From positions 1 through 35,837 of the forward strand of contig SICS01000011.1 of assembly GCA_009691305.1 (NCBI GenBank): a stretch of DNA of 35,837 bases. Direction: 5' to 3'. Shown piece after piece: positions 1 to 35,837 of the stretch. Below the pieces are notes generated by a model. That model was not told where the DNA came from. It did not search any database and saw nothing but the letters and a program-made list of their open reading frames with translations. This DNA is from Candidatus Peribacteria bacterium (lineage in GTDB: Bacteria > Patescibacteriota > Gracilibacteria > Peribacterales > Peribacteraceae). Numbering within the stretch: position 1 is the stretch's first letter; the number at the start of each line of letters is the position of its first letter. The position numbers were made by a program, and so were the translations under genes.

Positions 1-644
1 TGAGGTGTGCCCAATATATCGACGTAGGCATGGGGAAACAGCCTCCTGTAATTGGGGATATTATAGATCCAGGAGCTTCCGCGAACTCGTTCCGCCTCCG
101 GGTGCTTCTTCTTAATTTCTGCAAACATGGATTTCAATTCCGCTACTCGAGCTCCCAATCGCTCGTCGCTGAGTGGGCCTTTTTCGTGACGATCATTGTT
201 TTCAAAATGGATGTTGATGGCCTTGTCTGTTTCATCGTAGCTGTAACTGAAACAATTCTCGGTTGGCGTATCGGGTGTTGGCCGCCGGATCATTGCTAGC
301 GCTGCAGTGACAAGTTGTTCATCATTGCCGATGTGCGAGAGAAATTCCTGCCATTGAGGATTCGTATCGTCCAACTCATTGCGCTCATCAAGGGGTATGC
401 CGGACCGGCGATAGATACCGGTGAAGAGCAGCAATGCCTTTGCGAATGATATGTCGTCTACTCGAGCTGCTTCCCTAGCGAACTGGATCTGCAATGTAAT
501 AAATTCTTTTTCAAACTCTCGTTTCTCGGCTTCGGACTGCAGCAGAACTTGCCTGATTTTGTCGCTGCTGATGCCTAGCCGTGCAGGCGATTCACCAGAA
601 GATTGATGCTCGTTTTCCGGAGTGAGAGGAGCTTCCAGGGGCAT
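1..644 (-). CDS. hypothetical protein, 3' end outside window
   Basis: An open minus-strand frame runs from ATG at 644 off the left edge (214 codons visible, no stop). I do not recognise the family. The visible part is soluble, acidic and charged, with no membrane segment. An N-terminal region rich in E/S/P (about residues 1-20) precedes a probable helix (residues 25-60, many Q/E/R). A segment near residues 190-205 reads RGSSWIYNIPNYRRLFP, which looks like a conserved motif. An alternative ATG at 659 overlaps the TATAAT hexamer at 658-663. Transcription from that -10 would begin downstream of 659, so 644 is the better start and would give a very short leader. It is the last gene of the minus-strand run that follows fbp, but it has its own promoter. 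Confidence 0.6.
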   Translation of the reverse strand, partial: MPLEAPLTPENEHQSSGESPARLGISSDKIRQVLLQSEAEKREFEKEFITLQIQFAREAARVDDISFAKALLLFTGIYRRSGIPLDERNELDDTNPQWQEFLSHIGNDEQLVTAALAMIRRPTPDTPTENCFSYSYDETDKAINIHFENNDRHEKGPLSDERLGARVAELKSMFAEIKKKHPEAERVRGSSWIYNIPNYRRLFPHAYVDILGTP

Positions 645-657
645 ATGTTTATATTTC

Positions 658-663
658 ATTATA
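658..663 (-). promoter_or_regulatory. -10 box TATAAT for the leftmost gene
   Basis: A perfect TATAAT on the minus strand ends 13 nt before the ATG at 644. No clear -35 is visible 16-18 nt upstream. The likely leader is only about 6 nt. Confidence 0.45.
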
Positions 664-762
664 CCATACTATTGTCTTTATGTCTTGGAAAGGCGGGTGG
701 GACTAGAGCGCTCTTTCTGGGCGCATTTTATAAGTTTCTGCGGCCAGAAAGGCCGCGCTGTG

Positions 763-1686
763 TTACTTCAATAATTTGCACACCCTCTCCACCTCCTTCG
801 TCGACCCGATGATGATCGCGGTTCGCTGATCGATATCGGTGATCTTCTTTTCCAGAATCTCCATCTTCCCATCGGACGCTGCACCCCCTGCGTGCGTGAT
901 CAGATACGCAAATGGTCCGCACTCGAAAACGAGCCGCAGCTTCCCATCTGGATATTTGGCGCCAGCAGGGTAGGTGAAAACCCCCTGGCCTTTGCTGAGG
1001 ATGTGATGGATGTCGGCAACCATGCAGCCGGAGTAGCGCAGTGTCATCTTGTCCTTCAGCCACGCATGGAAGACCTCGTGGTAGGGCTTCTCGTCCATGA
1101 TCGACCCGAGGTTGCCCGGCGCGAAGGTCTTCGCCTTCTCCGCGACCGTGAGGTTCTCGCGGAGCAACACAAATTCCCCGTCGTCACTCAGGATGAACTC
1201 ATGGACGCCGTGGCCGGTGGAACAGACGAGGAGTGTGCGGGGGCCGTAGAGGAGGTAGAGCGCCGCGACCTGTTCCTTCGGCTTCTTCCCGATCAACGCA
1301 TTGCCTCTATAAATGCCGAAGATGGATCCTACCGCGAAGTTCACATCGACCAACGAAGAACCGTCCAGCGGGTCATACACGACCGAGTAGGGGGCGTCGG
1401 ACGAGAGTTCGATGACGTCTTTCTGTTCCTCGGAGATGTAGCTGGCAACGAGTCCACTCTGCTTCAAGTGTTTCTGGATGATGTCGTCGCTGACGACGTC
1501 GAGCTTCACCTGCTCTTCGCCAAATTGGTTCTGCGTCCCGGCGAGACCTGTATCGGTGTGCCGAAGCGACTTCTGGATCTCTTTGCCTGCCTCCGCGATA
1601 CAGAGGATCAGGTCCCGGAGCTCATCGGGCGCTTTCCCCGTCTGTGAGAGATGCTCGTTGAGGAAAGGACGGGCAGCTGAAGCCAT
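763..1686 (-). CDS. fbp: class I fructose-1,6-bisphosphatase
   Basis: Cytosolic enzyme that hydrolyses fructose-1,6-bisphosphate to fructose-6-phosphate, the committed step of gluconeogenesis. The 307-residue product has the class I signature YDPLDGSS at residues 104-111. An upstream SEE metal-ligand motif lies at 85-87, and YSGCMVADIH and GKLRLVFECGPFAYL follow in the family order. Length is close to the usual 310-340. ATG at 1686 is preferred over an in-frame TTG at 1692, because a TATAGT hexamer lies 8 nt upstream (1695-1700), the spacing seen for many genes here. It follows gap on the same strand with an 80-nt spacer that carries two strong hairpins, so transcription is probably independent. 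Pairing with a GapB-like gap supports a gluconeogenic role. Confidence 0.95.
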   Translation of the reverse strand: MASAARPFLNEHLSQTGKAPDELRDLILCIAEAGKEIQKSLRHTDTGLAGTQNQFGEEQVKLDVVSDDIIQKHLKQSGLVASYISEEQKDVIELSSDAPYSVVYDPLDGSSLVDVNFAVGSIFGIYRGNALIGKKPKEQVAALYLLYGPRTLLVCSTGHGVHEFILSDDGEFVLLRENLTVAEKAKTFAPGNLGSIMDEKPYHEVFHAWLKDKMTLRYSGCMVADIHHILSKGQGVFTYPAGAKYPDGKLRLVFECGPFAYLITHAGGAASDGKMEILEKKITDIDQRTAIIIGSTKEVERVCKLLK

Positions 1687-1709
1687 ACGCAAGAACTATA
1701 TCATATACA

Positions 1710-1757
1710 TAGGCGCGGGTCTTCGACCCGCGTACGCACGCCGAAGGCGTGCGCCTA
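1710..1757. repeat. twin-hairpin REP-like element
   Basis: TAGGCG (1710-1715) pairs with CGCCTA (1752-1757) and encloses two perfect 7-bp hairpins: GCGGGTC-TTC-GACCCGC and GCACGCC-GAA-GGCGTGC. It fills the gap-fbp spacer. The core GGTCTTCGACC recurs as part of a related hairpin at 30897-30917 (there with a T in the stem centre). Confidence 0.7.
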
Positions 1758-1765
1758 AGGGGTCA

Positions 1766-2782
1766 TTAGAGTAGCGCCCCCAGCTTCAGCGTCATCTCCG
1801 TCACCCGCATCGCGTACCCCCATTCATTGTCGTACCAACTGAGCAGCTGAACCGCCTTGCCGTCGACAACCTTCGTCGAGGGAGCATCGATGACGGACGA
1901 GTGTGGATCTGTTTGGAAGTCGATCGAGACGCACTGGTCATGCGAGACCGAGAGCACGCCTTCCATTGCAGGATCTTTTGCCGCGGCTTCCAGCACCTGC
2001 AGCACTTCCTTCTCGCTCGTATCCTTCTTGAGCGTGAACGCCATGTACGCGCAGCTCACAGTCGGCACAGGCACGCGGAAGGCCATGCCGTCGATTTTGC
2101 CTTTCAGATGGGGAAAGATCTTGGTGCACGCCTTTACGGCTCCGGTCTTGGTGGGGATCACCGAAAGCGTTGCTGCACGCGCGCGCCGCAGCTCACCTTC
2201 TTCCTCGGGTTTGTTATCGAGCAGATTCTGCGTTGCGGTGTACGCGTGGACGGATCCCACGAGCAGCGTGTGAATCCCGTAGGCCTTATCAATCACTTTA
2301 ATCACCGGTGCGATGCAATTGGTGGTGCACGAAGCGTTACTGATGATATGCATGTCCTTGGTCATGTCGTGGTCATTCACGCCTTTCACGAACATCGGGA
2401 TGTCATCCTTGGTCGGTGCGGTGACGATCACTTTTTTCGCGCCGGCTTTCAGGTGAGCGGAAACCTCCTCGTACGTTTCAAAGTGCCCCGTCGCTTCCAC
2501 GACGATGTCGACGCCCAGTTCCTTCCACGGACACTTGGCGGGATCGCGCTCCTTCACCACGCGGACTTCCTTTCCGTTTACGGTGAAGTGCTCGCCGTTT
2601 ACCTTCACGTCCCCACCAAAGCGGCCATGCAACGAATCGTAGCGGAGGAGATATGCGCGCACGTCCGCAGACGATGACGCATTCACCCCAACGACTTCCA
2701 CTTGCCCAGCGTAATCCTGCACAAATTGGCGGTGCACGTTGCGCCCGATGCGCCCGTACCCGTTGATTGCAACTTTCAACAT
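1766..2782 (-). CDS. gap: glyceraldehyde-3-phosphate dehydrogenase, GapB-like cofactor site
   Basis: Interconverts glyceraldehyde-3-phosphate and 1,3-bisphosphoglycerate in central carbon metabolism. The 338 residues start with the Rossmann motif NGYGRIGR (7-14). The catalytic cysteine is C152 in SNASCTTNC, and the substrate-binding stretch IPTKTGAVKA and C-terminal WYDNEWGYAMR are all present. After the second beta strand the sequence is VNASSS (33-38) rather than the VND typical of NAD-specific enzymes. Bacillus GapB, which prefers NADP and works in gluconeogenesis, also has NAS there. That is the basis for suggesting NADP preference. A TAATCA hexamer (2790-2795) lies 7 nt before the ATG. 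It follows mraY and precedes fbp, each separated by a hairpin-containing spacer. Confidence 0.95.
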   Translation of the reverse strand: MLKVAINGYGRIGRNVHRQFVQDYAGQVEVVGVNASSSADVRAYLLRYDSLHGRFGGDVKVNGEHFTVNGKEVRVVKERDPAKCPWKELGVDIVVEATGHFETYEEVSAHLKAGAKKVIVTAPTKDDIPMFVKGVNDHDMTKDMHIISNASCTTNCIAPVIKVIDKAYGIHTLLVGSVHAYTATQNLLDNKPEEEGELRRARAATLSVIPTKTGAVKACTKIFPHLKGKIDGMAFRVPVPTVSCAYMAFTLKKDTSEKEVLQVLEAAAKDPAMEGVLSVSHDQCVSIDFQTDPHSSVIDAPSTKVVDGKAVQLLSWYDNEWGYAMRVTEMTLKLGALL

Positions 2783-2789
2783 GGCCTCA

Positions 2790-2866
2790 TGATTAAGGAT
2801 TCAGGTCTGAAAAACAAGGCTCAGGACACATTCCTTCTGCCTTGTTTTTGATCCTCAGACCTTACC
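2790..2866. repeat. inverted-repeat spacer between mraY and gap
   Basis: AAAAACAAGGC and its complement GCCTTGTTTTT form an 11-bp stem with an 18-nt loop. Flanking GGTCTGA/TCAGACC extends the arms with bulges. In the minus direction the right arm ends in a T run, so it may terminate mraY transcription. It resembles the spacer at 25880-25942 in sequence and arrangement. Confidence 0.65.
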
Positions 2867-2867
2867 T

Positions 2868-4187
2868 TCATCGGGTGTAAATCCCGATGATGACTCCAAG
2901 AACCGCACAGAAGGCTCCAATGATCCACAATCTCATCGTCACTTTGCTCTCGCCCCACTCCAAAGCCTCGAAATGGTGGTGGATGGGGGCGGCGCGGAAG
3001 ACCTTCTTGCCGCCGCGCAGTTTCTTGCTCGTCAGCTGAATGATGACGGAGAGCATTTCGATCACGAACACGAACCCGATCAATGGTAGCAGGATGACTT
3101 GGTTTGTCATGAGTGCGATCACGCCAAGCGTACCTCCGAGTGCGAGCGAGCCGGTGTCACCCATAAAGAAAAGCGCGGGCGGGACGTTGTGCCAGAGGAA
3201 CGCCGCGACCGCGGCGCTGGCGATCGCGCAGAACGCAGCGAGGACCGTGAGGCCACTCAGGAACGCCAGTGCGGCGAACGACCCGAACGCGATCACGAGC
3301 AATCCGCCTGCCAGGCCATCCAGCCCATCGGTCACGTTGACCGCGTTGGCCGTGCCGATGATGACGAACATCGCGAAGGGGAGGTACCACCAGCCCAGCA
3401 CGAACTCTCCATGAAAGGGGACATCGATCGTGTTGTAGCCGTTCTTGAAATAGAACCATCCCGCCGCGATGAAGCTGAGCAGGAGAAGCGATGTGATCTT
3501 CGGCAGGACACCCAGGCCGCGCTTCTTGCCTTCGCGCATCACGAAGCGGCGGAGGATGTCATCGACCACCGCGCCGCTGAAGCCGAGGAAGAGCAATGCG
3601 ATGAGGAGTAGGGCAAAGAGGACGGTGATCCCAATCACACCAGAATCGACGCGACCGGCGAACGGAACCATCAGCAACGCGTGGAGGGAACCCGACCACA
3701 GGGCGACCGCAAGACCGACGGCGACGCTGCAGATCGCGGCGATGAACCAGGTGCGGATCTTCGGTAACAGGCGGTTCCACTGCTCCTCGTTGGCACCGAC
3801 GATGTTGAGGTAATCGTCGATTGCGCCGAGCACACCGAGGGAAATGAGCGTGAAGAGGGGAATGTAGACCTGTCCGCGTTGCAGCAGCGAATTCTCGACG
3901 AACCCCAGGTACGAAAGGAGGCGCGAGAAGCCAATCGTCAGCACAATCGAGCCCCACATCAAAATGCCGCCCATCGTGGGCGTGCCGAACTTCTTCTCGT
4001 GGTATTTGCGGAAAATGGTTGCCTCACGCCCGTCGACCGTCTCCACGCGCAGCTGTTTCCCCAGCTTATTGCGGCGCAGAAACGAGATGAAACCCGGTGT
4101 CAGCGCCAACCCAATGACGAACGCGACAAACGCATAGCCGAGGATCGCGAGCAACGAGAGGTCTGGACGTGGGGGGAGGATGGGCAT
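2868..4187 (-). CDS. mraY: phospho-N-acetylmuramoyl-pentapeptide transferase, extended
   Basis: Integral membrane enzyme that makes lipid I from UDP-MurNAc-pentapeptide and undecaprenyl phosphate. Recognised by PTMGG (70-74), the loop GAIDDYLNIV (D124, D125), NAVNVTDGLDGL (281-292, with the metal-binding aspartate D287), FMGDTGSLALGG (341-352) and PIHHHFE (401-407). At 439 residues it is about 80 longer than usual. The excess lies between residues 150 and 245, where a second aspartate pair (D209, D210) is followed by ILRRFVMREGKKRGLG. That is closer to the usual MraY DD loop than the first copy is. This suggests duplication of a helix-loop-helix unit. The -10-like TAATCA (4195-4200) lies 7 nt before the ATG, inside one arm of the dnaB-mraY inverted repeat. 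Confidence 0.93.
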   Translation of the reverse strand: MPILPPRPDLSLLAILGYAFVAFVIGLALTPGFISFLRRNKLGKQLRVETVDGREATIFRKYHEKKFGTPTMGGILMWGSIVLTIGFSRLLSYLGFVENSLLQRGQVYIPLFTLISLGVLGAIDDYLNIVGANEEQWNRLLPKIRTWFIAAICSVAVGLAVALWSGSLHALLMVPFAGRVDSGVIGITVLFALLLIALLFLGFSGAVVDDILRRFVMREGKKRGLGVLPKITSLLLLSFIAAGWFYFKNGYNTIDVPFHGEFVLGWWYLPFAMFVIIGTANAVNVTDGLDGLAGGLLVIAFGSFAALAFLSGLTVLAAFCAIASAAVAAFLWHNVPPALFFMGDTGSLALGGTLGVIALMTNQVILLPLIGFVFVIEMLSVIIQLTSKKLRGGKKVFRAAPIHHHFEALEWGESKVTMRLWIIGAFCAVLGVIIGIYTR

Positions 4188-4195
4188 AGTCGAGT

Positions 4196-4278
4196 GATTA
4201 GAGATTAGAGATTAGGGACTAGGACAGATCGAACCATCCTACTCTATCCCTAATATTCTAATACTCTAATACCTAATC
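4196..4278. repeat. ATTAGAG-word inverted repeat, dnaB-mraY spacer
   Basis: The left arm (4196-4224) is tandem GATTAGA words. The right arm (4238-4278) is the imperfect complement. The dnaB stop codon (4273-4275) lies in one arm and the mraY -10 hexamer in the other. It is much richer in A/T than the flanking genes. Confidence 0.7.
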
Positions 4279-5655
4279 ATCTATGTCCGGCTTCGAGTGG
4301 GACTTGTCGACATCGTAGAACCGCATCTGCTCTTTCTTGAACAGCAGTTCGACGCGACCGGTCGGGCCGTTGCGGTGCTTGCGGATGTAGAGATCGGTCA
4401 TGCCGGGGCGGTCGCTGTCCTCTTCGTAGTAGTCTTCGCGGTACATCATCAGCACGACGTCGGCGTCCTGTTCGATGGAACCCGAATCGCGGAGGTCGGA
4501 GAGCTGCGGGATATTGCCGGGACGGCTTTCGACCGCGCGGGAGAGCTGCGACAGCGCGATGATGGGGACGTGCAGCTCGCGCCCGATCTGCTTGAGCGAG
4601 CGGGAGATTTCGGAGATTTCCTGTACGCGGTTGCCGGCGTAGCTGTTATTGCCGGTGCTCATCAGCTGGAGGTAGTCGATGATGAGAAGGTCGAGGCCGT
4701 GCTCCATTTGGAGGCGGCGGGCCTTGGCGCGAAGTTCCGGCATGGACGACGCGACGGAGTCGTCGATGAAGATATTCGCCTTGTTGAGCTCGTCCATGAT
4801 GGGACCCATGTTTTGGAAGTCGCTGTCGTCAAGTTTGCCACGTTGGAGCTTCCACGAGTCAACGCCCAGCATGGACGCAAACAAGCGGTCGACCAGCTGC
4901 TCTTTGCTCATTTCCAACGAGAAGATGCCGACGCTCTTGTGGAAGCGGATTCCGGCGTTCTGGGCGATGTTGAGGGCAAGGGCGGTTTTTCCCATGCTGG
5001 GGCGGCCGGCGATGATGATAAGGTCGGCCGGCTGCAGACCCGAGAGCTTGTGGTCGAGCGCCAGGAACCCGGTAGGCACGCCTTTGACCGCGCTGTCATC
5101 CTTGGCTTCGTGCAGCTCGGAGAATTTTTCGTACCGCGCATCGAGCACGTCGCGGATGTGGATGAACTTGTCCTTGAGGAAGGTGTTCGTGATGTTGAAG
5201 ATCGTTTTTTCGACCGCATCGAGAAGTTCCGCGATCGGCTTGTCCTCTTCGTACCCGAATCCCGCGATCCGCTGACCCGCTTCGATGATGCGGCGATGGA
5301 CGGCCTTGGTCTTCACGATCTGGCCGTACTGATAGATATGCGATGAGGTGGGGACGGAGGACGCGAGCTGCGCGAGGAACGCGCTGCCGCCGATCTCCTG
5401 CACTTTTTTGCTATCGGCGAGCTTCGCGCTCACCGTCACGAAGTCGACGGGCTCATGGCCTTGATACAGTTCCCAGATCGCCTGGTAGACGAGCCGGTGG
5501 GTGGGGTCGTAGAAATCTTCCGCCTTCAGCAGGTCACTCACCTTGATGATCGCCTCCGGGTCGAGCAGCAGTGCCCCGAGCACTGTGCGCTCTGCTTCCA
5601 ACGAGTGCGGTTGTCCTTCGACGAGCCGGTTCTGGGGGGCAACTGCAGTGGGCAT
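4273..5655 (-). CDS. dnaB: replicative DNA helicase DnaB
   Basis: Hexameric 5'-3' helicase that unwinds DNA at the replication fork and recruits primase. The 460-residue length is normal. The N-terminal domain (about 15-120) begins HSLEAERTVLGALLLDPEAI. The RecA-like C-terminal domain has Walker A GRPSMGKT (217-224), Walker B LLIIDYLQLM (323-332), the LSQLSRAVE sensor and the LRDSGSIEQDADVV arginine-finger region. No intein or insertion is seen. The start is ATG at 5655, preceded by a tract of three to four CACTTTT-like words with no Shine-Dalgarno site and only a weak -10. It is upstream of mraY on the same strand, separated by an inverted-repeat spacer. Confidence 0.96.
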   Translation of the reverse strand: MPTAVAPQNRLVEGQPHSLEAERTVLGALLLDPEAIIKVSDLLKAEDFYDPTHRLVYQAIWELYQGHEPVDFVTVSAKLADSKKVQEIGGSAFLAQLASSVPTSSHIYQYGQIVKTKAVHRRIIEAGQRIAGFGYEEDKPIAELLDAVEKTIFNITNTFLKDKFIHIRDVLDARYEKFSELHEAKDDSAVKGVPTGFLALDHKLSGLQPADLIIIAGRPSMGKTALALNIAQNAGIRFHKSVGIFSLEMSKEQLVDRLFASMLGVDSWKLQRGKLDDSDFQNMGPIMDELNKANIFIDDSVASSMPELRAKARRLQMEHGLDLLIIDYLQLMSTGNNSYAGNRVQEISEISRSLKQIGRELHVPIIALSQLSRAVESRPGNIPQLSDLRDSGSIEQDADVVLMMYREDYYEEDSDRPGMTDLYIRKHRNGPTGRVELLFKKEQMRFYDVDKSHSKPDIDD

Positions 5656-5807
5656 TGAAGAGTGAAAATGAAAAGTGAAAAGTGAAAAATTGCTGTCTAC
5701 GTGAAGTCTAGGCCGGAAAAATAATCCGTGAAAGAAAACGGACTGGTTAGTCGGCGGGAAGTTGACAGAATGAGAGGAGTTATTGTGGATTCAGTGTGGA
5801 AAGTCTT
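5656..5807. other. dnaB upstream region
   Basis: Contains tandem TTTTCAC words (minus strand) directly before dnaB and a short TCCGT/ACGGA hairpin near 5727-5745. No gene is seen and I cannot place a convincing promoter. Confidence 0.35.
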
Positions 5808-6323
5808 TCAAGCAGCCTCCGGATACTCTCTTACATAGCGAAGAAGAGCGAAAGCGCTCGACATTCTCGGAGAGGGACTCTCAAGAATTCGCTTGATTGC
5901 TTCCTCAAGGCCAAGCTCATGAACTTCAATCATTTCATCCTCATCCTGGGGGAGCGGGTCCCGAAGGAGATCAGATGCGATAAAGAAATGGCTCACGGGC
6001 ACGTAGGTTTCCGAATGCACCATGGAACACCAGTGCTTCATCGACTTTGCGCGAAAGCCCGTCTCTTCCTGTAGCTCGCGTTGTGCTGCAGCAAGTGGGT
6101 CATTTTCCTTATCAATTTTCCCACTGGGAATCATCCAGACCCATGTTTTGTTGAAAGCGCGGAATTCACGAAGAACCAGGACGGTCTTGGGGGTAGGAAA
6201 TGCAAGGATATGGCATGTATCGAAGTGATATCCGCGCTCCGTCGTTTTCGTGCGGCCATCCGGTAAAGACGCTGTCTCTCTCACAATCTTCCACTTGCCG
6301 TCGCTGTAGAGCTCTTCTGACAT
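5808..6323 (-). CDS. NUDIX hydrolase, ADP-ribose pyrophosphatase-like
   Basis: Small cytosolic hydrolase of nucleoside diphosphates linked to another moiety. The 171-residue product carries a Nudix box starting at GKIDKE and ending RELQEETGF, with the catalytic REL-EE core intact. The usual glutamate at box position 7 is asparagine (GKIDKEN). The flanking order (substrate strands VLVLREFRAF and WMIPSG before the box, EIHELG-like strand after it) fits ADP-ribose pyrophosphatases, but the substrate cannot be read from sequence. It lies 57 nt downstream of recA on the same strand. A TACGCT hexamer at 6331-6336 sits 7 nt before the ATG and overlaps an arm of a 9-bp hairpin. Confidence 0.88.
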   Translation of the reverse strand: MSEELYSDGKWKIVRETASLPDGRTKTTERGYHFDTCHILAFPTPKTVLVLREFRAFNKTWVWMIPSGKIDKENDPLAAAQRELQEETGFRAKSMKHWCSMVHSETYVPVSHFFIASDLLRDPLPQDEDEMIEVHELGLEEAIKRILESPSPRMSSAFALLRYVREYPEAA

Positions 6324-6333
6324 CGCACAAAGC

Positions 6334-6361
6334 GTAGCGGAGACGTCGACGACTCCGCTAC
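6334..6361. repeat. 9-bp inverted repeat in recA-NUDIX spacer
   Basis: GTAGCGGAG (6334-6342) and CTCCGCTAC (6353-6361) flank a 10-nt loop. The structure lies between the recA stop and the NUDIX start and overlaps the NUDIX -10 hexamer. Confidence 0.6.
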
Positions 6362-6380
6362 GGCAATGCTTGACGCATAA

Positions 6381-7514
6381 TCAGATGGAAACCGACGCCT
6401 CCCGGATCTGCTTATCAATCTGTGCGCTGAGCTTGGGGTTCTGGACGAGAAAGAGGCGAGCCTGGTCGCGGCCCTGACCAATGGTCTCCTCACCCATACG
6501 GAAGAATGCGCCGGCCTTCTCCAGGACGCCGTATTTCACGCCGAGGTCGAGGAGTTCGCCTTCTCTGCTGATACCAGAGGCGTAGATGACATCGAATTCC
6601 GCCTGGCGGAACGGGGGAGCGACTTTGTTCTTCACCACTTTCACGCGGGTGCGGCTGCCGATGACCTCCTGGTCCGCAGCATTGGTAGGACCCTCACCTT
6701 TTTCACCCTTCTCGATGATCTTATCGATCCGGCGGACGTCGAGACGCAGCGAGCAGTAGAACTTGAGGGCATTGCCACCCGCCGTCGTCTCGGGATTGCC
6801 GAACATCACGCCGATCTTCATGCGCAGCTGGTTGATGAAGATGACCGTGCAGTTGGTCTTGCCGACGACGGAGGTCAATTTCCGCAGTGCTTGGCTCATC
6901 AGGCGGGCCTGAAGGCCCATGTGGGCATCGCCCATATCGCCGTCAATTTCCGCCTGGGGCGTTAATGCCGCCACGGAATCCACCACGATGATATCCACGG
7001 CAGCAGAGCGGACAAGTGTTTCGACGATCTCCAAAGCCTGCTCGCCGCTATCAGGCTGCGAGACGAGGAGGGTATCGATATCAACGCCGATTTTCTTGGC
7101 GTACTGGACATCCAACGCGTGCTCTGCGTCGATAAATGCCGCGCGGCCGCCATTTTTCTGCACCTGCGCAACGCTGTGAAGGGCTAGGGTCGTCTTGCCG
7201 GAGGATTCCGGACCGTAGATCTCGACGATGCGCCCTTTGGGCATCCCGCCACCAAGAGCGATATCGAGGCCGATGGACCCGGTCGAGAAACGTTCAATGT
7301 GCATGCTGGAGGTGTCGCCCATCTGGAGGATCGCGCCCTCACCGTATTTCTTTTTGATCGAACTGAGTGCTTCCTTGATGGATTCGGATTTCACGGCGGC
7401 AGCATCAGCCTTCGCGGAAGTGGATCCGGCCTTACCCTGGCCGGCAGAGGACGCTTTCGCGGCAATCGTTTTTGCTGTGTCCATAATAGAAGTGGTGGAA
7501 GAAGACTTCGTCAT
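6381..7514 (-). CDS. recA: recombinase RecA
   Basis: ATP-dependent strand-exchange protein for recombinational repair, and co-protease for LexA where that system exists. From ATG at 7514 it is 377 residues. Walker A is GPESSGKTT (101-109). The L2-flanking [15 protein letters not shown] and the C-terminal [13 protein letters not shown] region are intact. The core starts near residue 44 ([20 protein letters not shown]), so about 43 residues rich in A, S, T and K precede the usual short N-terminal helix. An in-frame ATG at 7484 would shorten this tail to about 33 residues. The open frame extends upstream to 7664 but that part is C- and P-rich and overlaps the putative operators, so I exclude it. 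No Shine-Dalgarno sequence is seen. Confidence 0.97.
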
Positions 7515-7572
7515 ACTAGGAGGGGGAAATGGGAGAGGGAAGGAGGCCAAAGAACTTTGATGAGAATGCTTT

Positions 7573-7590
7573 GGTGTACAAAGGTACACT
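7573..7590. promoter_or_regulatory. candidate recA operator 1
   Basis: A perfect GTGTAC-N4-GTACAC palindrome (7574-7589), located 60 nt before the recA ATG and 4 nt downstream of a candidate -10. The GTAC-N4-GTAC core resembles the LexA box described for cyanobacteria, although the flanks differ. Confidence 0.5.
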
Positions 7591-7593
7591 GCA

Positions 7594-7621
7594 AGGCTAC
7601 GCCTACGATAAACGGTGTCAA
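7594..7621 (-). promoter_or_regulatory. candidate recA promoter
   Basis: TTGACA (7616-7621, minus strand), a 16-nt spacer, then TAGCCT (7594-7599). The -10 is weak. Operator 1 would cover the transcription start. Confidence 0.4.
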
Positions 7622-7655
7622 AAGAAAGATCTTGCGGTGAATTCAAAATTGTTAT

Positions 7656-7673
7656 GGTGTACATTCATACACC
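7656..7673. promoter_or_regulatory. candidate recA operator 2
   Basis: A GGTGTA-N6-TACACC perfect inverted repeat. Aligned with operator 1 the pair gives GGTGTACA-N4-TACAC as consensus. The centres are 83 bp apart. Confidence 0.45.
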
Positions 7674-7680
7674 CCTGGAT

Positions 7681-7700
7681 GTTCCACAGGGGTGTGGAAC
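7681..7700. repeat. 20-bp palindromic repeat, copy 1
   Basis: GTTCCACA-GGGG-TGTGGAAC, 1 nt after the stop codon of the lipoprotein gene and upstream of recA. The same 20 bp occur at 8251-8270 (same orientation) and 12917-12936 (opposite orientation). Confidence 0.85.
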
Positions 7701-7701
7701 A

Positions 7702-8223
7702 CTACCGTTTAGCGCACAAGCCCGATTCACCCACAGGATCCGTGATGCGACAGTAGAAACCAGACGGACAGAGGATGCCGGCGCTACCACCGCACGGTGC
7801 GCCTTCACCAGTGGCACGGCCGGACGACGGTCCCTGCGACGATGCACCGGCGTTGCGGGACGACGATGATGATGCCCGCGCGGGCATCACCCACGGTCGC
7901 TGTTCTTCCTCACCGCCTTCGAGCACCTTCTGCACAACGAGGACGGGGAAGGCTGAGGGGTCGATGTTCTTCTCATACACCCCCTGCAACAGGACCTGCC
8001 GACCCTCGAGCATGCGTAGGTTCACCGCCGTGCTCTCTGCGTACGCGGCTACCTTGCCGTCGGACGCCAGGAGCGCGTGCGTGCCGCGGCGCTTGAGCGA
8101 GAAGGGGACTGCCTGCAACATCGCCCGCACCGTCTGCACACCGGGCGGGACGGGGAACTCGACCTCCTTTCCGCAGGCGGAGAGGAGAAGAAGCGACAGG
8201 AGAAATAATGACGTCCGTTTCAT
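7702..8223 (-). CDS. small lipoprotein with cysteine-rich C terminus
   Basis: Predicted secreted lipoprotein of 173 residues. A positively charged start (MKRT), a leucine-rich h-region and the lipobox LLSAC (cysteine near residue 17) support lipidation and membrane anchoring. Residues 20-105 form a small soluble domain that I do not recognise. A serine/alanine/glycine-rich linker (about 115-140) follows. The C-terminal 35 residues have four cysteines (APCGGSAGILCPSGFYCRI and a final GLCAKR), a spacing seen in small disulfide-stabilised extracellular motifs. A GATAGT hexamer (8232-8237) lies 8 nt before the ATG, and the palindromic repeat at 8251-8270 covers the expected -35 zone. A second copy follows the stop codon, so the gene is bracketed by the repeat. 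Function unknown. Confidence 0.75.
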   Translation of the reverse strand: MKRTSLFLLSLLLLSACGKEVEFPVPPGVQTVRAMLQAVPFSLKRRGTHALLASDGKVAAYAESTAVNLRMLEGRQVLLQGVYEKNIDPSAFPVLVVQKVLEGGEEEQRPWVMPARASSSSSRNAGASSQGPSSGRATGEGAPCGGSAGILCPSGFYCRITDPVGESGLCAKR

Positions 8224-8250
8224 GGGAGAACACTATCAGATGACAGGGAT

Positions 8251-8270
8251 GTTCCACAGGGGTGTGGAAC
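8251..8270. repeat. 20-bp palindromic repeat, copy 2
   Basis: Identical to copy 1 and in the same orientation. It overlaps the -35 zone of the lipoprotein promoter. On the plus strand it is followed by TGATTTT, as copy 3 is in its own reading direction. Confidence 0.85.
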
Positions 8271-8350
8271 TGATTTTGTCGCTTTCTGAAGCCATAAATG
8301 AGAACACTGAAAAAGAATCTTTCTGGCGAGGCATTTTCGGGAAAAAAGCG

Positions 8351-8719
8351 ATGGGCCAGAGTACGATCACTTTCCTCAACACCTCTATGACTCGGACCAG
8401 CCCCACTGATCTATCGAACAGGAAGCTCTTGCAGATACTGAGGCAGGAACTTAGGAGTGTTCGTAAAGATCTGAAAGTAGATATCTCAATGCTCGATTAT
8501 CGGCTCAGCGGTAGTATGGACCGGATGGACAGGCGCTTTGGCGACATAGACGAAGATTTGGTAACCGTAAAAACTGAGATGAACCACATGAAGTCTGACC
8601 TCAGTGAGGTCAAATCTGACCTGACAGGATTACGGTTCCAACTTCACAAGAATCATACGACGTTCATCACAAACCAGCAGGAAATAGAAAAACGGGTTCA
8701 GGTATTGGCAGCGGCGTGA
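8351..8719 (+). CDS. small coiled-coil protein
   Basis: Predicted soluble protein of 122 residues with no recognised family. After an N-terminal S/T-rich segment it is almost entirely heptad-like. Examples are LLQILRQELRSVRKDLKVDI, the MDRMDRRFGDIDEDL repeat, then VKTEMNHMKSDLSEVKSDLTGL and EIEKRVQVL. This is the pattern of short coiled-coil proteins often found beside toxin, phage or regulator genes. ATG at 8351 and ATG at 8387 are both possible; neither has a Shine-Dalgarno site or a convincing -10. The frame stays open to 8240 and beyond, but the upstream part reads through a palindromic repeat. It is convergent with the sigma-4/HARE gene, only 3 nt between stop codons. Confidence 0.6.
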   Translation: MGQSTITFLNTSMTRTSPTDLSNRKLLQILRQELRSVRKDLKVDISMLDYRLSGSMDRMDRRFGDIDEDLVTVKTEMNHMKSDLSEVKSDLTGLRFQLHKNHTTFITNQQEIEKRVQVLAAA

Positions 8720-8722
8720 GCA

Positions 8723-9832
8723 TTACGCCTTCTTCGTTGCGTCGAACGCGTACACGGCGCGTCCCACACGGACGAAGTAGGGCATCTTCTGAAGGTTCAG
8801 GCTGATGGTGCCCACTTTGACGGTGCGCTGCTTGCCGACCTCGGCGATGATCTCTTTTTTGCTCAGCGCTCCCTTCTCCAGGAGGATGCGTTCGATGACA
8901 TCGGCAACCGTGCCCGGCTCGTACCCCCACTCGCGGAGCGCGTAGAGGCCGCGGCCGACAAGGACGAACTGCGGGTAGCGGATGAGTTCGTTGTGGACGG
9001 CCTGGACGGTGACGTTCTTGTGGTCAAAACGAGCCTCGCGGATGCGGTTGGCGATCTCCATGAAGTGGAGGGGCTCGCCGGACTTCTTCAGGATGATTTC
9101 GACTTTGTCGCGGATGGAACGGGGGCGGACGAAGCGCCACTCGGTGAGGCCCCAGCCTTCGTCGATTTCCTTAAGACGTTCGTCGATCCTGAGCGAGCTG
9201 CCGATCAACTCCGCTGAGGGGACGCGGTCCTTAAAGAGGTTGAGGGCCTGGATGGCGGAGACGATCTCGTCCTGTTTCATACACGTTTTCCGCTTCTTCA
9301 AGATCTTCACCATGCTGTCGACGATCAGAGAGACGTCGTCGCCCGCAAGGGACGCCAAACGCCAAAGAGGCACGAAGGAGGTCGTGCGGGTCTCGCTGCT
9401 CATCTCAGCATCAATAGAGAAGGAGAGACGTAGGACGGCACCATCGACGGTGGTGGCACCCTGGATGCGCTTGAGGACCTGGCTGACGAGTTCATCCTCG
9501 CGCATCAGGCCTCCATGGATACGGAGGACACCCTTGGCCATCTCATTGACTTCATCCAAGCGTGTGGTGCGGACGGTGCGCTTCAGTTTGCTCAATGCGA
9601 TGCTCTCGATCTGGCGGATGCGTTCGCGAGTCACCTTAAACTGCTTGCCGATCTTCTCCAGTGTTTGCTTGGGCTGTCCGAACAGTGCGAAACGCTTCTT
9701 GATCACCGTGACCTCTTTTTCCGTCAATACCATGAACAGGTTCCCCAGGATTTCCTGTAGATTGAGAGACAATGTTGGACCAGCTGCTTGCATAGACGGG
9801 GAAGAGGAAGAGGGGAGAGTTGCAGTGGGCAT
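8723..9832 (-). CDS. sigma-70 region 4 / HARE-HTH transcriptional regulator
   Basis: A 369-residue DNA-binding protein without sigma regions 1-3. Residues 35-85 match sigma-70 region 4, including the recognition helix VTRERIRQIESIALSKLKR. This is followed by three winged-helix segments: about 165-235; about 239-305, where EPLHFMEIANRI fits a HARE-HTH domain; and 308-365. HARE-HTH domains are related to the RNA polymerase delta subunit and to domains proposed to sense DNA modification. The combination suggests a protein that binds promoters or RNA polymerase rather than a full sigma factor. The S/P-rich N terminus (1-20) is probably disordered. No operon partner is evident. A 279-nt gene-free region lies upstream. 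Confidence 0.85.
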   Translation of the reverse strand: MPTATLPSSSSPSMQAAGPTLSLNLQEILGNLFMVLTEKEVTVIKKRFALFGQPKQTLEKIGKQFKVTRERIRQIESIALSKLKRTVRTTRLDEVNEMAKGVLRIHGGLMREDELVSQVLKRIQGATTVDGAVLRLSFSIDAEMSSETRTTSFVPLWRLASLAGDDVSLIVDSMVKILKKRKTCMKQDEIVSAIQALNLFKDRVPSAELIGSSLRIDERLKEIDEGWGLTEWRFVRPRSIRDKVEIILKKSGEPLHFMEIANRIREARFDHKNVTVQAVHNELIRYPQFVLVGRGLYALREWGYEPGTVADVIERILLEKGALSKKEIIAEVGKQRTVKVGTISLNLQKMPYFVRVGRAVYAFDATKKA

Positions 9833-10111
9833 TGTGTGACGGGGGAAATCAACCTTTGTTTTACCAGAAAATTGACAGATACAAAAGTTGGGCGATCGGT
9901 TGAGGTAGACAAGCCCACGCAGATATTTCAGCGCATGACGTGAAGTTCTTCTGACACATCACGACGTGCACCGACCATGACGACGCAAGCACTACGAGAA
10001 ATGTGTGCGTCATCCTGCATGTTGTCCCCACATTTTTTGCAGAAATGTGAGGAAAACGCGGAAGTTGAAAGGAGCAAGGATAAGTTACGCTATACACTTT
10101 CGACCATTATG
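9833..10111. other. gene-free region upstream of the sigma-4/HARE gene
   Basis: 279 nt with no credible ORF. It contains a 7-bp hairpin (CACATTT/AAATGTG, 10029-10049) and, on the minus strand, TTGACA (10110-10115) followed after 15 nt by TATAGC. That could start a leader of about 250 nt. A second weak candidate, TTGTAT with TAAAAC, lies closer to the gene near 9858-9885. Confidence 0.3.
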
Positions 10112-10501
10112 TCAAATGTCGACTTTTTGGCTTAGGATAGAACAGGCAGCGGCAGCATCCCCATCAAGATTTTTGGTAGAAATAGCATGTTTATGGGCAG
10201 AATTCCGGGGGGTCGTGTAGCGCTCGTCACTGAACGTCACGCGCACACCATGGCTCTGCAGAGCGGTGCCGACCGCACTGCTGATCTTCGCCTGCGCGCC
10301 GGGCTCGCCGGACGGAAGCAACGGAAGTCCGACGATCACTTCGTCAATTTTCCGTGCATGCACAATCTCCATCACGTGTGTGACGAGCTCTTCCTGTCGT
10401 CCATGCGTGAACGTATCGAGCGGGACGGGCACACCGATGACATCATCAAGATACGCGATGCCCGTTCGCTTCGTCCCCACATCAAGGGCGAGGTACTTCA
10501 T
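10112..10501 (-). CDS. ruvX: YqgF/RuvX-family Holliday junction resolvase-like protein
   Basis: Small RNase H-fold protein (129 residues from ATG at 10501). Members act in 16S rRNA 5'-end processing and have been proposed as Holliday junction resolvases. Seen here are LALDVGTKRTGIAYLD with the first catalytic aspartate, VIVGLPLLPSGEPGAQA, SDERYTT, and the C-terminal DGDAAA, all in family order. A GTG at 10516 would add five residues (MYPAR) and start immediately after the rpsT stop. ATG at 10501 fits the family N terminus better and leaves a 15-nt spacer. It is almost certainly cotranscribed with rpsT, which fits a ribosome-biogenesis role. Confidence 0.88.
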   Translation of the reverse strand: MKYLALDVGTKRTGIAYLDDVIGVPVPLDTFTHGRQEELVTHVMEIVHARKIDEVIVGLPLLPSGEPGAQAKISSAVGTALQSHGVRVTFSDERYTTPRNSAHKHAISTKNLDGDAAAACSILSQKVDI

Positions 10502-10516
10502 GCGTGCAGGATACAC

Positions 10517-10777
10517 TCACTTCACCTTCAACATCCGGGCAAACATCGCCTTCTTCCGTGCGGCGTTGTTGCGGTGGATGATGTCCTTCTTGGCGGCCAT
10601 GTCGACGGCCTTGTGGACCTTGGGGAGCAGGGCGGTAGCCTCATCGAGTTTCTTGGCCGTTACGAGATCCGTAAAGGTACGGATCATCGTCTTCATCTGC
10701 GTCTTGAACGGCTGGCGCCGCGTGCGGCGGGCAATGTTCTGACGTGCAGCTTTGATGGCGGACTTGGTAATTGGCAT
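10517..10777 (-). CDS. rpsT: 30S ribosomal protein S20
   Basis: Primary 16S rRNA-binding protein of the small subunit. The 86-residue, strongly basic protein begins MPITKSAIKAARQNIARR and continues with the three-helix pattern of S20 (DEATALLPKVHKAVDMAAKK, IHRNNAARKKAMFARM). It is the first gene of an rpsT-ruvX pair and is divergent from glmS. TACTCT lies 11 nt upstream of the ATG. The 186-nt divergent region carries a GCCAAGGATG-word inverted repeat. Confidence 0.95.
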   Translation of the reverse strand: MPITKSAIKAARQNIARRTRRQPFKTQMKTMIRTFTDLVTAKKLDEATALLPKVHKAVDMAAKKDIIHRNNAARKKAMFARMLKVK

Positions 10778-10830
10778 AGAGCTGGGAGAGAGTAGAGCGC
10801 AAAAATGGCTCTGTAAAGGGCGTTTCGAAG

Positions 10831-10891
10831 GAAGCCAAGGATGCCCACGATACCAAAGTTGCCTAAGAACATCCTTGGCATCATTGGCTTC
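10831..10891. repeat. GCCAAGGATG-word inverted repeat between rpsT and glmS
   Basis: The arm at 10831-10843 and its complement at 10879-10891 match at 12 of 13 positions. Additional TTGGCATC words lie at 10870-10910. It lies in the divergent promoter region. Confidence 0.6.
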
Positions 10892-10951
10892 TTTCGCTTC
10901 GTTGGCATCTTTTCCGCAGAGAAGAGCCTAGCAACAGCCATGACCATCCAT

Positions 10952-10957
10952 TAAACT
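10952..10957 (+). promoter_or_regulatory. -10-like TAAACT of glmS
   Basis: The hexamer ends 6 nt before the glmS ATG. This predicts a leaderless transcript. Confidence 0.45.
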
Positions 10958-10963
10958 CTCCCC

Positions 10964-12751
10964 ATGTGTGGAATCTTCGGATATGTCGGCAAGAGGACGG
11001 ATGCGGGAACGATCGCCATCGAGGGGCTCAAGAACCTGGAGTACCGAGGCTATGACTCGTGGGGGATCGCCTGCACGGCGGGGAAAGAGCTGACGGTCAG
11101 CAAGGACATCGGCCCGATTGGGGGGATCCGGAGCGAAGATTTCAGTGCACCCTGCTCGCTCGCCGTCGCGCACACCCGCTGGGCGACGCACGGCGGTGTG
11201 ACGCAACGCAACGCCCACCCACACCTGAGCGAAGACGGCAGCATCGCCGTCGTCCACAACGGTATCGTCGAGAACTACCTGGAGCTGCGCCGTGATCTAA
11301 AGGAGAAAGGACACACGTTCCAGTCGGAGACCGATACCGAAGTGATCCCGCACCTTATAGAGGAGGAGCTGAAGAAATGCGGGGACTTCGCAGAAGCCGT
11401 GCGGAACGCATGTCTCCATTTTGACGGTCGTTACGCGATCTTGGCGCTTCATACCGGATCGAACATGCTCGTCGCCGCCAGAACAGGATCACCGCTGATT
11501 GTGGGAGTCGAGAAAACCGACGGCGTGTTAAACGGGTACTTTATCGCGTCCGACATCCCGGCCTTCATGAAGCACACCCGCATCGTGCAGTACCTGGATG
11601 ACGGCGAGATGGTTGCGACCGACGGCAAGATGATCCGGTTTCAGGACATCAAGACAGGTGAGGTGCGCGAGAAGCGTGAGATCTCGATCACGTACCACAT
11701 CGAGCAGTCGCAAAAGGGTGACTTCGAGCACTTCATGCTCAAGGAGATCATGGACCAGAAGGAGAGCGTTACGCGCGCGGTAAACCAGGACGAGGGCGAG
11801 ATCCGCACGATCGCGGAGGCGATCCTCCGCGCAAAGGGCACCTTCCTGGTGGGCTGTGGCACCGCGGCTAAGGCGTGCATGGCTGCGGAGTACTTCTTCT
11901 CCGTCGTTGCCGAGCACCACGTGAACTTCGCGCCAGCGAGTGAGTTCAAACTCTTCCACCACTTCCTGAAACCCGAAAGCCTCCTGATCGTCGTCAGCCA
12001 GAGCGGCGAAACAGCAGACGTGCTCGAGGCTATGCGCATCGCGCGCGACAAAGGGTCGAAGGTCCTCGCAATCGTGAACGTGGAAGGCTCGACCATCGAC
12101 CGTGAAGCCGATTACACGCTGCTGATCAACGTGGGCCAGGAGCGCGCTGTCGCTTCCACGAAGGCCCTGACGGGGCAGCTCGCGGTGCTCCTGTTAATCG
12201 CCTACGCGATGGGGGAGCGGCTCAAGGAAGGGCGCACGCTTTTGCTGGAAACGGCCTCAACCATCAACGACATGTTGAACCCGCGGTTCGTGGAACGCCT
12301 CGAGGTGCTCGCGGCCAAGATTCACAAGAACGAGAACCTCTTCATCATCGGTAAGAGCTGGAACTACCCCATGGCGATGGAATCCGCGATTAAGATCCAG
12401 GAAGTGAGCTATGTGCACGCCGAAGGCTTCGCGGGAGGCGAGCTGAAGCATGGGCCGATCGCCCTTATAGAGGAGGGGACGCCGTGCATCGTCCTGACCG
12501 GCAACGACGAGGCGCTGCAGGACATCCTGAGCAACGCGCAGGAACTCAAGGCGCGCGGCGCGTTCATCATCGGCGTGGGCCCCACGAAGTTCGACATCTT
12601 CGACGAGTGGATCAAAGTGCCGGATGCCGGAAGCGCCCAGGCGATCCTGAACATCATCCCGATTCAGGTGCTCGCGTACTTCCTAGCGGTGAAGCGCGGG
12701 AAAAATCCTGACATGCCGCGGAACCTAGCAAAGAGCGTGACGGTGAAATAA
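10964..12751 (+). CDS. glmS: glutamine-fructose-6-phosphate aminotransferase (isomerizing)
   Basis: Makes glucosamine-6-phosphate from fructose-6-phosphate and glutamine, the entry to UDP-GlcNAc for peptidoglycan. The 595 residues begin MCGIFGYVG, with the nucleophile cysteine exposed after methionine removal. They continue with EYRGYDSWGI, HTRWATHGG and HNGIVENY in the glutaminase domain (about 1-230). Two SIS sugar-binding domains follow, with VGCGTAAKA, VSQSGETADVLEA and STKALTGQ, then ELKHGPIALIEE and the C-terminal AKSVTVK. Length and motifs are normal. No glmS ribozyme is visible upstream. A TAAACT hexamer 6 nt before the ATG suggests a leaderless mRNA, which would leave no room for one. 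Its product supplies mraY and the second prenyl-phosphate transferase in this window. Confidence 0.97.
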   Translation: MCGIFGYVGKRTDAGTIAIEGLKNLEYRGYDSWGIACTAGKELTVSKDIGPIGGIRSEDFSAPCSLAVAHTRWATHGGVTQRNAHPHLSEDGSIAVVHNGIVENYLELRRDLKEKGHTFQSETDTEVIPHLIEEELKKCGDFAEAVRNACLHFDGRYAILALHTGSNMLVAARTGSPLIVGVEKTDGVLNGYFIASDIPAFMKHTRIVQYLDDGEMVATDGKMIRFQDIKTGEVREKREISITYHIEQSQKGDFEHFMLKEIMDQKESVTRAVNQDEGEIRTIAEAILRAKGTFLVGCGTAAKACMAAEYFFSVVAEHHVNFAPASEFKLFHHFLKPESLLIVVSQSGETADVLEAMRIARDKGSKVLAIVNVEGSTIDREADYTLLINVGQERAVASTKALTGQLAVLLLIAYAMGERLKEGRTLLLETASTINDMLNPRFVERLEVLAAKIHKNENLFIIGKSWNYPMAMESAIKIQEVSYVHAEGFAGGELKHGPIALIEEGTPCIVLTGNDEALQDILSNAQELKARGAFIIGVGPTKFDIFDEWIKVPDAGSAQAILNIIPIQVLAYFLAVKRGKNPDMPRNLAKSVTVK

Positions 12752-12908
12752 AAAGAGAGCGAGGAGGTCAAAGAGATCAAGGAACTCAACGAGAGCGGAC
12801 TTAGGAAATAGACTGGAGCAATTTTGTGAGAAGGTAACTGACCCGATGAATATGTTCGTCAACTTGTAGGCCTCAAGACACAGTGCATATGACTCTTTCC
12901 AGGCGCGG

Positions 12909-12936
12909 AAAAATCAGTTCCACACCCCTGTGGAAC
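12909..12936 (-). terminator. terminator of the PBP gene; palindromic repeat copy 3
   Basis: GTTCCACA-N4-TGTGGAAC (12917-12936) starts 5 nt after the PBP stop codon and, on the minus strand, is followed by TGATTTTT. The hairpin is the same 20-bp palindrome found at 7681 and 8251. The shared sequence with copy 2 extends through the following TGATTTT. Confidence 0.7.
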
Positions 12937-12941
12937 ATCCC

Positions 12942-15476
12942 TCACTTCTCATCAGGAGGTATCCCATAATACTTAAACAAGAACGTTGCGATGTCTTTGA
13001 AAATGGGAGCCGCAGCCGTCGCGCCGTGGATGGCGGTCTTGGGGCGGTCGACCTTTACGAGGATGACGAACTTGGGATGGTCGATCGGGGCGTAACCCGC
13101 GTAGGTGGCGACCGTGCTGCCGGTGCCGGTTTCGTACTTGCCGCCGGGTCCAGCGATCTGACTGGTGCCAGTCTTGCCGGCAATGCGGTGCCCCGGGACT
13201 TTTCCGGCCTTTGCGAACCCCTTGAGAGCGGAACTCGTGAGCATTGCCGTGATCGTGTCGGAGGACTGCGGCGTGATCACCTGTTCGAGCACGCGCGGGT
13301 AGTTGACCTCGGTGGTGCCGTCGGGATGGGTGACGGAATCGATGATGATCGGCTTGAGGAGCTTGCCACCGTTGGCCAGCGCCGCCCACGCCGTGATCAC
13401 CTGCAAGGGAGTTGTCGAAAGCCCTTGCCCAAAGGACGTGGTAGCGAGCAGCGTCCGCGACCAGTCGCGCCACGGGCGAAGTTCGCCAGGCAATTCGTCC
13501 TCGAGCTCAATGCCCGTTATTTTCCCCAGCCCGAAGCTGTCCAGTGCGCCGAAGAAAAGCTTCGCGCCCAGCTTGAACGAGATACTCGTCATGCAGGTGT
13601 TGATGGAAAACTCGAGGCAGTTGGTCATGTTTACGAGCCCATAGTGGGTGTGGTTGTTGTTATCGATCTTGTACTCGTCGACTTTGACAACACCAACGTC
13701 ATCATAGGTATCCGAGGGCGTCACTTCGCCCTGGTCGATGGCGATGGCCATGACGATTGCCTTTAGGACGGAGCCCGGTTCGTAGATTTCCTGGACCGTG
13801 CGGTTCAGGTACGCGCCAAGCCCGATGTTGTTGCGGTACTTCATCCAGATACCCGGATCGTTCGTGGGGAAGATTTCGCGCCGGACATTCTCGCCGATGT
13901 ACAAGTAGTAGCGCGTGAGATCTTGGAGTGGGAACTTCGTCTCGATTTCCTCCAGTGACTTGCGGACTTTCTCACTGAGGATAGAACGGCCAGACGCAGT
14001 GAACACGTCGTTGATGTACGCCTTCACTACGCGACTATTGGTGTCCGGGTTATAGACCTCCACCACGATGTTCTTCCGCTTACCGGCGTCGATAACGACC
14101 GCTTCCTTCTGCGAGACGTCAGCGTAGTTGTTGCTGTCGAAGAGGGGAGCATTGACCATCGCGATGATTCGGCCGGTGTACGGATCCATGACGATGGCTT
14201 GGCCACTATCGGCCTGCCAGCGGTTGACTGCTTCCTGGACGATCCGCTCCACCTCCTTTTGCACCGTGCGGTCAATCGTCAGAATAATAGTGTCGCCGTC
14301 GCGCGGGTCGATGATCGTCTGGTCGCCGCTGAGGATCTGAGTCTTGTTGATGTCACTGGCAGTGGTGATGAGCCCTTCCTGGCCGCGCAGCTGCGGGTCG
14401 AACGTCCGCTCCACGCCGTACTGCGGCTCCTGTTTGGTATTGAGGAACCCGAGAACGTGGGACGCCAGCGAGGTATCGGGATAGTAGCGCCAGTGCTCGG
14501 GGAGGAGCGCGATGCTGCGCAGCGGGTACTGGAGTTCCAGGCTGGAGTCGCGCATCTTTGGCTGTGCCTTAAGACGGTCAAGCGTCTCCTTGGCCGACGC
14601 CGCCTTCGCCTGCAGCACCTTGAGCGAGAGAGCGCGGGGGACGCGGCGGAGGATCGGCACGTACCGCAGGTCGCGTGACCGCAGCGACTCCGCGATGGCG
14701 TTGCTATCGCTGCCGAGGATCTGCGCAAGCTTCCGCGCGAAGGAATCGGTGAGTGCTTGGTTCATCTCCTCGGGGTTCGCGTATATCAGCCCCCGCTCGA
14801 ACGAGACCTGCACGCCGGGCAGAGCGAGGCCGGCAACGTCCTTCATTTCCATTTTGGACGCGCCGTACTTGAGCGGCACGAACGTTACCTTCTTCTGCGA
14901 GATACGGCGCGTGATGTCGGCCGCAAACTCATCGCGCGCCTGCGTGAGGGAGGGGAGCGGGAGCAGCTGCGGCGGGAGCGGCGCGCCGGGAACCAGCGGT
15001 TCGAGCAGCGAGCCTGAGCCGAGGATCCGCTGGCGCGTGATCGGGTCGAATGCCTCGGAATAGAAGGGGATCAGCTCGCGCGGACACTCCTGACCGCCAT
15101 GCGTGCAGACGGTATGGAACTCTTCCGTGAGCAGCAATGTGCTCAACGTCCGCCCGACGAATACGGGATCGTCGGCGATCAGCGGGTCCACATAGAGAAG
15201 GTCGAGCGTGATATTGGTGGCGAGGATGTTCGTTTCGCCAGTGCGACTGTCGCGCGCAAGGATTTCTCCGCGTTTGGCGGGCAGGCGCACGCCACCCAGG
15301 TGCTGGCGCTGCGCTTCGGCGCGGAAAGCACTCCCACGAACGAGCTGCAACTCGCTCAACCGCGCAACGATCACGAGCAGGACGACGAGGAACGCTCCGT
15401 ACACGACGACCATCCGCCTGTGGAGAGAGCGGCGTTTTTGGGTCTCCGAGGATGTCCTATGTGGATTGAAAGCCAT
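12942..15476 (-). CDS. class B penicillin-binding protein (FtsI/PBP2 type transpeptidase)
   Basis: Peptidoglycan DD-transpeptidase anchored by one N-terminal membrane helix (about residues 22-42, after a basic cytosolic tail). All three catalytic motifs are present: S569-VLK in YEPGSVLK, S624-I-N and K768-TG in AGKTGTS. The dimerisation domain begins with LPAKRGEILARDSRTGE, the usual start in FtsI and PBP2. At 844 residues it is 150-250 longer than most. Extra sequence lies between about 100 and 240 and in the 450-540 region before SxxK. I cannot decide between divisome (FtsI) and elongasome (PBP2) use. No Shine-Dalgarno site or close -10 is obvious. It is divergent from the pilus ATPase gene and ends at a hairpin terminator. 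Confidence 0.92.
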   Translation of the reverse strand: MAFNPHRTSSETQKRRSLHRRMVVVYGAFLVVLLVIVARLSELQLVRGSAFRAEAQRQHLGGVRLPAKRGEILARDSRTGETNILATNITLDLLYVDPLIADDPVFVGRTLSTLLLTEEFHTVCTHGGQECPRELIPFYSEAFDPITRQRILGSGSLLEPLVPGAPLPPQLLPLPSLTQARDEFAADITRRISQKKVTFVPLKYGASKMEMKDVAGLALPGVQVSFERGLIYANPEEMNQALTDSFARKLAQILGSDSNAIAESLRSRDLRYVPILRRVPRALSLKVLQAKAASAKETLDRLKAQPKMRDSSLELQYPLRSIALLPEHWRYYPDTSLASHVLGFLNTKQEPQYGVERTFDPQLRGQEGLITTASDINKTQILSGDQTIIDPRDGDTIILTIDRTVQKEVERIVQEAVNRWQADSGQAIVMDPYTGRIIAMVNAPLFDSNNYADVSQKEAVVIDAGKRKNIVVEVYNPDTNSRVVKAYINDVFTASGRSILSEKVRKSLEEIETKFPLQDLTRYYLYIGENVRREIFPTNDPGIWMKYRNNIGLGAYLNRTVQEIYEPGSVLKAIVMAIAIDQGEVTPSDTYDDVGVVKVDEYKIDNNNHTHYGLVNMTNCLEFSINTCMTSISFKLGAKLFFGALDSFGLGKITGIELEDELPGELRPWRDWSRTLLATTSFGQGLSTTPLQVITAWAALANGGKLLKPIIIDSVTHPDGTTEVNYPRVLEQVITPQSSDTITAMLTSSALKGFAKAGKVPGHRIAGKTGTSQIAGPGGKYETGTGSTVATYAGYAPIDHPKFVILVKVDRPKTAIHGATAAAPIFKDIATFLFKYYGIPPDEK

Positions 15477-15519
15477 GGGAAGCCTCAGGCAAAGGCACTG
15501 GAGAATAGCATGAACGTTT

Positions 15520-15570
15520 CTTCGTAACTTCGTTACTTCGTAAATGTTTGACGAAGGTACGAAGCTACGA
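15520..15570. repeat. CTTCGTTA-word inverted repeat in divergent spacer
   Basis: Tandem CTTCGTAA/CTTCGTTA words at 15520-15541 face ACGAAG words at 15551-15570. It lies between the PBP start and the pilus ATPase promoter. Confidence 0.6.
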
Positions 15571-15606
15571 GCGCATCCGAGAGGGATTTCTCGATCGTGA
15601 CTTTTA

Positions 15607-15615
15607 TGCTATAAT
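15607..15615 (+). promoter_or_regulatory. extended -10 of the pilus ATPase gene
   Basis: TG-C-TATAAT, a perfect extended -10, ends 7 nt before ATG 15623. No good -35 is present, as often seen with extended -10 promoters. This predicts a leaderless mRNA. Confidence 0.6.
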
Positions 15616-15622
15616 AAGAGGA

Positions 15623-16765
15623 ATGTCCCACATCGACTTCACCACGCTCGACGGGGAACACTTGCTTGCGACGCTGCAGAAAGAAGCCGTCCTCGAGCAC
15701 GTGTCCGACCTGCACCTTTCCCCCCAGAAGGACGGGGTCCGCCTGGAGTGGCGGCTGCACGGGATTTTGCTGACACTCGCGACAATCTCGCCGCCGGTGT
15801 ACGTTGATTTCCTCCGCCGCGTGAAGTTCCAGGCGAAACTGAAGCTCAACCTCACCGATATCCCACAGGACGGGCAATACACGTTCGCGGTCCCGATTTC
15901 CGGGGTGCTTCCCGCAACCGGTAACCCGCAACCCGCAACCACACGTACCGTGAACGTCCGCGTCGCAACGTTACCGTCCCGGTTTGGGGAGTCGCTGACC
16001 TTACGTATCCTTGATCCCGAGCACGGCATCCGGCCGTTGCAGGAGATCGGGTTCCCAGAGGACATCGTGAAGTCGCTGAAGGAACTCGTAGAAGTCCCAA
16101 ACGGTCTCGTCCTCGTCACCGGTCCGACGGGCTCAGGAAAAACGACGACCCTGTACGCGCTTCTTTCGACAATCGTCGGCAAAGAACGAAACATCATCAC
16201 GCTCGAGGATCCCGTGGAATACGAACTGCCGGGCATCGTCCAGAGCGAGATCGACCCGGAACACGATTTCACCTTCGCCTCCGGCTTGCGCAGCATTTTG
16301 CGCCACGATCCGGACGTGATACTCGTGGGCGAAATCCGCGACCTGGAGACGGCGCAAACGGCGATCAACGCCTCGCTGACCGGCCACTTGGTGCTCTCAA
16401 CCCTCCACACGAATTCCGCCATTGAAGCGATTCCACGGCTCCTGTCGATGGGCGTCAGTCCGTACACGCTGGCACCCGCGCTCCGCGCCGTGCTCGCACA
16501 GCGCCTGGTGCGAACACTCACGCCGGAGTGCAAAAACGGCTCCTGTGACCCCAACGCACACGATAGTTACGGCGGCCAGATGGCGATCCCCGAATTACTG
16601 ATGGTGACACCGGCAGTCCAGCAGCTGATCTTGAGCCTCTCGGAGGCGTCGACGATAGAAGCACAAGCCAAGAAAGACGGATTTAAGACGATGAAGGAGT
16701 GGGGCGCCGAGATTATCGCCCGAAAGGAAAGCACCGCCGAGGAGGTTGCGCGCGTGACGGGGTGA
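15623..16765 (+). CDS. GspE/PilB/PilT-family secretion ATPase
   Basis: Hexameric ATPase of type IV pilus or type II secretion machinery, acting at the inner face of the membrane. It has 380 residues from ATG 15623. A short N-terminal domain (HVSDLHLSPQKDGVRLEWRLHG) is followed by Walker A GPTGSGKT (167-174), the Asp box ITLEDPVEY, Walker B ILVGEIRDLETAQTA and the His box STLHTNSA. The motor core is complete, but the long N1 domain and zinc-binding cysteines of classic PilB/GspE are absent, so the polarity (assembly or retraction) is open. Residues 94-110 are an unusual loop encoded by a GCAACCC word repeat also found upstream of rplS. The frame is open upstream to 15548, but the -10 position supports 15623. 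Confidence 0.9.
   Translation: MSHIDFTTLDGEHLLATLQKEAVLEHVSDLHLSPQKDGVRLEWRLHGILLTLATISPPVYVDFLRRVKFQAKLKLNLTDIPQDGQYTFAVPISGVLPATGNPQPATTRTVNVRVATLPSRFGESLTLRILDPEHGIRPLQEIGFPEDIVKSLKELVEVPNGLVLVTGPTGSGKTTTLYALLSTIVGKERNIITLEDPVEYELPGIVQSEIDPEHDFTFASGLRSILRHDPDVILVGEIRDLETAQTAINASLTGHLVLSTLHTNSAIEAIPRLLSMGVSPYTLAPALRAVLAQRLVRTLTPECKNGSCDPNAHDSYGGQMAIPELLMVTPAVQQLILSLSEASTIEAQAKKDGFKTMKEWGAEIIARKESTAEEVARVTG
15914..15940. repeat. GCAACCC word repeat inside the ATPase gene
   Basis: 27 nt that match 33031-33057 at 26 of 27 positions. They encode part of the ATGNPQPAT loop in the pilus ATPase. Confidence 0.8.
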
Positions 16766-16785
16766 AGTAGTATGATGCACCCCCT

Positions 16786-18489
16786 ATGTATTTACGACTC
16801 CGCCACCGGCACGGGTCTTACCCCCTTGCACCGGAACACACCTTGCCACGAAGCATGCGCCTGCTGCTTGCGTTGGCGGCGCTCATCGTCATCAGTTATT
16901 TGCTGTGGACGTTGCTCTTAAAGTTGCTCGGGGTGAGCGCGGTGGTCGAACGCGCTGGAGCGTTTTTAGCTGTGGAGGACCGCGGGACGGTGAACATCAC
17001 GATCGACGGCAAACAGCAGCGCGCCGAGGACGGCATGATGGTTTTTTCGGGGGAGAGCGTCAGCACCAGCAAGGGTGCACACGCGTCGCTCCAATTCTTT
17101 GATGCCTCACGCGTGCGGCTCGCCGACGGCACGGACCTCGGCGTCACCGAAAGTTCACGCGGCAAGCAGGGCTCGCGCGTTTCCCTCGACCTACGCCAGG
17201 GGAGCCTGTGGGTGGCGACATCCGGCGCGCGCAGCTTTACCGGCAGCGTGGCATGGGCGATCAGCTCGCCGACCCTGGATTTCACCGTCGCGCAGGGCAC
17301 CGAAGCCGAACTCTCACCCACCTCCGTCACCGTCTTTTCCAGTGACGGCGATGGCGTCATCGTGACGTTGAAGGGACATGACCCGTTCCAGATCAGCGAG
17401 GGCCAGCAGTGGATGCTGCCGGCGAGCGGCCAAGTGGGCAACAACATCTACGACCACCGTTCTCCGCTCGACCCGCTCGCGGCACGGTCGTCCTTTGTGG
17501 TCGTAAGCCGCTCGATGCTGCAGGCAAGCCTCATCAAGCCGCCGACACCCAACACGTCTGCGGAACTGCTGACACTCGCGGCACCGGCCAACGGCGCGGT
17601 CATCACCACGCCGACGGTGATTGTGCAGGGCACGGTGGGCCCGGGCGTTACGCGCGTGATGGTGAACGGCTACCCCGTCCTCCTCGACACCGTTAAACGG
17701 TCGTTCTCCCAGGAAGTCTCCCCGTCGGAGGGTCAGGGCGACTTTGAGATCGCGGTCCAGGCGCAAGACGATGCACGCACGATCCTCGCTGAAGCGCACC
17801 GCACAGTGAAGCGCGGTCCACCCGCACCGCTCTCGCCTCCGGCTATCACCGCACCGGCACGCACGGGCGACACCTACGGCACGCAGGCGGAAGAGCTGAT
17901 CCTCCGCGGCACGGCGCCTCCGGGCACGGCAGGCATCATGGTGAACGACTACAAGCTGCAGCTCTTCGAACCGACGAAAGGGGAGTGGAGCTACGTCGCG
18001 AGCCTGCGCCTCAAGAACATGGTCCCCGGCACCAACACCTACGACGTGTATGCGATGAGCGCCAGCGGCAAGAAGAGCGACGCCGCGCGCCTCACCATCA
18101 TCCAAGGCGGCGACGGCCCCACGGGCGTGATCGCAACCGCATCGTCATCATCAAGCGCCGCGAGCGTCAGCCCTGGCACGCTCCCCACGAACACACCCAC
18201 GCTGCCGGGCACTCTCCTGGTCACGGCACCTGAAGCCGGTCTGACGCATACCGAAACGGGCACGGGATTCCTGCTCGAAGGCACAACTTCCGCGAGGACC
18301 GCCTCGATCTGGGTGAACGACTACAAGCTGCAACTCTACAAGTCGGGCAAAACGACCTGGAACTACATTGTCGACGTCGCATTCAACAATTTGAAGAAGG
18401 GCAAGAACACCTACGAAGTGACGGCACGCGGAAGCGACGAGCAGATTCTCGACACACTGACGTACACGGTGGAGTATCAGCCCGAGTAA
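16786..18489 (+). CDS. FecR-domain protein with tandem Ig-like repeats
   Basis: Surface or cell-wall protein of 567 residues. A basic cytosolic start is followed by one membrane helix (about 26-48, LLLALAALIVISYLLWTLLL). A FecR-like beta domain follows (about 55-215; FSGESVSTSKGAHASLQFFDASRVRLADGT). Three Ig-like units come next, near 265-345, 355-445 and 475-565. Units 2 and 3 share VNDYKLQL and a W-x-Y motif, and a 21-nt stretch encoding VNDYKLQ is identical at 17942 and 18312. A serine/alanine/proline linker separates them. Anchored FecR plus Ig repeats suggests an extracellular structural or adhesive role; no ligand can be named. TATGAT lies 9 nt before the ATG. It follows the pilus ATPase by 20 nt. 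Its 3' end overlaps the convergent RluD-type gene by 13 nt. Confidence 0.82.
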   Translation: MYLRLRHRHGSYPLAPEHTLPRSMRLLLALAALIVISYLLWTLLLKLLGVSAVVERAGAFLAVEDRGTVNITIDGKQQRAEDGMMVFSGESVSTSKGAHASLQFFDASRVRLADGTDLGVTESSRGKQGSRVSLDLRQGSLWVATSGARSFTGSVAWAISSPTLDFTVAQGTEAELSPTSVTVFSSDGDGVIVTLKGHDPFQISEGQQWMLPASGQVGNNIYDHRSPLDPLAARSSFVVVSRSMLQASLIKPPTPNTSAELLTLAAPANGAVITTPTVIVQGTVGPGVTRVMVNGYPVLLDTVKRSFSQEVSPSEGQGDFEIAVQAQDDARTILAEAHRTVKRGPPAPLSPPAITAPARTGDTYGTQAEELILRGTAPPGTAGIMVNDYKLQLFEPTKGEWSYVASLRLKNMVPGTNTYDVYAMSASGKKSDAARLTIIQGGDGPTGVIATASSSSSAASVSPGTLPTNTPTLPGTLLVTAPEAGLTHTETGTGFLLEGTTSARTASIWVNDYKLQLYKSGKTTWNYIVDVAFNNLKKGKNTYEVTARGSDEQILDTLTYTVEYQPE

Positions 18490-19418
18490 GAGATTCCCGC
18501 CGCTTCCAGAGCCCGCACAAACGTCTGTGGCAAGCCAGCTTTCAACGCATGTTCCTTCTGATCCGCAGGCGACGTGAATGTGAGCTTCCATGCATGGAGG
18601 CAGATATTCCGGATATCGAATTCCTGTGTAAGCCGCTCGCTGAGTGCACTCACATACGAACTATCACCGAGGACGGGATAGCCGATCGAATGGAGATGGA
18701 CGCGGATCTGATGCGTGCGCCCCGTATGGAGGTCACATTCCAATAACGCGACGTTCTTCACGGACGCGAGCGTGCGGTAGGTGGTCTGCGCTTCGCGGCT
18801 GGTGAACGATGCGCGCACGGACATCTTCGTCCGGTTGCCGACACTCCGGCCAATTGGTGCGTCCACGGTCGCGGTGGGAACTTCAGGGACTCCCGCGACG
18901 AGCGCGAGATAGGTTTTGTGCACGGTGCGCGTCTCGAATTGTTTCTGCAGGAGCAAATGTGCCTCCGGTGTTTTCGCGATGAGCAGGCATCCCGTCGTGT
19001 CCTTATCCAGACGGTGCACGAGCACGGATTCCGTGGAGAAGGGGAGTGACCGCTCTTGGAAGAGGAACGCTATGCCATGCAGGACCGTCTTCTCATTTTC
19101 CACCATCCCCGCGCCGGGATGCACAGCGAGGCCGGCGGGCTTATCGATCACCAGACACGCGTCGTCCTCATACAGAACAGGAAGGTGAAGATCCTCCGAT
19201 TGAATATTGCCGGATTCCTTCTCCCTGCGCTCTGAATCCTGAAGACTGACTTTGTCTCCTTCCTGGAGCCGATGGGACGACTTGGTCACCACATTGTCAT
19301 TCACCCGGACCTGACGGTCATCGATGGCCTTCTGCGCCTTGGCACGGCTGAGCATGCGTCCCTCGGCGGCAAGAAACGCATCCAGCCGGTCGGGGAGGGG
19401 GACAATCCATTCGGACAT
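18477..19418 (-). CDS. RluD-family 23S rRNA pseudouridine synthase
   Basis: Isomerises specific uridines in 23S rRNA. The 313-residue protein has an N-terminal S4 RNA-binding domain (about 10-60; RLDAFLAAEGRMLSRAKAQKAI). The catalytic domain has HRLDKDTTG at 135-143 with catalytic D138, followed by KTYLALVAG, the TGRTHQIRVHL motif and YPVLGDSSY. All are as expected for RluC/RluD, though the exact target uridines are not predictable. TAGAAT at 19425-19430 lies 6 nt before the ATG. The gene is convergent with and overlaps the FecR-like gene by 13 nt. A 426-nt non-coding region lies upstream. Confidence 0.93.
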   Translation of the reverse strand: MSEWIVPLPDRLDAFLAAEGRMLSRAKAQKAIDDRQVRVNDNVVTKSSHRLQEGDKVSLQDSERREKESGNIQSEDLHLPVLYEDDACLVIDKPAGLAVHPGAGMVENEKTVLHGIAFLFQERSLPFSTESVLVHRLDKDTTGCLLIAKTPEAHLLLQKQFETRTVHKTYLALVAGVPEVPTATVDAPIGRSVGNRTKMSVRASFTSREAQTTYRTLASVKNVALLECDLHTGRTHQIRVHLHSIGYPVLGDSSYVSALSERLTQEFDIRNICLHAWKLTFTSPADQKEHALKAGLPQTFVRALEAAGISYSG

Positions 19419-19483
19419 GGAGCCATTCTACGCTCTACGCTGCCAAATTGCTTGATTCTTGAGATCGGAGGCATACCATGCGC

Positions 19484-19650
19484 GTCCACCGTCTACACCA
19501 CGTCTTTTCTCGTAGACGGGGAGGAGCGCATATCTTCCAGAGGTGCACGAATCTTTTCTGGAGTCGCTCCTCAGTCATATTAGCCCCAGCACACAATGTG
19601 CTGGGATCATCTATAGATGGGTGGGAATCGCAAGATTCCCACCCCTTTTT
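19484..19650 (+). ncRNA. candidate structured small RNA
   Basis: A series of perfect stems. CCGTCTAC/GTAGACGG lies at 19489-19519. GAGGAGCG/CGCTCCTC at 19521-19572 encloses TCCAGA/TCTGGA. CCCAGCACA/TGTGCTGGG with a 3-nt loop lies at 19585-19605. An 11-bp hairpin with a GCAA loop lies at 19619-19644 and is followed by CTTTTT. A possible promoter is TTGCTT (19448-19453), 18 nt, CATACC (19472-19477). The last hairpin has the form of an intrinsic terminator. There is no credible plus-strand protein. It matches no RNA family that I recognise. The last two hairpins alone could instead be a REP-like doublet. Confidence 0.4.
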
Positions 19651-19737
19651 GGCTTCCAGATAAATGAAAGAAGGGTAAAATTCTCCCGACCCAGATTTTC
19701 ACATTCTTTTTACATTCATATGTGGTCTGGAGTCGGA

Positions 19738-19778
19738 GGGAGTGTGCGTGGCTTTGCTACGTGTCGCTCCCTTTTATT
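19738..19778 (+). terminator. second terminator-like hairpin upstream of the GNAT-like gene
   Basis: GGGAG/CTCCC with an inner CGTGGC/GCTACG stem and a TTT loop, followed by TTTTATT. No gene ends nearby on the plus strand, so it may end a second short transcript from the 19650-19738 region. Confidence 0.4.
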
Positions 19779-19844
19779 GCTATTCAACGGAGACGAAGGC
19801 AGGAATTTTCTCTTTAAAAAGCCAAAAGATGGCATACTAGCTCC

Positions 19845-20897
19845 ATGGAAAAGCAACCGCGCATCCGTTCGGATATTGAGACAATCCTCCTGGAGGTTTC
19901 GAACATTTCGTCGTTCCTGAAATCCGAACCTACCCATTTCCTGATCGCACAAAAGAAGAAGGCGATAGTCAAAAAAATGGTTGCGGTACTCCAGTCGCCG
20001 GAACTTCAGATGAACACCCAGTTGAAATCGGAGTTGACGAAAGAGTTTGAAGAATTCCGATCGACCCTTCTCGCAAACAAGAACATCCGCCGGGTCCTTT
20101 TCGACATGCAAAAAGGTTTTACCGCATTGTTGTTCTGCCTTGGGGGTGGGGAAACGGAGGACGACAATTTCCGGCGTGTACCCGGGCCTCCGGTGGTGCT
20201 CGACCGCACTGCGATGGAAGGCTCTCCTGAGCGCAGCAACATTGAGATATCCTGCCGTTACCAGGTCAAACGGGACATCCCCGAAATGCTTTCAATGGAC
20301 TCCTGGGGAAGCCTTCAGCCCTGGAAAGAAAGTGAACTTCTCAAGAACATCGGTCATCGCAACGTCATCTCCATTGTCGCCGACGGGAAAAGTATGAGAA
20401 AGGAAGAAACTATCCGTGATTATGCCCGTTGGCGTGCGCTCCTGCGCGGTGACGCCCAGGACAACGGTGAGGTGGACCGCCAGGCAGCCTTTCAGTTCCT
20501 GATCAAAACGCCTGTGGTCGCATTCGGCATCTACCGCATCATCACGGAGACATCGAACAAGCTGCTGAAGACCTGCGTGCATCCGGCATTCCGGGACAGG
20601 GGGATTGAGGAGCAGCTGTTCACCCATCTGGTCGGCAGGGCGGCATTTTCGGGCAAGTGGAGCGAGTTCATGCGCGTGGACGAACACGACGATGCGCAGA
20701 TTTCCCCATTGGCCACAGTGGGCTTTCAGGCGCGGAAACAGAAGAACGGCAAATATTATGAACAAGACGGGTCGCTACTGTTCGGTTTCGATACCAGAAG
20801 CCCAACCAAGATCGGCATAAAAACGCTGAAGCGCGTGAAGGTATCGGAAATGGAAGGCGCTCAATATGAGCGGTTCGATCCGGTGGGCAAAAGCTGA
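19845..20897 (+). CDS. hypothetical protein with GNAT-like C-terminal domain
   Basis: Predicted soluble protein of 350 residues. The N-terminal half (1-110) is helical and charged (ISSFLKSEPTHFLIAQKKKAIVKKMVAVLQ) and I do not recognise it. Residues about 225-330 look like a GNAT fold. A strand-rich VVAFGIYRIITETSNKLLKTCVHP is followed by FRDRGIEEQLFTHLV, which corresponds to the acetyl-CoA-binding R/Q-x-x-G-x-G/A loop. Its last position is glutamate, so cofactor binding may be altered. CATACT lies 6 nt before the ATG. It is followed after 38 nt by tyrS, which has its own -10 hexamer. An acetyltransferase activity is only a possibility. Confidence 0.65.
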   Translation: MEKQPRIRSDIETILLEVSNISSFLKSEPTHFLIAQKKKAIVKKMVAVLQSPELQMNTQLKSELTKEFEEFRSTLLANKNIRRVLFDMQKGFTALLFCLGGGETEDDNFRRVPGPPVVLDRTAMEGSPERSNIEISCRYQVKRDIPEMLSMDSWGSLQPWKESELLKNIGHRNVISIVADGKSMRKEETIRDYARWRALLRGDAQDNGEVDRQAAFQFLIKTPVVAFGIYRIITETSNKLLKTCVHPAFRDRGIEEQLFTHLVGRAAFSGKWSEFMRVDEHDDAQISPLATVGFQARKQKNGKYYEQDGSLLFGFDTRSPTKIGIKTLKRVKVSEMEGAQYERFDPVGKS

Positions 20898-20935
20898 TCA
20901 TTCAGTTGCGCCGGAGTTTCTGTATACTCGTCCAT

Positions 20936-22105
20936 ATGCAGAGCAGTGACCTCCTCACCCGCGGCGTCGCGAAACTCATTCCGCAGAAATTGGCGGAAGA
21001 GAAACTCGCGTCGGGAAAAAAGCTCCGTGTGTACTGGGGCATCGATCCGACAGGAACGAAGATGCATCTGGGGCACACGATTCCCATGCGTAAGCTGATG
21101 CAGTTCGCGAACGAGGGACATCACGCAATCCTTGTGATCGGCAGCTTTACCGCCATGCTCGGCGACCCGTCGGATAAGGACTCGATGCGCAAGCCGCTCA
21201 CCAGTGAGCAGGTGCAGAAAAACTTTGAGTCGTACAAGGAGCAAGCTGGCAAAATTCTCGATTTCTCAAAGATCGAAGTCCGCTACAACCACGAATGGCT
21301 GGCACCGCTCACCTACGTCGACATCATGAAGCACACGAGCATTTTCACCGTCCAACAAATGGAGCAGCGCGATGCCTTCGAGCGCCGCATCAAAGCAGGA
21401 AGCCCTCTCGGCGTGCATGAATTCCTGTACCCGGCGATGGTTGGCTATGACTCCGTCGTCCTCGATGTTGATTGCGAAATCGGCGGCACTGACCAGGAGT
21501 TCAACATGCTGGCGGGGCGAACGATGCAGAAAGCCTTCGGCAAACGCGACAAATTCGTTTTGACGACGCCACTGATCGAAGGCACAGATGGCCGCCTGAT
21601 GAGTAAAACATACGACAACTGTATTTGGCTCCAGGACAGCCCAAAAGACATGTACGGCAAGATCATGTCCATGAAGGATGAATTGATTTTGACGTACTTC
21701 AACTGCTGCACCGATGTACCGGTACAGGAGATTAAAGAGATCGAGAAAGGACTGAAAGGGAAATCGAACCCCAAGGATGCAAAAATGCGTTTGGCACGCG
21801 AGATCGTCGCGCTCTACCACGGGGCCGAAGCGGCCAAGCACGCAGAAGCGGAATTCACGGCCGTGTTCAGTGACCACAAACTCCCGGAAGACATCAAGGA
21901 AGTGAAGGCGGAGAAGGGGAGTGGGCTCCTGGACTTGATGGTGAAAGAGAAGCTCGTGACCTCAAAGTCCGAAGCGAAGAGGTTGGTCGAACAGGGGGGA
22001 GTGCACCTCAATGATAAAAAAGTGGTATCCATTACAGCCAAGATTGAAAAAGGGATATTGAAGGTTGGTAAAAGGAAATTCGTGAGAATAGACTTCCGTG
22101 GATGA
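20936..22105 (+). CDS. tyrS: tyrosyl-tRNA synthetase
   Basis: Charges tRNA-Tyr; class I synthetase. The product is 389 residues from ATG 20936. The HIGH motif is HLGH (44-47) in WGIDPTGTKMHLGHTIP. The tyrosine-pocket GGTDQEFN lies at 183-190. The KMSKS motif is LMSKT (221-225), slightly degenerate. An S4 RNA-binding domain occupies about 328-389 (DLMVKEKLVTSKSEAKRLVEQGG). Overall this is the TyrZ-like type. TATACT (20923-20928) lies 7 nt before the ATG, which supports this start over an in-frame ATG at 20906. No T-box leader fits in the 38-nt upstream gap. The stop overlaps the next ATG. Confidence 0.96.
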   Translation: MQSSDLLTRGVAKLIPQKLAEEKLASGKKLRVYWGIDPTGTKMHLGHTIPMRKLMQFANEGHHAILVIGSFTAMLGDPSDKDSMRKPLTSEQVQKNFESYKEQAGKILDFSKIEVRYNHEWLAPLTYVDIMKHTSIFTVQQMEQRDAFERRIKAGSPLGVHEFLYPAMVGYDSVVLDVDCEIGGTDQEFNMLAGRTMQKAFGKRDKFVLTTPLIEGTDGRLMSKTYDNCIWLQDSPKDMYGKIMSMKDELILTYFNCCTDVPVQEIKEIEKGLKGKSNPKDAKMRLAREIVALYHGAEAAKHAEAEFTAVFSDHKLPEDIKEVKAEKGSGLLDLMVKEKLVTSKSEAKRLVEQGGVHLNDKKVVSITAKIEKGILKVGKRKFVRIDFRG

Positions 22106-22428
22106 TTGGCTTGCACGCAAAGAACGGACGGCTGGAACAGTGTGTGGTTTCGCTTGAAAGACTCGGAGAGGCAGAGACTTTTAGTGATAGGCAGTCCATG
22201 CAGGCCGTGGATTTTTCGAGGGAGATTGTCTACAGAGCTTCTCGGATTTCCGAAAGCCTGCGGAACAAGATTATAGGGGCTTTTACACGGGCATTGGAAA
22301 AAATTCCTGATGATTTTGCCTTGAAACCACTTCTCTCGGCTTGCCTTCAGCGTTTTCACCAACAAATAGAACGCCGGACCATTATCGTGTTCAACGGTCC
22401 GGAAGATTCCTTCGATGATGATATTTGA
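22102..22428 (+). CDS. small hypothetical protein overlapping tyrS
   Basis: A 108-residue ORF whose ATG overlaps the tyrS stop in the sequence ATGA (22102-22105), the usual geometry for translational coupling. The product is soluble and mostly helical (SREIVYRASRISESLRNKI; FTRALEKIPDDFALKPLLSAC), ending acidic. I recognise no family. Base composition is lower in GC than tyrS. A longer minus-strand frame across the same bases lacks protein-like composition and runs antisense through tyrS. I therefore favour this ORF, with moderate confidence. Confidence 0.5.
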   Translation: MIGLHAKNGRLEQCVVSLERLGEAETFSDRQSMQAVDFSREIVYRASRISESLRNKIIGAFTRALEKIPDDFALKPLLSACLQRFHQQIERRTIIVFNGPEDSFDDDI

Positions 22429-22465
22429 AGGCAGGTGCGAATCCATGGGATTACGATGAAGCTCT

Positions 22466-22500
22466 AAAAATGGAGCCCACCGCGCGAGGCGATGGACTCC
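22466..22500 (-). terminator. intrinsic terminator of the small unit
   Basis: A 12-nt arm with GGAG and CCATCGC faces GCGGTGG and CTCC around a 5-nt loop, followed on the minus strand by ATTTTTA. One G-T pair and one small bulge. Confidence 0.65.
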
Positions 22501-22530
22501 GGGTTGACGCCCCCCTTCGGACAAAGAATT

Positions 22531-22587
22531 CTACATTTTCTTCATGGGTCCTCCTTTGAAAGGGGATCTCGACTTGCCATACCACAT
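22531..22587 (-). CDS. possible 18-residue basic peptide
   Basis: ATG at 22587 to TAG at 22531 encodes MWYGKSRSPFKGGPMKKM, with five K/R residues and no acidic residue. The ATG lies in the loop-closing part of a hairpin, which could hide it. An internal ATG at 22545 is preceded at 4 nt by AGGAGG but would give only four codons. Translation is unproven; the ORF may be incidental to a small RNA. Confidence 0.3.
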   Translation of the reverse strand: MWYGKSRSPFKGGPMKKM

Positions 22588-22605
22588 GGCAAAGTCGTCG
22601 GGAAA

Positions 22606-22633
22606 ATACTAAACCTGATCACTATTTTGTCAA
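22606..22633 (-). promoter_or_regulatory. promoter of the small unit
   Basis: TTGACA (22628-22633), a 16-nt spacer and TAGTAT (22606-22611), reading on the minus strand. It lies just after the stop codon of the Xer recombinase gene (22656). Confidence 0.55.
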
Positions 22634-22655
22634 TTCTCTCAAAATCTCTTCCATG

Positions 22656-23591
22656 CTACTTTTTCCCATGAAACTTCCTATGCACCTCTTTTAATTGAGG
22701 GTTTGTCACGTGCGTGTAAATCTGCGTGGTCCCCAGATCCTTATGCCCCAGCATTTCCTGGACGGAACGGAGGTCTGCACCGTTTTGGAGGAGATTCGTG
22801 GCAAAGGAGTGCCTGAGCGTGTGCGGTGACGGATCCGTGACGATGCCGGCTTCACGGGCGTAGCGCTTCACCATTTTGTAGATCCCGTTCGCGGAGATGC
22901 GGAATTCTTCTCCCGGCGGCATCGCGGTAGACGCTTTGTCGTGGTTGCGGATGAACAGGGGACTGAGATGATCCAAACGGCAGTCCATGTACTCCCGCAA
23001 GGCATCGGCAGCCCGGTCGCTGATGAAGACGACGCGGATCTTCCCTCGCTTCCCACGCACCGAGATCTCGCGCGTGTCGTAATTGAGATCTTTGCGATTG
23101 AGTCCCCTCAGCTCCGCGAGACGCAACCCGGTCGAAAAGAACAGGTGAAGGATCGCCGCGTCGCGTTTCCCCTCTTTTGATGACGTGTTCGGCGCTGTTA
23201 GGAGGCGCTCAAGCTCATCGGCGAACATCACTTTGACCTTCCGTGACTCCTCCTTGAGCCGCGTGACTCGGTCGGGCGGATAGACGTCCATCTCCTCTTC
23301 GCGGATCAAATACTTCAAAAAGGCGCGCAGAATGGTCAGATGGTGGTTTTTCGTCCTGACAGTGAGCTCTTTTCCGCTACGGGCTCGGAAAGAGTGTAGG
23401 GCGGACTTGTAGACCCGGATGGAACTTTTATCGAAAAGTCTAGGATCCGTGACATCGCTGAGTTTGATCAGCAAATCCAAACTCTGCCGATATGCGCGAA
23501 TTGTGAGTGGGGATTTATTTTCCTCCGCTTTAAGAAAGGTAAGATAACGTTCGATTCCTTTGGCCAGCGGTGAAGGGGAGGGGTTTTCCAC
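22656..23591 (-). CDS. xerC: XerC/XerD-type tyrosine recombinase
   Basis: Site-specific recombinase; XerC/D proteins resolve chromosome dimers at dif. The 311-residue product has a SAM-like N-terminal DNA-binding domain (about 8-105). All catalytic residues are present: R157 (TGLRLAEL), a lysine in the GKRGKIR hairpin (181-185), H257 and R260 (PHTLRHSFA), H283 (LGHKD) and Y292 (TTQIYTHV). Length and composition are typical of a housekeeping Xer rather than a mobile-element integrase, and no att-like duplication is seen. XerC or XerD cannot be decided. The start is GTG at 23591, 13 nt from a palindrome at 23605-23626. It is the last protein gene of the pgk-to-xer minus-strand series. Confidence 0.9.
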   Translation of the reverse strand: MENPSPSPLAKGIERYLTFLKAEENKSPLTIRAYRQSLDLLIKLSDVTDPRLFDKSSIRVYKSALHSFRARSGKELTVRTKNHHLTILRAFLKYLIREEEMDVYPPDRVTRLKEESRKVKVMFADELERLLTAPNTSSKEGKRDAAILHLFFSTGLRLAELRGLNRKDLNYDTREISVRGKRGKIRVVFISDRAADALREYMDCRLDHLSPLFIRNHDKASTAMPPGEEFRISANGIYKMVKRYAREAGIVTDPSPHTLRHSFATNLLQNGADLRSVQEMLGHKDLGTTQIYTHVTNPQLKEVHRKFHGKK

Positions 23592-23604
23592 AGTCTTTAC
23601 TAGT

Positions 23605-23626
23605 CAAGATAATGCATTTTATCTTG
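23605..23626. repeat. 22-bp palindrome at the xerC promoter
   Basis: CAAGATAA-TGCATT-TTATCTTG, perfect 8-bp arms. It overlaps the stop codon of the upstream YdcF-like gene and lies 13 nt before the xer start. It could be an operator or a hairpin ending the upstream gene. Confidence 0.6.
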
Positions 23627-24236
23627 ATAATGAGGGCAACACAAGGGAATCGATGCCCGCGGCTTCCCGTAGCAGATTTCTCGCAGTGAACAGCAGGGAT
23701 TCCGGATCCTGCGCCGGGTACGTCTGCAGGTCCCAGCCCTGCAAGCGCGCCTGCAATCGGATCCGCGCCAGGTGGTAGGCATCACTGATAGCGACAACCG
23801 AGGTGCATCCCCCAGTCAAGGGACGGGTGTTCTCCAAGTTCTCCCACGTGCTGCGTGCCCGGTCTTCCACGGCGATAACGTCCTTCGGCACTCCGATCGA
23901 GATGGCGTACTCGCGCATCACCTGTCCCTCACTCTTGCGGTTCCCCTCCCCCTTCCCACCCGTGACGAAGATTCGACGGATATTCCCCTGTTTGAGCAAC
24001 TCTGCTGCGGCGGAGACGCGGCGCTTGATGCCCGGGCCTGCGACAGAGGTCGCGACCTCGCCTGCCGTGTTATAGACCGGCCACACGGCCGTCCCGAAGA
24101 CGATTCCGCACTCCACGGGGAAAACCGCGGTGCCGTCCATCCCCGTGTACACGTACACCACCGTCGCTCCATAGACGGCAATAAGTGGGACGACAACGTA
24201 ACATGCACGGCGAAACCAGCGGACAACGACTGACAT
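23619..24236 (-). CDS. YdcF/ElyC-like DUF218 membrane protein
   Basis: A 205-residue protein with one N-terminal membrane helix (about 10-32) and an extracytoplasmic DUF218 domain. The domain is recognised by IVFGTAVWP, the RRVSAAAELLKQGNIRRIFVTGGKGEGNRKSEG region, EDRARSTWENLENTRPL and VVAISDAYHLARI, in family order. ElyC and SanA are linked to envelope polysaccharide integrity and lipid carrier metabolism, but no reaction is established for most members. TACAAT at 24243-24248 lies 6 nt before the ATG. It lies 17 nt after the baseplate-J-like gene and 27 nt before xer. Confidence 0.85.
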   Translation of the reverse strand: MSVVVRWFRRACYVVVPLIAVYGATVVYVYTGMDGTAVFPVECGIVFGTAVWPVYNTAGEVATSVAGPGIKRRVSAAAELLKQGNIRRIFVTGGKGEGNRKSEGQVMREYAISIGVPKDVIAVEDRARSTWENLENTRPLTGGCTSVVAISDAYHLARIRLQARLQGWDLQTYPAQDPESLLFTARNLLREAAGIDSLVLPSLSR

Positions 24237-24253
24237 GCAATAATTGTACTGGA

Positions 24254-25864
24254 TTATTGCGAGGTGATGGTGATATTCGACGGAATGGTCGGCAGGATGC
24301 CGCTCCAGGGTGGCCAGGGATGGATATCGACACGCTCGACTTCTGGGAAATTCCGCAGGATACGCTGCGCGTCTTTCACGGGCAGTCCCGCGATCGCGTC
24401 ACGCACTTTTCTGCTGAACTTTGCACCCATCGGCGTGAGCGGATCAATCACAAACTGTTCGGTACCGACGACATCGGCCGTGACCTTGATCCAGCGTCCG
24501 GTGTACTTGTGCTCGTCCGTCCCGTCGTCCTCATACTCGATGATGATCACCTTGAGGGGGTCGATGTGGACGGAATCCGATAGAAGGCGTTTGCCCTCAG
24601 TTGTGTGTGACTGCAACTCGCTGCTGTAGGCCTCCTGGAAGGCCTGGAGGTTGTACGCGGGGACGACGTAGGTCAAATCCCCTTCAATCGGCACCGAAAG
24701 CACCGGCTGTCCCAGGAATTCCATCGGGAGGACGAAGCCGGTATAGGTCATTTGGATCACGTCGTCCTTGGCGAGAAGCTCGATGCGGGTCTTGGGATCG
24801 GTGCTGCGCAGTTCGCGCTCTTCCTCCACCAGCTGTTTGGCCGTCAGCAGAAGCTCCTGCTTAAGGCGTTTGACTGCCAGGTCCAGATCCGACTGCTGCA
24901 GGACGGTTCGTTCGGATGTCGTGCCGCCGGTCGCATCTTTTTCGTTCTTCGCGTAGACGAGCTTGCGTTCCGGCACGGGCAGTCCCGTAAACTCCCACTG
25001 GAGCCCCGCGGGGACGTTCCCTCGCTTGCCGATAATCTTGTCGTAGAGGTCTACGTGGTCGGCCTCCGACGCCACGGTCACTTTGCCGCCCGCGGGGATC
25101 GTTACCGGGCCCCGGAGCTTAAAGATCATCCCCGCCTGGTTGAGCAGGCGCGTTCCCTTCCGGAACGAGTACGACTCACCCGACTCGTTCATAATGGTCA
25201 TCTCCACGTGGGCGTCATTACCGGTGAACTCGGGGCTGATGTCGTCGAATGTGATGGATTTGTGGACGTGCGCGCGAATGTTGATCAGCGGCTGCACGCG
25301 CACGCGGGACGAGACTTCCACGTGCGCACCGGATGAGACCAGCGTGATGTTCATCGTCTGCGTCACCAAGTCCGACCGGGGCCACAGGTCGACAGTCGCC
25401 GAGGGCAACAAGCGAAAGATGACGAACAGAAAAAGCCCGACACTCAGCAGGAGCAGCACCCAGATGCGAGCCTTGGGAACTGAGAGCAACCCGACGGTCT
25501 GCAGGCGCGACCGCCACTGCTGGCGCCACAGGCTCGGCGAAAAGAACCGCAGGGCCTCGGCGGAACGTTCGTGTCCGGCCAAGAGTGACCTCAATTGCCG
25601 GGTCCGGTCGATCACACGGATGCCCTGCTTGCGCGCACGCGACGCGACGATGGGCTCCTTACTCGCCAAGCGCAGCCGGTAGCGGATCTTCGCGCATTCC
25701 TCCAAAAAGGGGGCGCGATCTTCCTCCTGCAAAAGATGCGTATTGTCCGCGCTCGAAAGAACGACGATCACCTCACCACTGGATTCCCGGATGCGCCGCG
25801 CGAACGCGTTCCACGATTCTTCTTCGGCACGGAAGAGCACGGTGAATTTCTTCTCGTCAGGCAT
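24254..25864 (-). CDS. baseplate-J-like single-pass membrane protein
   Basis: A 536-residue protein. The N-terminal cytosolic part (1-125) has an alternating alpha/beta region (VIVVLSSADNTHLL, then SRARKQGIRVID). One membrane helix lies near 132-153 (IWVLLLLSVGLFLFVIFRLL). The rest is an exported beta-rich region containing FRKGTRLLNQAGMIFKL, PVTIPAGGKVTV and KDATGGTTSERTVL. This arrangement matches proteins of candidate-phyla bacteria that are commonly annotated as baseplate J/gp47-like. The fold may assist secretion or cell-surface assembly; no phage genes accompany it here. TATCCT lies 9 nt before the ATG. It lies between pgk and the YdcF-like gene. Function uncertain. Confidence 0.7.
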   Translation of the reverse strand: MPDEKKFTVLFRAEEESWNAFARRIRESSGEVIVVLSSADNTHLLQEEDRAPFLEECAKIRYRLRLASKEPIVASRARKQGIRVIDRTRQLRSLLAGHERSAEALRFFSPSLWRQQWRSRLQTVGLLSVPKARIWVLLLLSVGLFLFVIFRLLPSATVDLWPRSDLVTQTMNITLVSSGAHVEVSSRVRVQPLINIRAHVHKSITFDDISPEFTGNDAHVEMTIMNESGESYSFRKGTRLLNQAGMIFKLRGPVTIPAGGKVTVASEADHVDLYDKIIGKRGNVPAGLQWEFTGLPVPERKLVYAKNEKDATGGTTSERTVLQQSDLDLAVKRLKQELLLTAKQLVEEERELRSTDPKTRIELLAKDDVIQMTYTGFVLPMEFLGQPVLSVPIEGDLTYVVPAYNLQAFQEAYSSELQSHTTEGKRLLSDSVHIDPLKVIIIEYEDDGTDEHKYTGRWIKVTADVVGTEQFVIDPLTPMGAKFSRKVRDAIAGLPVKDAQRILRNFPEVERVDIHPWPPWSGILPTIPSNITITSQ

Positions 25865-25879
25865 GTCTACGGAAGGATA

Positions 25880-25942
25880 AAGGATTCAAAAGCAAGGAGC
25901 GAGGATCTTCGTTGTCCTGAACCTTGTTTTTCATCCTTGATC
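25880..25942. repeat. inverted-repeat spacer between pgk and baseplate-J-like gene
   Basis: AAGGAT and AAAAACAAGG words on one arm face CCTTGCTTTT and ATCCTT on the other, starting directly after the pgk stop codon. It is similar to the mraY-gap spacer at 2790-2866. Confidence 0.6.
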
Positions 25943-27178
25943 CTATCGTCGTAGCGCCTCGATGGCCGGCAACTCCTTTCCGCCGATGAACTCGAGCATC
26001 GCCCCGCCGCCAGTGCTTACAAACGTGTACGCGTCGAGCGGATGCTTATACCGAATGTGGAAGTCGATGGTATCGCCGCCACCGATGATCGAGGTCGCAC
26101 CGGGTGAGCCAGGCGAGCCCTTCGTGGCCTGAGCAATCGCGTCTGCAATGTGCCCGCTTGCGTGCGAGAAACGGTCGACTTCATACAGTCCAAGTGGCCC
26201 GTTCCAGACGATGGTCTTCGCAGATGCGATGATCTCGCGGTACTTGGCGACCGTCGCGGTGCCGATATCGAAGATTCCCTGCTGCGAGGAAATGCTTTGC
26301 ACCGGGACACAGGTCTCATCGGTGCCGTCTTTTGGCTCCGCCGCCACGATTGCGTCACCCGGCACATGGATGGTGGCGCGGCCCTCCTTTTCGGATTCCC
26401 GCACGGTCTCCTGCGCCTTGGCGAGATGTTCCTCTTCATATTTCGATTTCCCGATATTGAAGCCGCGCGCCGCGATGAACGTGTTCGCGATGCAGCCGCC
26501 CAGCAAGATGTGATCGCCTTTCGTAAGGAACCGCTCGATCACGGGGATCTTCGTCTCCATCTTGGCACCGCTGAGGATCAGAACGACCGGATGTGTGGGC
26601 TCATGGAGGGCACTAGAGAGCATGCTGACTTCGCGTTGCAGATGCAGGCCGCCGAACGACGGGAGCAGGCGCGCGACGGCGCACGTGCTGGCCTCTTCAT
26701 ATTCATGGCACGACGCGAACGCTTCGTTGACGAAGACCTCCCCCAGAGACGCCATGTCCTTGCCGAGAGCCTTCTGCTCATCCGGGCTTCCTTCCTCGCC
26801 ACTGTGGAACCGTACGTTTTCCAGATAGAGGATCGACCCCTCCGCAAGATTTTTTGCTGCCTCCTGGGCCTCCGGTCCGACGGTCTGCGTGATGTGCATC
26901 ACGGTCACTTTTGGCAAGAGCGTGCCCAAATGTTTCGCGACGTGGACTGTCGACAGTTTCGGATCGGCTTTCCCTTTTGGCCGCCCCACATGCGTCATGA
27001 GGATGATGTGCGCACCGGCTGTGAGAAGATGCTCGATCGTCGGAAGCGTCGCCTGGATCTTCTCATCATTTTTGAGCTTCCCGTCCGCATTCAACTCGAT
27101 ATTGTGGTCCACGCGCACAAGGACTCGTTTGCCGGAAACGTCGGCATCAGCCAGAGGCCGGATGTCATGTACACTCAT
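25943..27178 (-). CDS. pgk: phosphoglycerate kinase
   Basis: Transfers phosphate between 1,3-bisphosphoglycerate and ADP in lower glycolysis, or the reverse in gluconeogenesis. The 411 residues contain VLVRVDHN (usually RVDFN), THVGRPKG, LENVRFHSGE, VFVNEAFASCHE, LILSGAKMETKIPV, VWNGPLGLYE and GGGDT with STGGGAMLEF, all in order. Start choice: ATG at 27178 gives MSVHDIRPL and lies 6 nt after TACACT. The ATG at 27184 directly abuts that hexamer, and the longer open frame to 27358 reads through the promoter. It is divergent from the prenyl-phosphate transferase gene. gap lies 23 kb away, so the two are not an operon as in many bacteria. Confidence 0.95.
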   Translation of the reverse strand: MSVHDIRPLADADVSGKRVLVRVDHNIELNADGKLKNDEKIQATLPTIEHLLTAGAHIILMTHVGRPKGKADPKLSTVHVAKHLGTLLPKVTVMHITQTVGPEAQEAAKNLAEGSILYLENVRFHSGEEGSPDEQKALGKDMASLGEVFVNEAFASCHEYEEASTCAVARLLPSFGGLHLQREVSMLSSALHEPTHPVVLILSGAKMETKIPVIERFLTKGDHILLGGCIANTFIAARGFNIGKSKYEEEHLAKAQETVRESEKEGRATIHVPGDAIVAAEPKDGTDETCVPVQSISSQQGIFDIGTATVAKYREIIASAKTIVWNGPLGLYEVDRFSHASGHIADAIAQATKGSPGSPGATSIIGGGDTIDFHIRYKHPLDAYTFVSTGGGAMLEFIGGKELPAIEALRR

Positions 27179-27184
27179 GGGCAT

Positions 27185-27214
27185 AGTGTAGTGGCCGCAC
27201 CGCGTAATCATCAA
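27185..27214 (-). promoter_or_regulatory. pgk promoter
   Basis: TTGATG (27209-27214), an 18-nt spacer and TACACT (27185-27190) on the minus strand, ending 6 nt before the chosen ATG. Confidence 0.5.
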
Positions 27215-27225
27215 GAATACTCTCC

Positions 27226-28254
27226 ATGACTCCCCTGCTGACCATTCCCCTGCTGGCGTTTGCGACCACTGTGGTCCTCCACTTCGCCGCATTGCACGTT
27301 TTTCCGTGGCTCGGATTGCTCGATTTCCCCGAACGCTATGGCCTTCAACGTAGACCAATCCCCTACCCCACGGGCATCCTCGCCGTTCTGACGTTCTGCG
27401 CCTTCTTCGCCGTCCTACAGCCCTGGACGACGCAAAACATCGGGCTGCTTCTGGGAATCGTATTGCTGATGGTCTGCTGTTTTACCGATGATCGGTTATT
27501 CCTCTCACCTTTCCTGCGGTTTGGCATCCAGGCGCTCGTCGCGGTGGTCGTCATCGCGGCAGGCGTGCGCATTGGTGCGGTGACGAATCCCCTGCCCGGC
27601 GTGTTGGCCCCCGAGAGCAGTATCGTCCTCAGCAGCGGATGGCTCCTCGCTTTCAGCGTCGCATTCACTCTCATCTGGTTGCTCTTCACCATCAACGCAT
27701 TGAATTGGTTCGACGGCATTCCGGGCCAGGTGAGCACGTTGAGTGTGATCGGTTTTCTGACAATCGGCTTCCTCTCGCTGAGCGCACGCGTAGACCAGCC
27801 GGCGCTCGCGTTACTTTCCTTCATCCTCGCAGGCATCGCGCTTGGCATTCTCATCTTCGATTTCTCGCCGCCGCGCGTCCTGATGGGCGATACCGGTGCG
27901 ATGTTCTTCGGGCTCATGATCGGCGTTCTGACCATCTACTCAGGCGGCAAAGTCGCGACGGCATTTCTTGTCCTGGGGGTGCCATTGATCGATGTCCTCT
28001 TCGTCGTCGTCCGCCGGTTGCACCGCGGCCAGTCGCCGTTCCGCGGCAACAGCACGGATCAGCACCTTCATCACCGGTTACTCAAAAAAGGTTGGTCACC
28101 GCGCCAGGTCATTGTCCTCACCGCGGGCATCGGCGCGCTGTTCGGCATCACGGCGTTGTTCCTCAGCACTGGCGGGAAAGTTATTGCGGGACTGCTTCTG
28201 CTCATCGTGATGTTGGGACTGTCCTGGTACTCGGGGAAAAATGGAAAATTGTAA
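27226..28254 (+). CDS. polyprenyl-phosphate sugar-1-phosphate transferase (WecA/TagO/MraY family)
   Basis: Integral membrane enzyme that transfers a sugar-1-phosphate, usually GlcNAc-1-P, to undecaprenyl phosphate to start teichoic acid, capsule or O-antigen polymers. The 342 residues have about ten hydrophobic helices. Motifs are the TDD pair (D88, D89), NALNWFDGIPG (157-167), LMGDTGAMFFG and HLHHRLLKKGW. The last favours WecA/TagO over MraY. The usual NxxNxxDGxDG motif here has proline in place of the second aspartate, although D163 is kept. It is the second member of this family in the window, beside mraY. A downstream 13-bp inverted repeat contains or follows the stop codon. The neighbouring pyruvyl transferase fits wall-polymer synthesis. 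Confidence 0.88.
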   Translation: MTPLLTIPLLAFATTVVLHFAALHVFPWLGLLDFPERYGLQRRPIPYPTGILAVLTFCAFFAVLQPWTTQNIGLLLGIVLLMVCCFTDDRLFLSPFLRFGIQALVAVVVIAAGVRIGAVTNPLPGVLAPESSIVLSSGWLLAFSVAFTLIWLLFTINALNWFDGIPGQVSTLSVIGFLTIGFLSLSARVDQPALALLSFILAGIALGILIFDFSPPRVLMGDTGAMFFGLMIGVLTIYSGGKVATAFLVLGVPLIDVLFVVVRRLHRGQSPFRGNSTDQHLHHRLLKKGWSPRQVIVLTAGIGALFGITALFLSTGGKVIAGLLLLIVMLGLSWYSGKNGKL

Positions 28255-28257
28255 ATT

Positions 28258-28307
28258 GTAAGTGGTAAATAGAAATCTTTATTTCCCATTTTCCATTTAC
28301 CACTTAC
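28258..28307. terminator. bidirectional terminator-like inverted repeat
   Basis: 13-nt arms (GTAAGTGGTAAAT at 28258-28270, complement at 28295-28307) lie between convergent genes. Surrounding GGAAAATGG and GTAAATTG words extend the low-complexity arms past the TAA stop at 28252-28254. Confidence 0.6.
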
Positions 28308-28355
28308 CATTTGGTGCTATGTGCTACTACTTGTGCGAGCAAAGAAAATGGCTGC

Positions 28356-29771
28356 TCAACGGATATAACGCATCGGCTGGCTCATCTCGCCAGTCGGTTG
28401 TGCCTGAATGATGATGGTGGTGTCCCCGAGCGGAAGCATCTGCACTTTCGCGACGCCGTTCTTGAAGTCGGAGACAGCAATGGCGGACGGCTTGAACTCG
28501 GCACGGCCGAACGCGGTGCGAAGATAGACAATGTCGGAGGATGTCGGCGCGGTGACGGTCTTGCCATCGCGGTCGAGCAACAGCAGCGTGATATTCTCCC
28601 ACGCACGCTCTTTGCCAAACGACCCGTCATGCGAGATGCGCACGCTCATCACAGGCCCGATGGCAGGTGCGGCAACCGGAGGTGCGGCGGACGAGGAAGC
28701 GGGCACCGGGATCGGGACGACAGGGGCGTTCTCGGTGTAGGCAACGAGGGTCGGCTTGGCGGCAGCAAGCTTGGCCATACGCTGCTCACGGCGTTGAGCC
28801 GGGGTCATGCGAAGCGAGGAGCTCATCGAGGAGATGGCGGCGGACGTAGCGTCGGCCACCACGGGCCCCACGTACGTTTCGTATGACTGTACCGTGAGCA
28901 TCGGGTCCAGCGTGTACTGCACGCCGTTCTCGCGGCGGAGGCCCGCATCGATCGCCTGCGTGAAGTTCATACGCGCGCTCTGCTGGTCTTGCGAGGAGAA
29001 GGGCCAGTACGGATGAAACGGCGCGCTGGCGCGGTCCATCTGGAAGTGGAGGTGCGGTGCAGTGGCGAAGCCCGACTGGCCGCTGAGCGCGATCTGGTCG
29101 CCCTTCTGGACCACCGCGCCTTCCTGCCCGAGCACCGCGCTCAAGTGCGCGTACACCGAGAAGACCGTAGACTTCTCGCCGTGGCGGTCGACGTCGGGGA
29201 CGTTGGGGTGACGGACGACCACGTAGTGCCCGTAGCCGCCGGCCTGGTACCCGATCGAGTCGATGATGCCGTTAGCAACGGAGAGCACAGGCGTGCCCTC
29301 GGGCACCGAGATGTCCTCACCCACATGGCTCCCCTTCCCGCGACCGGTTTCGTAGGTGCCAAGGTGTTCGACAAAGTAGACGCGGCGCAGGCCCGAGTCG
29401 GACGTGAGGTCGTCACCGTAGCGCTTGTACGTCGGCAAGCTGACCAGCATGTCCTTGGGCACCTGGCGGTACGTGTTCTTACGGATGTCGCCACCCAGCT
29501 TCGCCCAGCGCTCGTAATCCGGCACCTGTGCAATCGGCGGAGCCATACCCGTAAAGACGATCATTGAGTCGCTCCCCTCTCCCAACACCGACGCCCAGAA
29601 GACATGCCAGCCGTGCTGGCCGACCATGTTGCCCGTAACGAATGCGAACACGGAAAGAACGGCGATCCAGAACGTCGCTCGCTCAGAGAGGTACTTGAAA
29701 GCATGGGGTTCCTTCCGGCGATAAACGGAAGAGCTCGTGAAGCCGAACTTCCTTTTCGATACAATCGTCAT
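28356..29771 (-). CDS. membrane-anchored M23 (LytM-type) metallopeptidase
   Basis: Predicted peptidoglycan endopeptidase of 471 residues. One N-terminal membrane helix (about 33-50) is followed by an extracytoplasmic linker and the zinc peptidase core. The core has H149 and D153 in HVGEDISVP, H209 in YAHLS, and H240 and H242 in PHLHFQ; all zinc and catalytic positions are intact. A long C-terminal extension contains an alanine/proline-rich linker (about 350-375) and a beta-rich Ig-like region (about 375-471). The enzyme probably cuts stem-peptide cross-links during growth or division. A consensus promoter lies upstream with a leader of roughly 20 nt without a Shine-Dalgarno site. Confidence 0.9.
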   Translation of the reverse strand: MTIVSKRKFGFTSSSVYRRKEPHAFKYLSERATFWIAVLSVFAFVTGNMVGQHGWHVFWASVLGEGSDSMIVFTGMAPPIAQVPDYERWAKLGGDIRKNTYRQVPKDMLVSLPTYKRYGDDLTSDSGLRRVYFVEHLGTYETGRGKGSHVGEDISVPEGTPVLSVANGIIDSIGYQAGGYGHYVVVRHPNVPDVDRHGEKSTVFSVYAHLSAVLGQEGAVVQKGDQIALSGQSGFATAPHLHFQMDRASAPFHPYWPFSSQDQQSARMNFTQAIDAGLRRENGVQYTLDPMLTVQSYETYVGPVVADATSAAISSMSSSLRMTPAQRREQRMAKLAAAKPTLVAYTENAPVVPIPVPASSSAAPPVAAPAIGPVMSVRISHDGSFGKERAWENITLLLLDRDGKTVTAPTSSDIVYLRTAFGRAEFKPSAIAVSDFKNGVAKVQMLPLGDTTIIIQAQPTGEMSQPMRYIR

Positions 29772-29797
29772 AGTTGTTGGTTTGTTGTAACTTCACT

Positions 29798-29826
29798 ATT
29801 ATACAATCTTTTGACATTTTTATCAA
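29798..29826 (-). promoter_or_regulatory. consensus promoter of the M23 peptidase gene
   Basis: TTGATA (29821-29826), a 17-nt spacer and TATAAT (29798-29803) on the minus strand. This is the closest match to the sigma-70 consensus in the window. The -35 overlaps the tsaE start codon on the other strand. Confidence 0.7.
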
Positions 29827-30884
29827 TGCATGACAAATGCACAATTAAGGCTACAAGTGGCTCTGGGAGCCAGAAAACGGGGGCTTCCCTCGGAGCGTCC
29901 CTATACGCCATTCCTGTCACCATAGCGCTCAGTGGCGAGCTGGGAGCCGGCAAAACGACGTTTCTGCAGGGTTTTGCCTCAGCTCTTGGAGTACCTGGGT
30001 CCCTCACCAGCCCGACCTATGCCCTGGAGCAGCGATATGAGATGGCGCGCGCGATAGGGGCCATTCGCGAACGACCCCTATCAAACGAATTCCTGCACCT
30101 AGACCTCTACCGGCTCACACCCGCCCAATCAGAGCAATTGCTCCATGGGACCGAGCAGTTCTCCGGCATTCGCTGCATCGAGTGGTCCGAACGCATTGAC
30201 CTCAAGCGCCTCATCAACGAGGGGCCCGTGATTCACGTCCATCTCACACCGGGCGGGACAAAGGAGGAAAGGGACATCACGTGTGCTTTCCACGATATGA
30301 AATTGCCGACAGGCGAAGAAGTGACACGATGGCGTGCGGACGCCCGCCTGCCACAGCACATCACCGACCATTGCGAAGCGGTCGCGGCACTCTGCGAACT
30401 CCTCGCAAAACATCTGATCGAAAAAGGGCACGTCGTGCGGCCCGGTGCCCTCCGCGCAGCCGCGCGCATACACGACCTGTTCCGCTTCCTCGATTTCCGA
30501 CCCGAAGGGCATCCGGATGGGAACAAACATTCAAAAGATGATATCGCTGTGTGGGAATCCATCCGTGCGAGTTTCCCCGGCATGAACCACGAAGAGGCGT
30601 GTACCGCATTCCTCCGGAAGGAAGGCTATCCCGGCATCGCCGCCATCGTCGCAACGCATGGGCTCAAGCGTCCGCCACCGGCCGACGGGACGGTGGAGCA
30701 GAAACTCCTCTACTACGCCGACAAGCGCGTAATGCTCGACAAGGTCGTGTCACTCGACGAACGCTTCGCCGATTTTTCGGCGAGGTACGGCAAAGGGCAG
30801 ACCAGCGAGGACCATAATCGATGGCTCATGGAAGCCAAGAAAACAGAGGGGGAACTCTTCCCCGACGGAGCGCCTCACCCCTAG
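29826..30884 (+). CDS. tsaE: TsaE-HD domain fusion protein
   Basis: A 352-residue protein. Residues 1-155 are TsaE, the P-loop ATPase that works with TsaB/TsaD in making t6A at position 37 of tRNAs. The domain is supported by SGELGAGKTTF (36-46), LTSPTYALEQRYE, FLHLDLYRL and IEWSERI. Residues about 172-330 form an HD hydrolase-like domain: LPQHITDHCEAVAAL (H178, H182), RIHD (216-217) and a late YADKRV. The frame is continuous and well composed throughout, so the join is not obviously an assembly artefact. TsaE is normally about 150 residues alone. The start is ATG 29826; the frame is open to 29604 but that part crosses the divergent M23 gene and its promoter. Confidence 0.88.
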   Translation: MHDKCTIKATSGSGSQKTGASLGASLYAIPVTIALSGELGAGKTTFLQGFASALGVPGSLTSPTYALEQRYEMARAIGAIRERPLSNEFLHLDLYRLTPAQSEQLLHGTEQFSGIRCIEWSERIDLKRLINEGPVIHVHLTPGGTKEERDITCAFHDMKLPTGEEVTRWRADARLPQHITDHCEAVAALCELLAKHLIEKGHVVRPGALRAAARIHDLFRFLDFRPEGHPDGNKHSKDDIAVWESIRASFPGMNHEEACTAFLRKEGYPGIAAIVATHGLKRPPPADGTVEQKLLYYADKRVMLDKVVSLDERFADFSARYGKGQTSEDHNRWLMEAKKTEGELFPDGAPHP

Positions 30885-30896
30885 CCATAATCATAG

Positions 30897-30917
30897 CCGC
30901 AGGTCTTCGACCTGCGG
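30897..30917. repeat. REP-like hairpin after tsaE
   Basis: CCGCAGGTC-TTC-GACCTGCGG, perfect 9-bp stem, 12 nt after the stop codon. The core resembles the hairpin at 1715-1731. Confidence 0.6.
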
Positions 30918-30934
30918 TCCGCGCAGGGATGAGG

Positions 30935-31516
30935 TCAGAACCTCCACGGCACCAATTCATCCACGAGCACCGACCCGACTGTCGACGGGTCCAGCAGAAT
31001 CGGAGCGAGTGTCAGCAGCGTGAGGGCGAGCAGGACGCCTGCAAGATTCACGCGCTCGATCCGCCTCCAGGGACCACATGCTTCCGAAGACTGCAGAAGA
31101 TGCAGCTTCACGTTCACAAAGACGCCCAGGAGATGCCACAGGATTTCCACGCGGGGCACGAGCAGAATGAGCCCACGGAGGACACTCACTTCAATCCGCA
31201 GCATGCCGCTCAGCGCGACGATGCCCGCCGCGTCGTGATGCAGGTACACCGACAACGTGAGGCCAACTGTGAGCATCAGGATATCGAAGAGCCCTTCACG
31301 GAACGTGGAGAGCAGTGTCCGCTTCCATGAGCGATGGTGGATCTCGCGGTACTTCACGATGTCGAGCCCGGCGTGGGCGGCGGTCAGCAGGGCAAAGAGA
31401 CCGACGTTGAACAGCGCAGCAGCAATGAGCGTGAGCGCGATGTACCCCGCGTGGAACGCAGGCAGGTCGTCGTGGTCCATGGCGAAGCCTTTCAATCGTA
31501 GTGCGAGATTGTGCAT
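30935..31516 (-). CDS. hypothetical multi-pass membrane protein
   Basis: A 193-residue protein with four likely membrane segments near 23-47, 72-105, 112-135 and 160-182. Charged loops include KYREIHHRSWKRTLLSTFREG. I recognise no family and see no catalytic motif. The ATG at 31516 follows TATAAT at 31534-31539 by 17 nt, part of a good promoter. It is downstream of the pyruvyl transferase gene on the same strand and convergent with the TsaE-HD gene. Confidence 0.65.
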   Translation of the reverse strand: MHNLALRLKGFAMDHDDLPAFHAGYIALTLIAAALFNVGLFALLTAAHAGLDIVKYREIHHRSWKRTLLSTFREGLFDILMLTVGLTLSVYLHHDAAGIVALSGMLRIEVSVLRGLILLVPRVEILWHLLGVFVNVKLHLLQSSEACGPWRRIERVNLAGVLLALTLLTLAPILLDPSTVGSVLVDELVPWRF

Positions 31517-31533
31517 GTTTGTGATACTTTCCT

Positions 31534-31561
31534 ATTATAACATATTTATATATTTTCGCAA
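31534..31561 (-). promoter_or_regulatory. promoter of the membrane-protein gene
   Basis: TTGCGA (31556-31561), a 16-nt spacer and TATAAT (31534-31539), with TG one base upstream of the -10 (extended -10). It overlaps the stop codon of the pyruvyl transferase gene. Confidence 0.6.
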
Positions 31562-32479
31562 TTCCTCCTCTCCCACCCGCACAGCAGCGCGCAGAGGCTC
31601 CGACCCATCTGCTTGGAGAGAGCGCAACACATCAAGCTTATCCCCCGGTGCCTGTGGGACTGCTTCAAACGGGATGTGCAGACCGAGCGCTGCGACTGCA
31701 CCGTGGTAGCGAGCGGTGATCACGAGCGCGGTATCGGCCAGTGCTGCAGAGAGTTCGTCGATCGAGCTGGCAGATTTGATGGAACAGCGCGGGCCAATCT
31801 TCTCGCACAAAGATCTGCAAAGAATCTGTTCAGAGACTGATCCAGGATCGAGGGACACGATGTTCACTGCTTTGGTCGAATGCCGCTCCGCGGCCGACAG
31901 CACAATAGATCGGAACGACTCATCGGCGTTCCCACGCGGAATGACCGTGAGAAGGTTTCCAGCAGTGTTCCGAGCTGCATCAGGAATCAATGACAAGACA
32001 GGATCAAACGAGATAATGACCCTAGCCCTAGCCCAACCCCTAGCCCTTTGTGCACTCTCCGGATCTCTCACAGAGATGAACGCCGCATGCGAGATGGCAC
32101 TCTTGGCACACCACTCCCCCACCCCCGTTGTCACCGGGCCTATCCCTTGGAAAGCCAACACGACCCTTTTGCGCAGCAACCTCGCTACGAACGAGTGCCA
32201 CCACCAGAGCAGGCAGGCCTTGGAGGATTCGACATCTGTGAAGAGCGATCCGCCACCGAAGACGACGGCCCTGCATCGTACATATGCCCAGAGCGTGTGC
32301 AGCCAGGGCGTCGTCAGCAATGACCGAACGCCAAAGGGAAGGCGCGGCACCTCGCCATCGCCAGGTGAGGCAGAGAGGACTGTCCACTGCACATCGGGAA
32401 ATGCCTTCAGGAAATACTCCTTCAGGGCTTCATCGCCAAGATTGTCGACGCCGTAGTTGCCAACGAGGAGACAGCGCAT
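31535..32479 (-). CDS. polysaccharide pyruvyl transferase (CsaB-like)
   Basis: Adds a ketal pyruvate from PEP to a cell-wall sugar; in bacteria with S-layers this modification anchors SLH-domain proteins. The 314-residue sequence has LVGNYGVDNLGDEALKEYF at the start, VVFGGGSLFTD, FQGIGPVTTG and SVRDPESAQ. ITARYHGAVAALGLHIPF near the C terminus is also typical of the family. It lies 11 nt downstream of the rplS stop and may be cotranscribed with it. The stretch ARGWARAR is encoded by a low-complexity CCTAGCC repeat (32020-32047). Whether a pyruvylated polymer or SLH proteins exist in this organism cannot be seen here. Confidence 0.85.
   Translation of the reverse strand: MRCLLVGNYGVDNLGDEALKEYFLKAFPDVQWTVLSASPGDGEVPRLPFGVRSLLTTPWLHTLWAYVRCRAVVFGGGSLFTDVESSKACLLWWWHSFVARLLRKRVVLAFQGIGPVTTGVGEWCAKSAISHAAFISVRDPESAQRARGWARARVIISFDPVLSLIPDAARNTAGNLLTVIPRGNADESFRSIVLSAAERHSTKAVNIVSLDPGSVSEQILCRSLCEKIGPRCSIKSASSIDELSAALADTALVITARYHGAVAALGLHIPFEAVPQAPGDKLDVLRSLQADGSEPLRAAVRVGEEELRKYINML
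32020..32047. repeat. CCCTAG-word repeat inside the pyruvyl transferase gene
   Basis: Four CCTAGCCC-like words in 28 nt, in frame and encoding an R/A/G-rich stretch. It resembles the word-repeat spacers seen between genes. Confidence 0.65.
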
Positions 32480-32490
32480 AGTCCCGTAGG

Positions 32491-32928
32491 TTACTCCTTC
32501 TTCTCTTCTGCTGCAGGAGCGGCTGCGACGACCTCTTCGACCGGTGTGGCAATGGCGCCTGCGAACTCATCCGACGTCGTGAAGCGCTCGCTCAAGCGTG
32601 CGGCCTTGCCCTTCCGTCCACGGAGAAAGTTAAGGCGTGCGCGGCGGACTTTGGCGATCTTCTTCACTTCAATCTTTTCGACCATCGGGGAGTGCATCGG
32701 GAAGACTTTTTCGACCCCAACGTCGGAGACTATGCGGCGCACGGTAAACGAGGCATCGGTCTGACTGTGCCCACGGTGGATGCCGATGATCAGGCCTTCG
32801 AAGATCTGGGTGCGCTCCTTCTCCCCTTCCTTGATCCGTTCGTGCACGCGCACGGTGTTGCCCACCTCGACGAGGGGAACTTTGCGGAGGTACTTGGCAG
32901 CCTGTGTATGGAGCAATCCTGAGGTCAA
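32491..32928 (-). CDS. rplS: 50S ribosomal protein L19
   Basis: Large-subunit protein at the 30S-50S interface. The 145-residue product has VGNTVRVHERIKEGEKERTQIFEGLIIGIH, VRRIVSDVGVEKVFPMHSP and AKVRRARLNFLRGRKGKAARLSE. It ends with an acidic/alanine tail (VVAAAPAAEEKKE) of about 30 residues beyond most L19 proteins. No ATG fits; the start is probably TTG at 32928, with another TTG at 32916 possible. TATACC lies 11 nt upstream. It is followed after 11 nt by the pyruvyl transferase gene. Confidence 0.94.
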   Translation of the reverse strand: MTSGLLHTQAAKYLRKVPLVEVGNTVRVHERIKEGEKERTQIFEGLIIGIHRGHSQTDASFTVRRIVSDVGVEKVFPMHSPMVEKIEVKKIAKVRRARLNFLRGRKGKAARLSERFTTSDEFAGAIATPVEEVVAAAPAAEEKKE

Positions 32929-32978
32929 AGCCCAAGTAGGGTATAGGGGGATTTCTGTAGCCGCAAGGCATTGTTTCG

Positions 32979-33057
32979 GGTTTCGAGTGACGGATTACGG
33001 GTAGAGAAAAGCTCTCTGTACTCGAAACTCGCAACCCGTAACCCGCAACCCGCAACC
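32979..33057. repeat. GCAACCC-word inverted repeat upstream of rplS
   Basis: GTTTCGAGT and GATTACGGG words face ACTCGAAAC and tandem GCAACCC/GTAACCC words, with an AGAG-AAAAG-CTCT turn. The final word overlaps the stop codon (33057-33059) of the HTH gene. 33031-33057 nearly duplicates 15914-15940 inside the pilus ATPase gene. Confidence 0.75.
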
Positions 33058-33644
33058 TACTTCCCCTGCGCTTCGGCAATCTTGTCCGCCATCGTATTCA
33101 AAACGGTAATGTGGCGCGGATCGTTCAAAATCTCGAGGATGAACCTGTCTTTGAGGCTCAACCGGTAGAGGAAATCCGCCTCCGGAAAGATCGAGTACTT
33201 CACGTGCTTCATCTGAGGGTCCTGGAGCAGCAGAGCCTCGACCAGCTCCTTCTTCACTCCACCAACGATGAGCAGGTCGACCTTGCTCTCGGTACCGGCG
33301 AATGACCCCGCGAGGATGATGAGCGAAATGTTTGGGAAGTTCTTGAGGCTAGCGACGATTGGACTCTCGGCCTGCACTTCCTTGCTAAAGAGGTTCCGCA
33401 AGTCCGCATACAGCGAGAATTCGGTATCCACGCGGTAATATTTCTTCCGGTTGCGGTGCCGTGCCTTCACCAAACCCACGCGGCGGAGGTTCTCGAGCTC
33501 CCGGCGGATGCTGTTGATCTGTTCGCCAAGAAGACGGGTCAATTCACGGATGAAGTATTCACTCTCGGGATGCAGCAGGAATGTCGAGAGGAGCTTAACT
33601 CGCGTCTGCGACGAAAACAGTGCTTTGAGAGTGGAGGAAGACAT
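33057..33644 (-). CDS. HTH regulator with degenerate nucleotidyltransferase-like domain
   Basis: A 195-residue protein. The N terminus (about 5-75) is a winged helix of the ArsR-like type: KALFSSQTRVKLLSTFLLHP, then YFIRELTRLLGEQINSIRRELENLRRVGLV and RKKYYRV. The C-terminal part (about 95-170) resembles a minimal nucleotidyltransferase: IILAGSFAGTESKVDLLIVG. The first catalytic aspartate of the usual GS-x(n)-SDIDLLIVG motif is lysine, so catalysis is doubtful. This pairing is found in archaea and candidate-phyla bacteria and is thought to be regulatory. ATG at 33644 is preferred; GTG at 33656 is possible. A perfect palindrome 17 nt upstream suggests autoregulation. Confidence 0.8.
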   Translation of the reverse strand: MSSSTLKALFSSQTRVKLLSTFLLHPESEYFIRELTRLLGEQINSIRRELENLRRVGLVKARHRNRKKYYRVDTEFSLYADLRNLFSKEVQAESPIVASLKNFPNISLIILAGSFAGTESKVDLLIVGGVKKELVEALLLQDPQMKHVKYSIFPEADFLYRLSLKDRFILEILNDPRHITVLNTMADKIAEAQGK

Positions 33645-33661
33645 GTGTCTGATCACAAACA

Positions 33662-33675
33662 GTACTCATGAGTAC
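33662..33675. promoter_or_regulatory. candidate operator of the HTH regulator
   Basis: GTACTCATGAGTAC is a perfect 14-bp palindrome 17 nt before the ATG. The half site recurs as GTACTCAT near 33718-33725. TATACT on the minus strand at 33698-33703 may be the -10 of the same gene. Confidence 0.5.
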
Positions 33676-33913
33676 ATGCACAGCGCAAGAAAAGTATACG
33701 ACAGTACGAACATTTTACGTACTCATTGTTCATGGCTATATAGAGCCAGAAAGTAACTTATTTGATGTAATAATTTAGTTTGATTGAACACAAAATCTAC
33801 TCACTTAATTTCGCAATTGTGTCGTAGTGCTACTCGGCTTCGCGAGGGCAATGCGGCATACCAATACGCCCGGAACCCTAGGGCAAAGCCAAAGAGAGAA
33901 CTTGCCAGGATTG
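33676..33913. other. gene-free A/T-rich divergent region
   Basis: About 240 nt between the HTH regulator and the VirB6-like gene. It holds a second GTACTCAT half site and a GGCT-N6-AGCC hairpin (33733-33746). Otherwise I see nothing. Confidence 0.35.
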
Positions 33914-33942
33914 TTGAACGGAAAGCCAAAAAGTGCTATACT
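33914..33942 (+). promoter_or_regulatory. promoter of the VirB6-like gene
   Basis: TTGAAC (33914-33919), a 17-nt spacer ending in TGC, and TATACT (33937-33942). The -10 ends 10 nt before ATG 33953. Confidence 0.65.
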
Positions 33943-33952
33943 TATGAGATTT

Positions 33953-35785
33953 ATGTGCGGTAAAAAGCTTCTCCACCGCGCTCTGCAATCTGCCACGATC
34001 AGTGTGGCCTTGTTCGTACCGCAAGTGGTAATGGCACAGGTGGCCGGCACGGGAGGCGTCTTGCGTACTAGCCTTCCCACCACAATCGTCGCCGGGACGG
34101 TCGGGCTGGGGAAGATGCTCATCCTGATCCTGAACTTCTTCGCGTGGTTCCTGCTCTCGTTGCTCGAGATCGTCATGAACCCCGAATTCATGTTCGGGAT
34201 GAATGCGGATGCTGCGGGGGTGCCAAACATGAACCTCGTGAACATGCTGCACGAGATCTGGCAGTTCACGCGCGACTTGGTGAACATCGGGTTTGCCATG
34301 GCCCTGATCGTCGGGGCGATCATGATGATCGTCACGGCGGACGGCTCCAAGCTCAAGGAACACGCCAAGAACTTCGTCATCGCCATCGTCCTGGTCAACT
34401 TCTCGTGGTTCATCCCGCGCGTCATCTTCGACGTTTCACAGGTGCTCACCTACACGGTCTACCAAATCCCCTCCCTCATGAACAATGGCGGAGCCTGCAC
34501 CCGTCCGCCGGAAGATGATGAGGAAGGGGATCAGCCGTGCGACGTGGTTGTCGATTACCGGTTCCTCGAGGGGACCGAAGAGGTCGATGATGGCGTGGAC
34601 GGGTGGAAATGCCCCTTCAAACCCCTCGTGTGCTACCGACGGGTACCGATCAACCGAGCGGACGTGGCCGTCAGCGGCACCACAAGGATCTTCCACGGGC
34701 TCGTCGTCAACCACGCGCGGCTGCAATGGCTGATCGGACGTTTGCCGACGGAAGTGGACCCCGCGTTGCCGCCGAACGCACCTCTCACGGAGGTCCTGCA
34801 AATCCTGGCGTCGACGGTCCTGAAGGTCATGCTTGTGCTGATCCTCCACATTGCCATCGTCTTTCCGCTCGCAGCGATGGTCGCCGCGTTCTTCATCCGA
34901 ATCCCCGTGATCTGGATCAGCATGGCATTCATGCCCCTCGTCGCGCTGGGCTTTGCGTTCCCAAAGCTCCGTGAAGGTGAGTACGGCGACCTCTTCTGGA
35001 AATGGCAGGAACACTTTCTCCAGGCCGTCTTCCTGCCTGCGAAAGTCGCGATCCCGTTCGTGATCGGCTTCATCATGGTCAATGCCGGAGCGAATCTCCC
35101 GCCGCCGCCCGCGATCGGACCGATACCGGTACTGTCGCTCTTCGCCGGCGTCCGTGACCTGTGGCAGTTTCTCTGGATGGGCATCGCACTCTTCATTATC
35201 TGGAAATACAGCTTCCAGGCACTTGCAGAAGACAAGGCGGGCTTCATGGGCCACTTCACCGAGACCATCAAGGGCGTCGGCTCCGGCATCGGCAGCTTCG
35301 CCGCCCAGGCACCGTTCAGCATCCCGTTCATCCCCGTGCCGGGCCGCGGCAACCAGTCGCCGCTCGCGCTCTCGCATGCGCTTGACCCGCGCCGTGCGGC
35401 GTCGCACATGCGCAGCTCCGGTGAACTGCCAAGAATGGATGCACTGTTCCGCGACAACCGCACGCGCCCACCGCAAAACCAGGCAATCCAGAAGATCATG
35501 ACGTCCCATGACGAAACGATCACCATCCAGCAGACACTCTCGAAGGGAACGGGCGCGGGTACGCCCGCGGATCAAACAAACGCGCTGCGGCAGTCCCTGC
35601 AGCAGTTGCAACGGCACCATGGCACGAATGCACAATTCCAGACACTCTCGAACCGTCAGGTGCTGGAGGAACTGCTCCGCGTTGGCGCGTTGTCCACTGC
35701 AGAACAGACACGGATCCGTACTGTCCTCGACAACCCGAACAATGCCGGACTCATGGCCGCAGAGTTCCGGACACCCGTGCTCTAA
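33953..35785 (+). CDS. large VirB6/TrbL-like membrane protein
   Basis: A 610-residue protein with a signal peptide (about 1-30; basic start, then ISVALFVPQVVMAQ) and at least seven hydrophobic segments. Examples are VGLGKMLILILNFFAWFLLSLLEIVM, IGFAMALIVGAIMMIV, MLVLILHIAIVFPLAAMVAAFFI and FLWMGIALFIIWKY. A loop after segment 3 has four cysteines and an acidic patch (PPEDDEEGD). The last 150 residues are polar and Q/R/T-rich. The topology matches the channel-type VirB6/TrbL proteins of type IV secretion, and similar proteins accompany pilus genes in candidate-phyla bacteria. No sequence motif proves this. An in-frame ATG at 33944 is possible; 33953 suits the -10 at 33937-33942. Confidence 0.6.
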   Translation: MCGKKLLHRALQSATISVALFVPQVVMAQVAGTGGVLRTSLPTTIVAGTVGLGKMLILILNFFAWFLLSLLEIVMNPEFMFGMNADAAGVPNMNLVNMLHEIWQFTRDLVNIGFAMALIVGAIMMIVTADGSKLKEHAKNFVIAIVLVNFSWFIPRVIFDVSQVLTYTVYQIPSLMNNGGACTRPPEDDEEGDQPCDVVVDYRFLEGTEEVDDGVDGWKCPFKPLVCYRRVPINRADVAVSGTTRIFHGLVVNHARLQWLIGRLPTEVDPALPPNAPLTEVLQILASTVLKVMLVLILHIAIVFPLAAMVAAFFIRIPVIWISMAFMPLVALGFAFPKLREGEYGDLFWKWQEHFLQAVFLPAKVAIPFVIGFIMVNAGANLPPPPAIGPIPVLSLFAGVRDLWQFLWMGIALFIIWKYSFQALAEDKAGFMGHFTETIKGVGSGIGSFAAQAPFSIPFIPVPGRGNQSPLALSHALDPRRAASHMRSSGELPRMDALFRDNRTRPPQNQAIQKIMTSHDETITIQQTLSKGTGAGTPADQTNALRQSLQQLQRHHGTNAQFQTLSNRQVLEELLRVGALSTAEQTRIRTVLDNPNNAGLMAAEFRTPVL

Positions 35786-35811
35786 CCCTCCCCTGATTCC
35801 CCCCAGACACG

Positions 35812-35837
35812 ATGAGTACCGAAGTCGGACGACCATC
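35812..35837 (+). CDS. possible 5' end of the next gene
   Basis: ATG at 35812, 26 nt after the VirB6-like stop, opens a frame MSTEVGRP that runs off the window. Too short to identify; same strand as the VirB6-like gene, so likely an operon partner. Confidence 0.3.

Follow-up and report, generated by a model that had tools for sequence, protein, structure and literature searches.

Autonomous small RNA genes in the intergenic DNA of bacteria, exemplified by the trans-acting small RNAs of Enterobacteria, combine a sigma70-type promoter, a length of 50-200 nt, stable hairpins and a Rho-independent terminator. Here we describe an intergenic unit with the same parts in a genome whose relatives are Candidatus Peribacteria (Peribacteraceae). 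Unlike those genes, the unit is not conserved even within its genus and is without a known target, and its transcript is a predicted one. Leader-peptide attenuators of amino-acid operons also hold a promoter, a short frame, hairpins and a terminator in less than 250 nt. In contrast to them, the unit has no downstream gene on the same strand, no frame at the leaderless position and no run of control codons. A third comparison is with the 3' UTR terminator of a protein gene: a strong terminator ends the unit 155 nt past the stop codon of xerC, on the same strand. However, a near-consensus promoter lies inside this interval, and such terminators are rare here.

We put at about even the chance that the unit is an orphan transcription unit specific to this species, with a mostly non-coding RNA as its product. 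We infer its transcription, the transcript ends, the non-coding nature and any role from the sequence and its predicted fold.

Parts and setting of the unit

The unit lies in the window (the whole stretch of 35,837 nucleotides that was analysed) on contig 31 of a 1.07-Mb genome that is 98.8% complete. It occupies the minus strand of the interval between xerC (minus) and the convergent tyrS side (plus). Its features and neighbors are as follows:

20906-22105, plus strand: tyrS
22102..22428, plus strand: 108-amino-acid ORF after tyrS, convergent to the unit
22464..22500, minus strand: intrinsic terminator with a 12-bp stem followed by ATTTTT, which might terminate xerC transcripts as well
22510..22566, minus strand: middle hairpin CCCCUUUC...GAAGGGGG with AAAGGA mostly unpaired inside (predicted fold)
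22531..22545, minus strand: putative mini-ORF ATG AAG AAA ATG TAG (MKKM), 4 nt past AAAGGAGG
22531..22587, minus strand: 18-codon frame MWYGKSRSPFKGGPMKKM, probably unused (start in a hairpin, 18 nt past the -10 box, no Shine-Dalgarno motif)
22550..22557, minus strand: AAAGGAGG, a Shine-Dalgarno-like octamer
22570..22597, minus strand: hairpin 1, CGACTT-GCCAT stem, holding the ATG of the 18-codon frame (predicted fold)
22464..22600, minus strand: predicted transcript, about 137 nt (from the fold; start, 6-7 nt past the -10 box, and end inferred)
22606..22611, minus strand: -10 box TAGTAT, behind a 16-nt spacer
22628..22633, minus strand: -35 box TTGACA, perfect match
22656..23591, minus strand: xerC, upstream gene, XerC/XerD-type tyrosine recombinase (Pfam Phage_integrase, 3.4e-43; NCBIfam XerC, 6.4e-70 but below cutoff)

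The promoter-like TTGACA-16-TAGTAT matches the consensus at 10 of 12 positions. The terminator hairpin (22500-22472) has a 12-bp stem with 8 GC pairs, a CTCGC loop and ATTTTT behind it, and is among the strongest in the 403 kb of the genome that we sampled (20 stretches of about 367 kb, plus the window). A sequence-only reading of this DNA had described a near-consensus promoter, hairpins and a terminator with a T run between convergent genes; all these elements are present and the position is as described.

On this reading, transcription by RNA polymerase with the housekeeping sigma factor would begin near 22600, directed by TTGACA-16-TAGTAT, and end at the 12-bp terminator (22500-22472), yielding a structured RNA of about 137 nt. 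This RNA probably does not code for protein; ribosomes might at most touch the four-codon MKKM frame behind AAAGGAGG. If it has a role, it would most likely work as an ordinary small RNA that base-pairs through its exposed AAAGGA loop; a young transcript with no role is an equal possibility.

The 108-amino-acid ORF that faces the unit has no relatives among 57 family genomes. Past its TGA, the frame (plus strand, 22102-22467 region) reads RQVRIHGITMKL up to the next stop, which resembles GGQARIHGISMSL, the end of the convergent gene at the same place in the sister species. It is possible that the ORF is a chimera or a broken gene end. As to a possible alternative genetic code with TGA read as Gly, TGA is the commonest stop among the called ORFs, although these were called with TGA as a stop.

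Chance expectation and predicted folding

How often would such a combination arise by chance? We searched for promoters matching at 10 or more of 12 positions that have, no further than 260 nt behind them, a stem of 9 bp or longer (6 or more GC pairs) and a T run. In the intergenic DNA of the 403 kb there is one such case, the unit itself, versus 0.01 in dinucleotide shuffles; the thresholds were set after the unit was known and the site was picked from much sequence, so this excess is support, short of proof. The promoter consensus is meaningful in this genome, because sites with at least 10 of 12 matches are about equally numerous in the non-coding tenth of the DNA (18 in about 10%) and in the coding remainder (19 in about 90%). 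Orphan promoter-like sites taken alone are not clearly in excess of chance, with four observed, including one on the rRNA promoter side, where 1.8 were expected.

Strong intrinsic terminators occur on 6 of 218 intergenic strands and on only one of the 50 convergent ones, namely that of the unit. This rarity makes a short transcript likely and favors a dedicated unit over a routine terminator of xerC. The main rival, which we regard as possible, is that the hairpin at 22500-22472 is the ordinary 3' end of xerC and that the promoter-like site is a chance match or an inactive relict. The distance and strand of the terminator relative to xerC are consistent with it, as are the near-shuffled rate of orphan promoter-like sites and the different sequence found at the site in both the sister species and a second congener. 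It has to contend with the near absence of such terminators after other genes and with the excess of promoter and terminator together over shuffled sequence.

Folding statistics point mainly to the terminator. The predicted transcript of about 137 nt has a minimum free energy of -56.1 kcal/mol (z between -3.6 and -4.1) and beats 200 of 200 shuffles. Folded alone, the terminator has a z of -5.1, and the unit without its terminator has a z of -2.7. Given the spread among 798 intergenic windows of 96 nt (mean z -0.67, sd 1.53, with at least 25 windows below -4.1), the fold without the terminator is only moderately unusual. According to these predictions, much of the stability of the unit's fold is that of the terminator.

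Comparison with relatives

The unit is not a member of a conserved RNA family. BLASTN against 40 genomes (39 of them relatives) matched its own genome only, and the three other congeneric genomes gave only chance matches of 14-24 nt. A covariance model of the whole unit found only a shared terminator, that of genome G047, among 57 family genomes, and nothing further among 353 genomes of the class. The G047 match (E 1e-5) was set aside because the common part is the terminator with a CGCCTCGCGCG centre and the 5' part is the end of a coding frame; another (G008, E 0.09) falls within a coding gene. The model without the terminator recovered the unit's own copy only in 40 genomes. Against 380 phylum genomes, BLASTN gave nothing above 20-nt matches, of which the exact ones in G175 and G327 were dismissed as chance or generic. 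These models were built from a single sequence, and a strongly diverged relative could escape them. BLASTN found no match to the unit in phages and plasmids, and its exact pattern did not occur in viral contigs. At the gathering threshold, Rfam 15 matched no family in the window, and with E up to 10 the sole hit, judged a chance one, was to a miRNA (E 4.3) on the opposite strand at the promoter; a tRNA/tmRNA search found none.

The sequence-only reading had recognised no known RNA family. It had also proposed covariance models as a check on conservation and had named lack of conservation in close relatives as what would refute the unit; the searches show just this lack, with no sequence or structure conserved in the three congeneric genomes or in the family, class or phylum samples. 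Its interpretation is partly upheld: a self-contained transcription unit explains the site best, in that the promoter-terminator pair exceeds shuffled sequence and strong intrinsic terminators are scarce here, but the functional readings attached to it are not supported. Since we found no counterpart in relatives, the unit probably yields a young transcript or one that has no function, and does not represent a new RNA family; a single copy does not permit a new family to be claimed.

The surrounding interval is itself a variable spot, as its differing content in two congeners indicates. In the sister species (G002), XerC is 93% identical and the xerC DNA 81%, and the xerC-tyrS interval holds a small membrane-protein gene and a different convergent gene. 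The second congener (G001) also has a related small membrane-protein gene, and its interval differs in sequence from the unit. In the present genome we could not detect the sister's small membrane protein. A dif site next to the xer gene was considered and dropped: in hairpin 1 the two arms are shifted by one base relative to each other, and the relatives inspected showed no conserved 28-bp site (two 11-bp arms) downstream of xerC.

Could the unit be a relict or orphan attenuator, that is, a leader (with its MWY... frame, alternative hairpins and a terminator) whose downstream gene was lost in a rearranged locus? The differing interval in both congeners examined and the small membrane-protein gene of the sister, which is undetected here, would fit such a history, and other intergenic promoter-terminator units here resemble leader-peptide attenuators (L119, L113 and L104). 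We nevertheless find it doubtful. Leaders elsewhere are leaderless and start 6-10 nt past the -10 box (18 nt here), and the 18-codon frame has one Trp codon and one Tyr codon only (TGG, TAT), with no run of control codons. No minus-strand gene lies directly past the terminator: beyond 22464 the strand is antisense to the 108-amino-acid ORF and tyrS, and the sole frame there is TTG-started and antisense.

The three attenuator-like loci deserve a description of their own; all are on minus strands. At L119 (about 17176-17000), TTGACA-16-TAAAAT is followed 9 nt on by the leader frame MKKSCCIIISSYYTRSTRM with its stop codon, and then by a terminator; this leader (YY) precedes a prephenate dehydrogenase (tyrA-like) gene, and the whole is a probable leaderless Tyr attenuator. 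At L113 (about 17525-17330), a promoter, a Phe/Tyr/Trp-rich leader frame (MSRSTHFYGFSWYFAFSAGTAAVCLS, then a stop) and a terminator-like CCCTC...GAGGGTCTTTTTTT form a probable aromatic attenuator; the 84- and 102-amino-acid ORFs behind the leader have no Pfam match. At L104 (17528-17921), TTGACA-17-TACCAT stands 6 nt ahead of a GTG frame (VIRILTSHRHHHHSS) for a His-rich, leader-like peptide; behind it come a 98-amino-acid ORF and a RibD-like gene, neither of them a his gene. Separately, several Peribacteria loci (L003, L007, L106) carry the repeat GTCATCCTGAGC... close to gene ends; it looks like a widespread REP-like repeat.

The Shine-Dalgarno motif and leaderless genes

Strong Shine-Dalgarno (SD) motifs stand ahead of 2.3% of first ATGs versus 2.8% of internal ATGs. 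As they are no commoner at first ATGs, the genome does not use SD. Hexamers resembling a -10 box peak 6-9 nt ahead of the first ATG, a spacing that suggests leaderless starts for many genes; judged from these patterns, the genome apparently uses mostly such starts. The 3' tail of 16S rRNA in Peribacteraceae is GGAACATCTCCTTACC or GGAACACTTCCTTACC, not the canonical GGATCACCTCCTTA (five family genomes; L127, L128, L129, L130, L131). The tail reads GGATGGAACATCTCCTTACC in these loci except L129, which has GGATGGAACACTTCCTTACC, and the anti-SD core CCTCC is altered. The altered anti-SD accompanies a lack of SD and the many genes that look leaderless. It is known generally that SD is also missing from organisms whose anti-SD is imperfect, according to the available part of PMC6107228, and that part does not name Peribacteria.

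The octamer AAAGGAGG pairs more weakly with the family tail (GGAACAUCUCCUU or GGAACACUUCCUU) than with the canonical one: the duplex is worth -11.6 kcal/mol with the canonical tail and about -8.7 to -8.8 kcal/mol with the altered tail, where 6-7 pairs remain possible. The genome's own 16S gene is cut off at a contig end, and the tail used here is that of relatives. Of the 19 occurrences of AAAGGAGG in the 403 kb, 16 fall within coding DNA. In the predicted fold, the unpaired probability is 0.7-0.8 for AAAGGA and 0.2 for the last GG of the octamer.

It seems to us distinctly improbable that the unit serves as mRNA for a very short peptide, whether MKKM or the product of the 18-residue frame. 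The octamer does stand 4 nt ahead of ATG AAG AAA ATG TAG and could still form its 6-7 pairs with the altered 16S tail; on the other side are a genome that does not use SD, the lack of a conserved frame in relatives, and an 18-codon start within a stable stem and off the leaderless position. An 18-amino-acid peptide is unlikely because its frame is so poorly placed. Least credible of all is the reading in which the strong SD motif lets the RNA titrate or mimic ribosome binding: AAAGGA is indeed predicted to be mostly unpaired, but with 18 more copies of AAAGGAGG in the 403 kb, mostly within genes, one short RNA would compete poorly, the altered family tail pairs more weakly, and the unit is not conserved.

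The sequence-only reading was right that the genes lack SD. It gave undue weight to the motif in the unit, given the number and location of its other copies; its ribosome titration or mimicry is unlikely in view of those copies and the altered anti-SD, and its mRNA for an 18-codon peptide in view of a start in a hairpin, 18 nt past the -10 box, where genes here start 6-9 nt past it. Very unlikely, in our judgment, is a newly arisen, species-specific structured RNA whose exposed AAAGGA loop would engage either the altered tail of 16S rRNA or some set of mRNAs in an SD-less Patescibacterium.

A limited literature search found no small-RNA work on Peribacteria. If transcribed, the orphan unit described here would count as a candidate small RNA gene of a Peribacteria genome, and as one more unclassified intergenic small-RNA candidate; being absent from all relatives, it has little promise as a general RNA family. 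The apparently leaderless genes, the altered 16S anti-SD and the putative leaderless leader-peptide attenuators of Peribacteraceae may matter more than the unit itself.
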